NCBI RefSeq assembly: GCF_025231485.1
Contig: NZ_CP104003.1
Span: 868,001 to 932,000 of the forward strand
Length of the DNA: 64,000 nt
Direction: 5' to 3'
Origin: Salinirubellus salinus
GTDB taxonomy: Archaea; Halobacteriota; Halobacteria; Halobacteriales; Haloarculaceae
Under the pieces are notes generated by a model. That model saw nothing but the letters and a program-made list of their open reading frames with translations, was not told where the DNA came from and did no database searches. The translations under genes were made by a program, and so were the position numbers. Positions 1-64,000 of this stretch are shown here, in pieces; position 1 is the first letter of the stretch; every line of letters starts with the position of its first letter.

Positions 1-657
1 GGCAGCACGATGGTGGAGATGGGCGACGCCGACGCGATGCTCACCGGCCTGATGCACCACTACCCGTCGGCACTCCGCCCGCCGCTCCAGGTCATCGGCA
101 CCGAGGAGGACGTGGACTACGCCGCCGGTGTCTACATGCTGACGTTCAAGAACCAGGTCGTCTTCTGCGCGGACACCACGGTCAACCAGGCACCCGACGA
201 GGAGGTGCTCTCCGAGGTGGCCAAGCAGACGGCCAAGCTCGCCCGGCGGTTCAACGTCGAACCCCGCGTGGCGATGCTCTCGTACTCGGACTTCGGGAGC
301 GTGAACAACCCCGGCACGGCGAAGCCCCGCGACGCCGCCGAGATGCTCCGGGAGGACCCCGAGGTGGACTTCCCGGTCGACGGCGAGATGCAGGCCGACA
401 CGGCCGTCGTCGAGGAGATGCTCACCGGCGACTACAGTTTCAACGAACTCGAGGAACCCGCGAACGTCCTCGTGTTCCCCAACCTCGAAGCGGGGAACAT
501 CGCCTACAAACTGCTCCAGCGCCTCGGCGGCGCGGAGGCCATCGGCCCGATGCTCGTCGGGATGGACAAGCCCGTCCACGTCCTGCAGCGCGGCGACGAG
601 GTGAAGGACATCGTGAATCTGGCGGGCGTGGCGGTGGTGGACGCGCAGGACGACTGA
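1..657 (+). CDS. maeB: NADP-dependent malic enzyme, C-terminal part (phosphotransacetylase-like domain)
   Basis: The reading frame is already open at base 1, so only the last 218 or so residues are present. The segment resembles the phosphate acetyltransferase-like domain that follows the malic enzyme domain in large MaeB proteins, with patches such as MLSYSDFGS, DGEMQAD and NVLVFPNLEAGNIAYKLLQ. In the family this domain regulates rather than catalyses; the missing N-terminal part would convert malate to pyruvate with NAD(P). The ATG at position 10 is probably internal. Downstream lie 220 bases with two hairpins before the convergent menE gene. Confidence 0.88.
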   Translation, partial: GSTMVEMGDADAMLTGLMHHYPSALRPPLQVIGTEEDVDYAAGVYMLTFKNQVVFCADTTVNQAPDEEVLSEVAKQTAKLARRFNVEPRVAMLSYSDFGSVNNPGTAKPRDAAEMLREDPEVDFPVDGEMQADTAVVEEMLTGDYSFNELEEPANVLVFPNLEAGNIAYKLLQRLGGAEAIGPMLVGMDKPVHVLQRGDEVKDIVNLAGVAVVDAQDD

Positions 658-738
658 CCTCTCTTTACTCCTCGGGCTTCCTCGCTCGCTGCGCTCGCTT
701 CGGGGAGCCACTCGTCGCAAAAACGCGGAGAAAAACTG

Positions 739-786
739 CGCCCCTCGCTACGCTCGGGGCGGGTGGTGAGCGGTCCGCAGGACCGC
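739..786. terminator. two adjacent hairpins between convergent genes
   Basis: The first hairpin pairs CGCCCC (739-744) with GGGGCG (756-761). The second pairs GCGGTCC (770-776) with GGACCGC (780-786) around a three-base loop. They sit between the malic enzyme stop and the menE stop, where both transcripts should end. The rest of 658-879 is CTCGCT-rich low-complexity DNA with no gene that I can see. Confidence 0.4.
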
Positions 787-879
787 GAGTCTCGGCAGGC
801 GAGTGATAACGAGTCTACCGGTGGACCTCGCTCGCTGACGCTCGCTCGGACAGGGGCGGCGACCGCACCGCACGCGTTT

Positions 880-2376
880 TCACTCGTGCGCCGGCGCGGC
901 CTCCAGCAGTTCCCGCGCAGCCTCCCGGTCCACCGTCCCCGACGCCGTCCGCGGGAGTTCGTCGGTGAACACGACCGTCTTCGGCTTCTTGAACCCGGCC
1001 AGACGGCCGTCGAGGAACTCGAGGAGTTCGTCCTCCGCCACGTCGCCGACGACGAGCGCGGCGACCCGCTCGCCCCACTCCTCGTCCGGCAGGCCGAGGA
1101 CGGCCGCGTCCGAGACCATCGGGTGGTTCCGGAGGACGTCGAGCACGTCGCCGGGGTCGACGTTCTCGCCGCCCGTGACGATGCGGTCGTCCGCCCGGTT
1201 GAGGACGAACAGGCGACCGTTCTCGTCGCGGTAGCCCACGTCGCCCGTCCGGAACCCGTGGGTGCAGAACGACTCACGGGTCGAGGCCACGTCGCCGTAG
1301 TACCCCGCGGTGACGGTCGGACCGGAGACGACGATCTCGCCCGTCTCGTCCGTCCCGACCGGCCGGTGGTCCTCGTCGACGATGGTCACGTCGGTGAACA
1401 CGAGCGGGTTCCCGACCGTCCCGACTGCCTCGCGGGCCTCCCGCGGGGTCGCGGTGGCGATCTGCGAGGAGGTCTCGGTCATGCCGTAGGTGGGCGCGAC
1501 GGGCACGTCGCGTTCGAGACAGTCCCGGAGGAGCGTGCGCGGCGCCTTGGCCCCGCCGAGGAGGACGAACCGGAACGAGTCGGGGAAGGGGTCGTCGTCG
1601 TACGTGTCGAGGATACGTCGCAGCATCGTCGGGACGAGCGAGGTACAGGTCGCCCCGGTCCGGTGCATCGCCTCGACGGTCCGTTCGGGGTCGAACCCAC
1701 CCCCCGACCCCTCGACGACGACACTCGTCCCGTAGAGTACCGACCGATACACCGGTGCCAGCCCGCCCATGTGGTACATCGGGAGTGGGTCGTACCACCG
1801 GTCCTCGGGGAGGACGCCGAGGCGGAAGGCCGAGGCGCCGGCGCTGACCGCGAGGTTCGTCGCGGTGAGCGCGACGGCCTTCGGCGTCCCCGTCGTCCCC
1901 GAGGTGAACAGCATCACCTGTACGTCGTTGGGCGTCAACGCCGGGAGGTCGTAGGTCTCCGGCGAGACGCCGAGGAGGTCCCGGGTCCCGGCGTCTTCGT
2001 CGAGCGAGACGACGGGGACCTCGTTCGACTCCGCCGCGGGGACCGCCCGCTCGGCCGCCTCGGCGTCCGTCACGAGCGTGGAGAGGTCCGCACGGTCGAC
2101 CCGTTCGGTGAGTTCGGCGACCGTCAGTCGCGCGTTCAGGGGGACGAGGACCGCACCCACCCGCATCGTCGCGTGGACGAGGTCGACGAACGACGGCCCG
2201 GTCTCGCAGACGACGCCGACGTGGTCGTCGACACCCACGCCCAGCCCGGCCAGCCGCCCCGCGACCTCCTCGACACGCTCGTCGAGGGCCGCGTACGTCG
2301 TGGTCGTGCCGTCGACACCGTGGACCGCGGGCGCGGTCGGTGTCGCGTCTGCACGATGGGCCAGCCAATCCCGCAT
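880..2376 (-). CDS. menE: 2-succinylbenzoate-CoA ligase
   Basis: This 498-residue ANL-family adenylating enzyme activates o-succinylbenzoate to its CoA thioester in menaquinone synthesis. Visible motifs are the P-loop LFTSGTTGTPK, the A5 motif YGMTETSSQ, TGDVGYRDENGRLFV with the hinge aspartate, and the C-terminal lysine context LPRTASGTVDRE. ANL ligases have many substrates, so the assignment rests on menC (66 bp upstream) and menA in the same direction. An AT-rich patch near 2405 might support an extra internal start of transcription, but operon transcription from menA is more likely. Confidence 0.93.
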   Translation of the reverse strand: MRDWLAHRADATPTAPAVHGVDGTTTTYAALDERVEEVAGRLAGLGVGVDDHVGVVCETGPSFVDLVHATMRVGAVLVPLNARLTVAELTERVDRADLSTLVTDAEAAERAVPAAESNEVPVVSLDEDAGTRDLLGVSPETYDLPALTPNDVQVMLFTSGTTGTPKAVALTATNLAVSAGASAFRLGVLPEDRWYDPLPMYHMGGLAPVYRSVLYGTSVVVEGSGGGFDPERTVEAMHRTGATCTSLVPTMLRRILDTYDDDPFPDSFRFVLLGGAKAPRTLLRDCLERDVPVAPTYGMTETSSQIATATPREAREAVGTVGNPLVFTDVTIVDEDHRPVGTDETGEIVVSGPTVTAGYYGDVASTRESFCTHGFRTGDVGYRDENGRLFVLNRADDRIVTGGENVDPGDVLDVLRNHPMVSDAAVLGLPDEEWGERVAALVVGDVAEDELLEFLDGRLAGFKKPKTVVFTDELPRTASGTVDREAARELLEAAPAHE

Positions 2377-2442
2377 ACCGTCGCACTTGGGGAGAGGGGG
2401 ACTATTGAACTTTCGACGTGCGCGCCGGGGAGGACCGGTCGT

Positions 2443-3435
2443 TCAACACACCCCGGGGTGGGTCGGGACCGCGACGGCGCCCTCCGCCACCGGGACGGGG
2501 TCGGGGTCGAGGAGGTCCGTCGCCAGCAGGGCGCCCGTCCCGAGCCCGCAGGCGGGGACCGAGGGGAGCGACGCCGCGAGGTGGACCGCCGCGGCGCGGG
2601 CGTAGGCCCCGTCGATGGTCGTCGTGACGACGGTGTCGACGCCAGCCTCGTGCGCCCGGCGTGCGACGGTCCGGGCCGCGACGGGGCCGCCGAGCGTCAT
2701 CGGCTTCAGCACCACCGTGTCCGCGGCGTCGGCCGCGAGGACGGCGTCGAGGCCGTGCGCCGCGAGGCTCTCGTCCAGCGCGATGCCCACGCCCGCCCCT
2801 CGGAGTGCCGCGTGTCCCGAGAGGTCGGCGGCGGACAGCGGCTGTTCGAGGTACGCGAGGTCGAGGTCGGCCGCCCACTCGACGACGTCTGCGGCCGTCT
2901 CGCGGTCCCACGCCTCGTTGGCGTCGGCCCGGAGTTCCACGGCCGGGCAGGCGTCCCGGACCGCCGCGAGTCGCTCCCGGTCGCGGGACTGCTCGCCGAC
3001 GCCGACCTTGATCTTCACCGCGGGGAACCCCGCCTCGACGGCCTCCCGGGCCGCCGCTGCTGTCTGCGCCGGCGTGTCGTCACCGACGGTGGCGTTCACG
3101 GGGACGCTCGCTGCGGGGGCGTCCTCGCCGAGCCACGCGGCCAGCGACTCGCCGTTCGACCGCGCCTCGCAGCCCGCGACGGCCATCTCGACGGCGTGTC
3201 TCGCGGCAGGGTGGTCGCCCATCTCGTCGAGCGCGGAGACGGGGTCCGCGACGGCCTCGAGTGCCGCCCGACACTCCTCGAGCGACTCGGTCCACCCCGG
3301 CAGGGGGGTCGCCTCGCCGACGGCCGTCTCCCCGGCGTGCTCGACGTGGACGAGGAACCCCTCTCGTGCCTCGATGGGGCCGTTGGCGGTGCTCAGCGGC
3401 CGTGTCAGCGACAGCGAGAACGGCTCGACCCTCAT
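2443..3435 (-). CDS. menC: o-succinylbenzoate synthase
   Basis: This 330-residue enolase-superfamily enzyme dehydrates SHCHC to o-succinylbenzoate. The catalytic Lys-x-Lys is in AVKIKVGVG; metal ligands lie in LRADANEAWD, AYLEQPL and IALDES; the second catalytic lysine is in VVLKPMTLGG. The ATG at 3435 overlaps the menA stop (ATGA), which fixes the start and implies translational coupling. A much longer open frame reading through menA in the same frame is spurious. It lies between menA and menE. Confidence 0.95.
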   Translation of the reverse strand: MRVEPFSLSLTRPLSTANGPIEAREGFLVHVEHAGETAVGEATPLPGWTESLEECRAALEAVADPVSALDEMGDHPAARHAVEMAVAGCEARSNGESLAAWLGEDAPAASVPVNATVGDDTPAQTAAAAREAVEAGFPAVKIKVGVGEQSRDRERLAAVRDACPAVELRADANEAWDRETAADVVEWAADLDLAYLEQPLSAADLSGHAALRGAGVGIALDESLAAHGLDAVLAADAADTVVLKPMTLGGPVAARTVARRAHEAGVDTVVTTTIDGAYARAAAVHLAASLPSVPACGLGTGALLATDLLDPDPVPVAEGAVAVPTHPGVC

Positions 3436-4385
3436 AGGAGCGCCGGGAGCGCGAGCCCCAGCGCGAACAGCACCGAGTGCGCGAACAGGAGCTTGCCCGT
3501 CGTCTCGAGCGCCGGGTTCAGCGCGGCCCCCTCGGTGCGGCTCAGGACGGTCCGGGAGAGCGAGACGGCCAGCGGGAGCGTCAGGAGCGGCAGGAGCGTC
3601 GCGAGCGAGTAGCCCGTCAGCGCGAAGACGACCGGGACGACGTAGGCCGTCCCGACCATCAGCAGGAACTCGGCCCGGGCGCCGCGGTAGCCGAGCATGA
3701 CAGCGAGGGTGCGTTTCCCCGTCGCAGCGTCGGTCTCCCGGTCGCGGATGTTGTTCACGACGAGGATGGCCGTCGAGAGGCCGGCGGCGGGGAGCGACGC
3801 GACGATCGCCGCGAGCGGGACGGTGTCCGGCGGAATCCAGAGGGGGAACGCGCTCCCCGCCGCGGCGGCCTGCACGTAGTAGGTCCCGGCGACGGCGACG
3901 ACGCCGAAGTAGATGAACACGAACAGGTCGCCCAGTCCCCGGTAGCCGTAGGGGTACGGCCCACCCGTGTAGAGCACGCCAGCGGCCACCCCGGAGAGCC
4001 CGACGACGACGATGGGGAGTCCACCGACGTAGACGAGGTAGACTCCGACGAGGACGGCGAGCGCGTAGGTGAGCCACATCGCGCGCTTGACCCGCTCGGC
4101 GTCGATGATGCCTCCCGCGGTGACGCGGGTGAACCCCTCGCGGTCCTCGGTGTCGGCGCCCTTGACGGCGTCGTAGTAGTCGTTCGCGAAGTTGGTCCCG
4201 ACCTGCAGGAGGAGTGCCCCGACCAGCGCGAACAGGGCGGGCAGCGGGGCGAAGACGCCCGCGCCGACCGCGAGACCGGCCCCGACGACGACGGGGGCGG
4301 CCCCGGCCGGGAGGGTCTGTGGTCGGGCGGCCATCAGCCACGCCTCGGTTCGCGTGACGTCCGCCGCGGCCGGCTCGTTCGACAT
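3432..4385 (-). CDS. menA: 1,4-dihydroxy-2-naphthoate polyprenyltransferase
   Basis: This 317-residue UbiA-family membrane prenyltransferase attaches the isoprenoid tail to dihydroxynaphthoate. Two Mg-diphosphate motifs are visible: [15 protein letters not shown] and the later [12 protein letters not shown]. Multiple hydrophobic segments follow. The ATG at 4385 is preferred over an upstream in-frame start because an AT-rich TATA-like CTAAATC lies about 27 bp above it, giving a leaderless start. It is the promoter-proximal gene of menA-menC-menE. Menaquinone is the main respiratory quinone in haloarchaea. Confidence 0.94.
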
Positions 4386-4497
4386 TACTCCCACTTGGGC
4401 GGCGCGTGATTTAGCGACTGTGGTCCCGGTGGCCACAGTGGCCTCCGTGGCTCCTGTCGCACCCACACTTATGCTCGCGTCGCACCAACGACCTGTC

Positions 4498-4776
4498 ATG
4501 GCAGACCTGCTCTCCGAGGCCGAGATCGAGGCACAGAAACCCGCCGACTGGACGGTCGAGGGCGACGAACTCGTCCGGACCTACGAGTTCGACTCCTACC
4601 TCGAGGGCGTCGGCTTCGCCGCGGGGGCCGGCGGCCTCGCCGAGGAGGCGTTCCACCACCCCGAGCTCACCATCGGGTGGCGCGAGGTGGAGGTCCGGCT
4701 CACGACCCACGACGCCGGCGGCATCACCGAGAATGACACGGACCTCGCCGCCCGGTTCGACGAGCTCGCCGACTGA
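4498..4776 (+). CDS. 4a-hydroxytetrahydrobiopterin dehydratase family protein
   Basis: This 92-residue protein matches pterin-4a-carbinolamine dehydratase (PCD/DCoH). The conserved active-site block is present: EEAFHHPELTIGW, then VRLTTHDAGGITENDTDLA, giving the expected histidines and the G-x-T..D ending. PCD recycles pterin cofactor after aromatic hydroxylation; in archaea the partner is often unclear, and a role in molybdopterin metabolism has been suggested for some family members. A TATA-like ACTTATGC at about 4467 gives a leaderless start. The LWR-salt gene begins 4 bp downstream, so the two are probably cotranscribed. Confidence 0.92.
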   Translation: MADLLSEAEIEAQKPADWTVEGDELVRTYEFDSYLEGVGFAAGAGGLAEEAFHHPELTIGWREVEVRLTTHDAGGITENDTDLAARFDELAD

Positions 4777-4780
4777 GCCG

Positions 4781-5186
4781 ATGTCCGAGACCGACCACGG
4801 GGCACCGAGCGCCGAGTACCTCTTCCGGATACGGTTCAGGGTCGAGTCAGCCGACCCGGACGTCGCGCTCTCGCCGGACCGCTTCGAGTCGGTGCTGTCG
4901 AGACGGGCGGCCACGCCGGGCGAGGACGGCTGGCTCTTCTTCCGAGACAACCTCTGGCGCGGCGAAGGGGGGCGACGAGAGGTACCTCCGGGAACTGGCA
5001 GAGGACTCGCTCGGCGTCCCCGTCGAGTCCGTCGACTTCCGGGAGTTGCGGACCGACCCCGAGTACCTCGACGCGCTCCGAGCGGCCGTCGCCGACGACC
5101 TCTCGCTGTTCAAAGCGGACTCTGTCGACGAAGTGCTGAAGAAGTACCTCGGGTCGAGTATCCACGTGCGGCGCGGCCGGGAGTGA
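4781..5186 (+). pseudogene. LWR-salt family protein, frameshifted
   Basis: The N-terminal half, starting at the ATG at 4781, reads YLFRIRFRVE...GWLFFRDNLWRGEGG and then leaves frame at a run of six G (4967-4972). The remaining half continues one frame over as GDERYLRELAEDSLGVPVES...FKADSVDEVLKKYLGSSIHV and ends at the TGA at 5184-5186. Together they make a normal-length (about 135 residue) haloarchaeal LWR-salt protein, a family of unknown function named after its Leu-Trp-Arg motif. One extra G explains the break; it could be a base-calling error, a true lesion, or slippage. Confidence 0.8.
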
Positions 5187-5210
5187 CGGCGACCGGCCGC
5201 GCGCGACCGG

Positions 5211-5226
5211 GAACGACCGGTCGTTC
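5211..5226. repeat. perfect 16-bp palindrome
   Basis: GAACGACCGGTCGTTC is self-complementary and lies between the LWR-salt stop and the convergent membrane-protein stop at 5260, so it may help end transcription from both sides. Thirteen bases of it (GACCGGTCGTTCA) recur at 2433-2445, across the end of menC. Whether this is a shared signal or chance is open. Confidence 0.4.
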
Positions 5227-5259
5227 ACCGGCACCCTCCAACCGTGCCACCACGGCGGG

Positions 5260-5997
5260 TCATCGGGACTGTGGGATCCGCTCGGCACCGGCGACCCGGT
5301 CCGCTCCCGCGGTGTCACCAAGCGAGCCGAGCCGTCGGAAGTGGACAGCCGCGAGCACGGTCGCCACCGGGAACGTGAGTGCCCAGACCCCGAGCGATAG
5401 GAAGCTCACCGCCTCGGCCGCGGGCACGTGTCCCGCGGCGCCGAGGACCACCACGCCCACGAGGCTCGCGGCCCCGTTGAGGACGAACAGCCGCCGAACC
5501 CAGACGGCCAGTCGCCCGCCGCCGAAGGCGAAGCCACCGAACAGCATCGCGATGCCCATCAGACCGTAACCGACGCCCTCGAGCGTGCCCGTGAGGCTGT
5601 GTGGACTCCCGACGACGAACAGGTCGAGCCCCTCCGTGGCCCCCGCGGCTATCGCCTGTGGGACGAACGTCGCCAGCACGAAGTAGTTCGCACCGAGGAT
5701 AGCGCCGTAGGCCGTCGCGAAGCCGAACCCGAGGAGACTCCACACGCGTCGGCCCCTCGGCGTCGAGACGTGGACCGCCACCCAGAACGGCGCGAAGGTC
5801 AGCGCGAGGAGCAGCGGGGGGACCACCCACGCCAGATACGGACCAGGCTCGAAGGCGGCCGCGTACGCATCGATGCCGTTCCACGCCCCCAGTCCACTGA
5901 TCCACGGGACGAACGCGAGCACGAACCAGACGGCCCACGTCGCGAGCAGGGCCCCCGTCACTGCTCCCACTATCGTCTCTGGTCTCTCGGAGTTCAT
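5260..5997 (-). CDS. predicted multi-pass membrane protein, function unknown
   Basis: The 245-residue product has about six hydrophobic segments, beginning with IVGAVTGALLATWAVWFVLAFV near residue 10 and ending with VWALTFPVATVLAAVHF near 210, followed by a short charged tail. I recognise no named family. The start is supported by a TATA-like GTTTAACC at 6023-6030, about 27 bp upstream, which predicts a leaderless mRNA. It stands alone between the convergent LWR-salt gene and the patatin gene in the same direction. Confidence 0.8.
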   Translation of the reverse strand: MNSERPETIVGAVTGALLATWAVWFVLAFVPWISGLGAWNGIDAYAAAFEPGPYLAWVVPPLLLALTFAPFWVAVHVSTPRGRRVWSLLGFGFATAYGAILGANYFVLATFVPQAIAAGATEGLDLFVVGSPHSLTGTLEGVGYGLMGIAMLFGGFAFGGGRLAVWVRRLFVLNGAASLVGVVVLGAAGHVPAAEAVSFLSLGVWALTFPVATVLAAVHFRRLGSLGDTAGADRVAGAERIPQSR

Positions 5998-6086
5998 GTC
6001 GACAGGTGCGACGAGGTATTGGTTAAACAGGCGACATGAATCTCGCCGGCTGAGAACGGCCGCGGCGTGGAGCGGGGAGCGACAGG

Positions 6087-8075
6087 TCAGACCACCTCCC
6101 CCGGTGCGTCCCAGGCCACCTCCGCCGAGGCGGTCACGCCGAGCTGGTGCAACAGCCGGATGGTGTCCTCGACGACGCCCGTCTCCACGATGCGGCCGTC
6201 GTCGACGTGGTGGACGACCATCCGGGCGACGTCTACCGTCTCGCCGGTCGGCTCGACGTCGAGGAACCGGCCGTCGTGAGTCCCCCGGAGTCGCTGGCGG
6301 AGGAAGACCTTGTCACCCTCCGAGACGGTTTCCTCCACGGTGAGCCGCAGGTCGGGGAACCCCTCGCGGTAGCGTTGGACGAACTTCCAGTAGGCGTCGC
6401 GCCCGCGCAGCTCGCGGGCGCTGTCGAGGTAGAGGACGCTGTCGGCAGCGAGGACGCGGTCGAGTGCGTCGCGGTCGCCACGGTTCCACACCGCCTCGGT
6501 CAGCCGGTCCACGATGTCGCGGTTCTCGGTCGGTGCCGAGAGCTGTGTCACCACCGGCGTGGCCGCCACCCGGGCGGTCGTCGAGAGCCGCTCGGTCACG
6601 TCCGCGACACCGACCTGTCGGAGCAGCCCCCACCCCTCGTAGAGCGTCCACATCGTCGTTATCTTGCCATCGTCGAGGTGCAGCATCGACATCCCCGAGA
6701 GCGACACCGGGCGGTCGCTCGGCTCGGTACCGAGGAACGGCCCCGTGTTGGTTCCGGTGGCCCGCCAGCGAATCGCCACCCGGTCGGGCTCCGCCGCCGT
6801 CTCCTCGATCCGGAACGAGAGATCGGGTATCGCCTCGCGCATGGTCCGTGTGAACGACACGTACTCCGCGAGCCCGTACGGCGTCACCTCGGCCTCGGAC
6901 TCGCCGGCCAGGAATCGGCGAACCTCGACGAGATTGGAGGGCGAGTGGACCGTCAGCGACGGGGCCACCAGTCCGTCCCAGTCGGCCTCGCCCTCGTTCC
7001 AGACCTCCCGGACCGCCCGCTGGACGGTGCGACGGTCCCGCTCGACAGCGAGGAACCGACCAGCCTGTTCGCGGCCGTGGTCCCACAGCTGGTCGAGGAA
7101 CTCGTGCGACCGGTCCAGTTTCGTGGCGTAGTCGAGTGACCGGTCCGGCGAGACCATCGACTCGTCCAGCTCGACGGTCTTGACGGCTATCGGACGGAAC
7201 GCACCGACCGTCTCGCCCGCGGCCGCCGCCTCGTTCAGCAGGCGGACGAACTCGAGCTCCTGGTTGATGGAGAGGTTACCGCCGAGCTCGTTGCGGCGGT
7301 CGAGTATCTCCTCCGTGCGCCGAGGGACCCGGTCCTCGCGCTGGGGGTTGATCTGGACGACCCAGAGCTCGTCCGGCCGCTCCAACCGACCGGGCGTAGC
7401 CCTGAACAGCTCGCCCAGCGGCGGGTTCTGCGAGAAGAGCCCGTCCCAGTAGTACCGGACTGTGCCGTCGGGTTCGGTGACCGGCGCGGCCTCGAAGAGG
7501 TTCGGGACGGCCGTCGACGCGAGCACCGCGTCGTGGGTCACGTCCCGCTCCGTGAACGTCCTGAACGTGCCACGCTGGACGTCGACGGCACCGACGTCGA
7601 GCCGCGGTGGCGGCGAGTCGGGGTCGACCCCGTCGACGAGGTCGGCGAGGTCGGCGGCCGGCACCGCCCGTTCGAGCGTCCGACGCATGGTCCCCCGACC
7701 GAGTTCCGAGGCTGGCGTGTCGTAGGGACTCACCGACGGCATCGGCACGCCCATCCCTTGCGTTCGGGCGAGGCCCACCCCCAGCGCGTTGACGAACCGT
7801 TCCGGCGGCGAGTCCACGGCGATGTCGTCCCAGACCTGTCGGAGCAGCCGCCGAGCCTCCACCCGACCCTCGGAACCGGACTCGCTGGCGAGTGCGTACC
7901 ACGCGGTGAACGCACAGATGGCGCCGCCCGAGGTGCCGCTGAGTCCGACCACGTCGAACGCCACGTCGGTCTCCTCCAGCAGTCGGTCGAGCACGCCGGC
8001 GGTGAAGGCGGTGTGGCTCCCCCCGCCCTGACAGGCGACGGCGACTCGCGGCGGTCGAGACTCTCCACTGGACAT
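6087..8075 (-). CDS. patatin-like phospholipase fused to two SnoaL-like domains
   Basis: The 662-residue protein begins with a patatin hydrolase domain (about 1-330): oxyanion loop CQGGGSHTAF near 15-24, nucleophile Ser49 in GTSGG, and catalytic Asp211 in WDGLFSQNPP. Two SnoaL/NTF2-like domains follow, roughly 350-490 and 515-650, each with the sequence order F..P.....FPDL.....V..G..V..R....T..G.FLG/D.EPT.....V......H..DGKI....W/V, ending in LLRQVGV and LLHQLGV. Patatins cleave acyl ester lipids; SnoaL-like folds bind small hydrophobic molecules. I chose the ATG at 8075 over a TTG ten codons upstream. No neighbour indicates the substrate. Confidence 0.88.
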   Translation of the reverse strand: MSSGESRPPRVAVACQGGGSHTAFTAGVLDRLLEETDVAFDVVGLSGTSGGAICAFTAWYALASESGSEGRVEARRLLRQVWDDIAVDSPPERFVNALGVGLARTQGMGVPMPSVSPYDTPASELGRGTMRRTLERAVPAADLADLVDGVDPDSPPPRLDVGAVDVQRGTFRTFTERDVTHDAVLASTAVPNLFEAAPVTEPDGTVRYYWDGLFSQNPPLGELFRATPGRLERPDELWVVQINPQREDRVPRRTEEILDRRNELGGNLSINQELEFVRLLNEAAAAGETVGAFRPIAVKTVELDESMVSPDRSLDYATKLDRSHEFLDQLWDHGREQAGRFLAVERDRRTVQRAVREVWNEGEADWDGLVAPSLTVHSPSNLVEVRRFLAGESEAEVTPYGLAEYVSFTRTMREAIPDLSFRIEETAAEPDRVAIRWRATGTNTGPFLGTEPSDRPVSLSGMSMLHLDDGKITTMWTLYEGWGLLRQVGVADVTERLSTTARVAATPVVTQLSAPTENRDIVDRLTEAVWNRGDRDALDRVLAADSVLYLDSARELRGRDAYWKFVQRYREGFPDLRLTVEETVSEGDKVFLRQRLRGTHDGRFLDVEPTGETVDVARMVVHHVDDGRIVETGVVEDTIRLLHQLGVTASAEVAWDAPGEVV

Positions 8076-8213
8076 GCCGGGACGGGGGTGCAGCGCGCGT
8101 ATCAAGATAACTCAGGGGCCGGAGACGGTCACGGACCCGGTAGATTCTCGCGAACGGCGAGCCGGCGTGGGCGAGAAAGTTCTTATCCGGTGAGCCGCTA
8201 CGGTTCGGTTCCG

Positions 8214-8864
8214 ATGGTGCACCGCGACTACGACTACTGGGTCCTCGACCTCGACGGGACCCTCATCGACGTGGAGCCGGACTACGTCCACGAGGTGGTC
8301 GGTCGCGTGGGCGACCGCCTCGGCCACGGCTTCACAGACGAGCAGGCCGAGCGGGTCTGGCACTCCCTCGGCGGTGACCCGAACGCCGCGCTCGAGTCGT
8401 GGGGGCTCGACCCGCAGCGGTTCTGGGAGATCTTCCACGAGGAGGAGGACCCGGAGGCACGCGCCGACGCCACCTTCCTCTACGACGACGCGGCCCGATT
8501 CGCCGAGGTGGACCGCCCCCTCGCGCTCGTGACACACTGCCAGGAGTACCTCACGGACCCGGTCCTCGACGGACTCGACATCCGCGACTGGTTCGACACT
8601 GTCGTCTGCTGTACGGACGAGACGGGATGGAAACCCGACCCGACCCCCGTGGAGCTGGCCCTCGCACGCATCGACGCCCGCACGGAGGGTGAGGGAATCC
8701 TCGCGGGCGACGGCCCGCACGACGTGGGCGCGGCGTGGAACGCCGGCCTCGACGCGGTCCACGTCGAGCGCCACGGCCACCACCGACGCGGGATGTGCGT
8801 CCTCGGTGACCACCGCGTCTCCTCGTTCGACGAACTCTGGAGTGGGGACACCGCGGCCGACTGA
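8214..8864 (+). CDS. HAD-superfamily hydrolase (phosphoglycolate phosphatase-like)
   Basis: The 216-residue protein has HAD motif I as LDLDGTLIDVE near residue 11, motif II as LALVTHCQ, the lysine of motif III in GWKPDPTP, and motif IV as ILAGDGPHDVGAAWNAG. The helical cap between motif I and II makes it subclass IA, the group with phosphoglycolate phosphatase and pyrophosphatase PpaX. The substrate cannot be read from the sequence. A TATA-like TTCTTATCC near 8180 places the transcript start close to the ATG at 8214. Confidence 0.9.
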   Translation: MVHRDYDYWVLDLDGTLIDVEPDYVHEVVGRVGDRLGHGFTDEQAERVWHSLGGDPNAALESWGLDPQRFWEIFHEEEDPEARADATFLYDDAARFAEVDRPLALVTHCQEYLTDPVLDGLDIRDWFDTVVCCTDETGWKPDPTPVELALARIDARTEGEGILAGDGPHDVGAAWNAGLDAVHVERHGHHRRGMCVLGDHRVSSFDELWSGDTAAD

Positions 8865-8879
8865 CGGGGCCGGCGGCGT

Positions 8880-9296
8880 TCAGACCGCGCTGACGAGCGC
8901 CTCGCCGACCCGCCAGCAGACCACGGCGACGACCACGGGCAGGACGAGCACCGCGACGAGTCCGGGGACGGCGACGCCGAGGAGCACGTCGACGGTGACC
9001 AGCACCACCACGCCGACGAGCACGGAGCCCCCCAGCAGGTAGCCGACGACCCGGAGGACGGTGCGCTGGGCACCACTGAACACGGGGTCGTCGTCGCCGG
9101 TGAGCGCGAGCCCCAGGACGGCGAGGAACACGCCGGCGAGGACGCCGAGGCCGAGGAAGAGGACGGCGAACCCGCCGGGGATGTCACGCCCGGCGGGTGG
9201 CGGTGGTGGGAGCGTCGCGAGGCTCCGCACGGAACCGACGACGAGGAGGACGCCGACGGCGACGAGGAGCCAGCGGAGGGCATCACGGATGCGCAC
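8880..9296 (-). CDS. small membrane protein, function unknown
   Basis: The 138-residue product contains about four hydrophobic segments: WLLVAVGVLLVVGSV near 9, a long GGFAVLFLGLGVLAGVFLAVLG near 42, and two more between 83 and 128, with a Pro-rich loop (LPPPPPAG) after the first. No family is recognised. The start at 9296 has a TATA-like GGCTTATGCC at 9319-9328, consistent with leaderless expression. It converges on the HAD hydrolase gene and diverges from pyrF. Confidence 0.75.
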   Translation of the reverse strand: MRIRDALRWLLVAVGVLLVVGSVRSLATLPPPPPAGRDIPGGFAVLFLGLGVLAGVFLAVLGLALTGDDDPVFSGAQRTVLRVVGYLLGGSVLVGVVVLVTVDVLLGVAVPGLVAVLVLPVVVAVVCWRVGEALVSAV

Positions 9297-9390
9297 GTCC
9301 CCGCTCGTGGACCTGCCGGCATAAGCCTTCCAGCCGTGGGGACGGCGCTCGGACAGGCCCTGCCGCCGGCGCCGCGCCGAGGATGGGAAC

Positions 9391-9400
9391 GCTTGTAATC
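9391..9400 (+). promoter_or_regulatory. pyrF TATA-like promoter element
   Basis: The AT-rich GCTTGTAATC sits in GC-rich surroundings about 26 bp above the pyrF ATG, the usual archaeal TATA-to-start spacing for a leaderless transcript. Confidence 0.5.
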
Positions 9401-9421
9401 GCCCGCTCTGACCCCCCTTCG

Positions 9422-10219
9422 ATGAGCTTCTTCGACACGCTCGCGGCCCGTATCGACTCCGCCGACAGCGTCGTCTCCGTCGGCCTCGACCCGGACCCCG
9501 CGAAACTCCCGGACCACCTCGCGGACCACGACCTGCCGCGGTGGGCGTTCAACCGTCGCATCATCGACGCCACGCACGAGCACGCGGCCTGCTACAAGCC
9601 GAACGTGGCGTTCTACGAGGACAGCGACGGCTGGCGCGCACTCCGCGAGACCGTCGCCTACGCCCACGGCAAGGACGTCCCCGTCCTCCTCGACGCCAAG
9701 CGCGCCGACATCGGGAACACGGCCCGGCAGTACGCGAATCTGCTGGACCACGCCGACGCCATCACCGTGAACCCCTATCTCGGTCGGGACTCGCTGGAGC
9801 CGTTCCTCGCCCGGGAGGACAAGGGGATAATCGTCCTCTGTCGCACCTCGAACCCGGGCGGCAAGGACTTCCAGAACCTCACGGTCGGCAACGACAAGAA
9901 GCTCTACGAGTACGTCGCCCAGCGCTGCTCGGAGTGGAACGAGCGCGGGAACGTCGGTCTCGTCGTGGGGGCGACGGCGCCGGAGGAGCTCGAACGGGTG
10001 CGTGAACTCGTCCCGGACCTCCCGTTCCTCGTCCCCGGCGTGGGTGCGCAGGGCGGTGACGCCGAGGCGGCAGTCGAGTACGGCCTGAACGCCGACGGCG
10101 TCGGCCTCGTCAACTCCTCGCGCGGCATCATCTTCGCCGGCGAGGGCGAGAACTTCGAGGCCGCGGCGCGCCAGTCGGCCAGGCGACTGAAGGACCGACT
10201 GAACCGCTACCGGGACTGA
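9422..10219 (+). CDS. pyrF: orotidine 5'-phosphate decarboxylase
   Basis: This 265-residue enzyme decarboxylates OMP to UMP, the last step of de novo pyrimidine synthesis. The catalytic Asp-x-Lys-x-x-Asp array is in VLLDAKRADIGNTARQYA; the substrate-binding end is in FLVPGVGAQGGD and GLVNSSRGIIFAG. The length and the GLDPDPAKLP opening fit the longer OMPDC subfamily. Its last 13 bases overlap the 3' end of the convergent small membrane protein gene at 10207, an unusually tight arrangement. Confidence 0.96.
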   Translation: MSFFDTLAARIDSADSVVSVGLDPDPAKLPDHLADHDLPRWAFNRRIIDATHEHAACYKPNVAFYEDSDGWRALRETVAYAHGKDVPVLLDAKRADIGNTARQYANLLDHADAITVNPYLGRDSLEPFLAREDKGIIVLCRTSNPGGKDFQNLTVGNDKKLYEYVAQRCSEWNERGNVGLVVGATAPEELERVRELVPDLPFLVPGVGAQGGDAEAAVEYGLNADGVGLVNSSRGIIFAGEGENFEAAARQSARRLKDRLNRYRD

Positions 10220-10470
10220 GTCTCGCTCGGGCCGTCCCCCTGACGGTCCGTACCGACGAACCGGCCGATCGCGAGTCCCCCGCCCGTCGCGAGGAGGCCG
10301 TACCAGAAGGCGTACCGCTGGCCCGTCTCTCCCCAGACCACCTCGAAGAGGCTCTCCGTCGGACCGATGCGGCCGCCCGAGGCCAGCGCCATCGTCAGGA
10401 GTCCCGTCGTCGACAGGACGAGTGCCACACCGGCGACCACCTTCCGTCGGAATGCGTCCGTGGCGCTCAC
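10207..10470 (-). CDS. small two-helix membrane protein, function unknown
   Basis: I take the GTG at 10470 as the start (VSATDAFRRKVVAG), giving 87 residues; longer in-frame extension would run through the upstream zinc-protein gene in the wrong frame. There are two hydrophobic stretches, KVVAGVALVLSTTGLLTMAL near 10 and YAFWYGLLATGGGLAIGRFV near 52, joined by a loop with GRIGPTESLFEVVWGETG. The tail is polar. It begins 13 bp after the zinc-protein stop, so the two are likely cotranscribed. No family is recognised. Confidence 0.7.
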   Translation of the reverse strand: MSATDAFRRKVVAGVALVLSTTGLLTMALASGGRIGPTESLFEVVWGETGQRYAFWYGLLATGGGLAIGRFVGTDRQGDGPSETQSR

Positions 10471-10483
10471 GCGACGCGCACCC

Positions 10484-10702
10484 TCAGAACCGGTACTCTC
10501 CGACGCCGTCCGGGTGGTCTCGCTCGTCCCGGTCGCCGCCACGCTCGTGGGCCTCCCGGTGACCGTACACCTCGGCGTAGCAGGCCGTGCAGTACCCCGT
10601 CTCCTCGTCCACGTGCTTCGCGCAGACCAGTTTGCCGCAGCGCTCGCAACCGCCGACCACCTCCCGTCGCTCACACACCTCGCAGAGGCCGGAGACACTC
10701 AT
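10484..10702 (-). CDS. small zinc-binding protein (treble CxxC)
   Basis: The 72-residue product has three Cys-x-x-Cys pairs in its first 42 residues: CEVC, CERC and, after LVCAKHVDEETGY, CTAC, with an additional Cys and His between them. This spacing can bind two zinc ions. The C-terminus is charged and His-rich (REAHERGGDRDERDH). Small zinc proteins like this are common and mostly uncharacterised in haloarchaea; nucleic-acid or protein binding is possible. A TATA-like GGTTCAAACC about 25 bp upstream supports the ATG at 10702. Confidence 0.78.
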   Translation of the reverse strand: MSVSGLCEVCERREVVGGCERCGKLVCAKHVDEETGYCTACYAEVYGHREAHERGGDRDERDHPDGVGEYRF

Positions 10703-10757
10703 GAGTCGTGCTAACGCGCGAGTGGGTTTGAACCCTCGCCTCGGTCGGGGAGCTCGT

Positions 10758-10836
10758 TCGACCACGCTGCTCGCGTGTCGGTCGTTCCTCCCTCCCGCTC
10801 ACTGGTCCGTGGTCTCGCTTCGCTCGACCACGCTGC
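10758..10836. repeat. 13-bp direct repeat in an intergenic region
   Basis: TCGACCACGCTGC occurs at 10758-10770 and again at 10824-10836 within the 177-bp gap between two divergent genes. Nothing else in the gap suggests a mobile element. Confidence 0.4.
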
Positions 10837-10879
10837 CGCCGCCGAGACGCTTACTTCGGGGGAGGCCCAACGGGGAGAC

Positions 10880-11437
10880 GTGAAGAACCAGCGCCTGGTG
10901 CTCGCGTTGGCCGCCGTCTTCGCCGGCATGACCGTCCTGATGGTCGTGCTGGCGGCGGCGTTCCGCGACCCCGTCCCGCTGTTCGTCGCCGCGCTGTTCG
11001 GTGCGGCGACGTACTTCTTCTGGTACCACGCGACGGGGCGCATCGCCAGCGGCATCTACGAGCGGGTGGAGCGACAGGCCCGCACGAACGCCAACGGCGG
11101 GTCACCCGGCGGCCGCGGCGGATTCGGCGCCGGCCCGCGCGAGGACTGGGAAGCGCCGGGCGGCGACGACCGGTGGGAACGCGTGCGACAGCAGGCCCGC
11201 CAGCAACGCCGCCGTGCGCGGGCCGACGCACAGGGCCGCCGTCGCGCCCCCTCGACCACCAGCGGGCCCTCCCGCTCGCAGGCACGACAGGTGCTCGGCG
11301 TCTCCGCGGACGCCGACCAGGCGACGGTGAAGAAGGCCTACCGCGAGCGGGTGAAGGAGGCACACCCCGACACCGAGACCGGGAGCGAGGAGGAGTTCAA
11401 GCGCGTCAACAAGGCCTACGAGCGACTCAGCGAGTAG
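10880..11437 (+). CDS. membrane-anchored J-domain protein
   Basis: I start at the GTG at 10880 (VKNQRLVLALAAVFAG), 185 residues, because the upstream in-frame sequence is repeat-containing intergenic DNA. Two membrane helices (about 5-25 and 30-48) are followed by a Gly/Arg/Gln-rich linker and a C-terminal J domain near 133-185 with the HPD motif in VKEAHPDTETGSEEEFKRVNKAYERL. J domains stimulate DnaK ATPase; anchoring at the membrane with the J domain last differs from classical DnaJ, which has it first. Similar DnaJ-like membrane proteins occur across haloarchaea. Confidence 0.85.
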   Translation: MKNQRLVLALAAVFAGMTVLMVVLAAAFRDPVPLFVAALFGAATYFFWYHATGRIASGIYERVERQARTNANGGSPGGRGGFGAGPREDWEAPGGDDRWERVRQQARQQRRRARADAQGRRRAPSTTSGPSRSQARQVLGVSADADQATVKKAYRERVKEAHPDTETGSEEEFKRVNKAYERLSE

Positions 11438-11455
11438 CCCTGGGCACCCCGCTCG

Positions 11456-12343
11456 TCAGTCGTCGTCGCGCTCGCGGAGGTAGTTCAGGACGCCTGCGAC
11501 GTCGCGCTGGACGGTGGGTGACTGCCACTCCGCCCCCGTCACCGCCAGTATCTCGGAGACGCTCGGGCGCTCCGCCCTGTGCTCGTCGACGAACGCGACC
11601 CACTCGGGGAGCATCGCCTCGTAGTGGTCGAGCTCCGCGACGGCCTCGTCGGGTGCGCCCGGCCCGTAGTGGCCGTAGAGGTTGCGAGCCGGCTCCAGCG
11701 CACGGAGGCGCCGCACCGTCTCGAGATTCGCCTCGAGGTCGAACGACGGTGGGGGCGTCGTCGGGCGCATCTCGCCCTGCTGGTACATCCCGGCGGCGTC
11801 GATGGAGAACAGCCCGCCGGTGGTCTCGTCGAACGCCGCGAAGTGGTGTGGGGCGTGGCCCGGCGCGTCGACGAAACGCAGCGTGTGGTCGCCCACGTCG
11901 AGGCGCTCGCCGTCCTCGACGACGACCGCGCGGTCCTCGGGGACGAGGTCGGGGTCGCCGTAGGCGTCCTCGGTCCCCATCGCGCGGTCGACGCTCCGCT
12001 TGAGCGCCGCGAGTCGGTCGGCGTCCGTGACGTAGTCGTACCCCTCGGGGTGCAGGTAGAACGTCGCGTTCGGGAACTCGCGGGCGAACTCGCCGGCGCC
12101 ACCAGCGTGGTCGAGGTGGACGTGCGTGACGAGGACGTGCCGGACCTCGTCGCGGTCGATACCGAGGTGATCGACCGCCGCGTAGGTCTGCGAGGTGGTG
12201 TTCGCCGCGCCCGTGTCGACCACGACCGGCTCCGCGCTGTCGAGGACGTACTGCGAGAGCGCGCCCTCGAACCCGTACAGCAGGGTGTCGACGGTGTACG
12301 TGTCCGCGAGGCCCTCGACGGGCACCGCGGGCGTGTCTGTCAT
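11456..12343 (-). CDS. MBL-fold metallo-hydrolase
   Basis: The 295-residue protein carries the binuclear zinc motif in LVTHVHLDHAGGA, a second histidine in FVDAPGHAPHH, the bridging Asp in LFSIDAAG and a final His in NLYGHYGPG. The layout is that of the glyoxalase II/hydrolase-like branch; substrate unknown. It is divergent from the phosphoglycolate phosphatase gene, and the shared AT-rich tract GCTTGATACT (12370-12379) probably serves both promoters. Confidence 0.88.
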   Translation of the reverse strand: MTDTPAVPVEGLADTYTVDTLLYGFEGALSQYVLDSAEPVVVDTGAANTTSQTYAAVDHLGIDRDEVRHVLVTHVHLDHAGGAGEFAREFPNATFYLHPEGYDYVTDADRLAALKRSVDRAMGTEDAYGDPDLVPEDRAVVVEDGERLDVGDHTLRFVDAPGHAPHHFAAFDETTGGLFSIDAAGMYQQGEMRPTTPPPSFDLEANLETVRRLRALEPARNLYGHYGPGAPDEAVAELDHYEAMLPEWVAFVDEHRAERPSVSEILAVTGAEWQSPTVQRDVAGVLNYLRERDDD

Positions 12344-12396
12344 ACGAGACGCTAGGCGACCGCAGGGCTTGATACTACGGGCCTCCGAGTCCGGCT

Positions 12397-13110
12397 GTGA
12401 CCGACCTGCCGCCGCTTGCCGTCGACATCGACGGCACCCTGACCGACGCCGAGCGTCGACTGGACCCGCGGGTGTTCCCGGTGCTCCGCGAGTGGGCCGC
12501 CGAAGCGCCCGTCGTCGTCGCCACCGGGAAGGCGCTCCCCTACCCGGTCGGCCTGTGTGAGTTCCTCGCCATCCCGATCAACGTCGTCGCGGAGAACGGC
12601 GGCGCCGTCTACGTGGCGAGCGCCGACGAACTCCGCTTCACCGGCGACCGGGCGGCCGCCGAACGCGTCGCCGAGGACTACGCCGAGGCGGGCCACTCGC
12701 TGGGGTGGGGGACCGTCGACTTCGTCAACCGCTGGCGCGAGACGGAACTCGCCGTCGCGCTGGAGCAGCCCGAGTCGCCGCTCCGCGAGGCCGCCGACCG
12801 CCACGGGATGCGCGTCATCGACACCGGGTTCGCCTACCACGTGACCAGTCCCGAGGTGAACAAGGCCCGTGGACTGGAGGCCGCCGCGGACGCGCTGGAC
12901 CGCTCCCCGGCCGAGTTCGTCGCCGTCGGTGACTCCGAGAACGACGCCGAACTGTTCGAGGTGGTCGGCGAGAGCTACGCCGTGGCCAACGCCGACGAGA
13001 CGGCGCTCGCCGCGGCCCACCACGTGACCGACGCGGGCTACGGCGACGGCTTCCTCGAAGCGACCGACCGGGTCCGGGCCGAGTTCGCGGCGGGGGGCGA
13101 CAGCGCGTGA
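12397..13110 (+). CDS. phosphoglycolate phosphatase, archaeal type
   Basis: This 237-residue HAD subclass IIB enzyme has motif I in AVDIDGTLTDAERRLD, motif II in VVVATGKALPYPV, a substrate-binding segment near VAENGGAVYV, and motif IV in VAVGDSENDAELFE. These match archaeal phosphoglycolate phosphatase, which removes phosphate from 2-phosphoglycolate. The start is a GTG very near the shared divergent promoter, implying a leaderless mRNA. Its TGA overlaps the GTG of surE (GTGA), so the two phosphatases are translationally coupled. Confidence 0.9.
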   Translation: MTDLPPLAVDIDGTLTDAERRLDPRVFPVLREWAAEAPVVVATGKALPYPVGLCEFLAIPINVVAENGGAVYVASADELRFTGDRAAAERVAEDYAEAGHSLGWGTVDFVNRWRETELAVALEQPESPLREAADRHGMRVIDTGFAYHVTSPEVNKARGLEAAADALDRSPAEFVAVGDSENDAELFEVVGESYAVANADETALAAAHHVTDAGYGDGFLEATDRVRAEFAAGGDSA

Positions 13111-13874
13111 CCGACCCTCGAATCCTCCTGACGAACGACGACGGCATCGACGCACCCGGACTGCTGGCGACCCGCGACGCACTCGCCGACTACGACGTGA
13201 CCGTCGTCGCCCCCACAGTGGCCCACGACGGGGCGTCGCGCTCCGACACCCGCGGGTTCGGCGTCTCGGAACACGACCTCGGCTACGTCGTCGACGGCAC
13301 ACCAGTCGACGCCGTCCACTTCGCCCGGACCGTCCTCGAACCCGCGTTCGACCTCGTCGTCTCGGGCTGTGACGCCGGCCCGAACCTCGGTGCCCACCGG
13401 CTCGGGCGCTCGGGGACCGTCGGCGCGGCCATCGAAGCCGCCCACCTCGGCGTACCGGCGGTGGCGTGCTCGCTCTACGACCCCGCGGTGGGGAGCCGCG
13501 AGTTCGAGCGGGCCGACTTCGAACCAGTCGGGCCGACCCTCCGGTTCCTCGTCGAGACCGTCGCTGCCGGCGGCCTGCCCGCGGCGTGTGACTACCTGAA
13601 CGTGAACGTCCCCGCGACCGAGGACGCCCCACTCCGTGCCACCGAACCCGTCCACGACTTCGACGTGGAGATCGAGCGGCACGCCGACGGCTACCACGCC
13701 CGCGACCGGTTCTACGACCCGCTGGCCGAGGGCGCCGTCTCCGACCCCGTGGGCACCGACCGCCGGGCCGCGGCCGACGGCGAGGTGTCGGTGTCGCCAC
13801 TGACGGTCCGGCAGTCGACGCCGGCACTCGAGGCACTCGAGGAACTGCTCGCCGGGCACGGCGGCGGAGCGTAG
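13107..13874 (+). CDS. surE: 5'/3'-nucleotidase SurE
   Basis: This 255-residue protein has the SurE metal-binding opening ILLTNDDGIDAPG and the conserved block VSGCDAGPNLGAHRLGRSGT, slightly altered from the usual SGxNxGxNLGxDVxYSGT. SurE dephosphorylates nucleoside 5'/3'-monophosphates with divalent metal. The GTG start overlaps the upstream phosphatase stop. The C-terminal part (VSVSPLTVRQSTPALEALEELL) is the usual dimerisation tail. Confidence 0.93.
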   Translation: MTDPRILLTNDDGIDAPGLLATRDALADYDVTVVAPTVAHDGASRSDTRGFGVSEHDLGYVVDGTPVDAVHFARTVLEPAFDLVVSGCDAGPNLGAHRLGRSGTVGAAIEAAHLGVPAVACSLYDPAVGSREFERADFEPVGPTLRFLVETVAAGGLPAACDYLNVNVPATEDAPLRATEPVHDFDVEIERHADGYHARDRFYDPLAEGAVSDPVGTDRRAAADGEVSVSPLTVRQSTPALEALEELLAGHGGGA

Positions 13875-13929
13875 GGGCGCGGCCGCTGGGACCCACCCAT
13901 TTTACCCCCGTCCCGCCGAAGCGGACGGT

Positions 13930-15144
13930 ATGACAGACGTCTCCGAGAGCGGCTTCAAGGAGGTGACTCGTGTGGCCGAGGCCCGCGAGCGCCTGCTGGA
14001 GGCCGTCTCACCCCACGGTCGAACCGACCGGGTCCCGCTCCGGGTGGCCGACGGCCGCGTCCTCGCCGAGTCCGTCGTCGCCGACCGGAACGTCCCGCAC
14101 TACGCCCGTGCCGCGATGGACGGCTGGGCCGTCCGCGCCGCGGACACGTTCGGCGCGGGTGACCGGTCGCCGGCGGTCCTCCGCGAGTCCGAGGGGCGCG
14201 TCGGGCCGGACGAGGCCGTCCGGGTCCACACCGGGAGCGAAGTTCCGGACGGTGCCGACGCCGTCGTCATGGTCGAGGACACCGAGCGGTTCGGTGACGA
14301 GGTCGAGGTGTTCGACGCCGTCGCTGGCGGCGAGAACGTCGCCCCCGCGGGCGAGGATGTGGAGGCCGGCCAACCACTCTACGAGGTGGGTCACCGGCTC
14401 CGACCCTCCGACCTCGGCCTCCTGAAGGCCGTCGGCATCACCCGAGTCGAGGTGTACGAACAGCCGACGGTCGGCGTGGTCCCCACCGGCGAGGAGCTCG
14501 TCGAACACGACCCCGAACCGGGTGAGGTGATCGAGACGAACGGCCTGACCGTCTCGCGCTACGTCCGTCGCTGGGGTGGGCGCGCGGAGTACCGGAACGT
14601 GGTGACGGACGACGAGTCGGCACTCCGTGCGGCCATCGAGCGCGACCTGACGAAGGACGTCGTCGTCACCACCGGCGGTTCCTCGGTCGGCGAGCGCGAC
14701 CTGATACCCGAGGTGGTCGCGGACCTCGGCGAGGTGCTGGTCCACGGGGTCGCGCTGAAACCCGGCCACCCCTGTGCACTCGGCGTCGTGCGCGACACGC
14801 CGGTCGTGATGTTGCCGGGCTATCCGGTCGCCTGCATCGTCAACGCCGTCCAGTTCCTGCGGCCCCTCCTGAAACACCTCGAGGGGGGGACACTCCCACC
14901 CCACCCCACGCGGCCCGCGACGCTGACGAGGAAGGTGGCGAGCGAACCGGGCGTCCGGACGTTCGCCCGCGTCCGTCTCGAGGCGGGCGACGGCGAGGTG
15001 CTGGCGACGCCGACGCGTGCCTCCGGGTCTGGCGTCCTCTCGAGCGTCGCGCTGGCCGACGGCTGGGTCGTCGTCCCCGAGGGGCTGGAGGGGTACGACG
15101 AGGGGGCGGAGGTGGCGGTGGAGGACTGGGAGTACGCGCCCTGA
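13930..15144 (+). CDS. moeA: molybdopterin molybdotransferase MoeA (paralog 1)
   Basis: This 404-residue MoeA inserts molybdate into adenylated molybdopterin. Recognisable parts are the domain I/II opening (VPHYARAAMDGWAVRAADTF), the MPT-binding segment GVVPTGEELV, TTGGSSVGERDLIP and VMLPGYPVACI, and a C-terminal beta-barrel domain IV. A TATA-like CATTTTACC near 13897 sits about 30 bp upstream. A second, longer moeA follows 51 bp downstream in the same direction; archaea often carry two, and one may prefer tungstate. Confidence 0.94.
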   Translation: MTDVSESGFKEVTRVAEARERLLEAVSPHGRTDRVPLRVADGRVLAESVVADRNVPHYARAAMDGWAVRAADTFGAGDRSPAVLRESEGRVGPDEAVRVHTGSEVPDGADAVVMVEDTERFGDEVEVFDAVAGGENVAPAGEDVEAGQPLYEVGHRLRPSDLGLLKAVGITRVEVYEQPTVGVVPTGEELVEHDPEPGEVIETNGLTVSRYVRRWGGRAEYRNVVTDDESALRAAIERDLTKDVVVTTGGSSVGERDLIPEVVADLGEVLVHGVALKPGHPCALGVVRDTPVVMLPGYPVACIVNAVQFLRPLLKHLEGGTLPPHPTRPATLTRKVASEPGVRTFARVRLEAGDGEVLATPTRASGSGVLSSVALADGWVVVPEGLEGYDEGAEVAVEDWEYAP

Positions 15145-15195
15145 CCGGCGTCCGTCGCGGCACCCTTCTTGTGGCCCCCGGCCGAACGCTCCCCC

Positions 15196-17088
15196 ATGCC
15201 CGACCGCAAGCAGTTCCGTGACCTCGCGCCGCCCGAGCGGGCCCACGAGGCCATCGGCTCGCTCTCGCTCTCGCCAGCCCCCGAGACGGTACCGCTCGAG
15301 GACGCCGCCGGTCGCGTCCTCGCCGACCGCGTGGACGCCACGCTCGACGTGCCGGGCTTCGACCGCGCGAGCGTCGACGGGTACGCCCTGCGCGCCGCGG
15401 ACACGTTCGGCGCGGACGAGGCCGACCCGGCCCGGCTCGAACTCGTCGGTGAGGTCCACGCCGGCACCGAACCCGACGTCGAGGTGGCCGAGGGCGAGTG
15501 TGCAGAGATATCGACCGGCGCCGTCGTGCCGCCGGGCGCCGACGCCGTCGTCATGGTCGAGCGAACCGACCGGGACGACGACGCGGTCCTCGTCCGCACG
15601 TCGCTCGCGCCCGGCGACCGCATCATGTTCGCGGGGGCGGACATCGCCGGCGGCGAACGCGCGCTCGGTCCCGGGACGGAACTGACGGCCCGCGAGATCG
15701 GCCTGCTCTCGGCGCTCGGCGTGGACGAGGTGCCCGTGCGTGGCCGGCCGACGGTCGGTATCGTCTCGACGGGCGACGAACTCGTCCGCCCCGGCCAGCC
15801 GCTCGACGCCGACCGCGGCGAGATATACGACGTGAACAGTTACGCCGTCGCGGCCGGCGTCCGCGAGGCGGGTGGCGAGCCGCGACTCTACGAGCACGCT
15901 GGCGACGACTACGACGCGATGGAGGCCGTGCTCCGCGAGGCCGCCGCCGAGTGTGACCTCGTGCTCTCCTCGGGGTCCACCTCCGCCTCGGCCGTCGACG
16001 TCATCTACCGGGTCATCGAGGACAGCGGCGAACTCCTCCTCCACGGTGTCGCCGTGAAGCCGGGGAAGCCGATGCTCGTCGGTCGACTCGCCGAGTCCGC
16101 GTACGTGGGCCTCCCCGGCTACCCCGTCTCGGCACTGACCATCTTCCGGACGTTCGTGGCGCCGGCCATCCGTGAGGCGGCGGGGCTGCCCGAACCGCGG
16201 ACCGCCACCGTGGAGGGGCGGATGGCCGTCTCGGAGCGCTACGCCGAGGGACGGCTCCGACTGATGCCCGTCGGACTGGTGGCGGACGGGGACGGCGAGA
16301 CGCTCGTCTACCCCGTCGACAAGGGGAGCGGCGCGACCACGTCGCTCGTCGAGGCCGACGGCGTCGTCGAGGTGCCTGCCGACACCGAGCGACTGGACGA
16401 GGGTGAGACGGTGACCGTGCAGTCGTTCTCACCGAACGTCCGCACGCCGACCGTCTACGGCGTCGGCGAGGACGACCCCGCTCTCTCGCGTCTGCTCGAC
16501 CGCGTCGAGCGGCCACGGTACCTCGCGCTCGGGTCGCGGGAGGGCCTGCGCCGCCTGCGTAACGGCGTCCCCGACGTCGCGGTGACGAGCGCGCCCGGCG
16601 ACCCCGGTTTCGACGCCGACGAACTCGGCGCGTGGAACCGCGAGTGGGGGCTGGTCGTCCCCGCGGGGAACCCGGACGGTGTCTCGGGGCTGGGCGACCT
16701 GGTCGACAGCGAACTGCGGTTCGTCAACCGGACCTCGAACGCCGGCCTGCGGACGACGCTCGGGAACGCGCTCGCCGACCTCGCCGCGGAGCGGGATGTG
16801 GACCGACACGACCTCGTCTCGGCCATCGAGGGGTTCGACGCCGGCGTCCGCGCCCACGAGTCGCCGGCCCGGCGGGTCAGTGCCGGGAAGGCGGACGTGG
16901 GCCTCGGCCTGCGCGCGACGGCCGACTCGCTCGGGATGGGGTTCGTGCCCTGCGGCACGGAACGGGTCCGCCTGCTCGGGAACCCGGACCGGGTGGCGAA
17001 ACCGGGCGTCAGGGCGCTGGCCGAGGCTGTGGCCAGTGGAGACGACGTCTTCGACGCGCTGGCAGGCTACGACGCCGACCGCGACTGA
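15196..17088 (+). CDS. moeA: MoeA-like protein with C-terminal substrate-binding domain (paralog 2)
   Basis: The 630-residue protein begins with a full MoeA region (FDRASVDGYALRAADTFGA, GIVSTGDELVRPGQ, SSGSTSASAVDVIYRVIEDSG, VGLPGYPVSALTIF) and continues after about residue 410 into a periplasmic-binding-protein-like domain (PBP_like/LysR-substrate type) with GVPDVAVTSAPGDPGFDADEL, RFVNRTSNAGLRTTL and RVSAGKADVGLGLRATADSLG. Family fusions of this kind are annotated as molybdopterin biosynthesis proteins; the added domain may sense or deliver oxyanion or cofactor. I chose the ATG at 15196 over one nine codons earlier. Confidence 0.93.
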   Translation: MPDRKQFRDLAPPERAHEAIGSLSLSPAPETVPLEDAAGRVLADRVDATLDVPGFDRASVDGYALRAADTFGADEADPARLELVGEVHAGTEPDVEVAEGECAEISTGAVVPPGADAVVMVERTDRDDDAVLVRTSLAPGDRIMFAGADIAGGERALGPGTELTAREIGLLSALGVDEVPVRGRPTVGIVSTGDELVRPGQPLDADRGEIYDVNSYAVAAGVREAGGEPRLYEHAGDDYDAMEAVLREAAAECDLVLSSGSTSASAVDVIYRVIEDSGELLLHGVAVKPGKPMLVGRLAESAYVGLPGYPVSALTIFRTFVAPAIREAAGLPEPRTATVEGRMAVSERYAEGRLRLMPVGLVADGDGETLVYPVDKGSGATTSLVEADGVVEVPADTERLDEGETVTVQSFSPNVRTPTVYGVGEDDPALSRLLDRVERPRYLALGSREGLRRLRNGVPDVAVTSAPGDPGFDADELGAWNREWGLVVPAGNPDGVSGLGDLVDSELRFVNRTSNAGLRTTLGNALADLAAERDVDRHDLVSAIEGFDAGVRAHESPARRVSAGKADVGLGLRATADSLGMGFVPCGTERVRLLGNPDRVAKPGVRALAEAVASGDDVFDALAGYDADRD

Positions 17089-17137
17089 GGGAGTTCGCCG
17101 GGGGAAACGGCTTGTACCGTCGGTACAGAGGTGGGCT

Positions 17138-18214
17138 ATGGCCGACCTCGACGTGGGGGTGGACACGCCGACTGGTCCAGACCCCCAGCGGCTGTGGGAC
17201 CTGCTGTCCGAGGCGGACGAGATCACCATCGTCTGTCACAACAACCCCGACCCGGACTGTCTGGCCAGCGCGCTGGCACTCGGGCGTATCGCCGCCGCGG
17301 CCGGCATCGACGAGCGTCGCATCCTCTACTCGGGGAGCATCTCTCACCAGCAGAACCGGGCGTTCGTCAACCTACTGGAGGTGGAGTTGCTGGAGTTCGA
17401 CGCCGAGAAGGTCACCGACCGGCCCGAGGACTCACTCCTCGCCTTCGTCGACCACTCCGTACCGGGCGTGAACAACGAGGTACCCGAGGGGACGCTGGTC
17501 GACGTCGTCGTCGACCACCACCCCGCCGAGAACGTGCAGGGGCGGTACGTCGACCACCGCGAAGGGATCGGCGCCAGCGCGACCATCCTCACCGAGTACC
17601 TGCGGGCGCTCGACGTCGAGACGGACGGCGCCCTCGCCACGGCCCTCCTGTTCGCCATCCGGCGCGAGACGCTCGGGTTCCTCCGTGGAGCGACGACGGC
17701 GGAGTACCTCGCCGGCGCGTTCCTCCACCCCACCGCGGACCGTGATCTCCTGCGGCGGCTCTCCTCGCCGGCCGTCAGCGGCGCCACCGTCGACGCCATC
17801 GCGGACGCCATCAGCAACCGCGAGGTTCGGGGGGCGGTGCTCATCTCGCACGTCGGTCGGACACGCGAGCGCGACGCGCTCCCACAGGCGGCCGACTACC
17901 TCGCCACGCTGGAGGGTATCGAGACGGCCATCGTCTTCGGCATCATCGACGACGCCATCCAGATCAGCGGCCGCTCGACGGACGCCCGGACCAACATCGG
18001 CCAGGTGCTCCACGACGCATTCGAGGGCGTGGGGAGCGCCGGCGGACACCGAGAGATGGCGGGCGGTGAGATACCGCTCGGCATCTTCGCCGGCGAACCC
18101 GACGACGACCATCTCGTCCGGATGGTCGAACGCGTCGTGACGAACCGGCTGGTCGACGCGCTCAACCTCTCCGACGTCGACCACGACTGGCCCGACGAGG
18201 AGGAAGAGGACTGA
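17138..18214 (+). CDS. DHH-family phosphoesterase
   Basis: The 358-residue protein has DHH motifs in order: VCHNNPDPDCLASALAL near residue 33, LLAFVDHSVPG, the DHH motif in VVVDHHPAENVQ, and the DHHA1 substrate-binding end GGHREMAGGEIPLGI. This layout fits NrnA-like oligoribonucleases/pAp phosphatases, though c-di-AMP phosphodiesterase activity is also possible. The start at 17138 is preferred because a TATA-like CTTGTACCG lies about 27 bp upstream; a much longer open frame extends into moeA and is spurious. The C-terminus is a run of Glu and Asp. Confidence 0.9.
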   Translation: MADLDVGVDTPTGPDPQRLWDLLSEADEITIVCHNNPDPDCLASALALGRIAAAAGIDERRILYSGSISHQQNRAFVNLLEVELLEFDAEKVTDRPEDSLLAFVDHSVPGVNNEVPEGTLVDVVVDHHPAENVQGRYVDHREGIGASATILTEYLRALDVETDGALATALLFAIRRETLGFLRGATTAEYLAGAFLHPTADRDLLRRLSSPAVSGATVDAIADAISNREVRGAVLISHVGRTRERDALPQAADYLATLEGIETAIVFGIIDDAIQISGRSTDARTNIGQVLHDAFEGVGSAGGHREMAGGEIPLGIFAGEPDDDHLVRMVERVVTNRLVDALNLSDVDHDWPDEEEED

Positions 18215-18236
18215 AGCGCGTGGCCGTGGGTGCCCG

Positions 18237-18620
18237 TCAGTCGGCCGCCGCGCAGAGCACCGCGAGGACGCGCTTCGCCTCGACGCCCCGCTCGACGAAC
18301 ACCACCGTCCGCGGCGGCTCCGTCGCCTTCGGCCTGACGCGGAGCCCGGCCTCGCGTGCCGCGTCGACGGCCGCGTCCACCCCCAGTCGGAACTCGACGC
18401 GCGCCCGGTCGTCGTGGACGAACACGTCCGCGAGTCGCTCGCTCGCCTCGCCGTCGAGCGCGACGTCGACACCGTACGCGAACTCGCCGAACTCGCTCCC
18501 CTCGACGTCGTGGACGTCGACGACGGCACAACGTCCGAGCGCACCACGTTCGTGGCCCCGGACCTCGCTCGCGAGGAGCTGGGCGATCCGCCGGCCGTCC
18601 CGCACCTCGTCGACGACCAT
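18237..18620 (-). CDS. conserved haloarchaeal protein, function unknown
   Basis: The 127-residue soluble protein starts with VVDEVRDGRRIAQLLASEVRGHERGALGRC, then an alternating beta-rich middle (AVVDVHDVEGSEFGEFAYGVDVAL) and an Arg-rich end (LRVRPKATEPPRTVVFVERGVEAKRVLAVL). I do not recognise a family. Its ATG overlaps the stop of the DUF2240 gene (TGATG), so it is translated from the same message and probably works with it. Confidence 0.72.
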   Translation of the reverse strand: MVVDEVRDGRRIAQLLASEVRGHERGALGRCAVVDVHDVEGSEFGEFAYGVDVALDGEASERLADVFVHDDRARVEFRLGVDAAVDAAREAGLRVRPKATEPPRTVVFVERGVEAKRVLAVLCAAAD

Positions 18621-19060
18621 CAGAGGTCACCGAGCGCCCGCTCGGCGAGGTCGTCCACGTCGACGCCACGCCGACGGGCGTAGAGCACCCCCGCGGCCTC
18701 GATACTCACGCCGAGGTCGGCCTGCAGGCGGTTCATCGCCGCCACTGCCTCCTGTTTCTCGACGCCGGTCCCCGTGACGGCGTCGAGGACCCGCTGGAAC
18801 GTCGAGCGCTGCTGGAGTACCGACTCGTCGGGCTGGAACTCCTCGGGCATCGACACCTCGCGTGGGTCGAACGTGGCGACGAGGTCGCCGTCGTCGCGGT
18901 CGACGAGCCCCTCGCTGACGGCGATGTCGACGAGGCGCTTCGCCTGGTCCGGCGTGAACCAGTCGCGCTTGAGCGAGAGGTCGACGACGAACTCGTTCTC
19001 CCCGACGCGCTCCCCGCCGGTGCGGCGGAACGGGGCCGCGACGGTGACCCGGAGGCTCAT
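18620..19060 (-). CDS. DUF2240 family protein
   Basis: The 146-residue protein reads as an archaeal DUF2240 member, with the characteristic opening SLRVTVAAPFRRTG and the segment ENEFVVDLSLKRDWFTPDQAKRLVDIAVSEGLV, which looks like a winged-helix-type region, followed by a helical tail (VEKQEAVAAMNRLQADLGVSIEAAGVLYARRRGVDV). Function is unknown; nucleic-acid binding is a guess from the fold-like pattern. It is divergent from rps8e across 95 bp and coupled to the downstream 127-residue gene. Confidence 0.82.
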   Translation of the reverse strand: MSLRVTVAAPFRRTGGERVGENEFVVDLSLKRDWFTPDQAKRLVDIAVSEGLVDRDDGDLVATFDPREVSMPEEFQPDESVLQQRSTFQRVLDAVTGTGVEKQEAVAAMNRLQADLGVSIEAAGVLYARRRGVDVDDLAERALGDL

Positions 19061-19155
19061 ACCGGCCGGTCGGCGTGCCCGGGCAAGAATCGGTCGGTAC
19101 CGGACCCGAACGCCGAGTCGAACGATTCAAGGCCGTGACCGTCCCCTTCGTATCC

Positions 19156-19527
19156 ATGAAGAGCCACGGACGCTCCGGCAAGAAGCGAACCGGCGGTCGA
19201 CGGCGTAACGTCCACAAGAAAAAGAAACACGAACTCGGCGACTCCCCCACCGAGACCCGCGTCGAGGACCGCAAACTGAAGGTCGTCGAGACGCGCGGCG
19301 GCAACACGAAGGTCCGTGCCCTCCGCACGGACGTCGCGAGCGTTGCCGACGGCGACGAGGTCGTCCAGGCCACCATCGAGAACGTCGCCGAGAACGGCGC
19401 GAACCCGAACTACGCCCGCCGGAACATCATCACCCGCGGCGCCATCATCGAGACGTCCGCCGGCACGGCGCGCGTCACCTCCCGTCCCGGTCAGGACGGA
19501 CAGGTCAACGCCGTCCTCGTCGAGTAA
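19156..19527 (+). CDS. rps8e: 30S ribosomal protein S8e
   Basis: This 123-residue small-subunit protein has the very basic opening MKSHGRSGKKRTGGRRRNVHKK and the conserved S8e patches VRALRTDVASVADG, NPNYARRNIITRGAIIET and TARVTSRPGQDGQVNAVLV. The length is normal for archaeal S8e. A TATA-like ACGATTCAAGG about 30 bp upstream fits a short-leader start. S8e is absent from bacteria, so the gene supports the archaeal assignment. Confidence 0.97.
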   Translation: MKSHGRSGKKRTGGRRRNVHKKKKHELGDSPTETRVEDRKLKVVETRGGNTKVRALRTDVASVADGDEVVQATIENVAENGANPNYARRNIITRGAIIETSAGTARVTSRPGQDGQVNAVLVE

Positions 19528-19650
19528 CGCCGGTCTGTCGTCCACTTCCTCTCGAGACCGTGAGCCGCCAGCGACGGCGCTCGCCGTGTGTGCACGGGGA
19601 CGAGCGCACGGACGGAGGAACTTCCCCAACGGAACGACGGACGGTGCCGG

Positions 19651-22600
19651 TCAGTCCTGCAGGACGAGGTAGGCACCACCACCGATGGCGACGACCGCTC
19701 CGGCCAGTCCCACCGCCGATGTCGGGCCCTCACCGAGCCCCGCGGGCGCCAGCGGCGTGCCGCCCACCGACTGCTCGCCGCGCTCGGGCCCGGCCGTCCC
19801 GGTCGGCGTCCCGGTGTCCGACACCGAGGGCTCCGGTCGCTCGGACCCTGCCGGCGTGGCGGTGGCCACCGGAGTCGTCGTCTCGCCCGGCTCGCCCCCG
19901 CCACCGCCGTCGTGGTCGCTGTCCGCCGCCGGGGTGGACGTGGCCGTCGGTGTCGCGCTGGCGCTGGGCGTCGCCGTCGCGCCGGGTGTCGGCGTCCCGT
20001 CGGCGTCGGTGCCGTCACCCGCGCTCTCGTCCGCCGCCGTCACGGTCAGGGTCCCTGCCACCACGTCGTCGGTCCGTACCTCGTAGGTCCCGGCGTCGAC
20101 GAAGGTACGCTCGAACTCGATGGTCTCGCGCTCCCCGGGGTCGAGCGTGACGAACCGGCTCTGGACGAACCGCTCGCCGACGTAGAGTTTCACCTCGTGT
20201 TCGCCACGGGCGTCGCCCTCGTTCTCGACGGTCACCGTCACCCCGACCGTCTCACCGACCGCCATCTCGCTCCGGTTCAGAGCGCTGTCGACGACCGTGA
20301 TGTCGGCACTCCCATCGCCGCCGCTCGCTGGGGCACTGCCGCCACCGCCCCTGCTCCCGGTGTCCCCACCGTCGCCGGTCGGGGTGGGCGTGGGCGCGGG
20401 GGTCTCGCCCGTGTCACCCTCGTCGCCCCCCGGCGTGGGGGTCGCCGTCTCGGTCGGCGTGGGGGTGGGCGTCGACGTCGGTGTCGGCGTAGGCGTCGGG
20501 GTCCCACTCCCGCCGGAATCGCCGTCCTGCGATTCCAGCACTACGAACTGACTGAACGAGGATACGTCGGCCGTGACGCTGTTCGCGTCCGGGTCGACAC
20601 CCTCGAAGTAGGTCCACTCGCCGTCGAACTTTCCGAGGACCAGCGCCGACTCGCCGCCGACGGTGGCCTCGTCGTACCCGAGTGTCACCGTCGCCCGGGC
20701 CTCGTCGCTCGTGGCCGAGACGTTCACCGAGGACCCGACGGCGTCGTACCCCTCCTCGGCCGGCTCCGGGTCGTCGACGGGCGACAGCGTCACGTCGCGG
20801 GCGCCGGTCAGCGTCACTGCAGTCCCACCCACGTCGACGGGGCCGATGTCGGCGACGGTGCCGTCGACGAGAGCCACCTGCTCCCCGCGGTTGTCCCGCG
20901 CCGTGGTGTCGGTCAGTGTCGCGCCGTCGACGTTCGAGAGGAGGACACCGACGCCGTCGACGGCCTCGCTGGCACCGAAGCCGAAGAGTGGTTCACCACC
21001 GATGGACTCGCGGCCGTTCGCCTCTACGGTCACCCCGCGGAGCGTCAGGTCGGTGGAGTCGTTCGCGGCGACGCCGACGTTCACGTTCCCGGAGGCGTTC
21101 ACGTCCGCAACGGTCGCGCCATCGACGCCGAACAGGGCGACCCCGCGAGCGAACCCCCCCACCTCGAGCCCGCGGACGGTGACGTTGGTGCCCGCGTCGT
21201 CTGGGTCGACGAGGACGCCGGTGCCGGTGTCGTCCCCGGCCAGTCCGTGCCCGTGGCCGAGGAGCCGCACGTCGCCGCTCGTGACCGTGAGACACGTCCC
21301 CGAGACGCCAGTGAGGTTCGCGTCGATGACGTACTCGCCGGGCGCGTCGATGGTGGTACACTCGACGATGGCTCCCTCGAGGTCACCGAGTGGCCCGAAC
21401 ACGTCGCCGCCCGCGACGTCCGCGGCCGGGTCGGTGAGGTTCGCCGAGACGGTGTTCGCGTCCGGGTCGGCGGTCGACTCGAACGTGGTCCAGTCGCCAT
21501 CGGCGTGGCGCGAGACGCGCAGTGTCGGCTGGACGACCGACGAGGCGTCAGACTCGGTGTAGGAGACGACGACGTCGAGGTAGCCGCCGCCGGTCGTACC
21601 GCCGAGCCCGCCACCCCCACCAGCGGTGGTCGTCGCGTCGAAGAACGCACCGACGGTCCGCTCGCCCGCCGGCCGGTCACCCTCCGGCACGGGTGCCGGA
21701 CCGACGGCGACGTCAGTCCCCGTGAACTCCAGCGTCGCGCTCTCGAGGACGAGGTCCGTCGCCGTCACGGCACCGGGGTCGTTCGAGAGGTGGGCCGCCC
21801 ACGCGCCGTTGTCGGTGGCCTCGACGCCGTTCAGCGCGGCGTCCGACCCACCGCTGACGCCCACTCCGTGCCGGTCGTTGGAGGTCACGACGGCCTCGGA
21901 GACGGTCGGTCGGGTCGCGTCGGTGAGGTTGACACCGTCGCGGTTCTCGCGTGCGGTCACCGTCGCCACCGTCGTGCGCAGCGTCCCGTCGACGCGGACG
22001 CCGTCCCCCCGTTGGCCCGGGCGGTGACCTGCCGCACCTCGAAGCCGGCGGCCTCGTCCCCGCCGACGACGTGGACGCCGTGAGTGGTGCTCCCCGTGAC
22101 GGTGACCCCCTCGACGACGGTACCCGGCGCGCTGGTGGAGACACCCACGCCGTCGCCGTCGACGTTCGGGTCCGCCCCCGTGGCGCTCACGGTCGTCCCG
22201 TCGACGTGCGGCCCGCTGCCGCCGGTCACTCGCACGCCGAACTGGCCCGAGTCCGCGATGGTGCCGCCGCGGACGACGCTGCCCCCGCCGTCGCTGTCGA
22301 TGCGGATGCCGGCCGTCCCGTGGCTCCGGACGGTGAGGTCCGCGAGGAGGGTGTCGCTCGCGCCCGTCGTGTAGACGCCCGTGTCGCCGTTCTGCGTCAC
22401 CGTCGAGTCCTCGAGCGTGGCGTCGCTCGTGCCGAACATCGCGACGCCGACCTCGCCGTTCCGGGTCGCGGTGAGCCGCTGTCCGGTGAAGCCGTCACCC
22501 CGGACGCGCAGGCCCTGTTCCCAGCCGTGGAGGGTGAGGTCCGTGACGGTCACGTCGTCGGCGCCGGGTTCGACGACGAGACCGTAACTCGGCGAGTCCT

Positions 22601-22880
22601 CGTCGACACCGTCGACGGTGTGGCCCGCGCCGTCGATGGTGACGCCGGCGGCGGTGACGGTGAGACACGACGCCGCGTTGCCCACGGTGAGGTCGCCCCC
22701 GAGTTCGTAGCTCCCGGCCTCGTCTATCGTCCCACACTGCGTTATCGTCCTCCCGTCCACGCTCGTGTCCGCGGCTGCCGCCGGCGCGACGGCGACCGAC
22801 ACCCCTCCCAGGAGGGCCACGATGAGCGCGAGGGAGAGCCAGAGCGTCGCGACGGCGCCCCTGGTGCCTCGTCTCGTCAT
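19651..22880 (-). pseudogene. secreted beta-helix surface protein with Thr/Pro stalk and C-terminal anchor, frameshifted
   Basis: A signal peptide (VATLWLSLALIVALLGGVSVAVAPAAA, start ATG at 22880) leads into parallel beta-helix repeats of the NosD type. Near residue 290 the frame breaks at a run of six G on the coding strand (22005-22010); the next frame resumes with DGVRVDGTLRTTVATVTAREN and runs 770 more residues. That part holds two copies of a domain with Y.E..V..........DG.W..FE...DPDANSV.A.., more beta-helix, a Pro-Thr stalk, a CARDB-like domain (NRSEMAVGETVGVTVTVENE) and a last membrane helix ending LVLQD. Inserting one base would restore about 1,076 residues. No PGF sorting motif is seen. 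Confidence 0.8.
20375..20503 (-). repeat. Pro-Thr dipeptide-coding tandem repeat
   Basis: Repeats of the six-base pattern GTCGGC/GTGGGC encode a TPTPTPTP-type stalk, interrupted by a GDEGDTGE segment, inside the surface protein. Such stalks are typical O-glycosylated spacers in haloarchaeal cell-surface proteins. Repeat slippage could change stalk length. Confidence 0.7.
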
Positions 22881-23007
22881 GACGCGATAGCTGACGTACC
22901 CTACAAAAGGGGTTCTGACAACCCCGTCGAATCGTCCGGCAACATCGCCCGGTTCGACGGGGTGGAGACGGTGCGTTTTTTGCCCCCGCACGTCGCACCT
23001 CGGAGCA

Positions 23008-24888
23008 ATGAGTACCCCCGACGCCGCCGGCCTCCCGGAGTACGACTACCGGGACCTGGGTCTCGTCGCCGGCCTCGAGATCCACCAGCAACTCGATACG
23101 GCGACCAAACTGTTCTGTGACTGCCCGACCGAGCGCCGAGACCCCGAGGTGTCCGTCCGGTCGTTCACTCGCTACCTCCACCCGACCCGGTCGGAACTCG
23201 GCGAACTCGACGACGCGGCCGTCGAGGAGTCGCGCGTCGACCGCGAGTTCGAGTACCTCGCGTTCGACTCCACCTGTCTGGTCGAGGAGGACGACGAACC
23301 GCCCCACCGACTCGACGCTGAGGCGCTCTCGGTCACGCTGGAGATCGCCCAACTGCTGGACATGGACGTGGTCGACCAGGCGAACGTGATGCGCAAGATC
23401 GTCGTCGACGGCTCGAACACCTCCGGCTTCCAGCGCTCGACGCTCGTCGCCACCGATGGGCAGATACAGACGAGCGACGGTCCGGTCGGCGTCACCGACA
23501 TGCTGCTCGAGGAGGAGTCGGCCGCCCGCATCGAGGAGCACGAGGACGGGGTCACCTACGGACTCGACCGACTGGGCATCCCGCTCGTCGAGATCGGCAC
23601 CGCGCCGGACATCAACACGCCCGAGCAGGCCCGCGAGGCCGCAGAGCGCATCGGGATGCTGCTGCGGTCGACGGGGCACGTCAAGCGTGGACTGGGGACC
23701 ATCCGGCAGGACGTGAACGTCTCCATCGCCGACGGCGCCCGCATCGAGATGAAGGGCGTCCAGTCGCTGGAGGACATCGAGGCGCTCGTGGCGTTCGAGG
23801 CCCACCGGCAGGTCCGTCTCGTCGAGATAGCCGAGGAACTGGCCGACCGGGACGCCGAGGTGGGCGAACCGCAGGACGTCACGGAGGTGTTCGCGGACAC
23901 CGACTCCGGGGTCATCGCCGGGGCGAGCAGGGTCACGGCCGTCCCGCTCTACGGCTTCGAGGGGCTGGTCGGTGCCGAGATACAGCCCGACCGCCGGCTC
24001 GGCACCGAGTTCTCGGACCACGCCAAGCGCAACGGGGCGGGCGGCATCTTCCACACGGACGAGCTCCCAGCCTACGGGGTGACCGAGGCGGAGGTCGCGG
24101 CGCTGGCGGAGGCCGTCGGCGCGGGCGAGGGTGACGCCGTGGCCCTCGTCGCGGCGAGCCACGAGGTGGCCGAGCAGGCCATCGACGCCGTCGCCGAGCG
24201 GGCGAAGACAGCCCTCGACGGGGTCCCCGAGGAGACCCGCGGCGCGAACGACGACGGCACCTCCCGGTACCTCCGGCCGCTCCCCGGCGCAGCGCGGATG
24301 TACCCCGAGACGGACGTCCCGCCGGTCGAGCCCGACCCGACGGAGGTCGAACGTCCGGAACTCCTCACCGAGAAGATCGTGCGATACCAGGAGGAGTACG
24401 GTCTCGACGCCGGCCTCGCCGAGCAGGTGGCGTACGGACGCCGGATGACACTGTTCGAGCGAGCGGTCGACTCGGGCGTGGACGCGACGCTCGCTGCCGG
24501 CACGCTGGAGTCCACCACCACCGAACTCCGGCGCGACGACGTGCCCGTCGAGAACCTCGCGGACGACCACTACCTCGCGGTGCTCGAACTCGTCACCGGC
24601 GGCGAGCTCGCGAAGGAGGGCGTCGGCGAGGTGCTGACGGTCCTCGCCGAGGACCCGTCCCTCTCCGCCGAGGAAGCGGTCGAGGCGGCCGGCCTCGCTG
24701 GCGTCGAAGAGAGCGAGGTCCGCGAGGCCGTCGCCGAGGTCGTCGAGCGCAACGCCGAGCAGGTCGAGGAACAGGGGATGGGCGCGTTCTCCGCCCTGAT
24801 GGGCGAGGCGATGGGTGCGCTCCGCGGGAAGGCGGACGGCGAGGTCGTCAGTGAGGCGCTCCGCGAGGAGATCGGCAAGCGGAGTTAG
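23008..24888 (+). CDS. gatE: glutamyl-tRNA(Gln) amidotransferase subunit E
   Basis: The 626-residue protein is the archaea-specific GatE, which with GatD converts Glu-tRNA(Gln) to Gln-tRNA(Gln). It opens with the GatB/E signature GLVAGLEIHQQLDTATKLFC and CDCPTE, continues through the cradle domain (LGTIRQDVNVSIADGARIE), carries the AspRS-like insertion typical of GatE (EFSDHAKRNGAGGIFHTDELP) and ends with a YqeY-like helical tail (MGAFSALMGEAMGALRGKADG). gatD is not in the window. Its last four bases overlap the convergent gene at 24885. Confidence 0.96.
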   Translation: MSTPDAAGLPEYDYRDLGLVAGLEIHQQLDTATKLFCDCPTERRDPEVSVRSFTRYLHPTRSELGELDDAAVEESRVDREFEYLAFDSTCLVEEDDEPPHRLDAEALSVTLEIAQLLDMDVVDQANVMRKIVVDGSNTSGFQRSTLVATDGQIQTSDGPVGVTDMLLEEESAARIEEHEDGVTYGLDRLGIPLVEIGTAPDINTPEQAREAAERIGMLLRSTGHVKRGLGTIRQDVNVSIADGARIEMKGVQSLEDIEALVAFEAHRQVRLVEIAEELADRDAEVGEPQDVTEVFADTDSGVIAGASRVTAVPLYGFEGLVGAEIQPDRRLGTEFSDHAKRNGAGGIFHTDELPAYGVTEAEVAALAEAVGAGEGDAVALVAASHEVAEQAIDAVAERAKTALDGVPEETRGANDDGTSRYLRPLPGAARMYPETDVPPVEPDPTEVERPELLTEKIVRYQEEYGLDAGLAEQVAYGRRMTLFERAVDSGVDATLAAGTLESTTTELRRDDVPVENLADDHYLAVLELVTGGELAKEGVGEVLTVLAEDPSLSAEEAVEAAGLAGVEESEVREAVAEVVERNAEQVEEQGMGAFSALMGEAMGALRGKADGEVVSEALREEIGKRS

Positions 24889-25343
24889 ACGCCCAGCCGT
24901 GCCCGTATCCGCGGCAGGAACGGCCCGGTACCGAGCCGGTAGGCGACGAGTGCCGGCACCGCCGCGAGGGCGAAGAACACGACGAAGAGGACGAGGTCGG
25001 CGACCGAGAGGACGTGTGGCCACAGGGACCCCACGCCGGCTCGGCCCGACTCGACGAGGAACGCGAGTTCGTACAGGAACGGCGTGAACGCGAGCAGAAC
25101 TGCGAGCGCGTAGAGCCCACCGGCGACGACGGTACGTCGGTCGGGCTGGTCGTAGAGCGCGTACCCCGACGCGAGGGCCGCGACGGCGAAGCCGAGGAAC
25201 CGGCCGCCGAAGTCGGCGACCATCCACGACGTGTAGAGACCGAGGAGCGCCGCGAACCCGACGACGAGGCCGGTCGTCAACGCGTCGTGCGTGTGGTCGA
25301 AGACCGGGAACACGCGGTCGGCGAGGGAGTCACGGGTCGCCAT
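24885..25343 (-). CDS. four-helix membrane protein, function unknown
   Basis: The 152-residue protein has about four hydrophobic segments, near 24-44, 50-65, 72-92 and 112-135, with short loops and a basic C-terminus (PRIRARLGV). No family is recognised. Its ATG overlaps the stop codon of the upstream beta-helix gene (TGATG), suggesting coupled translation and a common purpose, perhaps at the cell surface. Confidence 0.75.
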   Translation of the reverse strand: MATRDSLADRVFPVFDHTHDALTTGLVVGFAALLGLYTSWMVADFGGRFLGFAVAALASGYALYDQPDRRTVVAGGLYALAVLLAFTPFLYELAFLVESGRAGVGSLWPHVLSVADLVLFVVFFALAAVPALVAYRLGTGPFLPRIRARLGV

Positions 25344-26614
25344 CAGGTGTCACCTCCTCGCTGGACGGCCTCGCGTGGCGGCGCCGTCTCCGCGTCCGGC
25401 ATCGACTCGAGTTCGTCGAACGGCGGTTCGGGCGCAGTCCGCCAGTCGCCGCGGGGGGCCTGCCCCTCGTCGAGCTGCGTGAACTGCTCGAACAGGACGG
25501 CCGTGACCCACGGGTCCCCACCGACGAGTCGGGTCCCACCGTTCAGACCGGCCGGCCGAGACGTCTCGGCGTCGTTGTCCCGGAAGACGTTCCCGCCGTC
25601 CTGCGGCGCGCCGACGGCGAGGTCCGCACGCCCGGAGTCCGTCACCGTGTTGCCCGAGAACGTGTTACCCCGCGGTGGGTAGAGGTTCTCGTCGACCATC
25701 GGGACGGCGGCCACGCCGAAGTTGAGGTGGTCGCGGACCGTGTTGTTCCGCACCTCGTTGTTGATGCCGCCGGCGACGAGGATGCCGGTCCCGAACGCGG
25801 CGTAGCCGAACGCCTCGTCGGGCGCGTCGGCGTTGTTGTTCGACTCGACGAGGTTGTTCTCGATGCGGGCGGCGTCCTGCGGCGGGTCGGCCTCGCTGTC
25901 GAGTGAGTTCGGGACGACACCGCCCATGTTGTGCCGCCACACCGAGTCCGCGACCGTGAGGTAGCCGCCGGCGTTCGTCCCCGAGTAGCCAATGGCGTTG
26001 TGCTCCGAGCGGACGTTCTCGATGCGGGCGTGACAGGGCTTGCACTGGCCGATGTAGAACCCGGAGTCCGTGTGCCCCGAGGCGTAGCAGTGGGCGTACT
26101 TCCCGTGCTGGGAGTCGATGTTGTAGATGCCGTACACCTGATTGTTGTAGGCGGTGAGGTACTCCCCGCGCCACCCGGACACCGACGACCAGAAGAAGCC
26201 GTTGCGCCGGTAGTGACGCGCGGTCATGTTCTCCAGGACGACGTCGTCGCTGGTGACAGTGACCCCGTCCTGTCGCTCGAACTCCCCGTCCAGTATCACC
26301 TCGTTTCGGTCGGTGCCGCGGATGGTGAGTCGGGGCGTGTCGAGGACGCGGACGTTCTCGCGGTAGACACCCGGCCCGACGAGGACGAGGTCCTCCGGGG
26401 CGGCTGCCTCCACGGCCGCCTGGATGGTGTCGTACTGCTCGGGCACCCGGTGGACGGTGTAGTCCTCGTACGCGCGGGGTGGGTCCCGGGGCGGCTGGGC
26501 AGCGGGGTACGCTTGCCCCCCGTCACGGGACTGGCCAGCGACGACCGCCCCACCCGCACCTACGAGTCCGGCCGCACCGACCGCCCTGAGCACGTCGCGC
26601 CGGCGGAACGTCAC
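25343..26614 (-). CDS. Tat-exported right-handed beta-helix protein
   Basis: With the GTG at 26614 as start, the 423-residue product opens VTFRRRDVLRAVGAAGLVGAGGAVVAG, a classical twin-arginine signal. A parallel beta-helix follows: YDTIQAAVEAAAPEDLVLVGPGVYRENV is the typical first coil, then rungs such as NEVILDGEFERQDGVTVTSDDVVLENMTARHY, DSGFYIGQCKPCHARIENVRSEHNAIGYSGTNAGGYL and NNEVRNNTVRDHLNFGVAAV. The fold is shared with NosD and pectate lyases; no catalytic set is evident. Two cysteines in QCKPC could form a disulphide or bind metal. The halocyanin-like gene lies just upstream. Confidence 0.83.
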   Translation of the reverse strand: MTFRRRDVLRAVGAAGLVGAGGAVVAGQSRDGGQAYPAAQPPRDPPRAYEDYTVHRVPEQYDTIQAAVEAAAPEDLVLVGPGVYRENVRVLDTPRLTIRGTDRNEVILDGEFERQDGVTVTSDDVVLENMTARHYRRNGFFWSSVSGWRGEYLTAYNNQVYGIYNIDSQHGKYAHCYASGHTDSGFYIGQCKPCHARIENVRSEHNAIGYSGTNAGGYLTVADSVWRHNMGGVVPNSLDSEADPPQDAARIENNLVESNNNADAPDEAFGYAAFGTGILVAGGINNEVRNNTVRDHLNFGVAAVPMVDENLYPPRGNTFSGNTVTDSGRADLAVGAPQDGGNVFRDNDAETSRPAGLNGGTRLVGGDPWVTAVLFEQFTQLDEGQAPRGDWRTAPEPPFDELESMPDAETAPPREAVQRGGDT

Positions 26615-26702
26615 GACGACACCCCCGTGTGAAACGTGGACATGGTAGTCGCGGGAAGGTTCGTCGCCTCGCTGATAAGTGTAGCCCCCCCAGATAGACG
26701 TA

Positions 26703-27137
26703 CTACTCCGGGACGGCCCGGACACCGCCCTTCATCCCGAGCGACCGGTGTGGTTCGCAGAAGTAGCGGTACAGGCCCACCTCCTCGAACGTGTACTCGA
26801 AGGTGGTGCCGGCCTCCTGCTGGAGTTCGCTCTCGAAGGCTCCGCCCTCGTCGACGACGTTGTGGAGGCCGCCCCGGCCGGTCCACTCCCACGTCACGGT
26901 CGTCCCGACGGTCACGCGGATGGCGGGGGGTTCGAACGCCAGTCCGTCTTCACCACCGACGGAGACGCTCACCGCCGTCTCGCCGGTCAGGTCGGTCTCC
27001 CCCTCGTAGTTACCCACGCCGTCGAACCAGTCACCGTAGGGGTCGTCCGGACTCTCCCCACCGCCGCCATCGCCGCCCCCGAGACACCCGGTCAGCGGGA
27101 GCGTCCCCGCGAGGGCGAGGTACGTACGTCGTCGCAT
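26703..27137 (-). CDS. halocyanin-like blue copper lipoprotein
   Basis: This 144-residue exported protein has a signal ending in the lipobox LTGC (Cys18) and a Gly-Asp linker. The cupredoxin domain has all four type 1 copper ligands: His92 in GGLHNVV, then Cys127, His130 and Met135 in YFCEPHRSLGMKGG. Halocyanins are membrane-bound electron carriers. The ATG at 27137 is divergent from the P19/Tp34-like gene, 87 bp apart. A longer open frame running back through that gene is spurious. Confidence 0.93.
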   Translation of the reverse strand: MRRRTYLALAGTLPLTGCLGGGDGGGGESPDDPYGDWFDGVGNYEGETDLTGETAVSVSVGGEDGLAFEPPAIRVTVGTTVTWEWTGRGGLHNVVDEGGAFESELQQEAGTTFEYTFEEVGLYRYFCEPHRSLGMKGGVRAVPE

Positions 27138-27224
27138 ACACCCACGTGGGCGAGGGTCGGTGTTAGGCGTTGCACCTTCGATGGACGCCACAACGGGTAA
27201 GCCGTCGGACACCACTCTGTCGGT

Positions 27225-28283
27225 ATGCGACGGCGGACACTGCTCCGAGTCGCGGGTCTCGGCGGCGCGGTGGGCGTCCTCGGTACCGCCGGGTGTCTCG
27301 ACAGAGGCGGGGCGGGCGACCGCGGCCCCGGGACGCCCCCGCCCCCGCTCGAGGACCCGCCCACCGCCGTCTACCGCCCGTCGAATGTCTCTGGCACGCG
27401 ACTGGTCGGGGTCGCCGACGACGGTCCGTTCCGGTTCGGGCTCCTCTACTCGCTCCCGAGCCGGTTCTGGGAACTCGTCGGCCAGACGGGCTACCGCCGT
27501 GACCCCACGCCCGAGGACAGCATCCACCTGATGGCGACGGTCTGGGACCCCGATTCGGGTGTCGTCCTCCCCGAGGTCGGGCTGACGACGGAGGTCAGAC
27601 GCGACGGCGACCTCGTCACCGAGGAGGCGGTGTACGCGATGCTGTCGCAACGGCTCGGGTTCCACTACGGCGACAACTTCGCGCTCCCCGGCGACGGCGA
27701 GTACACCGTTCGGCTCCGGGTCGGTGGCCTTCAAATCCGGCGGACCGGGGCGTTCGCCGACCGGTTCGCCGACCCAGCGACCGTGGAGGTACCGCTCCAG
27801 TTCGAGGCCGCCGACCGGGCAGGGCTCGAACGCCGGCCGGTCACGGACGCCGGACGCCCCGGTGCCGTCGAACCATCGCCAGTCGTCGACGTGCCGAACG
27901 CCGTCGCACGGTCCCCGTCGGCGCTCCCCGGCACCCACCGGGGGCAGGTCCGCACGGGCGATGCGGTGCTGGACGTGCTGTCACTCGACGGGGAGGCGGC
28001 GGCGCAGTTCGAGGCCGAGACCTACCTCGCGGTGGTGGTACGAACCCCGTACAACGGGATGGTGTTGCCCGCGATGGGGCTCCGGGTGACGCTCGACGGT
28101 GCCGAACACCGGCTGCTCCGGACCGTCGACCCCGATCTCGGGTACCACTACGGCGTGGCCGTCGACGACCTCCGACCGGGGGCTCGACTCACCCTCACCA
28201 CGACGACACCGCCGCAGGTGGCGCGTCACGAGGGGTACGAGACCGCGTTCGTGGAGATGCCGCCCGTCTCGCTCACGCTGTAG
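27225..28283 (+). CDS. exported lipoprotein with duplicated P19/Tp34-like metal-binding domain
   Basis: The 352-residue protein has a Tat/lipobox signal (RRRTLLRVAGLGGAVGVLGTAGC, Cys24). Two similar halves follow: the first has IHLMATVWDPDSGVVLPEVGL and GFHYGDNFALPGDGEYTV, the second TYLAVVVRTPYNGMVLPAMGL and GYHYGVAVDDLRPG. The HYG-(x)N...PG block resembles the P19/Tp34 family of periplasmic iron/copper-binding proteins that work beside FTR1-type iron permeases. The second half lacks the Asn and some ligands. Divergence from a cupredoxin gene suggests joint metal handling. No permease is in the window. The family match is from memory of motifs. Confidence 0.72.
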   Translation: MRRRTLLRVAGLGGAVGVLGTAGCLDRGGAGDRGPGTPPPPLEDPPTAVYRPSNVSGTRLVGVADDGPFRFGLLYSLPSRFWELVGQTGYRRDPTPEDSIHLMATVWDPDSGVVLPEVGLTTEVRRDGDLVTEEAVYAMLSQRLGFHYGDNFALPGDGEYTVRLRVGGLQIRRTGAFADRFADPATVEVPLQFEAADRAGLERRPVTDAGRPGAVEPSPVVDVPNAVARSPSALPGTHRGQVRTGDAVLDVLSLDGEAAAQFEAETYLAVVVRTPYNGMVLPAMGLRVTLDGAEHRLLRTVDPDLGYHYGVAVDDLRPGARLTLTTTTPPQVARHEGYETAFVEMPPVSLTL

Positions 28284-28284
28284 T

Positions 28285-29031
28285 CTACGGTCTGTCCTCC
28301 TCGTCGACGAGCCGTTCGGGGTGTTCGAGGAGCCCCGACGCCCGGCGGAAGAGTCCGCGGACCGTGCTCGTCTCGCGTCCGGTTGGGTGGGCCCGCCCGA
28401 GGAGGCGTCGCCAGAGTCGCATCGTCTTCTCGCGTTTCTCGACGGGGTGGTTGACGTTCGCGAGGAACCGTTCCAGCTCCTCGTAGAGCCCCTCGAGCTC
28501 CGGCTCGCTGGCGCGCTCGATGGCGTCCGGGAGTTGCGTCTCCGCGACAGTCACGTCTCGGAGCTCGTACAGGACGATGGTCGCGGCCTGCCCGAGGTTG
28601 AGGACGGGATAGTCGGCGCTGGCCGGGATGGAACAGACCTCGTCGAGTCGGGCGAGTTCGTCGTTGGTCAGCCCCACGCGCTCGCGCCCGAAGACGACGC
28701 AGGTGTCGGTCTCCACCGCTCGCAACGAGTCGGCCAGTTCGACGGGCGTGACGAACGGGTATCGGACGTGCCGGCGCTCGTCCTCGTTCGTCACGGCTGT
28801 GCAGCCGACAGTGTGGAAGTTCTCGACGAGGTAGTCGAACCCGACCTCGCGGGCGTTCGGCAGGACGTCCTCGCGGGCGTGCCCGGCGAAGCCGTACGCC
28901 TCGCCGTCGGGGTCCAGTTCGGGGGGGTCGACGAGGTAGAGGTCAGAGAGGCCGAAGTTCTTCATCGCGCGGGCGATGGTGCCGACGTTGCCGGGGGTCT
29001 CGGCGTCGACGACGGCGACGGCGATGCTCAT
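28285..29031 (-). CDS. TrmJ-type SPOUT RNA methyltransferase
   Basis: The 248-residue protein shows the SPOUT/TrmH-like motifs: N-terminal AVVDAETPGNVGTIARAMKNFG, then CVVFGRERVGLTNDEL and the knot-forming IPASADYPVLNLGQAATIVLYEL. Archaeal TrmJ methylates position 32 (2'-O) of several tRNAs. The C-terminal helices (LEGLYEELERFLANVNHP) match the TrmJ extension. The ATG at 29031 is preferred over an upstream start 14 codons away because the family begins with a short strand before VVDAETPGN. Its stop is one base from the stop of the convergent lipoprotein gene. Confidence 0.9.
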   Translation of the reverse strand: MSIAVAVVDAETPGNVGTIARAMKNFGLSDLYLVDPPELDPDGEAYGFAGHAREDVLPNAREVGFDYLVENFHTVGCTAVTNEDERRHVRYPFVTPVELADSLRAVETDTCVVFGRERVGLTNDELARLDEVCSIPASADYPVLNLGQAATIVLYELRDVTVAETQLPDAIERASEPELEGLYEELERFLANVNHPVEKREKTMRLWRRLLGRAHPTGRETSTVRGLFRRASGLLEHPERLVDEEDRP

Positions 29032-29224
29032 AGGCCAGCTACCCGTCGGGTGGGCAAAAGCGGCGCGGACCACAGGCGCGCCGTGCTGGACTCACACGGG
29101 TGGCGAACAGCCGGTACGTGTCGTCTCCCACCGGGAGTACCGGACTCCCGCCTCGACCCGGGTGGGACGGTGCTCACCGCACGAGCGGTCTGGTCCCGGC
29201 TTCCGTGATGAACGTTCGCCGCGG

Positions 29225-29749
29225 TCAGATGTCGAGGTCACTGAAGTCCGCGCCGAGCGCGTCGAGTTCCTCGTCGTCCATCTTCTCGAGTTCCTCCTCC
29301 AGCGTCGGCATCTCGACGTCCGGGTCCGGTTGCGGAACCGAGTCGGGGTCCGTGTCGACGTGCTCGACGCCGCCGTAGCCCTCCGGCGCTCGGCCGCCGT
29401 CGGCGAACCACTCGTGGAACGCGTCCTGGAACTCGTCAGTCCCGCGGTACTCGCTCCCGCCGGCCTCACGGAACCAGTAGAGGAAGTCACGCTCGTGCTG
29501 GTTACAGAGGACCACCTCTCCGAGCGGCTCCCCGTAGACGACACGGGCGACCTTGCACCGCTCGATGTTCTCGTCGCCGTGGACGAGCCAGCAGGCGTCA
29601 CAGGGGTTGCCGGCGACGACGGTCAGTCGGACGAGCCGTTCCCGCGTCTCGTCGGACATCTCGTGGACGGGGCGCATCTCGCCGTCCTCGTCGAACACCT
29701 CGTCCTCGTCGAAGCGCCAGCCACGGAGCGCGATGGAGACCTTGCCCAT
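29225..29749 (-). CDS. conserved haloarchaeal protein with Cys/His metal site, function unknown
   Basis: The 174-residue acidic protein has Cys50, Cys53, His57, Cys65, Cys82 and His85 in [17 protein letters not shown] and [15 protein letters not shown], a probable zinc site. The C-terminal 45 residues are disordered and acidic, ending [15 protein letters not shown]. No named family is recognised. Upstream genes on the same strand (BKACE, crotonase) are 65 bp away. The 193 bp on its 3' side hold nothing I can identify. Confidence 0.75.
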
Positions 29750-29814
29750 ACCCGCCCTACCGGTTCGGGGGCTAAAAGCGGCGCGTCACGGCGCCGTGAG
29801 GCGACCCGCACCGG

Positions 29815-30696
29815 TCAGCGCTCGATACCCATCATCTCGGCCGCCTCGTCCGGCGTCGCCGGTTCGCGCCCGACGTTCCGGCTCATCTCGGCGGCCTTCG
29901 CCACGAGTTCGGGGTTCGTCGACATCTCCCCGTTCGGGAGGTAGAAGTTGTCCTCGAGACCGACGCGGACGTTCCCGCCCATCGCCAGCGCCGCCGAGAC
30001 CAGTTGCCACTGGTCACGCGAGATGCCGATGACCTGCCACGTCGCGTCGTCCGGTAACTGCCGGACCTGGTGGGCGAGGTTCTCCACCGTCGGTGGGATG
30101 CCGCCGAGTACGCCCATCACGAGCGAGAAGTCGATGGGTGCCTCGAGTTCGCCGTTCTGCACGAAGGGCCGGATGTTCCCGACGTGACCGGTGTCGAAGC
30201 ACTCCAGTTCCGGCTTGACGCCGTTCTCCCGCATCGTCGTCAGGAACTCCCGGATCTCGTTGAACGGGTTCTCGAACACCATGTCGAAGACGAAGTCGTC
30301 GCGCGACTCGCTGTACTTCGCGTAGTTCATCGACCCCATGTTCAGCGCCGCGATGTCCGGCTGGACCTCGCGGATGTACTCCAGTCGCGTCTCGACGGGT
30401 TCGTGCAGCGCGCCCGTCGAGAAGTTGATGAGGATGTCCGTTCGGTCGCGCACCTCGTCGGAGATGCGCTGGTAGACGTCCGTGTCGAACGTCGGACTCC
30501 CGTTCTCGGTGCGGGCGTGAATGTGCGCGATGGCGGCCCCCTTCTCGCGGGCGGCGGCCGCATCCTCGGCTATCTCCTCGGGCGTGTACGGGATGGCCTC
30601 GCACTGGTCGCGGGTCGTGAGCGCGCCCGTGAGCGCGGCGCTGATGACGGTCTTCTCCGGGTGGTTCCCCTTGATGGACTCCTGGTCTATCGGCAT
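29815..30696 (-). CDS. BKACE-family beta-keto acid cleavage enzyme
   Basis: This 293-residue TIM-barrel protein matches the BKACE (DUF849, 3-keto-5-aminohexanoate cleavage) family: opening ISAALTGALTTRDQCEAIPYTPEEI, the zinc-binding AAIAHIHART, INFSTGALHEP, LNMGSMN and the end GGNVRVGLEDNFYL. BKACE enzymes condense a beta-keto acid with acetyl-CoA to yield acetoacetate and a new CoA ester, so they feed side chains into beta-oxidation. The crotonase gene 61 bp upstream on the same strand and the divergent acyl-CoA dehydrogenase gene suit this. The substrate is not readable here. Confidence 0.93.
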   Translation of the reverse strand: MPIDQESIKGNHPEKTVISAALTGALTTRDQCEAIPYTPEEIAEDAAAAREKGAAIAHIHARTENGSPTFDTDVYQRISDEVRDRTDILINFSTGALHEPVETRLEYIREVQPDIAALNMGSMNYAKYSESRDDFVFDMVFENPFNEIREFLTTMRENGVKPELECFDTGHVGNIRPFVQNGELEAPIDFSLVMGVLGGIPPTVENLAHQVRQLPDDATWQVIGISRDQWQLVSAALAMGGNVRVGLEDNFYLPNGEMSTNPELVAKAAEMSRNVGREPATPDEAAEMMGIER

Positions 30697-30757
30697 GGTG
30701 GTGTGTCGTGGTGTCGTGTCTCTGGTGGCTGGTCGGCGAACGATGCTCTGCGGGCGG

Positions 30758-31564
30758 TCAGCGGCCCTTCCACTCCGGGTCCTCGCCGGTCAGGAAGGCG
30801 TTGATACCCTCCTCGGTGTCCTCAGACATGGCGATGAGCGCGATTATCTCGCGCATGTACGAGAGCGCCTCGTCGAACCCCATGTCGCGCTGCGTGTAGA
30901 ACGCCTCCTTCCCCATCTCGATCATCACGGGCGAGGAGGAGGCGAGGTCGTCGACCAGCGTGTCGAGTTCGTCCTCGAACGCATCGTCGGCGACCACGTC
31001 GGTGGTGAACCCGATCTCCTGTGCTTTCTGCGCGGGGATGTGCTCGCCCGTGAACAGCAACCGGAGGCCCTGCTTCTCGTTCACCGTGCGCATGATGGGG
31101 ACGAGCGCCTGTGCGGGGAACAGCCCGATGTCGACCTCGGGCGTGCCGAAGGTGGCGGACGCGGTGGCGAGGACGAGGTCACACGAGGCAGCGAGTCCCA
31201 TCCCGCCCGCGAGGCAGTAGCCCTCGACGGCGGCGACGACGAGGGCGCCCGTCTCCGTCATCTGCTCCATCAGGTCGGCGAGCCCGGAGAACCCCGCGCG
31301 GTAGGCCTGCGCACCCTGTCCGAAGGAGGAGGCCATCGACTTCAGGTCACCGCCGGCACAGAAGTTCCCGCCCGCGCCGCGGACGACCACCACGCGCACG
31401 TCGGACTCGTCCGCGTGGTCGAGGACCGCCCCGAGCCCGTCGAGGACGTTGTCGTTGAGCGCGTTGCGCTGGTCGGGCCGGTCGATGCTGGCCCGGAGGA
31501 CGAGGCCGTCGTCCGAGACCTCCACGGCGAGGTCCTCGTTCGAGAGTTCGTGGGTGTCCGCCAT
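30758..31564 (-). CDS. enoyl-CoA hydratase/isomerase family protein
   Basis: The 268-residue crotonase has the oxyanion-hole segments GNFCAGGDLKSMAS and AVEGYCLAGGMGLAASCDLV. The second catalytic glutamate is present in FGTPEVDIGLFPA, but the first (in a canonical GGxELA context) is glycine here (GGMGLA). This favours an isomerase, thioesterase or other crotonase activity over standard hydration. It is the first gene of a likely two-gene unit with BKACE. Upstream, GTTTC/GAAAC inverted repeats lie in the shared divergent control region. Confidence 0.88.
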   Translation of the reverse strand: MADTHELSNEDLAVEVSDDGLVLRASIDRPDQRNALNDNVLDGLGAVLDHADESDVRVVVVRGAGGNFCAGGDLKSMASSFGQGAQAYRAGFSGLADLMEQMTETGALVVAAVEGYCLAGGMGLAASCDLVLATASATFGTPEVDIGLFPAQALVPIMRTVNEKQGLRLLFTGEHIPAQKAQEIGFTTDVVADDAFEDELDTLVDDLASSSPVMIEMGKEAFYTQRDMGFDEALSYMREIIALIAMSEDTEEGINAFLTGEDPEWKGR

Positions 31565-31585
31565 GGGTGTGAGTGATTGGCACTC

Positions 31586-31613
31586 CGAAAGAGCGTTTCG
31601 GAATCGGTGAAAC
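31586..31613. promoter_or_regulatory. overlapping inverted repeats in a divergent promoter region
   Basis: CGAAA-5-TTTCG (31586-31600) overlaps GTTTC-9-GAAAC (31595-31613) between the crotonase gene and the divergent acyl-CoA dehydrogenase gene. The site lies just above the crotonase start, where a repressor could act. A TATA-like GATTTATG at 31679-31686 serves the rightward gene at leaderless spacing. Confidence 0.45.
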
Positions 31614-31708
31614 GATAAACTCGTTCAATCTTTTACACCGCGGGTGGCGTGGTCCCACCGCCTCGGACCGAACCGACGATTTATGTCCGTCGTTTGCAAC
31701 CACCCCGT

Positions 31709-33529
31709 ATGGACGACGGCCCCATCGACTACGGCCAGTACGAGCGGGGGAGCGACTGCAACTACTGGGACCTCGACGGCACCCTTCGCTTCGAGGCCGA
31801 ACGGCTCTACCCGGACGACGAGTTCGAGTGGGCCGAACCGGTCCTCCGCGACTGGGGGGAGGCCATCGGCCACCGTCTCGCCGCGGCCGCCGCCGAGGCC
31901 GACCGGACCGGGATGGAACTGCGCACCTACGACCGGGACGGCGAGGTGGCCAACGAGGTGAAGTACCCCGCCGAGATCGAGGAACTGGAGTGGACCGCCT
32001 ACGAGGAGTTCGGGCTGACCCACGACGCGTTCCACGCCCCGCCGGGCCGCGACGAACCGCTCGGCCTCCAGCACACCCTGACGATGCAGACGTTCCTCTC
32101 GTTCGTCGGCGCGGGGTTCGTCTGCCCGGCTTCCATGACCACGGGCGCCGCCATCGTCCTCGACAAGTACGACGACGGCTCCCTGCAGGCGTACCTCGAC
32201 GGCCTCACCGCGCGCAACCACGAGGACCACATCGAGGGTGCGATGTTCCTCACGGAGAAGCAGGGCGGGAGCGACGTGGGCGCCAACGAGGTGCGCGCGG
32301 AACCGCAAGACGACGGCACCTACGAACTCTACGGCGAGAAGTGGTTCTGCTCGAACATCGACGCACAGGGCGCACTCGCGCTCGCTCGCACCCCGGACGC
32401 CCCGGAGGGGACGAAGGGGCTCTCGCTGTTCCTCGTCCCGCGCGTGAAGCCGGACGGGGAAATCAACGATTCCCTGTTCCGCCGTCTGAAGGACAAACTC
32501 GGGACCCTCAACGTCCCAACGGGGGAGATAGAGTTCCGGGGCGCCGAGGCGTACCTCGTCGGGGAGGAGGGGGCCGGCTTCAAGTACATGGCCGAGATGA
32601 TGAACTTCGAGCGCCTGACGAACGCCACCGGCGCCGTGGGCATAATGGGACGGGCGCTGCTGGAGTCGAAGGTCCGGGCCGCCAACCGCGAGGCCTTCGG
32701 GAACCCCATCCAGGAGTACCCGCTGATGCAGCGCGACCTCGTGGAGATGACGGTCGATTACGAGGCGGCCGCGGCGTTCACGTTCGCTGCCACCCGGTTC
32801 TACGACCAGTACACCCGCGAGGAGGGCGAGGCCGCCGCGAGCGACGTCTCCGACGAGGCGGCGTTCAGACTGATGCGCCTGCTCGTCCCCGTCGCGAAGT
32901 ACAAGACCGCCCGGATGTCCGTCGACACCGCCTCCTACGCGATGGAGGTGCTCGGCGGCAACGGCTACGTCAACGGCTGGGCCACCGAGCAACTGTTCCG
33001 TGACGCGCAGGTCCTCCCCATCTGGGAGGGCACCTCGAACATCCTCTCGCTCGACGTCCTCCGGGTGCTGAACCGCGAGGCCGCACACGAGGCACTCATC
33101 CCGTGGGTCTCGGACCTGCTCGAGGTCGAGCACCCCTACCTCCAGTCCGTCGCCGCGGACGTGCAGGACCGCTTCACGCAACTGCAGGAGGCCCTGCTCA
33201 CCCTCGCCACCGAGGACGAGGACTACGCGCAGTACCACGCCAAGCGCCTCGCGGACCTCCTGTTCGACGTGGTCTCCGCGGCCGTCCTCGTCGACGAGGC
33301 GCAGGACGCTCTCGACGCGGCCGACGACGCCCGGAAGGCCGTCGTGGCCCGGTCGTTCGTCGACTCCCGCTTCGGCGACGACTACGCCTACGGCGTGAAG
33401 TCCGGCGACCGCTCTGGTATGGAGGAGTTCGACGTGGTGGCCCGGTACGCCCGGAAGGACCCGGCGGACCTCGACGTGGCGGACGGCGAGGAGAGCGAGG
33501 AGACGGCGCCAGCCACGGACGACGACTGA
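31709..33529 (+). CDS. AidB-like acyl-CoA dehydrogenase
   Basis: The 606-residue protein is longer than a standard ACAD (about 380). It has GAMFLTEKQGGSDVGANEV and YGEKWFCSNIDAQGAL for flavin/substrate binding, LGTLNVPTGEIEFRGAEAYLVG, and LGGNGYVNGWATEQLFRDAQVLPIWEGTSNILSLDVLRVL, with the catalytic glutamate in IWEGT. The N-terminal extra region and C-terminal helical extension resemble AidB/isovaleryl-type members. Divergent transcription from the crotonase-BKACE unit implies a shared acid-degradation role. The C-terminal 20 residues are acidic. Confidence 0.92.
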   Translation: MDDGPIDYGQYERGSDCNYWDLDGTLRFEAERLYPDDEFEWAEPVLRDWGEAIGHRLAAAAAEADRTGMELRTYDRDGEVANEVKYPAEIEELEWTAYEEFGLTHDAFHAPPGRDEPLGLQHTLTMQTFLSFVGAGFVCPASMTTGAAIVLDKYDDGSLQAYLDGLTARNHEDHIEGAMFLTEKQGGSDVGANEVRAEPQDDGTYELYGEKWFCSNIDAQGALALARTPDAPEGTKGLSLFLVPRVKPDGEINDSLFRRLKDKLGTLNVPTGEIEFRGAEAYLVGEEGAGFKYMAEMMNFERLTNATGAVGIMGRALLESKVRAANREAFGNPIQEYPLMQRDLVEMTVDYEAAAAFTFAATRFYDQYTREEGEAAASDVSDEAAFRLMRLLVPVAKYKTARMSVDTASYAMEVLGGNGYVNGWATEQLFRDAQVLPIWEGTSNILSLDVLRVLNREAAHEALIPWVSDLLEVEHPYLQSVAADVQDRFTQLQEALLTLATEDEDYAQYHAKRLADLLFDVVSAAVLVDEAQDALDAADDARKAVVARSFVDSRFGDDYAYGVKSGDRSGMEEFDVVARYARKDPADLDVADGEESEETAPATDDD

Positions 33530-33552
33530 CAACCACTTTCTACACCTCCTTC

Positions 33553-33573
33553 GGCGCTCGCGGAGCGAGCGCC
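33553..33573. terminator. hairpin between convergent genes
   Basis: GGCGCTCGC pairs perfectly with GCGAGCGCC across a three-base loop, 24 bp after the acyl-CoA dehydrogenase stop and before the convergent map stop. The rest of the 162-bp gap shows no gene. Confidence 0.45.
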
Positions 33574-33691
33574 TCGGTCGGGCAAAAGCGAAGGCGTACG
33601 CTGGCCCGAGATTCCCGTGGGGGCAGGCGTTGGTTCTGCTGTCGCAGGGGAGTGCCGTCCCTTCTCTACAGAGAACTGAAGGCGAAGAGCC

Positions 33692-34582
33692 CTACCGCGA
33701 ACGCGTCGTTATGTCGCACCCGTCCTCGGTCACGATGATGGTGTGTTCCTTCTGGCTCACGAACTTCCCGTCGGCCTCCTTCAGGACGGGGTAGCCGTGG
33801 ACGATGTTCTTCTGCTTGAGGCGGCGCAGCGCCATCTCCGCGCGCGGAGTGTCGAGCCACCGGGTGGCGAACGGGAGCGTCTTGAACTCCTCGACGATGG
33901 TCTCGAGGGCCTGCCGGGAGGCCCGGTCGCGGACCGACGCCTCGCGCTCGAGCGAGTAGATCTGCTCGTCGCTCCCCTCGTGTACCTTCCCGCCGCCGTC
34001 CGTGGCGAACGGCTCGATGGCGACCACGTCGCCGACCTCCAGTTCGACCCCCTGCGAGACGGCGCGGTTGGGGATGTTCGGCGAGGTGTGTTGCTCCCAG
34101 TGGCCGAGTCCGTGGCCGGTGAGATTGACGACGGGGTTGTAGCCGTAGCCGTCGATGACGTCCTCCACCTCGGCGCCGATGTCGCCAGTCTGGACGCCGG
34201 GTTCGACCACCTCGAGGGCCGCTTCGAGGGCCTGCTCGGCCGCCTCGACGAGCTCCGTCTGGCCGGTGAAATCAACCGTGACGGCGGTGTCCGCCAGCCA
34301 CCCGTCGATGTGGACGCCGATGTCGAGTTTCACCATCTGCTCGCCGACGGTGCGCTCGTCGCCGGGAGCGGCCGCGCCGTGGGCCGCTTCCTCGTCGACA
34401 CTCACGTTCACCGGAAACGCCGGGGTCCCGCCGAGTTCGCGGATGCGGTCCTCCGCCCACTCCGATATCTCGAGGTAGCCGGTCCCCACCTCGAGTCGTT
34501 CTGCGGCCTCGTCGCGCACCTGGGCCAGGATACGCCCGGCCTCGCGGTGCTTCTCGTACTTGGCGTCGTCCAGCGCGCTCAT
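33692..34582 (-). CDS. map: methionine aminopeptidase, type II archaeal
   Basis: This 296-residue enzyme removes the N-terminal methionine from new proteins. The metal ligands are in VKLDIGVHIDGWLADTAVTVDF (two Asp), GHGLGHWEQHTSPNIPN (His) and the later VAIEPFATDGGG and QKEHTIIV (Glu). The insertion before the last ligands and the overall length mark the type II (archaeal/eukaryotic) class. It is convergent with the acyl-CoA dehydrogenase gene and divergent from the phosphatase-ppk unit. Confidence 0.95.
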   Translation of the reverse strand: MSALDDAKYEKHREAGRILAQVRDEAAERLEVGTGYLEISEWAEDRIRELGGTPAFPVNVSVDEEAAHGAAAPGDERTVGEQMVKLDIGVHIDGWLADTAVTVDFTGQTELVEAAEQALEAALEVVEPGVQTGDIGAEVEDVIDGYGYNPVVNLTGHGLGHWEQHTSPNIPNRAVSQGVELEVGDVVAIEPFATDGGGKVHEGSDEQIYSLEREASVRDRASRQALETIVEEFKTLPFATRWLDTPRAEMALRRLKQKNIVHGYPVLKEADGKFVSQKEHTIIVTEDGCDITTRSR

Positions 34583-34712
34583 TGGGCCGGGGTTCGCCCC
34601 TCCCGGTCAAAGGGGTTGCGTCTGTCACTCCGCCCCTCGCGCACGCCGCGGTCGTCCCGGGGCGCGAGCGGAGCGACGCCCGAACTCGCGACTATCGAGA
34701 CCCTGAGCGTGG

Positions 34713-34718
34713 TATATA
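34713..34718 (+). promoter_or_regulatory. TATA box of the phosphatase-ppk unit
   Basis: TATATA stands out in GC-rich DNA. A transcript from it would start near 34741-34745, about 35 bases above the ATG at 34777, leaving room for the ribosome-binding GGAG at 34767-34770. The gap 34583-34752 holds no gene. Confidence 0.65.
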
Positions 34719-34776
34719 GTGTCGAACGTAGAGGTCCTAGAAATCGCTTAACGTGACCACGGCGTCGGAGCAGCCA

Positions 34777-35532
34777 ATGCAGACGGAGGTATCCGTCCGG
34801 GAGGCCGACTCGAAGGCGACGGCAGAACACGGCAGACTCGCCGACTCCGACCTGTCGCCCGAGGTTGCACCGCTGCACCACCGTGTCGACGCCGACGCGT
34901 GGGACGACATCTTCCTCGTCGGCGACGTCCACGGGTGCATCACCGAACTCGAGACGCTCCTCGCCGAACTCGAACCGACCGACGACGACCTCGTGGTCTT
35001 CGTCGGCGACCTCGTCCGGAAGGGGCCCGACTCCGCCGCGGTGGTCGAGCGCGTCCGCGAGGCCCAGAACTTCCGCACCGTCCGGGGCAACAACGAGCAG
35101 AAGTTCGTCGACGGGACGAAACACCGCCCCGAACTCGAGCCTCATCAGGAGTGGTTCGAGGCGCTCCCCGCGGCCATCTCGTTCGACGATGTCCTCGTCA
35201 CCCACGGCGGGGTGGATCCGCGACGACCGCTCTCCGAGCACGGCCTCTACGACCTGCTCGAGACCCGCGCGGTCCCGCCGGAGAACGGCTACGACGGCCC
35301 GTTCTGGTTCGAGATCCACGAGGCACGCCCCCGCGTCTTCTTCGGCCACACGGTCCTCGACGCGCCCGTCGTCACCGACGGTGCCGTCGGGCTCGACACG
35401 GGCTGTGTCTACGGTGGGGAACTGACCGCCTACGACTACCGGGCCGACGACCTCGTCAGCGTCCCGGCCGAGCAGACCTATCGGGACCGCGCCCAGCGCA
35501 AGATTCTCGACCTCCCGGCGATTCAGGCCTGA
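34777..35532 (+). CDS. ApaH/PPP-like metallophosphoesterase
   Basis: The 251-residue protein has the metallophosphatase motifs GDVHG, FVGDLVRKGPDS, RGNNEQKF, THGGVD and FFGHTVLD in order, the pattern of PPP phosphatases and diadenosine tetraphosphatase. I chose the ATG at 34777 because GGAG lies six bases upstream; a GTG at 34753 is the alternative. It is followed after 3 bp by polyphosphate kinase, so its substrate may be phosphorylated compounds linked to polyphosphate, such as Ap4A or a phosphoprotein. This last point is inference. Confidence 0.87.
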   Translation: MQTEVSVREADSKATAEHGRLADSDLSPEVAPLHHRVDADAWDDIFLVGDVHGCITELETLLAELEPTDDDLVVFVGDLVRKGPDSAAVVERVREAQNFRTVRGNNEQKFVDGTKHRPELEPHQEWFEALPAAISFDDVLVTHGGVDPRRPLSEHGLYDLLETRAVPPENGYDGPFWFEIHEARPRVFFGHTVLDAPVVTDGAVGLDTGCVYGGELTAYDYRADDLVSVPAEQTYRDRAQRKILDLPAIQA

Positions 35533-35535
35533 GTA

Positions 35536-37788
35536 GTGACCGACCAGGAGGAGACCACGGCACCGGACGAGCCACCGGCCGACGACGTCATCAGCGACGG
35601 CTCGCTGGCCGACGGCCGCGCCCGGTACCTGCAGTGCGAACCGCACCCAGAGAGCGGTGCCACCGTCGACCTCTCGGACCCGTCGCTCTACCTCAACCGC
35701 GAGCTCTCCGAACTCGCGTTCCACCAGCGGGTGCTCTTCGAGGCCCTCGACGACCGGAACCCCCTGTTGGAGCGGGTGAAGTTCCTCGCCATCCTGACGA
35801 ACAACCTCGACGAGTTCTTCATGAAGCGTATCGGTGGGCTGAAACAGCAGATCGAGGCCGAGGTGAGCGAACTCTCGCCCGACGGCCGGACGCCGCGAGA
35901 GCAGTGGGCGGCCTCGCTCGAGACCTGCCGCGAGATGTTCGAGACCCAGTCGGCCTGCTACCACGACGCGGTCCACGGACTGTTGGGGGAGGCAGGTATC
36001 GACATTCTCGGGCACGAGGACCTGACCGACCGGGAACGGGCGTCGTTGCGGTCGTACTTCGAGACGGACGTGCTCCCCACGCTGACGCCGCTCACGTTCG
36101 ACCCGGCGCACCCGTTCCCGTTCATCTCGAACCTCTCGCTCTCGCTCGGGGTCCGGACCCGGCGCGAGGGTGAGGTGCCGAAGTTCTCCCGCGTCAAGAT
36201 CCCGGAGAACCGCCCCCGGCTCGTGCGCATCCGCGAGGAGTGGACGGACCGAGCCGACGGCCGCGAGCGGTACGTCCCCCTCGAGCGCGTCGTCGCTGCG
36301 AACCTCGACCTGCTGTTCCCCAACGTCGAGGTGCTCGACCACACCACGTTCCGTGTCACGCGGAACGCCGAGGTGCGCCGGAACGAGGACGTCGCCGAGG
36401 GGCTCATCGAGATGATCGAGGGCGTCCTCCGCGAGCGCCGGTTCGCGACCGTCGTCAGACTCGAGGTGGAGGCCGGCACGCCCGAACCGGTCCGTGACCT
36501 CCTGCGCGAGCAACTGGACGTGGACGAGCGGGAGGTGTTCGAGCGGCCCGCCCCGCTGGACTTCCGTGACCTGATGCGCCTGGTCGAACTCGACCGCCCG
36601 GACCTGAAACTGCGGGAGTGGCGGCCACGGCTCCACCCCCGCCTCCAGCCGAATGGCGATGACGACGACGAGGAGCGTGGCCTGTTCGAGGAGGTCCGCC
36701 GGGGGGACGTGCTCGTCCACCACCCGTACCACTCGTTCGAGGGGACCGTCCAGCACTTCTTCGAGGCGGCCGCCCACGACGAGGACGTCCTCGCCATCAA
36801 GGCGACCATCTACCGGACCGCACACGACTCGCAGGTCATCGAGTCGCTCATCGAGGCGGCCCGCAACGGCAAGCAGGTGGCGGTGATGGTCGAGTTGAAG
36901 GCCCGCTTCGACGAGGAGAACAACCTCCGGTGGGTCCGCCGTCTGGAGGAGGAGGGCATCCACGTCGCCTACGGGACCATCGGGCTGAAGACCCACACCA
37001 AGACGGCGCTCGTCGTCCGCGACGAACCCGACGGCGTCCAGCTCTACTCCCACGTCGGCACTGGCAACTACCACTCCCAGACCGCCAAGACGTACACCGA
37101 CCTCGGACTGCTGACCGCGGACGAGGACGTCGGGCAGGACCTCACCCGTCTGTTCAACTTCTTCACCGGCCACTCGATGCACGAGGAGTACCGCGACCTG
37201 CTGGTGGCCCCGGGCAACATGCGCGAGCGGTTCACGGCCCTCGTCCGGCGCGAGGCCGAGCACGCCGCCGCCGGCCGGGAGGCACGCATCGTCGCGAAGA
37301 TGAACTCGCTCGAGGACCCCGCGATGGTGGCCGAACTCTACCGTGCCTCGATGGCCGGCGTCGACGTCGACCTCGTCGTCCGTGGCATCTGTCGGCTCCG
37401 CCCCGGGCTGGAGGGTGTGAGCGAGAACGTCACCGTCCGGTCGGTCGTCGGGCGGTTCCTCGAACACTCCCGCATCTTCCGGTTCCACGACGACGGCGAC
37501 CCGGCGTACTTCATCGGGAGCGCCGACTGGATGACCCGGAACCTGGACCGCCGGGTGGAGGCCGTCGTCCCCGTCGAGGACCCCACCCTGCGTGGGGAAC
37601 TGGACGTCGTCCTCGAGACGCTGCTGGCCGACAACCGCAAGGCGTGGGAGATGGACGCCGACGGCAACTACGAGCAGGTCAGACCGGGCGACGACCCGGT
37701 CGTGAACACCCACGAGGTGCTGATGTCGCGGGCCGAGCGCCACGCGCTCGCCGGCGACCGGAGCGGCTTCCCGCACCTCGAACGGTAG
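35536..37788 (+). CDS. ppk1: polyphosphate kinase 1
   Basis: The 750-residue protein polymerises ATP gamma-phosphate into polyphosphate. Motifs: N-terminal LNRELSELAFHQRVL and LTNNLDEFFMKRIGG, tunnel segment LVHHPYHSFEGTV, the catalytic-histidine strand GLKTHTKTALVV near residue 485, YSHVGTGNYHSQTAKTYTDLGL near 503 and the late SADWMTRNLDRRVE. Length is normal for PPK1 (about 690-750). The GTG start lies 3 bp after the phosphatase stop. PPK1 is patchy in haloarchaea, so acquisition by transfer is possible, although base composition looks like its neighbours. Confidence 0.95.
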   Translation: MTDQEETTAPDEPPADDVISDGSLADGRARYLQCEPHPESGATVDLSDPSLYLNRELSELAFHQRVLFEALDDRNPLLERVKFLAILTNNLDEFFMKRIGGLKQQIEAEVSELSPDGRTPREQWAASLETCREMFETQSACYHDAVHGLLGEAGIDILGHEDLTDRERASLRSYFETDVLPTLTPLTFDPAHPFPFISNLSLSLGVRTRREGEVPKFSRVKIPENRPRLVRIREEWTDRADGRERYVPLERVVAANLDLLFPNVEVLDHTTFRVTRNAEVRRNEDVAEGLIEMIEGVLRERRFATVVRLEVEAGTPEPVRDLLREQLDVDEREVFERPAPLDFRDLMRLVELDRPDLKLREWRPRLHPRLQPNGDDDDEERGLFEEVRRGDVLVHHPYHSFEGTVQHFFEAAAHDEDVLAIKATIYRTAHDSQVIESLIEAARNGKQVAVMVELKARFDEENNLRWVRRLEEEGIHVAYGTIGLKTHTKTALVVRDEPDGVQLYSHVGTGNYHSQTAKTYTDLGLLTADEDVGQDLTRLFNFFTGHSMHEEYRDLLVAPGNMRERFTALVRREAEHAAAGREARIVAKMNSLEDPAMVAELYRASMAGVDVDLVVRGICRLRPGLEGVSENVTVRSVVGRFLEHSRIFRFHDDGDPAYFIGSADWMTRNLDRRVEAVVPVEDPTLRGELDVVLETLLADNRKAWEMDADGNYEQVRPGDDPVVNTHEVLMSRAERHALAGDRSGFPHLER

Positions 37789-37800
37789 GCCGAGCCACGC

Positions 37801-38679
37801 TCAGTCGTCGCTGGCGACGGCCGTCTGCATCGCCTCGCTGTTGTACGCGCTCCCGTGGGCGCCGTCGTTGCTCATCACGATGACGCCGGCGTCGCTCCCG
37901 GTGAGGTCCTCGAACTCCTCGATGGCGAGGGTGGCGGCGTCCTGCGGATCCCGGCCCCGTTCGAGGTGGTCGACGGCCCGACGGGCCAGCGTGACGCGGG
38001 CGATGTCCTCGCCGGCCCCCGTCGCGCTCGCGCCACCCAGCCGGGCGCAGTAGAACCCCGACCCGACCTGCGGCACGTCGCCGACCCGCCCCGCGAGCGC
38101 ACACCAGCGACCGCCCGTGGACGTGGCGGCAGCCAGTCGGTCACCGTCTCGAGCGACGGCGCCGACGGTGTCGTGGCCCCAGCGACCGTCGCCATCTCCG
38201 CCGAAGCGCTCGTGCACGAACTCGAGGTGCTCGCGGGTGTCGAAGGACTGGGGGGCGTCCGCCTCGGCCCACCGTTCGCGCGAGGCGTCGCTCCAGAGGT
38301 CCACGTCGGTCTCCACGTCGAACGCCTCGGCGAGGTCGACGGCGTGGACCCCCGAGACGAGGACGTGTGGGGTCTCCTCCTTCACGACCCGCGCCACGTC
38401 GACAGCGTGTTCGACGCCGGGCATCGCGCTGGCCGCGCCCACCTGCCGGTCGTCGGTCATCAGGCCGGCGTCGGTCCGGACGACGCCGTCGGACTGGACC
38501 GCCCCGCCAGTCCCGGCGTTGAACCTCGGGTCGGCCTCCAGCACCCGGACGGCGGCGACGACGGCGTCGGTCACGCGCTCGGTCGCGGCCCCCGCCGCAG
38601 CCGCCTCGTCGAGCACGCCCTGTCTCTCCTCGGGCTCGTCGACGGGGCCACCGGCCCCGCCGTGGACGATGAGTTGCAC
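37801..38679 (-). CDS. isoaspartyl peptidase / L-asparaginase, Ntn-hydrolase type
   Basis: From the GTG at 38679 the 292-residue product starts VQLIVHGGAGG, the usual start of this family. The autocleavage site is GHD/Thr171 in WGHDTVGAVARD, leaving Thr171 as the N-terminal nucleophile of the beta chain; the substrate loop FYCARLGGASATGAGEDI follows. Substrates are isoaspartyl dipeptides or asparagine. An in-frame start 26 codons upstream is unlikely because the core begins at the first beta strand. It ends 12 bp from the convergent ppk1 stop. Confidence 0.92.
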   Translation of the reverse strand: MQLIVHGGAGGPVDEPEERQGVLDEAAAAGAATERVTDAVVAAVRVLEADPRFNAGTGGAVQSDGVVRTDAGLMTDDRQVGAASAMPGVEHAVDVARVVKEETPHVLVSGVHAVDLAEAFDVETDVDLWSDASRERWAEADAPQSFDTREHLEFVHERFGGDGDGRWGHDTVGAVARDGDRLAAATSTGGRWCALAGRVGDVPQVGSGFYCARLGGASATGAGEDIARVTLARRAVDHLERGRDPQDAATLAIEEFEDLTGSDAGVIVMSNDGAHGSAYNSEAMQTAVASDD

Positions 38680-38858
38680 GGCCGCTACCACTCGACCCGC
38701 CCGTTTGAACGCTCCCCTCTGTCCACGGCTCTCACGGTGCTCGGTACAAGAACGCACCGTTGATGACCGGCCGAACGGGGAGTAACCCTCACGGTCGTTC
38801 GTGCAACTCTTGCCGAGAGAGCGGAATCCCTTTGACGGAGACGGCTGAATCCGACGAT

Positions 38859-40118
38859 ATGGCTTACCAGCAGGTCGAAGTTCCCGAGGCTGGCGAGAAG
38901 ATCGAGGTGACGGACGACGACGAACTCGTCGTCCCGGACGAGCCCATCATCCCCATCATCCACGGAGACGGCATCGGGACCGACGTAGGACCCGCGGCCC
39001 AGACCGTCCTCGAAGCCGCCGCGCAGGCGACGGGTCGTGACATCCACTGGATGCGCGTCTACGCCGGCGAGTCGGCTCGCGAGCGCTACGACGGCGAGAA
39101 CCTCCCCGAGGACACGCTGGCGGCGATGCGTGAGTTCAAGGTCGGCATCAAGGGCCCGCTCACGACGCCCGTCGGCGCCGGCTTCCGGTCGCTCAACGTC
39201 GCGCTCCGCAAGAAGCTCGACCTCTACACGAACGTCCGCCCCACCTACCACATCGAGGGCGTCCCCTCGCCCGTGAAGGCCCCGGAGAAGATGGACATGG
39301 TCTCCTTCCGGGAGAACACGGAGGACGTCTACGCCGGCATCGAGTGGGAGGCCGGTACCGAGGACGTGGAGAAGGTCAAGGCGTTCGTCGAGGACGAGAT
39401 GGGCTTCGACTCCACCATCCACGACGGCCCGGTCGGCATCGGCATCAAGCCCATCACCGAGTTCGGGACCAAACGGCTCGTCCGCAAGGCCATCGACTAC
39501 GCGCTGGAACACGACCGCGACTCCGTGACGCTGGTCCACAAGGGGAACATCATGAAGTTCACCGAGGGCGCGTTCCGTGACTGGGGCTACGAGGTCGCCG
39601 AGGAGGAGTACGGCGACGAGGTCATCACCGAGGACACGCTCTGGAACGAGCGCGACGGTGAGGCTCCCGACGACGCCGTGGTCGTCAACGACCGCATCGC
39701 CGACAACATGCTCCAGCAGATCCTGACCCGTACGGACCAGTACGACATCCTCGCCCTGCCGAACCTCAACGGCGACTACCTCTCCGACGCCTGTGGCGCC
39801 CAGATCGGTGGCCTCGGCATCGCCCCCGGCGCCAACATCGGCGACGGACGCTTCCTCGCCGAGCCGGTCCACGGCTCTGCGCCGAAGTACGCCGGACAGG
39901 ACAAGGTCAACCCCTCGGCGCTCATCCTCTCGGGCCGCATCATGCTCGAACACATGGGGTGGAACGACGCGGCCGACCTCGTCCGCGACGCCATCGAGGA
40001 GACCATCCGCTCGAAGAAGGTCACCTACGATATCCACCGACAGATCGAGGGTGGCGAGAAACTCGCGACCAGCGAGTTCGCCGAGGAGATCGTCGAGAAC
40101 ATCCACTCGCTCGCCTGA
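38859..40118 (+). CDS. icd: isocitrate dehydrogenase (NADP-type)
   Basis: This 419-residue TCA-cycle enzyme oxidises isocitrate to 2-oxoglutarate. Visible are IPIIHGDGIGTDVGPAAQ, the substrate loop SFRENTEDVYAGIEWEAG, VTLVHKGNIMKFTEGAFRDWGYEVA, the metal-binding NLNGDYLSDACGAQIGGLGIAPGANIG and the cofactor end EPVHGSAPKYAGQDKVNPSA. The family-typical YxxN and RxxxR regions look normal. The ATG at 38859 is preceded by an AT-richer CCCTTTGACGG; a start 33 codons earlier is not supported by the family. Confidence 0.96.
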   Translation: MAYQQVEVPEAGEKIEVTDDDELVVPDEPIIPIIHGDGIGTDVGPAAQTVLEAAAQATGRDIHWMRVYAGESARERYDGENLPEDTLAAMREFKVGIKGPLTTPVGAGFRSLNVALRKKLDLYTNVRPTYHIEGVPSPVKAPEKMDMVSFRENTEDVYAGIEWEAGTEDVEKVKAFVEDEMGFDSTIHDGPVGIGIKPITEFGTKRLVRKAIDYALEHDRDSVTLVHKGNIMKFTEGAFRDWGYEVAEEEYGDEVITEDTLWNERDGEAPDDAVVVNDRIADNMLQQILTRTDQYDILALPNLNGDYLSDACGAQIGGLGIAPGANIGDGRFLAEPVHGSAPKYAGQDKVNPSALILSGRIMLEHMGWNDAADLVRDAIEETIRSKKVTYDIHRQIEGGEKLATSEFAEEIVENIHSLA

Positions 40119-40225
40119 CGGCTCCCACCTCGAACACCGGTTCTCGCTTCTCCCGACACGGCCGCTGGGGAGTGTACCTGCCCACGCCCCTGCCCTTCAT
40201 TACTCGCGCCCGTCTCTGCCGGGGT

Positions 40226-40960
40226 ATGGCGCACGTCAATACGGTCCGCGAATTCGACCTCGACAGCCCCTGGCTCGTGGAGGGGCTGCCGGGCGCGGGG
40301 CTGGTCGGCAAGATCGCCTGCGACCACCTCGTCGAACAGTTCGAGATGGAGTACGTCGCCGGTATCCACTGCTCCGGGCTCCCGAAGGTGGCGGTCTACC
40401 GCGGCGAGGACTCGACGGTCCGGCCCCCGGTCCGCATCTACGCCGACGAGACCCGCGACCTGCTGGTCCTCCAGAGCGACATCCCCGTCTCGCCGTCCTC
40501 TGCCGGCGACTTCTCCGGGTGCATCACGAACTTCGTCCTCGAACACGACGCGACCCCCATCTACATCTCGGGGCTGGACGAGGAGCGCACCGGCGTTCCG
40601 GAGGTGTACGGCGTGGGCGTCGGCAGGGGGACGGACCTCGTCGCCGAGGCGGGCATCGTCCCGCCGCGTGAGGGCGGCCTCGTCTCGGGGCCCACCGGCG
40701 CTCTACTGGCCACCGCCGAGGAACGCGACGTCGACGCGGTGGGTCTCGTCGCCCAGACGGACGCGAAGTTCCCCGACCCCGAGGCCTCCCGAGCGGTCCT
40801 GCGCGGTGGCGTCGCCCCGCTCACCGGCGTCGAGGTGGAGACGGACTCGCTCGTCGAGCACGCCGAGGAGATACGGAAGGCCCGCGAGCAACTGGCCGAA
40901 CGGTTGCAGAACGCGGACGACGAGAGCAGTCGGGCGCAGCCGATACGTGGCTTCCAGTGA
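40226..40960 (+). CDS. proteasome assembly chaperone (PAC2) family protein
   Basis: The 244-residue protein has the PAC2-family opening WLVEGLPGAGLVGKIACDHLVEQFEMEYVAGI and the core motif PVYISGLDEERTGVPEVYGVGVG, then GPTGALLATAEERDVDAVGLVAQTDAKFPDPEASRAVL. Archaeal members (DUF75/PbaA-B type) help assemble or bind the proteasome core or other rings. The C-terminus is a helical charged tail (EEIRKAREQLAERLQNADDE), predicted to form a short coiled coil. A TATA-like TTCATTACT near 40196 supports the ATG. A strong hairpin follows the stop. Confidence 0.9.
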   Translation: MAHVNTVREFDLDSPWLVEGLPGAGLVGKIACDHLVEQFEMEYVAGIHCSGLPKVAVYRGEDSTVRPPVRIYADETRDLLVLQSDIPVSPSSAGDFSGCITNFVLEHDATPIYISGLDEERTGVPEVYGVGVGRGTDLVAEAGIVPPREGGLVSGPTGALLATAEERDVDAVGLVAQTDAKFPDPEASRAVLRGGVAPLTGVEVETDSLVEHAEEIRKAREQLAERLQNADDESSRAQPIRGFQ

Positions 40961-41014
40961 ACGTGCTCGCGGGCGGGGTCGCGTCTTCGGCACGAACCGC
41001 TCCCGCGAGCACGT
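40961..41014 (+). terminator. 13-bp perfect inverted repeat just after the PAC2 stop
   Basis: ACGTGCTCGCGGG (40961-40973) is perfectly complementary to CCCGCGAGCACGT (41002-41014), separated by 28 bases. It begins at the base after the stop codon. The rest of the 259-bp gap has a degenerate tRNA-like stretch (rejected elsewhere) and no gene that I can support. Confidence 0.5.
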
Positions 41015-41219
41015 CCGCAGCGGTCGGAGACTTCTGAACAGCTGGTAGAGCGACGCGCTACCGAACGTTCACGAGATGGGCGCTGCTCCACGCTCCGCGC
41101 TTCGAATCCGGGGAGTAGCCCCACCGCGCCCCGACCGGTCCACGGTTCTGGAGCCCGTGGGCGTTCGTCGCTCACCGCAGGCCAGAGTCCTCATATGAGC
41201 TCGACTCCCACCCCGAGGT

Positions 41220-42248
41220 GTGCGACGACTCGTCCGGTTCCTCGCGGGGGTGGCGCTCGGTGCGCTCGGCCTCGCCGTCTACCTCTACACCGTCGGCGTC
41301 GGCGCCGTCCTCGACCGGGCGGCCGCGGTGACGGCCACGGCGCTCGTGCTCGTCGTCCTCCTCGTCGTCCTCGAGGGCGTCGCCGACGGTATCGGCGTCT
41401 GGGCCTCGGTCCGGCCACTGAACGGTGGCCTGTCGGTGCCGCAGTCCGTCCAGTTCGCACTCGCCGGCGACTTCTTCGACATCCTGAGCCCCGCAGGTCC
41501 GGTGAGTTCCGAACCCATCATGGCCCAGTTCGTCGGCGCGACCACCGAGACGAGTTACTCGGAGGCGCTCGGCGTGCGGAGCGTCGCGAAGTACGTCAAG
41601 TCCGGCGCACAGCTGGTGCTCTCCGCGCTCCTCGGCCTCGCCGTCCTCACTGGGCGTGCGGACACCCGGTCGCTGCTCTACGTGCTCGGGGGGGCGCTAC
41701 TGACCGTCGTCGCCGTGGGAATCGGTCTCGTCCTGTTCCGGACGGCACTCTCGAAGGGAGTGGTACGCGCAGCCACGCCCGTGGTCTCGCGGGTGTCGGC
41801 GCTCTACCGGGACGAGCCACACGACCGAGCAGCGGTCCAGGACGCCGTCGACCGATTCCGTGCACGGGTCGGTGAGTTCCGAACCAGACCGGGACTCCTC
41901 GCGCTCGTCGCGCTCGGTGGCCTCCTCGAACAACTGCTGACGGCGACGGCGCTCTGGGTCGCACTGGACGGCACCGGCCAGACCGCCGCGCTGCTCCCCA
42001 TCGTCGTGCTGGTCCCGCTCCCGCAGGCCGCGAGCGTGGTCCCAATCCCGGCGAGTCTCGGAGCCTACGACCTCCTCCTGAGCGGCGCACTCGCCGTCGT
42101 GGCCGGCGTCGCCGTCGTCCCCGCGACGGCGGCCGTCCTCCTCGTCCGCACCGCGTCGATCCCCTTCGGCGTGGGGGTCGGCGGCGTCTGTGCGGCGTTC
42201 ATGCGCGGGTGGCGTCCCGGGACCGGCCCGACGGTGGATGCGGACTGA
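41220..42248 (+). CDS. AglD/LPG-synthase-type (UPF0104) integral membrane protein
   Basis: The 342-residue protein has eight or so hydrophobic segments and the UPF0104 pattern DFFDILSPAGPVSSEPIMAQFVG ... YSEALGVRSVAKYVKSGAQLVLSAL ... LPQAASVVPIPASLGAYDLLLSG. This domain occurs in lysylphosphatidylglycerol synthase membrane halves and in archaeal AglD-like proteins of N-glycosylation, where it may flip lipid-linked sugars. No glycosyltransferase domain is attached here. The start is a GTG. Confidence 0.88.
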   Translation: MRRLVRFLAGVALGALGLAVYLYTVGVGAVLDRAAAVTATALVLVVLLVVLEGVADGIGVWASVRPLNGGLSVPQSVQFALAGDFFDILSPAGPVSSEPIMAQFVGATTETSYSEALGVRSVAKYVKSGAQLVLSALLGLAVLTGRADTRSLLYVLGGALLTVVAVGIGLVLFRTALSKGVVRAATPVVSRVSALYRDEPHDRAAVQDAVDRFRARVGEFRTRPGLLALVALGGLLEQLLTATALWVALDGTGQTAALLPIVVLVPLPQAASVVPIPASLGAYDLLLSGALAVVAGVAVVPATAAVLLVRTASIPFGVGVGGVCAAFMRGWRPGTGPTVDAD

Positions 42249-42339
42249 ACCGGCGGGAATCCTGCCGGTCGGACCGGTACTCTCTCCACCGGATACACGC
42301 CGCAACCGTTATTCACTCCAGTGACCACGGACTGTTAGC

Positions 42340-43200
42340 ATGGCAGAACCCCCCGTCCACGTCCTCCACGTCGACGACGACGGGACGTTCGGACGGTTGG
42401 TGGCCGCATCACTCGAACGCGAGGCCGGCCAGTTCGACGTGGTGACGGTGAACGGTTCCGACAAGGCGCTAGCGCGGCTGGACGCGGGCGACGTCGACTG
42501 CGTCGTGTCCGACTACGATATGCCGGGGACGGACGGTCTCGAACTCCTCGAGGTGGTCCGAGCGCGGTACGGCCAGATGCCGTTCGTCCTGTTCACGGGG
42601 AAGGGAAGCGAGGAGATCGCGAGCGCCGCCATCTCCGCTGGCGTCGACGAGTACATCCAGAAGTCGGCCGGAACGGAGCAGTTCGCGCTGCTCGCGAACC
42701 GCGTGCTGACCGTCGTCGAGCGCGACCGGGCGAGACGCGAACGCGAACGCCTGCAGAGTGACCTTCGTAACGAGCGTGAACACTTCCAGATGGCGCTCAG
42801 GGACTCTCCAGTCGTCGCCTTCCGGCAGGACGCGGCCCTCCGGTACACGTGGCTCGGCAACCCCCATCCCGACTTCGGTGGGGAGTCCATCCTCGGGATG
42901 TCCGACGAGGACCTGCTCGAACCGGCGGCCGCCGAGGCCGTCACCGCGCCAAAGCGAGCGGCCCTCGAGTCCGGACAGCGAGTCAGACGACGCGTGTCCT
43001 ACCGCCTGCCGAGCGGACCGGTGGTGTACGACCTGACGGTCGACCCTGTCCACGACGACGATGGGGCCATCGTGGGCATCGCGTGCGTGGCGGTGGAACT
43101 GGATACCAGCGATGCCACCGAGGCGGACCGCGGACGCGAGGCCTCGACTGTCGAGCGGAGTGGCGACCAGCCGGACCCCCGGTCCGAGTCACACGGGTGA
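42340..43200 (+). CDS. response regulator receiver with PAS domain
   Basis: The 286-residue protein has an intact receiver domain (about 1-125): acidic pocket VDDDGTF, phosphoacceptor Asp58 in VVSDYDMPGTDG, the threonine in LFTGKGSEEIAS and Lys in YIQKSAGTEQF. A coiled linker and one PAS-type domain (about 145-265, SPVVAFRQDAALRYTWLGNP) follow; the end is disordered. There is no histidine kinase or output domain, as is common among haloarchaeal receivers that act in phosphorelays. A TATA-like CGTTATTCAC near 42307 supports the start. No kinase gene is nearby. Confidence 0.9.
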   Translation: MAEPPVHVLHVDDDGTFGRLVAASLEREAGQFDVVTVNGSDKALARLDAGDVDCVVSDYDMPGTDGLELLEVVRARYGQMPFVLFTGKGSEEIASAAISAGVDEYIQKSAGTEQFALLANRVLTVVERDRARRERERLQSDLRNEREHFQMALRDSPVVAFRQDAALRYTWLGNPHPDFGGESILGMSDEDLLEPAAAEAVTAPKRAALESGQRVRRRVSYRLPSGPVVYDLTVDPVHDDDGAIVGIACVAVELDTSDATEADRGREASTVERSGDQPDPRSESHG

Positions 43201-43308
43201 ATGCCCACCTGCACGCCCGTCCGGCACCCGTCGGCCGGCAGCCGGGCAGTCGCACCCCTCGGGGCCGGTTCCCGTCCGTTTATCAGGACCCGACGCGGGG
43301 AGTCACCA

Positions 43309-43788
43309 ATGACTGTCGCCGCCGACACCCGCCGTGCCGTCCGGGCGAACCCGTTCGTCCGTGACGCGCTCAGAGCCGGCATCTGCAACTACACCGCCGC
43401 GGCGCGCTTCCTCGGCGTCGGCGAGGAGGAGGCCGTCGCCGCCGCACTCCGTCGCTACGCCGAGGACCTCGCCGACTACGAACCACCGACACCGGCGGGC
43501 CGGGTCCGGGTGAACATGCAGTCTGGACTCGGCCCCACCGACGACCCCGACGCTGCCCTCGTCCGCGTCGCCGACACGATGCTGGCGCCGGGCGGGGGCG
43601 ACCTGACCGGCATCACCGCGACCGGCGACGGGGTCGACCCGGTGACGCTCGCCCACGTCGTCGCTCGCCTCGACGCCGAGGGAGTCGCCGTGGGCGCTGC
43701 GGGGGCGACCGACGGGGTCCTCGTGGTCGCGGTGAACCGACGGGACGGACCGGACGCACTGCGCGACGTCGAGGACGCGGTGCAGTAG
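43309..43788 (+). CDS. conserved haloarchaeal protein, function unknown
   Basis: The 159-residue protein begins VAADTRRAVRANPFVRDALRAGICNYTAAARFLGVGEEEAVAAALRRYAEDL, which looks like a helix-turn-helix or wHTH-like segment, then continues into a beta-rich C-terminal part (VNMQSGLGP..., GITATGDGVDPVTLAHVVARLDAEGVAVGAAGATDGVLVVAVNR) with an ACT-like alternation. It resembles a widespread haloarchaeal DUF family; I cannot name the number with confidence. A role as small regulator is only a guess. It lies 71 bp before cysS on the same strand. Confidence 0.78.
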   Translation: MTVAADTRRAVRANPFVRDALRAGICNYTAAARFLGVGEEEAVAAALRRYAEDLADYEPPTPAGRVRVNMQSGLGPTDDPDAALVRVADTMLAPGGGDLTGITATGDGVDPVTLAHVVARLDAEGVAVGAAGATDGVLVVAVNRRDGPDALRDVEDAVQ

Positions 43789-43859
43789 GCAGCCGTGCCG
43801 GCGTCTCCATCTCGCACGGTTCCGAACAGTTGAAACACCGACCCGCACAAGCCTCCGGT

Positions 43860-45341
43860 ATGTCGCTGCGCGTGACGAACACCCGGACGGGCGAGCGTGA
43901 ACCCTTCGAACCGCAGGACCCCGACGAGGTACTCCTCTACTACTGCGGCCTGACGGTCTCGGACCACGCCCACCTCGGCCACGCGCGGTCGTGGGTCCAC
44001 GTCGACGTGATGCACCGGTGGCTCGAACACTCTGGCTACACGGTCCGACACGTCGAGAACGTCACAGACGTGAACGAGAAGATCGTCGCCCGCATCGGCG
44101 AGGTGGGTGACACGGAGCGCGAGGTGGCCGCCCACTACCTCGCCTCGGTCGTCGAGGACATGCGCGGGCTGAACCTGAAGCGCGCCGAGGTCTACCCCCG
44201 CGTCACCGAGCACGTCCCCGAGATAATCGACCTCGTCGAGACGCTCGTGGAGAAGGGGTACGCCTACGAGTCGAACGGGTCGGTGTACTTCGACGTGACC
44301 TCGTTCGACCGGTACGGTGAACTGTCGAACCAGTCCGTCGAGGAGCTGGAGGCGCAGGGGGAGGCCGACGAGCGCGCGGAGAAGCGCCACCCGCAGGACT
44401 TCGCCCTCTGGAAGGCCGACGGCGTCTCGAGGACGGCCGTCGAGGAACACCGGAAGTCGGACGCGCCCGACCTCGACGACGAGGCGTACCCGACCGGCGA
44501 GACCTGGGACTCACCGTGGGGCGAGGGCCGGCCGGGGTGGCACGTCGAGTGCTCGGCGATGAGCATGACGCACCTCGACTCGACCATCGACATCCACGTC
44601 GGCGGGCAGGACCTCGTGTTCCCCCACCACGAGAACGAGGTGGCCCAGAGCGAGGCGGCCACCGGCGAGACGTTCGCCCGCTACTGGCTCCACACCGCGC
44701 TGCTGGAGACCGAGGGCGAGAAGATGTCCTCCTCGCTGGGCAACTTCTTCACCGTCTCCAACGCGCTGCGGGAACTCGGGGTGAACGTCCTCCGGTCGTT
44801 CTTCCTCGCGGGGGGCTACAACACCCGCCAGACCTACTCGGAGACGACCATCTCGGAGGCCGAGGAGCGCTGGGAGCGCCTCGAGCGTGGATACGACCGC
44901 GCCGTCGCGGCGCTCGACTCCGTCGACGCCCACACCAAGGTGACCGACGACGACCTCCGGACAGCCGTGGAGACCACCCGCGAGGCGTTCGCGGCTGCGA
45001 TGGACGACGACTTCAACACGCGTGGCGCCCTGACCGCGCTCCTCGAACTCGGCGCCGCGGTGAACCGCCACGTCGACGCGAACGACACGTACGACTACCG
45101 CGGCCTGAAAGCCGCCGTCGACGCCTACGAGGAACTCGGCGAGGGCGTCCTCGGGTTCTCGTTCGCGGGCGAGGCCGAGGGCGAGGTGCTGGTCGGCGAC
45201 CTCGTCGAACTCGTCCTCTCGCTACGCGAGGACGCACGCGAGGCCGGCGAGTACGAGCGTGCCGACGCGCTCCGCGACGACCTCGAGGCCCTCGGTATCG
45301 AGGTGCAGGACACGGACGACGGGCCGACGTTCCGGCTCTGA
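43860..45341 (+). CDS. cysS: cysteinyl-tRNA synthetase
   Basis: This 493-residue class I enzyme charges tRNA-Cys. It shows the zinc Cys and HIGH variant in LYYCGLTVSDHAHLGHARSWVHVDV, the other zinc ligands around WHVECSAMSM and FPHHENEVAQSEA, and the KMSKS variant KMSSSLGNFFT. The C-terminal helical anticodon-binding region ends GIEVQDTDDGPTFRL. The ATG at 43860 is preferred over one ten codons upstream. Having CysS means the SepRS/SepCysS route is not needed. Confidence 0.96.
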   Translation: MSLRVTNTRTGEREPFEPQDPDEVLLYYCGLTVSDHAHLGHARSWVHVDVMHRWLEHSGYTVRHVENVTDVNEKIVARIGEVGDTEREVAAHYLASVVEDMRGLNLKRAEVYPRVTEHVPEIIDLVETLVEKGYAYESNGSVYFDVTSFDRYGELSNQSVEELEAQGEADERAEKRHPQDFALWKADGVSRTAVEEHRKSDAPDLDDEAYPTGETWDSPWGEGRPGWHVECSAMSMTHLDSTIDIHVGGQDLVFPHHENEVAQSEAATGETFARYWLHTALLETEGEKMSSSLGNFFTVSNALRELGVNVLRSFFLAGGYNTRQTYSETTISEAEERWERLERGYDRAVAALDSVDAHTKVTDDDLRTAVETTREAFAAAMDDDFNTRGALTALLELGAAVNRHVDANDTYDYRGLKAAVDAYEELGEGVLGFSFAGEAEGEVLVGDLVELVLSLREDAREAGEYERADALRDDLEALGIEVQDTDDGPTFRL

Positions 45342-45420
45342 GCCGGGTATCTCCGGCGATTTATTTCCTGTCCTCGGCCAGAGGACTTTTCGGGTGAGCG
45401 GGGAAACCTCGAACCGACAC

Positions 45421-46068
45421 ATGAGACGGCAGCTAGCGGTCGCCCTCCTGATCGTGCTGGTGGTATCGAGCGGCTGCATCGGGTTCCTCACGGGCCAGAG
45501 TGCGCTCACGTTCGCTGCCGACGACGTGAGCGTCTCCGAGCAGGCGCGCAGCGACACCGGCTACGAGCAGGCCAGAGACGACACGCAGGTCATCAACCGG
45601 ACGTTCCGCGCGGGTGGGCAGACGCGCAACGTCACCGTGACGAACCACGTCGCCGAGTACCAGCGGTCGGTGAGCCTCCTCGGGAACTCCCAGCCGCTCG
45701 CCCGGATGACGGTCATCTCCTCGCCAGCGGTGGCGGTGGCCGGCCAGACGTTCAACCCCCTCGGCGAGCTCTCGAACCGCGAACTCGCCCAGCGCCTCCA
45801 GCAGCAGTACGAGACCGTCCAGAACGTCCAGTTCGAGGGCGACCGTACCCGGACGGTGCTCGGTGAGAATGTCACCGTCTCGAGGTTCTCGGCCGAGGCG
45901 ACCACCGTGGCCGGCCAGAACGTCGACGTCTACGTCCACGTCACGAAGACGAAGGACGGTGACGACTTCGTCGTCGGCGTCGCCGTCTATCCGCAGGGTC
46001 TCGACGGCGAACAGCAGACCGTGGACACGCTGTTCGCTGGCATCGAGCACGAGACGGGCGAGTCGTAG
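45421..46068 (+). CDS. DUF6517-type haloarchaeal lipoprotein
   Basis: The 215-residue protein has a lipoprotein signal, VALLIVLVVSSGC, with Cys19 as the lipidated residue. The mature domain (LTFAADDVSVSEQARSDTGYEQARDDTQ ... NHVAEYQRSVSL ... SPAVAVAGQTFNPLGELSNRELAQRLQQQY) matches my recollection of DUF6517 and has no known function. A TATA-like GATTTATTTCC at 45358-45368 would give a leader of about 30 bases. A 62-residue membrane protein and corA follow in the same direction. Confidence 0.82.
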   Translation: MRRQLAVALLIVLVVSSGCIGFLTGQSALTFAADDVSVSEQARSDTGYEQARDDTQVINRTFRAGGQTRNVTVTNHVAEYQRSVSLLGNSQPLARMTVISSPAVAVAGQTFNPLGELSNRELAQRLQQQYETVQNVQFEGDRTRTVLGENVTVSRFSAEATTVAGQNVDVYVHVTKTKDGDDFVVGVAVYPQGLDGEQQTVDTLFAGIEHETGES

Positions 46069-46115
46069 CGGTACCCCCGCGGAACCGTTTTGTCCCCGCC
46101 GGTCGGCCGGCCCGT

Positions 46116-46304
46116 ATGAACGGGCCGCTGGTCGTAGGACTCTCGTTGACCGTCCTGAGTAGCGCCGGCTACGCCGTCGGCGTCCTCGCACCGTACCCCG
46201 GCCGGGCGTTCAGCCTGACCGGGCTGATGGTGGGCCTCGCCCTGCTCTCCGTGGGTGGTGGGCGTGAACTGATGGCCCGAGATTCGGGGCGGCTGTCGCG
46301 ATGA
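46116..46304 (+). CDS. small two-helix membrane protein
   Basis: The 62-residue product has hydrophobic segments at 4-26 (PLVVGLSLTVLSSAGYAVGVLA) and 33-48 and a basic tail. It overlaps the start of corA by four bases (ATGA), so it is translationally coupled and may assist or regulate the magnesium channel; that is inference. A TATA-like ACCGTTTTGTCC lies about 30 bp upstream. Confidence 0.68.
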   Translation: MNGPLVVGLSLTVLSSAGYAVGVLAPYPGRAFSLTGLMVGLALLSVGGGRELMARDSGRLSR

Positions 46305-47269
46305 TACGGGCCACCGTCTACAGCGCCGCAGGCGGCGTGGAGACGTACGACGACCTCCTCGGGGCCCGCGAGGCCGACGGGACGACGTGGGTGCGCGTGA
46401 CCGACGCCGACCGGGACGAACTGGACCGCGCCGCGGAGGCGTTCGACATCCACCCCCTCGTCGTCGAGGACGTTGTCAACGACGTGCGGCCCAAGACCGA
46501 ACCGTTCGGCGGGTACACGTTCTGTCTCGTGAAGGACGCCGAACTGCGACGTGGGGAGCAGACCTTCGACGAGGAGGTAGACGCGAACCCGGTCGGGGTC
46601 TGCATCGGGCGGGACTGGGTGGTCACGCTCGCCACCGAACGCGTCGTGGCCGTCGACCGGATCTGGGACGCCGTCGAGCGCGGTGACGAACGGCTCCTCC
46701 AGCGCGGCCCCGACTTCACCGCCTACCGCGTCCTCGACGTCGTCGTCGACGAGTACTTCGACGTCCTCGACGGCGTGGAGACGAACATCGAGCGCATCGA
46801 GGACGCGGTGCTGGAGTCGACCGGCATCGAGACGCTGGAGGCCATCAACACGGTCCGCCGCGACCTGCTGGCATTCCGGAAGCTCGCGTGGCCGACCCGC
46901 GAGGCCCTCTCGGTGCTCGCTCGAGGTGACGTCGACCAGGTCGCCGCCGAGACGGAGAAGTACTACCGCGACGTGTACGAGGACCTCGTCCAGGTGGTCG
47001 ACCTCGTCGAGACGTACCGGGACCTCGCCCGTGGGGCACGGGACATCTACCTCAACACCGTCTCGCAGTCCACCAACGAGGTGATGAAGGTACTCACGGT
47101 CATCGCCACGCTGTTCCTGCCGCTCACGTTCGTCGCGGGCGTCTACGGGATGAACTTCGAGCGGATGCCCGAGCTCGGCTGGCAGAACGGGTACTACGCC
47201 GTGATGCTGGGGATGGCGCTGCTGGCGGTCGTGATGCTCGCGTACTTCCGACGGCAGCGCTACCTCTAG
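46301..47269 (+). CDS. corA: CorA-family magnesium/cobalt transporter
   Basis: The 322-residue protein has the large cytoplasmic N-terminal domain (VRVTDADRDELDRAAEAFDIHPLVVEDVVNDVRPKTE), a long stalk helix with EVMKVLTVIATLFLPLTFVAGVYGMNFERMPEL, where GMN is the CorA signature, and a last membrane helix ending in a basic tail (FRRQRYL). It forms pentameric channels for Mg2+ entry. The ATG overlaps the upstream small gene; its stop overlaps the convergent permease gene by four bases. Confidence 0.95.
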   Translation: MIRATVYSAAGGVETYDDLLGAREADGTTWVRVTDADRDELDRAAEAFDIHPLVVEDVVNDVRPKTEPFGGYTFCLVKDAELRRGEQTFDEEVDANPVGVCIGRDWVVTLATERVVAVDRIWDAVERGDERLLQRGPDFTAYRVLDVVVDEYFDVLDGVETNIERIEDAVLESTGIETLEAINTVRRDLLAFRKLAWPTREALSVLARGDVDQVAAETEKYYRDVYEDLVQVVDLVETYRDLARGARDIYLNTVSQSTNEVMKVLTVIATLFLPLTFVAGVYGMNFERMPELGWQNGYYAVMLGMALLAVVMLAYFRRQRYL

Positions 47270-48498
47270 CCGAGCGCGAGCGGCACGAGGAGCACCCCCA
47301 TCAGGTGCGCGCGCCTGACGCCGAGGCGGATCGGGACGAGACCGACGAGCGTCGCCACGACGAACAGGACGAGGCCCACCCCGCCAGCGAACGCTCCCGA
47401 CAGCACCGCGAGCAGTCCGAGCACGGCGAGCGAGAGCCACCGCGGGTCCACCCGGCCCACCCGGTCGAGATAGCGGTCCCCCACCGAGAGGACGAGGAGG
47501 AAGCCGGCGACGGAGGCGAGCGCCACGCTGCCGAGGAGCAGGGGGAGGTCGAGCGGCGCCCCCGTCGCCTCGAACGCGACCAGCACGCCGGTCCGGGGGG
47601 AGCCGAGCGCCACGAGGGCGAACAGGGCGAACACGCTGTTGCTGGTGTTGACGCCGCTCGTGGTGACGAGGAAGCCCCGAGCGCCGTAGCGGCCGGGGGT
47701 GGCCGAGAGCGCCGCCGTCGCGGCGATGGCGGAGGAGACGCCGGGGAGGTAGCCGACGATAGCGCCAGCGAGCGACCCGGTGGCACCGAGTCCCGCGAGC
47801 GTCCGGCGCTCCAGCTCGATGCTGGTGCCTCCCTGTCGCGGCACGCCCGTGCCCCGCATCGCGTCGAGGAGGACGGGTGCGCCGAACAGTCCCGCGAACA
47901 GCGGCGCGAGGACGCTCCCCGGCAGTGGGGCGTCGGGCGAGAGCGGGAGCGCGACCTGCCCGAGTGCACCGCTGAGTGCCACCGCGACGACCCCGCCGAG
48001 CGCCCCCCGCACACCGCCCTCCGTCACGAGGAGGAAGCCGACGACGGCAGCCAGCACCAGCGGGAGGTTCGCCCGGACCGTCGGCCACGACGCGACCATC
48101 ACCTCGGTGACGGGGACGGCGAGTGGGACGGCGAGGAGCACGGCGCTGGCACTCCCGAACGCCGAGAGCCTGAGCGCCTCCCGCCCCCGCCCTTCGAGGA
48201 CGAGTCGGTGGCCGGGGAGCGCGCTCGCCGCCATCGCGGGGTCCGGCACACCCAGCGCCAGCGTCGGGACCACGTCGAGGAACGTGTGGGTCACGCCGGC
48301 GGCGACGATGGCGGCCCCGACGAGTCGTGGGGGACCAGGGAGTGCGGGTGCGACCGCCGCCAGCAACAACGCGACGTTGTTCGCGTGTAGACCGGGCACC
48401 AGCCCGGAACAGGTGCCGAGGGCGACACCGGCGAGGACGAACGCGAGCGTCGCGAGCGTCCCTTCCGGCGCGAGCGCGAGACGGATGGGGGGCCACAC
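47266..48498 (-). CDS. TctA/DUF112-type integral membrane permease
   Basis: The 410-residue protein has about ten hydrophobic segments and the pattern GTCSGLVPGLHANNVALLLAA near residue 30, repeated later as IVGYLPGVSSAIAATAALSATPG, as in the tripartite tricarboxylate transporter large subunit TctA and archaeal DUF112 proteins. No periplasmic TctC-type binding protein or small TctB gene is nearby, so it may act alone. The GTG at 48498 is the likely start. The ligand is unknown. Confidence 0.82.
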   Translation of the reverse strand: MWPPIRLALAPEGTLATLAFVLAGVALGTCSGLVPGLHANNVALLLAAVAPALPGPPRLVGAAIVAAGVTHTFLDVVPTLALGVPDPAMAASALPGHRLVLEGRGREALRLSAFGSASAVLLAVPLAVPVTEVMVASWPTVRANLPLVLAAVVGFLLVTEGGVRGALGGVVAVALSGALGQVALPLSPDAPLPGSVLAPLFAGLFGAPVLLDAMRGTGVPRQGGTSIELERRTLAGLGATGSLAGAIVGYLPGVSSAIAATAALSATPGRYGARGFLVTTSGVNTSNSVFALFALVALGSPRTGVLVAFEATGAPLDLPLLLGSVALASVAGFLLVLSVGDRYLDRVGRVDPRWLSLAVLGLLAVLSGAFAGGVGLVLFVVATLVGLVPIRLGVRRAHLMGVLLVPLALG

Positions 48499-48614
48499 TG
48501 GGCCGAGATGGTCCCGTCCCGGTACATGAAGCTACGGTGCCGGCGCCGCCGCTGGCGGGCGAGCGTCGAAAGAACGTGTGGTCGTGGATCGCGTCGGGAA
48601 CGAGTTCGGCCGCG

Positions 48615-48959
48615 TCAGCCGAAGAGGTTGCCGAGGCCCTCGCCACCGGCGTCGTCGTCCTCTTCCTCGTCTTCCTCCTCGGCCTCCGCTTCGGCCTCGT
48701 CGCCACCTTCGTCGGCGGACTCGTCGGCGGACTCGTCGTCTCCACCGGCGGAACCGCCCGCGGCCCCACCAGCGGCGGGGACGGCGGCGGCCGTCTCGAG
48801 GGCCTCCTCGATGTCGACGTCCTCGAGGGCAGCCACGAGGGCCTTGACGCGGGACTGCTCGACGTCGACGCCAGCGGCGTCGAGGACGGCAGTGATGTTG
48901 TCTTCGTTCAGTTCGTCACCGGACTCGTGCAGCAGCAGTGCAGCGTAAACGTATTCCAT
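48615..48959 (-). CDS. rpl12: 50S ribosomal protein P1 (archaeal L12)
   Basis: This 114-residue stalk protein begins [42 protein letters not shown], has an Ala/Gly hinge and an acidic run, and ends with the conserved translation-factor-binding tail GEGLGNLFG. Several copies bind the C-terminus of L10. It is the last gene of L1-L10-P1, six bases after the L10 stop. Confidence 0.97.
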
Positions 48960-48965
48960 TGTAGT

Positions 48966-50036
48966 TCACCCGAACATGGCGCCGAGAGCGTCACCGTCAC
49001 CGTCTTCGTCGTCGTCCTCGTCGTCGTCGGACGCGTCGGCGTCGGCCTCCTCGGCAGGTTGGTCGTCAGTCTCTTCTTCCGTTTCGGTCGCCTCAGTCTC
49101 CGATTCCTCGGAGTCGGGCTCCGTCGCCGGGGCCACGTCGCCGCGGAGTTCCTCGGGCAGGGCCTCCTCGTCGTCGATGTGGGCCGCGAGCGAGCGGAGC
49201 TGGGCGTCCGCCTTCGACAGCAGGTCGTCCACGAAGTCGGGGGACTCGATGGCCGCGTAGACGCCGAGGCTCTTGGCCTCGCCGGACGCCTTCGCGAGCA
49301 TCGACCCGACCGTACGAGCGGTCGGGTACCCGGCGTTGATCGAGAGGTTCCGGCCGGCCGACGCCGCGCTCTGGATGTCAGCGCGGTACTGGTCGATGTC
49401 CAGTTCGAGTTCCTCGGGTTCGAACAGGACACCGTCGGCGTAGACGCCGCGCAGGTCCAGCCCGACCTCCTTGGGCTCGATACCGAGCTCGTTGAGGACG
49501 TTCGCCAGCTGCTGCGACACCTCCTCGCCGGCCGAGAGGACCGTGGAGTCCTCCATGACCTTGATGGAGCCGCCGTCGATGCGGGCGTTCGCACCGACCT
49601 GCTGGAGTTCGCCCACGAACGGACCGGGGTCGACCCCGGTGTCACCCTCGGGGATGACGATGTCGTTGGGCGCCACCTCGCCGGCGTTGATGGGCGCGGG
49701 CGTCTTCGACGCCTCCAGTTGCTTGAACAGGCCGAACGGGTTCTCGTCGGTACCGACCAGACCGACCTGCCCGGTGACGTACTCCGTCAGCTGTTCGAGA
49801 CCGTCGTCGACCTCCTCGAGGGCACGGACCAGCAGCGTGTTGCGCGAGACGCGCAGTTCGGCGCTGCCGTAGAGGTCCGCGCGCATCGACTGGAGCTGGC
49901 GCGACGGGATCCCCGCGATGTTGACGACGCCGACGGACTCGTAGGACTCGAGCGTCGCCACGAGGTCGTCGACCTCCTCCTGTTTCCACTGCGGGATGGT
50001 CTCGGTCTTGCGTTCCTCGGCGGACTCCGCGCTCAT
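48966..50036 (-). CDS. rplP0: 50S ribosomal protein L10 (P0)
   Basis: This 356-residue stalk base protein binds 23S rRNA with its N-terminal domain ([45 protein letters not shown]) and carries P1 dimers on its C-terminal helices ([27 protein letters not shown]). The last 90 residues are extremely acidic and end DALGAMFG, the same type of tail as P1. Its ATG overlaps the L1 stop (ATGA). Confidence 0.97.
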
Positions 50037-50671
50037 GTGGGCACCTCCACGGACGGCCCCATCGTCGTCTTGACGTAGATGCCGTCGATGTTGAGCGGCC
50101 CCTTCTCGAGGTTCGCCTCCAGCCGACGGACGATGACGCCGATGTTCGAGGCGATGTCCTCGGCCGTCATGTCCTCCGCACCCACGCGGGTGTGGAACGT
50201 CCGCCGGTCACGGGAGCGGAGCTGGACCGTGTTCTTCATCCGGTCGACGGTCTCGACGACGTCGTCGTCCGGCTGCAGGGGGGTCGGCATCTTCCCTCGG
50301 GGACCGAGCACGGTACCCAGGTAGCGACCGATGTCCTGCATCATGTTCGCCTCGGCGACGAAGAAATCCGTCTCGTCTGCGAGGTCCTTCGCGGCGTCGG
50401 TGTCGTCACCGAGCTCCTCCAGTTCGTCCGGAGAGAGCACGTCGTCGGCGACGTCCTCGGCGCGCAGGGCGGTCTCGCCCGTGGCGAACACGACGATACG
50501 TGTTTCTTGACCCGTCCCGCTCGGGAGGACGATAGACTCGTCCACACGATTGTTGGGGTCGTTGAGGTCTAAGTCGCGCAGGTTGATCGCGAGGTCCACC
50601 GTCTCACGGAAGTTCCGCTGGGGTGCATCCTCGAGTGCGCGAGTGACTGCTTCTTCTATCGAATCTGCCAT
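50033..50671 (-). CDS. rpl1: 50S ribosomal protein L1
   Basis: This 212-residue protein shapes the L1 stalk at the E site. Family segments include [56 protein letters not shown] and [33 protein letters not shown] strong ribosome-binding GGAGGTGA lies just before the ATG at 50671. In archaea L1 represses its own operon by binding the mRNA; a fitting hairpin is seen in the leader. Confidence 0.97.
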
Positions 50672-50680
50672 CTTTCACCT

Positions 50681-50709
50681 CCGTAGTCGTAGCCGTCAGG
50701 CTACTACGG
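50681..50709 (-). promoter_or_regulatory. leader hairpin, candidate L1-binding autoregulatory site
   Basis: On the coding strand the leader reads CCGTA / GTAGCC / TGAC / GGCTAC / GAC / TACGG. The outer CCGTA pairs with TACGG and the inner GTAGCC with GGCTAC, leaving a three-base bulge (GAC) on one side only. Its 3' arm joins the GGAGGTGA ribosome-binding site. L1 sites in 23S rRNA and archaeal leaders are two helices around an asymmetric loop. Confidence 0.5.
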
Positions 50710-50757
50710 TGTGAAACAGGCTACGCCTGTCTCGTCAGGAACGATGGGCATTGGAGG

Positions 50758-50763
50758 TTTAAA
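50758..50763 (-). promoter_or_regulatory. TATA box of the L1-L10-P1 operon
   Basis: TTTAAA reads the same on both strands, and lies about 90 bp above the L1 ATG. The predicted transcript start near 50733 would give a leader of about 60 bases holding the hairpin at 50681-50709. Confidence 0.6.
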
Positions 50764-50814
50764 GCCGTCGAAGCGTGCTGCCCCGCGTGAGTCCGTGACG
50801 CGCGGTCTCGCCGC

Positions 50815-51486
50815 TCAGACGGGGGTCACGCTCACGCCGAACCAGTAGCCAGCCGCCACGTCCGCCGCGAACAGGAGGAACAGCACGGCAGCCCCGTAGA
50901 GGACGTACCGCCGCTGGTCGGGACTCAGCCGGTGTGCCCCGCGGTTGAACGCGAACGCGGTCAGCAGGCTCACGGGGATGATGGCGAGCATCTCGCCCAG
51001 CCAGATGGCGGGGTGTGCGCCGTACTGGACAGCGAGTCCGATGGTGACCACCTGCGTCTTGTCGCCGAACTCCCCGAACGCGCTCGCCGAGAAGGCGGGC
51101 ACGAACCCCTCGAACCGGTCGGGGAGGCGAGCGTCGAGCCGCGCGACGAGTCCCGCACTCGAGCTCGCGGTGCCGCCGTCGCTGAGCAGTTGCTCGCTCT
51201 CGCCGTCGAGCGTCCGGGCCGAGTTCGCCAGGAGGACGGCGAACACGACGAACAGCACACCGGTGATGGCGTCGAGGTAGACGGCCGGGAGTGCCCCCTT
51301 CACCGCCTCGCCGAACGCCACCTCCAGCGCCGTCCAGCCGCCGAACGCCACCCCGGCACCGGCGACGACCGTCCCGGGCCGGTACTTCGTCGAGAGCCCT
51401 GCGATGATCATCTGGACCTTCTCGCCCGGCAACACGAGCAACTGGAGCGTCGCGGCCGCCACCAGTATCTCGAGGAACGACGCCAT
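50815..51486 (-). CDS. GDT1/TMEM165 (UPF0016) family cation transporter
   Basis: The 223-residue protein has six hydrophobic segments in two related halves. The second half has a proper E-x-G-D-K-T motif in FGEFGDKTQVVTIGLAVQY. In the first half the corresponding place reads LVLPGEKVQMIIAGLSTKY, lacking the Asp and first Glu. GDT1 proteins exchange Mn2+ or Ca2+ for protons. It stands between L11 and L1 with its own AT-rich TTTAGAC near 51541. The altered first motif may change ion choice. Confidence 0.87.
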   Translation of the reverse strand: MASFLEILVAAATLQLLVLPGEKVQMIIAGLSTKYRPGTVVAGAGVAFGGWTALEVAFGEAVKGALPAVYLDAITGVLFVVFAVLLANSARTLDGESEQLLSDGGTASSSAGLVARLDARLPDRFEGFVPAFSASAFGEFGDKTQVVTIGLAVQYGAHPAIWLGEMLAIIPVSLLTAFAFNRGAHRLSPDQRRYVLYGAAVLFLLFAADVAAGYWFGVSVTPV

Positions 51487-51681
51487 CAGCGATCACCGCC
51501 TGAGCGCGTTGTAGGTCCGGTCACACGCACGGATTAGTCTCGTCTAAACCGAGGTGACTCTCCCAGAAAAGCCTGTGGAACCCGGCACAGTGCAGGTGCT
51601 ACCGGTGCAGTCGGGCGGAGGAGGGACGAGGACGGTCCGTGCTGAGCGTCGAGACGAAGCCGTTCGTCGGTCGCGCCGTCG

Positions 51682-52170
51682 CTACGCTTCCGGCGCTTCC
51701 GCAAAGACCTCGTCGTACTCACCAGCGTCGATCTTCTCCTTGAATTCGCGTGGGTTCTCGCCCTCGATGGTGACACCGAGCGACGTGCAGGTCCCGACGA
51801 CCTCCTTCGCGGCCCCCTTCAGGTCGTAGGCCAGCAGGTCGGGGAGCTTCTGCTCGGCGATCTTCTTGATCTGCTCGACGCTCGCGTCGGCGACGAAGTC
51901 CTCCTGCGGGACGCCGCTGCCCGTCTCGAAACCGAGTTCGTCCTTGACGAGTGCCGCGGTCGGCGGGACACCCACGTCGATGGTGAACGACCCGTCGTCC
52001 TCGTACTCGACCGTGACGGGCACCTCGGTGCCGTCGAACGCGGCGGTCTGCTCGTTGATCTCGCTCACGACTGCCTGCACGTCTACCGGCGTCGGACCCA
52101 GCTCGGGACCCAGCGGCGGCCCCGGGTTGGCCTGCCCGCCGGGGACGAGCACTTCGATAGTTCCAGCCAT
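51682..52170 (-). CDS. rpl11: 50S ribosomal protein L11
   Basis: This 162-residue protein binds the GTPase-associated region of 23S rRNA. It begins MAGTIEVLVPGGQANPGPPLGPELGPTPVDVQ, the universal L11 opening, and has the RNA-binding C-terminal part with EQIKKIAEQKLPDLLAYDLKGAAKEVVGTCTSLGVTIEGENPREF. A TATA-like CTTAAAAC 27 bp upstream predicts a leaderless message. It is separated from L1 by the GDT1 gene. Confidence 0.97.
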   Translation of the reverse strand: MAGTIEVLVPGGQANPGPPLGPELGPTPVDVQAVVSEINEQTAAFDGTEVPVTVEYEDDGSFTIDVGVPPTAALVKDELGFETGSGVPQEDFVADASVEQIKKIAEQKLPDLLAYDLKGAAKEVVGTCTSLGVTIEGENPREFKEKIDAGEYDEVFAEAPEA

Positions 52171-52192
52171 GCAGGAGGAAACCGGCGGGACA

Positions 52193-52200
52193 GTTTTAAG
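52193..52200 (-). promoter_or_regulatory. L11 TATA box
   Basis: CTTAAAAC on the coding strand lies about 27 bp above the L11 ATG, where a leaderless promoter is expected. The wider gap 52171-52372 also holds the rightward CCTATTAG element for the methyltransferase gene. Confidence 0.55.
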
Positions 52201-52399
52201 GATTGTTTATTCGGACGGCTCCCAGTCCCGTGAGGTGGTGACACGTCATGCCCACTCGACCACGCCCCGGCGGCACGTAGATTACTCAGAGATATGCGCA
52301 AACCTATTAGTATGCTCGGCGAGTATGCGCGGCTACGATGAGCACCACCGACACAGCCGGGGGTGAGACTCGATGTCGACGGACCGGCGAGGGCCTGCC

Positions 52400-53035
52400 G
52401 TGACCGAGACGCGCCGCCGCCTCGCGCAGGAACTCGGCGTCGTGGTCGGCTTCGAGGAGCCACGTGCCGGGCTCGAACAGTACCACACGCCCGCGGAGCT
52501 CGCGGCCCACATCGTCCACGTCGCCGACCTGCAGGGGGACGTGGAGGGGCGGACCGTCGTCGACCTCGGGAGCGGGACGGGGATGCTCTCGCTCGGTGCT
52601 GCCCTCCGCGGCCCGGACCTGGTGGTGGGCGTCGAACTCGACCCCGCCGCCCTCGCGACGGCCCGAGAGAACGAACGCCGGGTCGGGACCCGGACCGACG
52701 TGGAGTGGGTCCGCGCCGACGCCACGGACCCGCCGCTGCGACGACGCGAGAGGACGACGGTCCTGATGAACCCCCCGTTCGGCGCCCAGCGCGGGAACGA
52801 ACACGCCGACCGGGCGTTCCTCGCGACGGCGGCGCGACTCGCGGACGTCTCGTACTCCGTCCACAACGCCGGGAGCCGCGAGTTCGTGGAGGCGTTCGCG
52901 GCCGACGAGGGCGGCGAGGTTACCCACGCCTTCCGGGCCGAGTTGGAGCTACCCCACCAGTTCGAGTTCCACAGCGAGGCCGAACGCGTCCTCGACGCCG
53001 AGGTGTTCCGCATCGAGTGGAGCCACGACGCCTGA
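52400..53035 (+). CDS. METTL5-like rRNA adenine methyltransferase
   Basis: From the GTG at 52400 the protein is 211 residues. It has GLEQYHTPAELAAHIVHVADLQGDVEG, the SAM-binding VVDLGSGTGMLSLGAAL and the catalytic NPPF in VLMNPPFGAQRGNEHADRAFL. LEQY and NPPFG mark the METTL5 group, which methylates N6 of one adenine near the small-subunit decoding site. An in-frame ATG nine codons upstream (52373) is an alternative; I prefer 52400 since the family usually begins shortly before LEQY. The short upstream frame at 52338-52403 ends across this GTG. Confidence 0.87.
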   Translation: MTETRRRLAQELGVVVGFEEPRAGLEQYHTPAELAAHIVHVADLQGDVEGRTVVDLGSGTGMLSLGAALRGPDLVVGVELDPAALATARENERRVGTRTDVEWVRADATDPPLRRRERTTVLMNPPFGAQRGNEHADRAFLATAARLADVSYSVHNAGSREFVEAFAADEGGEVTHAFRAELELPHQFEFHSEAERVLDAEVFRIEWSHDA

Positions 53036-53041
53036 GCCGGC

Positions 53042-54715
53042 TCAGCGGTAGGTCTCGCGGTTCGCCACCCGGACCCGGGTCCCGCCGTCGATCACGAACA
53101 GTCGCCCGGCGTCGTTCTCGACGAGGATGCCACCGACGTTCACCGCGGTGGCGTTGGCCGGGATGGGGGCCGTCCCGAGCGTCTCGTTACCCCGCGTGAC
53201 GGCCACGCCGAAGCCACCGTTCGCCGGGAACAGCGTGACGTTCCGCCCGCCGATGGTCGGTTCGGCGCGGACGGGGGCCGACTGGTACGCCGTCACGTAC
53301 TCGCCACCGACGGGCTTGAGACGGACGCGGTAGGCGCTCGCGTTGCCCACCGCCGACCACCCGGTCCGGTTCGCCCTGACCGTCTCGCGCCACCCGACAC
53401 CGCCGAGTCTCACGTAGCGATCGCCGCCGAACGCCAGTGACCGCTTGCCGAACGCCGTCCACCAGATGTTGCGCTGTTCGCTGACCACGATGACGCCGCT
53501 CGTCCGCACGTCCGTGTCGAGTCCCGGCACGTCGATACCGCCGACGAGTCGGTCCTGGACGTTCTCGGCGTAGTAGACCTCGTAGTCGCGCACCTCGACG
53601 GCGGGCCGGTCGGCGAGGCCGTCGCCGGTCCCGAGCGCGAGGAGGTTGTACGGCACCGCGACCACCGAGAGCGCCACCAGCACGGCGAGCGTCAGCCCCA
53701 GGGCCGCCTCGTGGCTCTGGAGGTCGATGCGCGCGACGAGCGTGCGAGGTCGGGCCGTCGCCGCCGCCGTCACCAGCCCCGCCATCACCAACAGCAGGGC
53801 GAGCCCACCGGCCCGGTAGAGTTCGAACCGGCCGTTGCCGAGGAAGCCGTAGACGGCCCACAGCCCGCGGTCGACGCCGAAGGCGACGGTGGCGACGAAC
53901 AGCGAGAGCGGGTCCGGGAACGCCTCGCGCCGACGGACGAGCGCGACGCCGAGGACCACCCCGATGAACAGGCCGAGCGCGTGGCCCTGGATAGCCACCT
54001 CCGCCCACCACGGCGAGGAGAACGAGGGGCCGGTGGCCGACTGGATTGTCGGCCGGTTGAACGCGCGGTAGGCGAGGTCGACCGCCCCGCCGCCGAGGAC
54101 GACCACGAGCGTCAGGACGGGGAGCTGGACGAGCGCGAACCCCGCGTACGCGAAGACGACACCCGAGAACCCGACGACCGGCCCGAGCGAGAAGAGGCCG
54201 GCGAGTATCCCGACGACGACGGTCGCGCCGACGAACGCACCGATACGAGCACCGGGGTGGGTGCCGAGCGACGAGAAGGCGGCCGACCCGCGCTCGCGGG
54301 GGAAGTGCCCCCAGGCGTACTCAGCCACCGTCCCGAAGACGAGCGTCCCCAGCAGGTTCCCCGTGAGGTGCGTGGCCCCACCGTGGGCGAACCCCGCGGT
54401 CAGGACCCCCAGCGGGTAGTAGTACGACCACGCGCGGAACGGGATGACGACCGGCGAGCGCCAGTGGTCCACCCCACCCTGGACGAACAGGTAGAACGAC
54501 AGCACGCCGACCACTACGAGGAGCGTCCCCCACGGGACGCCGAGGACGAACCGGCGTCGCAGCGTCAGCCCCCACTTCCCCCGGGGGTCGGCCAGTCGGC
54601 GCACGACCACGAACGCGACGACCAGCGAGGCCAGCAGTCCCAGTTGCCACCACGGGAGCGAGGCGACCACCCCCCACCACGGGGCCGAGACGAGCGGGAA
54701 CGACGGCAGGTGCAC
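53042..54715 (-). CDS. rhomboid-family intramembrane serine protease with exported C-terminal domain
   Basis: The 557-residue protein has the rhomboid core in its first 265 residues: HGGATHLTGN with His111, His116 and Asn120, nucleophile Ser184 in VGFSGVVFAYAG and catalytic His245 in AIQGHALG. Three or more hydrophobic segments follow up to about 370. The last 180 residues (VEVRDYEVYYAENVQDRLV ... IGGRNVTLFPANGGFGVAVTRGNE) lack membrane helices and are beta-rich, probably outside the cell. Such a tail is not part of minimal rhomboids. Function and substrate are unknown. Confidence 0.87.
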   Translation of the reverse strand: MHLPSFPLVSAPWWGVVASLPWWQLGLLASLVVAFVVVRRLADPRGKWGLTLRRRFVLGVPWGTLLVVVGVLSFYLFVQGGVDHWRSPVVIPFRAWSYYYPLGVLTAGFAHGGATHLTGNLLGTLVFGTVAEYAWGHFPRERGSAAFSSLGTHPGARIGAFVGATVVVGILAGLFSLGPVVGFSGVVFAYAGFALVQLPVLTLVVVLGGGAVDLAYRAFNRPTIQSATGPSFSSPWWAEVAIQGHALGLFIGVVLGVALVRRREAFPDPLSLFVATVAFGVDRGLWAVYGFLGNGRFELYRAGGLALLLVMAGLVTAAATARPRTLVARIDLQSHEAALGLTLAVLVALSVVAVPYNLLALGTGDGLADRPAVEVRDYEVYYAENVQDRLVGGIDVPGLDTDVRTSGVIVVSEQRNIWWTAFGKRSLAFGGDRYVRLGGVGWRETVRANRTGWSAVGNASAYRVRLKPVGGEYVTAYQSAPVRAEPTIGGRNVTLFPANGGFGVAVTRGNETLGTAPIPANATAVNVGGILVENDAGRLFVIDGGTRVRVANRETYR

Positions 54716-54771
54716 GTTCGGGGCCTAGGCGGGGTTGGATTTAGCGTTGTGCCCCACGAGGCCGACCGTCC

Positions 54772-55782
54772 TCACGGCGTGACGACGAGTTTCCCCACCA
54801 CGTCGCGGTCGACCATGTCGCGGAACGCGGCGCCCGTCTCCGCCAGTGGGTAGGTCCGATCGACGACCGGCGAGAGGTCGCCGTCGGCGACGAACCCGAC
54901 GAGTCGCTCCAGCTCGGGCTGGGTCCCCATCGTCGACCCGTGGACCGACTGGTGGCCGAGGAAGAACGGCGCGGCCTGGATGGTCAGGTCCGGGCCGGCC
55001 GTCCGACCACACACGACCTGCACGCCGCCACGACCCATCGCCGCCATCGCCACCTGCCCGTACTCTCCGGCGAGGTGGTTGAGCGTCGCGTCCGGGCGAC
55101 CGACGTCCTTCACCGCCGCCAGCATCTCGTTGGGGTCGGCCGTCTCGACGAGGTGGTCACAGCCCAGCTCCTCGATCGCCGCGAGCTTCTCCGCCGAGGT
55201 CGAGGTCCCGATGGAGCGTGCACCGACGAGGTCGAGCAACTGCACGCAGGCGACGCCGACGCCGCCGGTCGCACCGGGCACGAACACGAGGTCACCCGCG
55301 GTCACGCCGGCCCGTCGCATCATGTGCCACGCGGTGAGGTAGGCCGTCGGGAGCGCCGCCGCCTCGACGAACCCGACCGCGTCGGGGAGGGGGATCAGCC
55401 GGTCGCCGTCGACGAGTGCCCGCTCCGCCAGCCCGCCGTGGTAGAGCGAGAACGCAGCACACCGGTTCTCCGGCCCCTCGCGACAGAACTCGCAGGTCCC
55501 GCAGGTCTCGTTCGGACAGAGCAGGACGCGGTCGCCCTCGCTCACCGCGGTGTCCGGTCCCGCCTCGCGGACGGTGCCGGCCACGTCCAGCCCCGAGACG
55601 AACGGCAGCGCGTCGCCGCTCACCATCGCGGAGTCGCCCTGCAGTATCCAGAGGTCGTGACGGTTGATGGAGCACGCCGCGACGTCGACGACGGCCTCCC
55701 CCTCGCCCGGCGTGGGATTCGGTCGGTCGAGCAGTTCCACGCCGTCCGGTCCGGTCAGTTCCGCGAACGCGGCTACCTGCAT
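54772..55782 (-). CDS. zinc-type alcohol dehydrogenase-like (MDR) oxidoreductase
   Basis: The 336-residue medium-chain dehydrogenase/reductase shows a structural zinc site (CPNETCGTCEFCREGPENRC), an N-terminal GroES-like domain (SINRHDLWILQGDSAMVSGDALPFVSGLDVAGTV) and the cofactor loop GATGGVGVACVQLLDLVGA. The catalytic zinc Cys is replaced in SINRHD, as in quinone-oxidoreductase-like members. The ATG at 55782 is preferred over one 14 codons earlier. It lies near the phosphotransferase and acyl-CoA dehydrogenase genes but in no obvious operon with them. Confidence 0.88.
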   Translation of the reverse strand: MQVAAFAELTGPDGVELLDRPNPTPGEGEAVVDVAACSINRHDLWILQGDSAMVSGDALPFVSGLDVAGTVREAGPDTAVSEGDRVLLCPNETCGTCEFCREGPENRCAAFSLYHGGLAERALVDGDRLIPLPDAVGFVEAAALPTAYLTAWHMMRRAGVTAGDLVFVPGATGGVGVACVQLLDLVGARSIGTSTSAEKLAAIEELGCDHLVETADPNEMLAAVKDVGRPDATLNHLAGEYGQVAMAAMGRGGVQVVCGRTAGPDLTIQAAPFFLGHQSVHGSTMGTQPELERLVGFVADGDLSPVVDRTYPLAETGAAFRDMVDRDVVGKLVVTP

Positions 55783-55857
55783 GGCTGCGGAGTCGCCCGG
55801 TGCGGCGATAACCGTTGGGGACACCGGGGTTTTGCGGCCCCCACCCCTACCCGGCGC

Positions 55858-56124
55858 GTGGTCAACGCCTACACGCTCCTGACGGCACTGGCGACGCTCG
55901 TCGTGGGGTACATGGGGGTCCGCCAGCTACGCGACCCGGAGTGGGCAGCGCAACAGAGCGCCTCGTTCAGCGCCGACCGCCGGGGGGAGGCGGTCGACCC
56001 GGACGAGGTTGCGCCGAAGGACGACGCCGTCGCTCGGGCACGGACGGGCGCGAAGGTGATGCTCGGTGTCGCGGCGTTCTTCGGGTTGTTGACGCTGCTG
56101 CAGGTGATCGGGACGGTGGGGTGA
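55858..56124 (+). CDS. small two-helix membrane protein
   Basis: The GTG at 55858 gives an 88-residue product, VVNAYTLLTALATLVVGYMGVRQLRDPEW, followed by a polar region (SFSADRRGEAVDPDEVAPKDDAVARARTG) and a second hydrophobic segment, AKVMLGVAAFFGLLTLLQVIG. No family is recognised. It is divergent from the MDR gene and converges on the phosphotransferase gene, 17 bp away. A longer frame in the same phase overlaps the MDR gene and is spurious. Confidence 0.65.
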   Translation: MVNAYTLLTALATLVVGYMGVRQLRDPEWAAQQSASFSADRRGEAVDPDEVAPKDDAVARARTGAKVMLGVAAFFGLLTLLQVIGTVG

Positions 56125-56141
56125 GGACCGGAACCCGCCGC

Positions 56142-57224
56142 TCAGAGCGGTTCCTCGCCCTCGATGATGCGCATCGCGCGCTCGGCCAGCGCCGGCACGC
56201 CGTCTTCCATCTTCGGGTACATCGGGTCGTCCGAGTTCCCCTCGAGGTACCGCCGGAAGAACATCTCGCCGAGGCCGGCCAGTTTGTAGACGGCGAGTGT
56301 CCGGTAGAACCGGTCGTTCTCGAACTCGAAGCCCGTCAGGTCCTCGTACCGGGCGACCAGTTCCGTCCGGGTCGGGTAGTCCTCGTGGGTCATGAACGTC
56401 CGCATCAGCGTGTCGGTCCCCGTCGGCGGCACGGGGTCCTTCTCGTCCCACCAGTACGAGAGCATCCAGCCGAGGTCGGTGAACGGGTCGCCGAGCGTCG
56501 ACATCTCCCAGTCGAAGATGGCGACGATCTCGGGCTCGTCCGCGGGGCCGAACATCACGTTGTCGAGCTTGTAGTCGCCGTGGACGAGCGTCGCCGGCGG
56601 GTCCTCCGGGACGTTGTCCTGGAGCCACTCCATCACCTCGTACAGTTCGGGCACCTCGCGCTCCTCGTTCGTGACCGAGAAGGCCCACATCAACTGCTCG
56701 GACCAGCGCCGCACCTGCCGCTCGGTGAACCCCGGCGGGTAGCCGAAGTCACCGACCTCGAGGCCGACCGCCTCGTAGTCGACGGCGTGGATCTCCGCGA
56801 GCGTGTCGACCAGTTCCTCCCCTATCTTCTTGCGCGCGTGTGCGTTCTGGAACCGGTCCGGCTCACCACGCCTGAGCACGTCACCGTCGACGCGCTCCAT
56901 CACGTAGAAGTCCGACCCCATCACGTCCTGATCGTCGCTGGCGAGGACGGTGGGTGGGACCCGCACCTCCGTGTCCTGCAGCGCGTCCATGACGCGGAAC
57001 TCGCGCAACACGTCGTGGGCGGTGTCGGCCGTCTCGCCCGGCGGGGGCCGACGGACGACGAGTTCCTTCTCGCCCCAGGTGACGAACAGCGTCTCGTTCG
57101 AGTGTCCCTCGGCGTGACGGCGGACCTCGTACTCCTCGGCTGGGCCGAGCTCGGCCTCCAGGTACTCCCGGAGTCTGTCGACGTTCACGAGCCGTCGGAA
57201 GTACTCCTCGCTGGTGTCGGTCAT
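56142..57224 (-). CDS. ACAD10/11- or LvaA-like phosphotransferase (candidate 4-hydroxyacyl-CoA kinase)
   Basis: The 360-residue protein belongs to the APH/kinase-fold phosphotransferases. The catalytic loop is LVHGDYKLDNVMF and the metal-binding aspartate lies in IVAIFDWEMSTLGDPFTDLGWML; VMERVDGDVL is the usual hinge. This pattern, with DWE.STLGDP, is the one in the N-terminal half of mammalian ACAD10/11 and in LvaA, which phosphorylate 4-hydroxyacyl-CoA. The divergent acyl-CoA dehydrogenase gene is the matching second half. Antibiotic resistance is less likely. A TTACAATG promoter 27 bp above the ATG implies a leaderless mRNA. Confidence 0.85.
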   Translation of the reverse strand: MTDTSEEYFRRLVNVDRLREYLEAELGPAEEYEVRRHAEGHSNETLFVTWGEKELVVRRPPPGETADTAHDVLREFRVMDALQDTEVRVPPTVLASDDQDVMGSDFYVMERVDGDVLRRGEPDRFQNAHARKKIGEELVDTLAEIHAVDYEAVGLEVGDFGYPPGFTERQVRRWSEQLMWAFSVTNEEREVPELYEVMEWLQDNVPEDPPATLVHGDYKLDNVMFGPADEPEIVAIFDWEMSTLGDPFTDLGWMLSYWWDEKDPVPPTGTDTLMRTFMTHEDYPTRTELVARYEDLTGFEFENDRFYRTLAVYKLAGLGEMFFRRYLEGNSDDPMYPKMEDGVPALAERAMRIIEGEEPL

Positions 57225-57250
57225 CGGGCCGACACCCCGTGGCTAGCTAA

Positions 57251-57258
57251 CATTGTAA
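57251..57258 (-). promoter_or_regulatory. TATA-like promoter of the phosphotransferase gene
   Basis: TTACAATG on the coding strand ends 27 bp above the ATG at 57224. It is a mirror image of the element at 57332-57340 serving the divergent gene. Confidence 0.55.
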
Positions 57259-57265
57259 GCAGGGA

Positions 57266-57296
57266 TACCCCCGCCCCCCACGAATAGTTGGGGGTA
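57266..57296. promoter_or_regulatory. nested palindrome between mirror promoters, candidate operator
   Basis: TACCCCC (57266-57272) pairs with GGGGGTA (57290-57296), and CCCCCA (57275-57280) pairs with TGGGGG (57289-57294). The site is midway in the 136-bp divergent region, between the two TATA-like elements, where one regulator could control both genes. Confidence 0.5.
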
Positions 57297-57331
57297 CGTG
57301 TCACACCGAGGACTAGTCTACGGACGCAGTC

Positions 57332-57340
57332 TTTACAATG
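57332..57340 (+). promoter_or_regulatory. TATA-like promoter of the acyl-CoA dehydrogenase gene
   Basis: TTTACAATG lies 21-29 bp above the ATG at 57361, predicting a leaderless transcript. It shares TTACAATG with the opposite promoter. Confidence 0.55.
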
Positions 57341-57360
57341 GTACGAACTGAGCCGTTGGT

Positions 57361-58575
57361 ATGGAGTATCACGACTCCCCCGAGGCACGGGAACTGGCCG
57401 AGAGGGCGCGCGCGTTCATGGACGAGGTCGTCATCCCCACCGAGCGGGACCTGCTGGCCGGTGGGCCGTTCACGGAGGACCTCGTGGACGAACTGCGCGC
57501 TGAGGCACGCGAACGGGACGTCTACTGTCCGCAGATCGACGAGGAACACGGCGGCATGGGCCACGAGTTCGCCGACGTGCTCCCGCTGTTCGAGGAGGCC
57601 GGCCGTTCGCTGCTGGGCGCGACGGCGATGCGCGTCGACGCCCCCGACGAGGGGAACATGCACACCATCGAACTGGTCGGCACCGAGGCCCAGAAGGAGG
57701 AGTACCTCGAACCGCTCGTCGCGGGCGAGATCCGCTCTGGCTTCTCGATGACCGAACCCCGCGATGGCGCCGGCTCGGACCCGAAGATGATGAGGACCAC
57801 CGCCACGAAGGACGGCGACGAGTGGGTCATCGACGGCCACAAGTGGTGGACCACGCAGGGTGACGAGGCCGACTTCTTCATCGTCATGGCCCGCACCGAC
57901 GTGGACGCGCACCCGTACGAGGGGACCTCACTGTTCCTGGTCGACGCTGACGCCGACGGTGTCGAGATTGTCGAACCCACGCCGCACCTCGGACAGTCGA
58001 TGATCCCCGAGAGCCACGCCGAGATCCGTTACGACGGCGTCCGCGTCTCGGAGGACGCGCTCCTCGGCACCGAGAACATGGGCTTCGTCCACGCCCAGCA
58101 GCGACTCGGGCCGGCCCGACTGACCCACTGCATGCGCTTCACGGGGATGGCCACGCGCGCGCTCACCATCGCCAAGACCTACATGGACGACCGCGAGGCG
58201 TTCGACTCGACGCTCGCGGAGAAGCAGGCCCAGCGCTACGCCATCGCGGACATGGAGACCCGCCTCCACGCGGTCCGGACGATGGTCCGCCACGCCGCCC
58301 GCCAGATATCCGCGGGCGAGGAGGCTCGCATCCCCGTCTCCATGTCGAAGGTGTTCGCCGCGAACACCACGCAGGAGGCCGTGGACCTCTCCATCCAGTG
58401 CTGTGGTGGTCCCGGGATGTCCCGGAAGCTCCCGCTCGCGGACTTCTACGACGCGGTCCGCGCGTTCCGCATCGTCGACGGAGCCGACGAGGTCCACAAG
58501 CGTGTCATCGCGCGTGACGCGTTCGACGAAGCGAACGTTCGGCCCGAGGAACTGGCGAACCTGCCCACCTTCTAG
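57361..58575 (+). CDS. ACAD10/11- or LvaC-like acyl-CoA dehydrogenase
   Basis: The 404-residue protein has normal ACAD flavin/substrate segments (SGFSMTEPRDGAGSDPKMM, IDGHKWWTTQGDEADFFIVMART, GPARLTHCMRFTGMATRALTIA, QCCGGPGMSRKLPLADFY). At the usual catalytic site, where Y-E-G-T is expected, it reads RIVDGADEVH with Asp373, like the ADGPDEVH of mammalian ACAD10/11. In that family the kinase half phosphorylates 4-hydroxyacyl-CoA and this half turns the product into a 3-hydroxyacyl-CoA. The divergent kinase-like gene supports the same role here. Ordinary short-chain dehydrogenation is the alternative. Confidence 0.9.
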   Translation: MEYHDSPEARELAERARAFMDEVVIPTERDLLAGGPFTEDLVDELRAEARERDVYCPQIDEEHGGMGHEFADVLPLFEEAGRSLLGATAMRVDAPDEGNMHTIELVGTEAQKEEYLEPLVAGEIRSGFSMTEPRDGAGSDPKMMRTTATKDGDEWVIDGHKWWTTQGDEADFFIVMARTDVDAHPYEGTSLFLVDADADGVEIVEPTPHLGQSMIPESHAEIRYDGVRVSEDALLGTENMGFVHAQQRLGPARLTHCMRFTGMATRALTIAKTYMDDREAFDSTLAEKQAQRYAIADMETRLHAVRTMVRHAARQISAGEEARIPVSMSKVFAANTTQEAVDLSIQCCGGPGMSRKLPLADFYDAVRAFRIVDGADEVHKRVIARDAFDEANVRPEELANLPTF

Positions 58576-58669
58576 CGACCATCTTCTACCCCTCGGGGTC
58601 GCTCGGGCAACGACGTGGGTGAAGAAGGCGCTGCTCACGCCTGCGGCGCTCACAGCGGGTGGGTGTGCT

Positions 58670-58686
58670 GGCGATGCAGCATCGCC
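58670..58686. terminator. hairpin between convergent genes
   Basis: GGCGATGC and GCATCGCC are perfect complements around a single A, so the DNA can form a stem with a tight loop after the acyl-CoA dehydrogenase gene and before the convergent CoA-binding gene stop at 58694. Confidence 0.45.
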
Positions 58687-58693
58687 ACCGTTC

Positions 58694-59116
58694 TCAGTCC
58701 ATCGGGCTCCGGACCAGCATCCCGTGTTCGACCTTCATGCAGCGGTCTTGGACGAACTCGAGGCCGGCGGCTTTGGCCCTTCGTGCGCCTTCGTCGTTCC
58801 TGATGCCCTGCTGGAGCCAGATGACCCGAACGTCGTCACGAGCGAGCGCTTGCTCGACTATCGCCGGTACCTCCTCGGCCGGGCGGAACACCTGCACCAC
58901 GTCGACCGGCCCGGGCACGTCGGCGAGTGAGTCGTACGTGCGCTCCCCGAGTATCTCGTCGGCGTTCGGGTTCACCGGCGTCAGTTCGTAGCCGTGGCGC
59001 TGGAGGTACGCAGGCACGATGTGTGCGGCCTTGTCGTAGTCCGTCGACGCCCCGACGACGGCGATCCGGTCGTAGTCGAGTATCCGGCGGAGCCCTTCGG
59101 GGTCCACGATCGGCAT
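58694..59116 (-). CDS. CoA-binding domain protein (YccU-like)
   Basis: The 140-residue protein is a stand-alone Rossmann CoA-binding domain: IAVVGASTDYDKAAHIVPAYLQRHGYELTPVNPNADEILGERTYDSLADVPGPVDVVQVFRPAEEVP, then VIWLQQGIRNDEGARRAKAAGLEFVQDRCMKVEH. The family is related to the CoA-binding half of succinyl-CoA synthetase; function is unknown, perhaps CoA sensing. It converges on the acyl-CoA dehydrogenase gene. The ATG at 59116 is preferred over one six codons upstream. Confidence 0.9.
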   Translation of the reverse strand: MPIVDPEGLRRILDYDRIAVVGASTDYDKAAHIVPAYLQRHGYELTPVNPNADEILGERTYDSLADVPGPVDVVQVFRPAEEVPAIVEQALARDDVRVIWLQQGIRNDEGARRAKAAGLEFVQDRCMKVEHGMLVRSPMD

Positions 59117-59173
59117 GGGTGGCGTACGTAACACCGACGTTTCAGCCTACCGTCGCCCAGTTCGATATCGCAC

Positions 59174-59566
59174 TCACTCGTGTATCCGTTCGCCCGCGAG
59201 CGCCGCGACGGGGTTCTCACGTCCCGCGAGCACACACGCGAGCAGCCCGAGGTAGGCGACGAGCCCCCACCAGCAGGCCGCCACGGTCCACGGACCGTAC
59301 CGTCTCGCGAGTGCAGAGCCGCCCACGAGGAGGCCGAGGAGACTGCCGAACTGCACCTCGCGGCGCTCCCACACGTCCCGTGTCCGCTCGGGATACCGGA
59401 GCATCGCGGCCTCGAGCGCGACGGCACCCACCACACCGACGAGGGCCACACCGGGGGAGCGGAGCGTCGCTGTCTCGCCGCGTCGACGCAGGAACCCACC
59501 GAGTCCGGCGAGCGCGACGAGCGCGAGCACTCCGTCGCGGAGTAGCCCACGGGTTCGCGCGTCCAT
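59174..59566 (-). CDS. multi-pass membrane protein, function unknown
   Basis: From the ATG at 59566 the protein has 130 residues and three to four hydrophobic segments, at about 12-26, 38-53, 73-86 and 95-115. Two clusters of Arg ([25 protein letters not shown]) lie between them. No family is recognised. It is divergent from the MBL hydrolase gene and in the same direction as the CoA-binding gene 57 bp downstream. Confidence 0.7.
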   Translation of the reverse strand: MDARTRGLLRDGVLALVALAGLGGFLRRRGETATLRSPGVALVGVVGAVALEAAMLRYPERTRDVWERREVQFGSLLGLLVGGSALARRYGPWTVAACWWGLVAYLGLLACVLAGRENPVAALAGERIHE

Positions 59567-59643
59567 ACCCCTGCTCTGCACGCCCGAACCGAGAACCCTC
59601 CGGAGACGGAACACTCAATCCCCGCCCGCGTGGACGCCCGCAC

Positions 59644-60495
59644 ATGGAGACGATACACTCGGACTGGGGCGACTGGCTCCCGCGCGAGGTGGCCGACGCC
59701 GAACCCGACGGCCTCGACGTCTGGTACCTCGGGTGCAACGGCTTCTTCCTGAAGGCCAGCGACGGGACCACCTTGCTGATAGACCCCTACCTCGGGACGG
59801 GCGACCCGCCGCGCACCGTCCGGATGGTTCCGGTGCCGTTCCACCCCGGGGACGTCGAGGGCGTCGACGCGATACTGGCGACCCACGAACACACGGACCA
59901 CGTCCACGGTCCCTCGCAGGCACCCGTCCTCGAGGGCACGGATGCCAACTTCTTCGCCCCCGACGACTCCGTCGAGAAGGCCCGCGAGGACGAGCGCTGG
60001 ACCGACGAGTGGGACGTGGAGGATGACCAGCTCCACGTCGTCGCCGAGGGCGACCGCATCGACGTGGGCTCGCTCAGTGTCCACGTCGAACCGGCCCACG
60101 ACCCCGACGCGAGCCACCCCGTGTCGTACGTCGTCGAACACGAGTCGGGGACGTTCTTCCACGGCGGTGACGCGCGCCCGAGCGAGGCGTTCGCCGACAT
60201 CGGCGAGCGGTACGACATCGACCTCGGGGTTCTCGCGTTCGGCTCCAGCGGGATGATACCGGACAAGGAGACGCGTGAGCCCACGTTCACGCAGTGGTAC
60301 TCGGACCCGAACATGGTCGCCGAGGCGGCGAACCAGCTCGCGCTAGACCGGCTGCTGCCGAGCCACTGGGACATCTGGAAGGGGCTGACCGCCGACCCGC
60401 GGTCGGTCCGCGACCACTGTCGGTCGTTCGCTCACCCGCGGACGGTGGTGGTGGCCGAGATCGGCGACCGTGTCTCGGTCGGCACCCCACGCTGA
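59644..60495 (+). CDS. MBL-fold metallo-hydrolase (UlaG-like)
   Basis: The 283-residue protein has the metal motif in ILATHEHTDHVHG, a further His in PAHDPDASHPVSYV, Asp in FFHGGDARPSEAF and a final His in LLPSHWDIW. The pattern resembles UlaG-type lactonases and RNase Z-like L-ascorbate-6-P lactonase relatives. The substrate cannot be predicted. Nothing nearby belongs to ascorbate metabolism. Confidence 0.86.
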   Translation: METIHSDWGDWLPREVADAEPDGLDVWYLGCNGFFLKASDGTTLLIDPYLGTGDPPRTVRMVPVPFHPGDVEGVDAILATHEHTDHVHGPSQAPVLEGTDANFFAPDDSVEKAREDERWTDEWDVEDDQLHVVAEGDRIDVGSLSVHVEPAHDPDASHPVSYVVEHESGTFFHGGDARPSEAFADIGERYDIDLGVLAFGSSGMIPDKETREPTFTQWYSDPNMVAEAANQLALDRLLPSHWDIWKGLTADPRSVRDHCRSFAHPRTVVVAEIGDRVSVGTPR

Positions 60496-60569
60496 GGTGC
60501 GGTCGAGCCACCACGGGCACCCCCCACGGCGTGCAGGGGTGGGTCTCAGACGTGTGTCCGCCGCATACA

Positions 60570-60575
60570 TTTATT
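60570..60575 (+). promoter_or_regulatory. TATA box of the coiled-coil protein gene
   Basis: TTTATT in an AT-rich patch lies 24-29 bp above the ATG at 60599, predicting a leaderless transcript. Confidence 0.6.
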
Positions 60576-60598
60576 TGCGAAAGGAATGATTGGCACAC

Positions 60599-61888
60599 AT
60601 GAGCAATGCCGACCCAGCGGAGGTGAACGTGGAGGTCGAACGCGACGGGGTGTCCGTCGAGAAGTCGTTCGAACCGGACGACTTCCCCGTCCCCGCCATC
60701 GCGTTCGTCGTCCGTTCGGAGCGAGACGTCGCCGTGAAGGTGCGACTGTCCGACGAGGTTCCGGACGACATCGAGGCGGAGGATATCGGGTTCCACCCAA
60801 AGTACGGCGCCGACTTCTGGGACAACGCGGACGGGAAACTGGTGTTCGAGCGCGAGTTCGAACCCGGTGAGGAGTACACCACGGTCTACGGACTGCGAGC
60901 GAAGGACACCGAGGCCGTCGAGCGGTTCCTCGGCGAGCCCGAACTCGAGGAGGTCTCGCCCGGTCTGGACGAAGAACCCGAGGACGCCGGCGAGGTGGTC
61001 AGCAACGTCATGAACGAGAGCGACAGCGAGGCCTCCGACGACGACCTGGAGGCGGCCATCGCCGCCGCGGACGCCGAGGAGGGCGGTGCCGACGACCTCG
61101 AGTCGGCCATCGCCGCGGCCGAGGCGGGCGACAGTGCCCCGGCTGTCTCGACCGACGACACGGCGACGGCCGACCCCTCGTCGGACCCCGTCTCCGTCGA
61201 GGTCGAGGACGTGACCGCGACGCTCGCCGAGGAGATGCGCGACGGGTCGGTCTCCGACGGTGACATCGAGACCCTGCGTGACGCCCTCGGCGTCGGTGAG
61301 GGGAGCGGGAGCGTGGAGGCCCGCATCAGTCACCTGCAGACGGAGATCAGCGACCTGCAGGCCTACACGGCGGCGCTCGAGGAGTTCCTCGACGAGAACG
61401 GCGAGGCACAGACGCTGCTGGCGGAACTCCAGGAGACGGTCGCCGAGTTCGACGGGCGCATCCAGAACCTCCGGGACGACGTGGAGACGGTCGCGGCGGC
61501 CACGGACTCTATCGACGAGATGGAGAGCGAGCTGTCTGACCTGGGCTCTCGCGTCCAGTCGCTCGACGACCGACTCGAGAACGTCTCGCAGAACGTGACC
61601 GAGGTGGAGTCCAGCGTCAACAGCCTCACGAGCGAGTTCGACGGCCTCCGCAACGAGGTCGACGCGGTCTCCCGGGAGGTCGACGAGGTGCGCGACGAGA
61701 TGCCCGAGGAGGACATCGAGGAGATGGACCAGCACCTCGAGAGTCTGGACGAGCGCATCGACGGGCTGGAGTCCGAACTCGACCGGATGGAGGACCTGGA
61801 GGCGGAACTGGACGACCTCGCCCAGATGCGCGAGCGGATGGCCAGCGTCTTCGGCGGTGCCGCGGGGCCGGGTGACGACGAGGAGTAA
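60599..61888 (+). CDS. coiled-coil protein with beta-rich N-terminal domain, function unknown
   Basis: The 429-residue acidic protein has an N-terminal domain (about 1-100: VNVEVERDGVSVEKSFEPDDFPVPAIAFVVRSERDVAVKVRLSDEVPD ... YGLRAKD), probably Ig-like. A disordered middle has a repeated AAIAAADAEEGG / SAIAAAEAGD motif. From about 235 to 415 a long coiled coil follows (SHLQTEISDLQAYTAALEEFL ... VESSVNSLTSEFDGLRNEVDAVSREVDEV). The end is GAAGPGDDEE. It is not SMC, as there are no Walker motifs. A HisG-like gene lies 60 bp downstream. I recognise no function. Confidence 0.8.
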   Translation: MSNADPAEVNVEVERDGVSVEKSFEPDDFPVPAIAFVVRSERDVAVKVRLSDEVPDDIEAEDIGFHPKYGADFWDNADGKLVFEREFEPGEEYTTVYGLRAKDTEAVERFLGEPELEEVSPGLDEEPEDAGEVVSNVMNESDSEASDDDLEAAIAAADAEEGGADDLESAIAAAEAGDSAPAVSTDDTATADPSSDPVSVEVEDVTATLAEEMRDGSVSDGDIETLRDALGVGEGSGSVEARISHLQTEISDLQAYTAALEEFLDENGEAQTLLAELQETVAEFDGRIQNLRDDVETVAAATDSIDEMESELSDLGSRVQSLDDRLENVSQNVTEVESSVNSLTSEFDGLRNEVDAVSREVDEVRDEMPEEDIEEMDQHLESLDERIDGLESELDRMEDLEAELDDLAQMRERMASVFGGAAGPGDDEE

Positions 61889-61948
61889 CGCCAGTTCGTC
61901 GCCGTCGAACCGGGCCGGTTTTGACCCAGCCGTCCGTCCGGGGAACCA

Positions 61949-62839
61949 ATGAATCGGGTCTCGGTCGCCGTCCCCCGGAAGGGCCGACCGCTCGAGGCGG
62001 TACTCGAGCGGGTCGCGGCCCGCGGTGGGGACACCGACCTCGCCGATGAGGTCATCTCGACGCTCCAGTACGAGAAGGCACTCACCAAGGGGAACCAGTC
62101 CGACGAGCGTGGCGTCTACGACCGGCTCGCCGCCTACTCCGACACCGACGGCGGCCCCGAGTACACCTTGCTGCGCGACGACCGCGAGGGGTTCCCCCGT
62201 CGGGTCGTCTTCGACGCCTGCACGTTCGTCGTCGACGGCTACGAGGTCCAGCTCGTCGGCCGCGAGGAGCCGTTCCGCGCGCTCCGGAAACACGAGTTCG
62301 CACTCGGCTTCGACAGCGCCGACCTCGTCCTCGAGGAGGTGGTCGGCCTCGAACCAGAGCCGCTCGGGTCGCTCTCGGAGGTGAACGACCGTATCGACCC
62401 GCGGGACACGGACGTGCGTGTGGTGGGTGGGCTGGGCGACACGGTCCACCACACGCTGCTCGCGGACACGGAGGCGGTTGGTGCCTCCACCCCGCTCGAC
62501 CGGGCGTTCGTCGACGACTACGAGGGGCCGTTCTGCATCTCGCCGCGGTACGAGCGACTCGTCGAGGCGGTCCTCGGCACCGACGCCGTCGAGGGGCTGG
62601 AGTTCGTCTACCCAGAGGACGGCGCCGAGGAGGAGGCCGCCATCGCGGCCGTGGGTGCTGGCGCGTACCTGACTGTCACCGGCGGCACCGCGCGAGACCA
62701 CGGGCTGGTCGTGGGTGAGCGACTGTTCCCGAGCGAGACCGTGCTCCTGGAGAACGTCGGGGAGGTAGACGAGGAGGCCCGTTCGCTGGCGCGTCACCTC
62801 GTCGCCGGCGTCGAGACGGAACTGACCGTCGAGGCCTGA
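61949..62839 (+). CDS. HisG-like ATP phosphoribosyltransferase paralog
   Basis: The 296-residue protein opens MNRVSVAVPRKGRPLEAVLERVA, recalling the HisG start (RIAVPNKGRL). Later it has FALGFDSADLVLEE, GPFCISPRYERLVEAVL, and YLTVTGGTARDHGLVVGERLFPSETVLLEN, where HisG has its PRPP loop (E-T-G-x-T-L-x-x-N-G-L) followed by ISARLIAN. The shared TGxT and order of strands suggest a two-lobed HisG/PBP-like fold, but the acidic E before TG and other residues differ. A metabolic role is unproven. It follows the coiled-coil gene with a TATA-like GGTTTTGACC between. Confidence 0.65.
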   Translation: MNRVSVAVPRKGRPLEAVLERVAARGGDTDLADEVISTLQYEKALTKGNQSDERGVYDRLAAYSDTDGGPEYTLLRDDREGFPRRVVFDACTFVVDGYEVQLVGREEPFRALRKHEFALGFDSADLVLEEVVGLEPEPLGSLSEVNDRIDPRDTDVRVVGGLGDTVHHTLLADTEAVGASTPLDRAFVDDYEGPFCISPRYERLVEAVLGTDAVEGLEFVYPEDGAEEEAAIAAVGAGAYLTVTGGTARDHGLVVGERLFPSETVLLENVGEVDEEARSLARHLVAGVETELTVEA

Positions 62840-62887
62840 GCAGGGAGTCCGGACCGCCGCTCGACTCTCGGTATCGCCGTCTCGGGT

Positions 62888-63541
62888 CTACGGACAGATG
62901 GTGTGGAGCACCGTCCCCTCTATCTTGCGCAGGTGCTCACCGACCGTCGTGGCGGTGCAGTCGAGTTCGTTCGCGAGGTCCTCGTAGGTGGACTCGCGTG
63001 GTTCCTCGTAGTACCCCATCTCGATGGCGATCTCGAGGATCTCCTGCTGGCGTGGGGTGAGTTCGGTGAACAGCCGCTCCAGTTGTGGCTGGTACTCGCC
63101 GGTCCGCTCGACGTTCGCCCGGACGCCGCCCGGAATCTCGGGAATTGCGTCGCGGATGTCCCCCTCCTCGCCGACGATGGTCACCTCGACCGCGCCGTCG
63201 CGCCTGAACACCATCGGGTAGTCGATGACGATCCCGTACCGCTGGGGGATGTGCAGGAGCCCGGCGACGATGTCGCTCGGGTCGACGTGAGCGAACATCA
63301 GGGCGTTCTCCCCCGTCTCCGAGAGTTGCCAGGCGATGGCGTGGTCGAAGTGCGCGTCGGCCATCTCCCGGAGGCGCTCCGTGTCTCCCGCGTACTCGGA
63401 GAGGACCACCGCGCTCCCGTCGTCGAGGAGGTTCATCTGGTGGATGGCCTCCTCGCGGACGTTCGGTTCGTCGGTCAGTACCTCGTCGAAGCGGTGGAAC
63501 CAGCCCCGCTCGGGCCGGATGGTGAGGTCGACGTAGCGCAT
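62888..63541 (-). CDS. Bat-type helix-turn-helix transcription regulator
   Basis: The 217-residue protein ends with the HTH characteristic of haloarchaeal Bat-like regulators: LTPRQQEILEIAIEMGYYEEPRESTYEDLANELDCTATTVGEHLRKIEGTVLHTI. The N-terminal domain (MRYVDLTIRPERGWFHRFDEVLTDEPNVREEAIHQMNLLDDGSAVVLSEYAGDTERL) is beta/alpha and likely binds a signal. Bat regulates bacterioopsin; relatives control many pathways. It is convergent with the HisG-like gene. Confidence 0.9.
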   Translation of the reverse strand: MRYVDLTIRPERGWFHRFDEVLTDEPNVREEAIHQMNLLDDGSAVVLSEYAGDTERLREMADAHFDHAIAWQLSETGENALMFAHVDPSDIVAGLLHIPQRYGIVIDYPMVFRRDGAVEVTIVGEEGDIRDAIPEIPGGVRANVERTGEYQPQLERLFTELTPRQQEILEIAIEMGYYEEPRESTYEDLANELDCTATTVGEHLRKIEGTVLHTICP

Positions 63542-63851
63542 ATGTGAGGCTCTCCCCGCACCGCACCTATCGTTTCTCCCGTGCGACTCCGGGGGTTTAG
63601 ATGCCGCACGGGGCCCGGCGTCGCGTTCGCGAGTGGCGAGACCAGCGACGGGGACGACAGGGTCGGCCTGCCGGACTCGGCCAGATGGACGCCTGCGGGC
63701 CTCTCCCGGCCACTGCCGGAGAGTCTGCGTCGCAGAGACGACATCGCCGACAATCGAGATTCTGTATAGCAAGATGCGGTTTATGCGTCGCGTGTGAGGC
63801 CACACGCTCGGCCCCCAAGTAACAACCTTTCTACAGTATTGGCCGGTCTCG
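63542..63851. other. 310-bp gene-free stretch with a GC dip and palindromes
   Basis: No reading frame here is convincing. It holds an AT-rich GAAACGATAGG at about 63570 that could be the promoter of the regulator gene, a TCTGCG-T-CGCAGA palindrome (63724-63736), a locally AT-richer part (about 63750-63850, e.g. ATTCTGTATAGCAAGATG, CAACCTTTCTACAGTATT) and a hairpin at 63790-63807. The tract lies just outside the probable recombinase gene, the kind of place where an integration boundary would be found. I see no tRNA here. Confidence 0.6.
63790..63807. terminator. hairpin downstream of the recombinase gene
   Basis: GCGTGTG pairs perfectly with CACACGC around the loop AGGC. It lies 45 bp past the stop of the leftward gene at 63852 and could end its transcript. 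Confidence 0.4.
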
Positions 63852-64000
63852 CTACAACACGGCGTACACGTTCGCCTCGTACACCGACCTGACCCGGTCC
63901 CCCCAGTTGTGGGTGTAGGTGTCGATGACGTCGCTGGCGACGTCCCCACGGAGGTACTTGACGACCCCTCTGTCTCCCGTTCGGTCCCGGAGGTGCGTCG
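63852..64000 (-). CDS. C-terminal end of a probable tyrosine recombinase/integrase (partial)
   Basis: Only the last 48 residues are in the window; the gene continues past base 64000. They read THLRDRTGDRGVVKYLRGDV, then ASDVIDTYTHNWGDRVRSVY, then EANVYAVL and stop. The L-R-G-D-x-x-S-D-x-I-D-x-Y-x-H pattern is like the C-terminal active-site tyrosine segment of haloarchaeal tyrosine integrases. The upstream catalytic Arg and His are outside the window. The call is by motif memory on a short piece. Confidence 0.5.
   Translation of the reverse strand, partial: THLRDRTGDRGVVKYLRGDVASDVIDTYTHNWGDRVRSVYEANVYAVL

Follow-up and report, generated by a model that had tools for sequence, protein, structure and literature searches.

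Divergent genes for an ACAD11-type kinase and dehydrogenase

The window, meaning the whole 64-kb stretch of DNA analyzed, comes from a 4.38-Mb genome whose closest named relatives are haloarchaea, such as Haloglomus, Halorarius, Halomarina, Natronomonas, and Halorientalis. Two divergently transcribed genes are of interest. The gene on the reverse strand (56142 to 57224) encodes a 360-aa LvaA/ACAD11-type kinase (PF01636), predicted to be a 4-hydroxyacyl-CoA kinase, and the gene on the forward strand (57361 to 58575) encodes a 404-aa LvaC/ACAD11-type acyl-CoA dehydrogenase (ACAD) family protein, predicted to catalyze FAD-dependent phosphate elimination from 4-phosphoacyl-CoA to 2-enoyl-CoA. Both open reading frames named in the sequence-only reading were found at these positions with all of its motifs, HGDYKLDN and DWEMSTLGDP in the kinase and VDGADEVH in the ACAD. 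The genes share an intergenic region of 136 bp (57225 to 57360), and the divergent arrangement of kinase and ACAD recurs in 58 distinct homologous intergenic regions. Other window neighbors (quinone oxidoreductase-like, rhomboid-like, methyltransferase, and metallo-beta-lactamase fold proteins) each recur in a minority of relatives only.

The kinase matches the Pfam APH family (4e-47), and its relatives are annotated as "phosphotransferase family protein" or "aminoglycoside phosphotransferase." Among PDB sequences, the top-ranked match is 9o56 (5e-65), which bears only the title "aminoglycoside phosphotransferase," followed by 3dxp (1e-45) and the mouse ACAD11 kinase domain (4e-45); 25-hydroxy steroid kinase matches at 5e-11 compared to the 4e-45 of ACAD11, and capreomycin kinase matches at 1e-5. 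Fold ranking of the AlphaFold model (pLDDT 89.5) places 3dxp, 25-hydroxy steroid kinase, and Rv3168 at the top, with antibiotic kinases far weaker. Equivalents of the catalytic Asp and Asn of ACAD11 (D220 and N225; the Asp is Asp217 in the window kinase), of R176, and of the alphaC Arg-Glu are present and invariant across 140 aligned sequences, where R86 was placed by its description as the neighbor of the alphaC Glu, the position count being off by two. In the ACAD10/11 kinase domain, R176 has been implicated in CoA binding. A second LvaA-type kinase with 56% identity is encoded in the same genome, with an AMP-binding acyl-CoA ligase gene after it on the same strand (locus L169, 1265 to 4381; C1, about 2,886,260 to 2,889,380).

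The top PDB sequence matches of the ACAD are 4hr3 and ACAD11, above every ordinary ACAD, and a fold search also returns these two first, with fold alone hardly setting them apart from other ACADs. By sequence, the nearest functionally characterized relative of each protein is one half of ACAD11. The residues distinguishing ACAD10/11 and LvaC are R626, H634, and R637 (HCMR), the catalytic D753, and a helix-breaking Pro (PMC12440821, PMC11342911), which is P463 in human ACAD11 (PMC11342911). The fingerprint P/R626/R631/H634/R637/D753 (mouse numbering for R626 and D753) is complete in the window ACAD: QQRLGPARLTHCMR and VDGADEVH carry the HCMR, the upstream phosphate-binding Arg, and the catalytic Asp replacing Glu, and the Pro is present in APDEGNM, aligned at APDxGNM. 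Two paralogs in the genome (65 and 61% identity) also have the full fingerprint, whereas all 17 other ACADs aligned from this genome lack it. It is complete in 99 of 100 ACADs of the loci from L030 onward, a mostly kinase-linked set in which some genomes are counted twice. The only ACAD without it, L167, is of the ordinary type and unlinked. No LvaA-type kinase gene adjoins the two further LvaC-type ACADs with full fingerprint in this genome (L007/L171 and L008/L170), and L170 lies near an SDR gene. One more ACAD-like match (L009; C1:3979603-3980646) has a 751-aa frame with a single in-frame TGA, which may just mark where the gene itself stops or else point to a pseudogene or an artifact of the frame.

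In an ACAD tree without P. putida LvaC, the window clade stands with ACAD11 and the kinase-linked ACADs of bacteria on one side of a branch with 100/100 support and the ordinary ACADs of the genome on the other, with a tool warning that long branches meet across this split. In the kinase tree, ACAD11, 3dxp, 9o56, and bacterial kinases cluster (99/99) beside the haloarchaeal kinases; with a single non-LvaA outgroup, this tree is supporting, not decisive. Phylogeny had been named in the sequence-only reading as a check, and for the ACAD it gave a placement away from ordinary ACADs, contrary to the refuting outcome named there; the separation of the kinase from aminoglycoside and choline kinases, based on searches and a one-outgroup tree, is less stringent.

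Co-occurrence and pathway partners

Close homologs of the kinase and the ACAD are both present in 145 of 292 haloarchaeal genomes and both absent from the other 147, and no genome has one alone; these sets were compiled by hand from homolog tables in which strong and weak matches were clearly bimodal. Both states occur within each of 15 genera, which points to repeated joint gain or loss. Where the pair is missing, ordinary ACADs are usually present nonetheless. When sampling was widened across the phylum, the 27 matches obtained all fell within the same order. The two genes are divergent in many haloarchaea and in tandem, ACAD-kinase, in Actinobacteria, and a related tandem pair lies on Thermus pTT27; the linkage is thus independent of gene order.

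Beside the window pair, no CoA ligase, SDR, or hydratase gene was found. Near the kinase gene of relatives, genes for an SDR oxidoreductase, a HAD hydrolase, and a 3-hydroxyacyl-CoA dehydrogenase/enoyl-CoA hydratase (HCDH-ECH) fusion are recurrent, and homologs of the SDR (82%) and HCDH-ECH (74%) of these relatives are encoded elsewhere in the window's genome. The LvaD protein of the lva operon is likewise an SDR. The HAD neighbor was also considered as an equivalent of the HAD domain of ACAD10 (itself outside the comparison), an idea dropped since the HAD of relatives scores far below the cut-off of TIGR02247, the epoxide hydrolase N-terminal-like HAD model (33 versus 125 bits). In loci of Natrialbaceae (L121, L123, L124, L131, L132, and similar), the HAD and kinase genes lie in a row, often followed by HCDH-ECH and sometimes with an SDR gene opposite, in a stretch without an LvaC-type ACAD.

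A complete-looking 4-hydroxy acid catabolic cluster is found on plasmid pHME132 of Haloferax mediterranei (L195, NZ_CP039142.1, about 1 to 11070), where genes for a CoA ligase, an ACAD, an HTH protein, a dehydrogenase/hydratase, the kinase, an LvaC-type ACAD, a HAD protein, and an SDR lie within about 11 kb. The kinase and the LvaC-type ACAD of this cluster have the locus tags E6P09_RS18925 and E6P09_RS18920. The proteins of this cluster belong to the same families as their other haloarchaeal counterparts. An operator-like site with one mismatch lies about 30 to 40 nt upstream of the SDR gene on this plasmid.

Paired dyad sites in the intergenic region

The 64-kb window contains just two copies of the octamer TTACAATG, a mirrored pair between the two genes (57251 to 57258 on the reverse strand and 57333 to 57340 on the forward strand), compared to 0.02 matches expected in the window and two copies in none of 100 shuffles. 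Across the genome, the 8-mer class TWACAWTG shows no excess (22 occurrences versus 22 for the reversed pattern), meaning that the pair is a local feature and that TTACAATG alone defines no regulon in the window's genome. Relatives keep the pair at the same place. Alignment of the 58 distinct homologous intergenic regions places the kinase-side copy inside a dyad, CTTACAATGTTAG or CTAACAATGTTAG. In the window, the operator-like dyad CTTACAATGTTAG (57247 to 57259, reverse strand) is an exact match to the 13-bp dyad YTWACAWTGTTRG, centered about 29 nt upstream of the kinase ATG. The second operator-like site, TTTACAATGGTAC (57332 to 57344, forward strand), begins 29 nt upstream of the ACAD ATG, the TATA position of a leaderless gene. 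Across the 58 regions, the ACAD-side TTTACAATG is mostly fixed at -29: TTTACA starts there in 22 of them, and it starts at -35 mostly where an ATG is present 6 nt further upstream.

Exact YTWACAWTGTTRG is present in 21 of the 58 regions, and dinucleotide-shuffled regions have nothing within 1 mismatch of it. Within one mismatch, 59 sites were found in 742 kb of relatives versus 0 to 1 in shuffles and 2 for the reversed sequence, counts that are neither blind nor independent because the pattern was derived from the same regions and the sequences are related. In Natrialbaceae, sites also occur before the SDR gene and at the HCDH-ECH gene, both outside the derivation of the pattern. No operator at up to 2 mismatches was found at the kinase and ACAD paralogs or at the SDR and HCDH-ECH homologs of the window's genome.

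The TTACAATG pair might be just two similar TATA-like core promoter elements acting without a dedicated regulator, a reading that we consider unlikely. It fits with the ACAD-side element, since -29 is where the TATA element of a leaderless haloarchaeal gene is expected, but not with the kinase-side site, which is a near-perfect dyad and whose distance to the gene varies among relatives. Moreover, both half-sites have changed together in some relatives of one lineage (ACAATGT to CCAATGG), and further copies lie near the SDR and HCDH-ECH genes assigned to the same pathway, the total of 59 occurrences far exceeding those in the controls. The paired TTACAATG sites look more like a conserved dyad operator of 13 bp, YTWACAWTGTTRG, than like promoters. 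A dimeric regulator may act at both promoters, and the divergent kinase and ACAD genes are probably co-regulated via the pair of dyad operators. Of the mirror-image promoters around a nested palindrome described in the sequence-only reading, the mirrored pair is conserved, the promoter-only view gives way to an operator-like dyad, and the palindrome is unconserved. The latter is probably the GC-rich TACCCCC...GGGGGTA at 57266 to 57296; we discarded it as a functional element, since it is found in just 1 of the 58 regions, the window's own, and is probably incidental.

Predicted chemistry, substrates, and relation to known systems

Homology, the active-site fingerprint, trees, co-occurrence, and gene context support the proposal of a split ACAD10/11 (LvaA plus LvaC) module. 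We consider it very probable that this two-gene module strips the 4-hydroxyl from acyl-CoAs for beta-oxidation by kinase-primed, ACAD-catalyzed phosphate elimination, with both genes probably under common regulation. In this scheme, the kinase would transfer phosphate from ATP to the 4-hydroxyl of a 4-hydroxyacyl-CoA. In the ACAD-fold enzyme, Asp373 would abstract the alpha proton while Arg248, His256, and Arg259 hold the 4-phosphate. This step would use FAD yet be redox-neutral overall, with phosphate leaving to give trans-2-enoyl-CoA. Enoyl-CoA hydratase, 3-hydroxyacyl-CoA dehydrogenase, and thiolase would then finish the oxidation, and the dyad operators of the shared intergenic region would probably co-regulate both genes. 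Unlike the native substrate, phosphorylation-elimination chemistry by the kinase and the ACAD is well supported at the level of predicted function. One part of the original proposal needs correction: the pair had been said to yield 3-hydroxyacyl-CoA, but the expected ACAD product is 2-enoyl-CoA, and 3-hydroxyacyl-CoA arises from it by hydration that is partial or non-enzymatic (PMC12440821, PMC11342911).

Two other readings of the pair bear on this assignment. That the kinase is an aminoglycoside, macrolide, or choline-type phosphotransferase merely adjoining an ordinary acyl-CoA dehydrogenase is suggested by the phosphotransferase annotations of its relatives and by the Pfam APH fold, and yet we regard it as highly improbable: the kinase falls far under the cut-off of the NCBIfam antibiotic-kinase models (44 versus 205 bits), and chance neighbors would hardly show co-occurrence in 145 of 145 genomes, linkage in other phyla, a shared operator, and the ACAD fingerprint. 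A greater, though still small, probability goes to kinase-primed phosphate elimination on some other hydroxyacyl-CoA, for instance a tertiary alcohol or a side chain released when isoprenoids or steroids are degraded. Haloarchaeal membranes are isoprenoid, which counts for this reading, as does the presence of three LvaC-type ACADs and two LvaA-type kinases in one genome, whose substrates may have diverged. Other alcohols, including 25-hydroxy steroids, are substrates of APH-type kinases from the same superfamily. The 25-hydroxy steroid kinase, the next fold match after 3dxp, primes the elimination of a tertiary alcohol (PMC8449060). By the E values given above, however, this kinase is far more distant than ACAD11, and the window ACAD keeps unchanged the residues that bind phosphate at the 4-position in ACAD11. 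We favor a 4-hydroxyacyl-CoA as the substrate class; at a guess, the likeliest substrates derive from 4-hydroxyvalerate formed from levulinate, or from further short 4-hydroxy acids and gamma-lactones.

Only H. mediterranei makes levulinate or 4-hydroxyvalerate a candidate substrate. We take strain DSM 1411 of this species to be the same as ATCC 33500. Levulinic acid is reported to support growth of DSM 1411 (mu of 0.097 per hour) (PMC12455835). No literature linking the pHME132 cluster to levulinate growth was found, and the cluster provides candidate genes for the growth reported for this bioplastic-producing haloarchaeon. We lean, by a narrow margin of belief, to a broader view in which haloarchaea have a dedicated regulon under operator control (kinase, ACAD, SDR, HAD, and hydroxyacyl-CoA dehydrogenase/hydratase) that breaks down 4-hydroxyacyl-CoAs after priming by ATP. 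This would be the first description of such a pathway in Archaea, and its plasmid version would explain growth of H. mediterranei on levulinic acid.

The chemistry of ACAD10/11 was assigned only in 2024-2025, and neither paper mentions archaea (PMC12440821, PMC11342911). The sequence-only reading knew of no described haloarchaeal version, and our search of the open-licence literature likewise returned none for an archaeal lva/ACAD11 pathway. The type of system is already known; what is new is an archaeal branch with its own control site. With perfect co-occurrence in about half of the sampled haloarchaea, this branch offers an independent set of separate enzymes for studies of structure and mechanism. 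It also flags the "aminoglycoside phosphotransferase" annotations as probably naming the wrong substrate and raises the question of the natural substrate in organisms without fatty-acyl membrane lipids, the pathway being known in mammals for 4-hydroxy fatty acids.

Both window proteins are homologous over most of their length to the two domains of ACAD11, and the ACAD shares HCMR, the upstream Arg, the catalytic Asp, and the APDxGNM Pro with mammalian ACAD10/ACAD11 (PMC12440821, PMC11342911; PDB 8V3U, 8V3V, 2WBI), in which, unlike in the window, kinase and ACAD are fused. The lva operon of Pseudomonas putida serves levulinate catabolism (Rand et al. 2017, as described in PMC6692424 and PMC12440821). 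Its LvaA and LvaC resemble the window pair in being encoded by separate genes and in their published catalytic motifs, the P. putida sequences themselves being outside the direct comparison, and SDR and CoA-ligase partners are shared by relatives such as H. mediterranei. In contrast to that single operon, the window pair is divergent with its partners scattered in the genome: the LvaE/LvaD-type CoA ligase and SDR are not co-located with it, as they are in the H. mediterranei cluster, no LvaB-like gene was found when DUF6285 was taken as the putative LvaB family, and no lvaR-type regulator gene was seen adjoining it. The P. citronellolis cluster likewise is without lvaB. We know of no ACAD-type partner for the 25-hydroxy steroid kinase of Sterolibacterium. 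That enzyme (PMC8449060; PDB 9FSG) is similar in being an APH-fold kinase that phosphorylates an alcohol en route to dehydration but differs in its distant sequence and steroid substrate. On pTT27 of Thermus thermophilus HB8, an ACAD gene (RLTHCMR) adjoins a phosphotransferase gene in an acyl-CoA catabolic cluster that also has a DUF6285 gene, in tandem unlike the window pair. A simple text search found no AHDxxxE, RQV, or DWE in this kinase and no DGxDEV in this ACAD, suggestive of a divergent relative. The window's genome has no DUF6285 homolog; on pTT27 the DUF6285 gene lies immediately 3' of the phosphotransferase gene (L196, 7074 to 7424), and one might guess that DUF6285 is the LvaB family.
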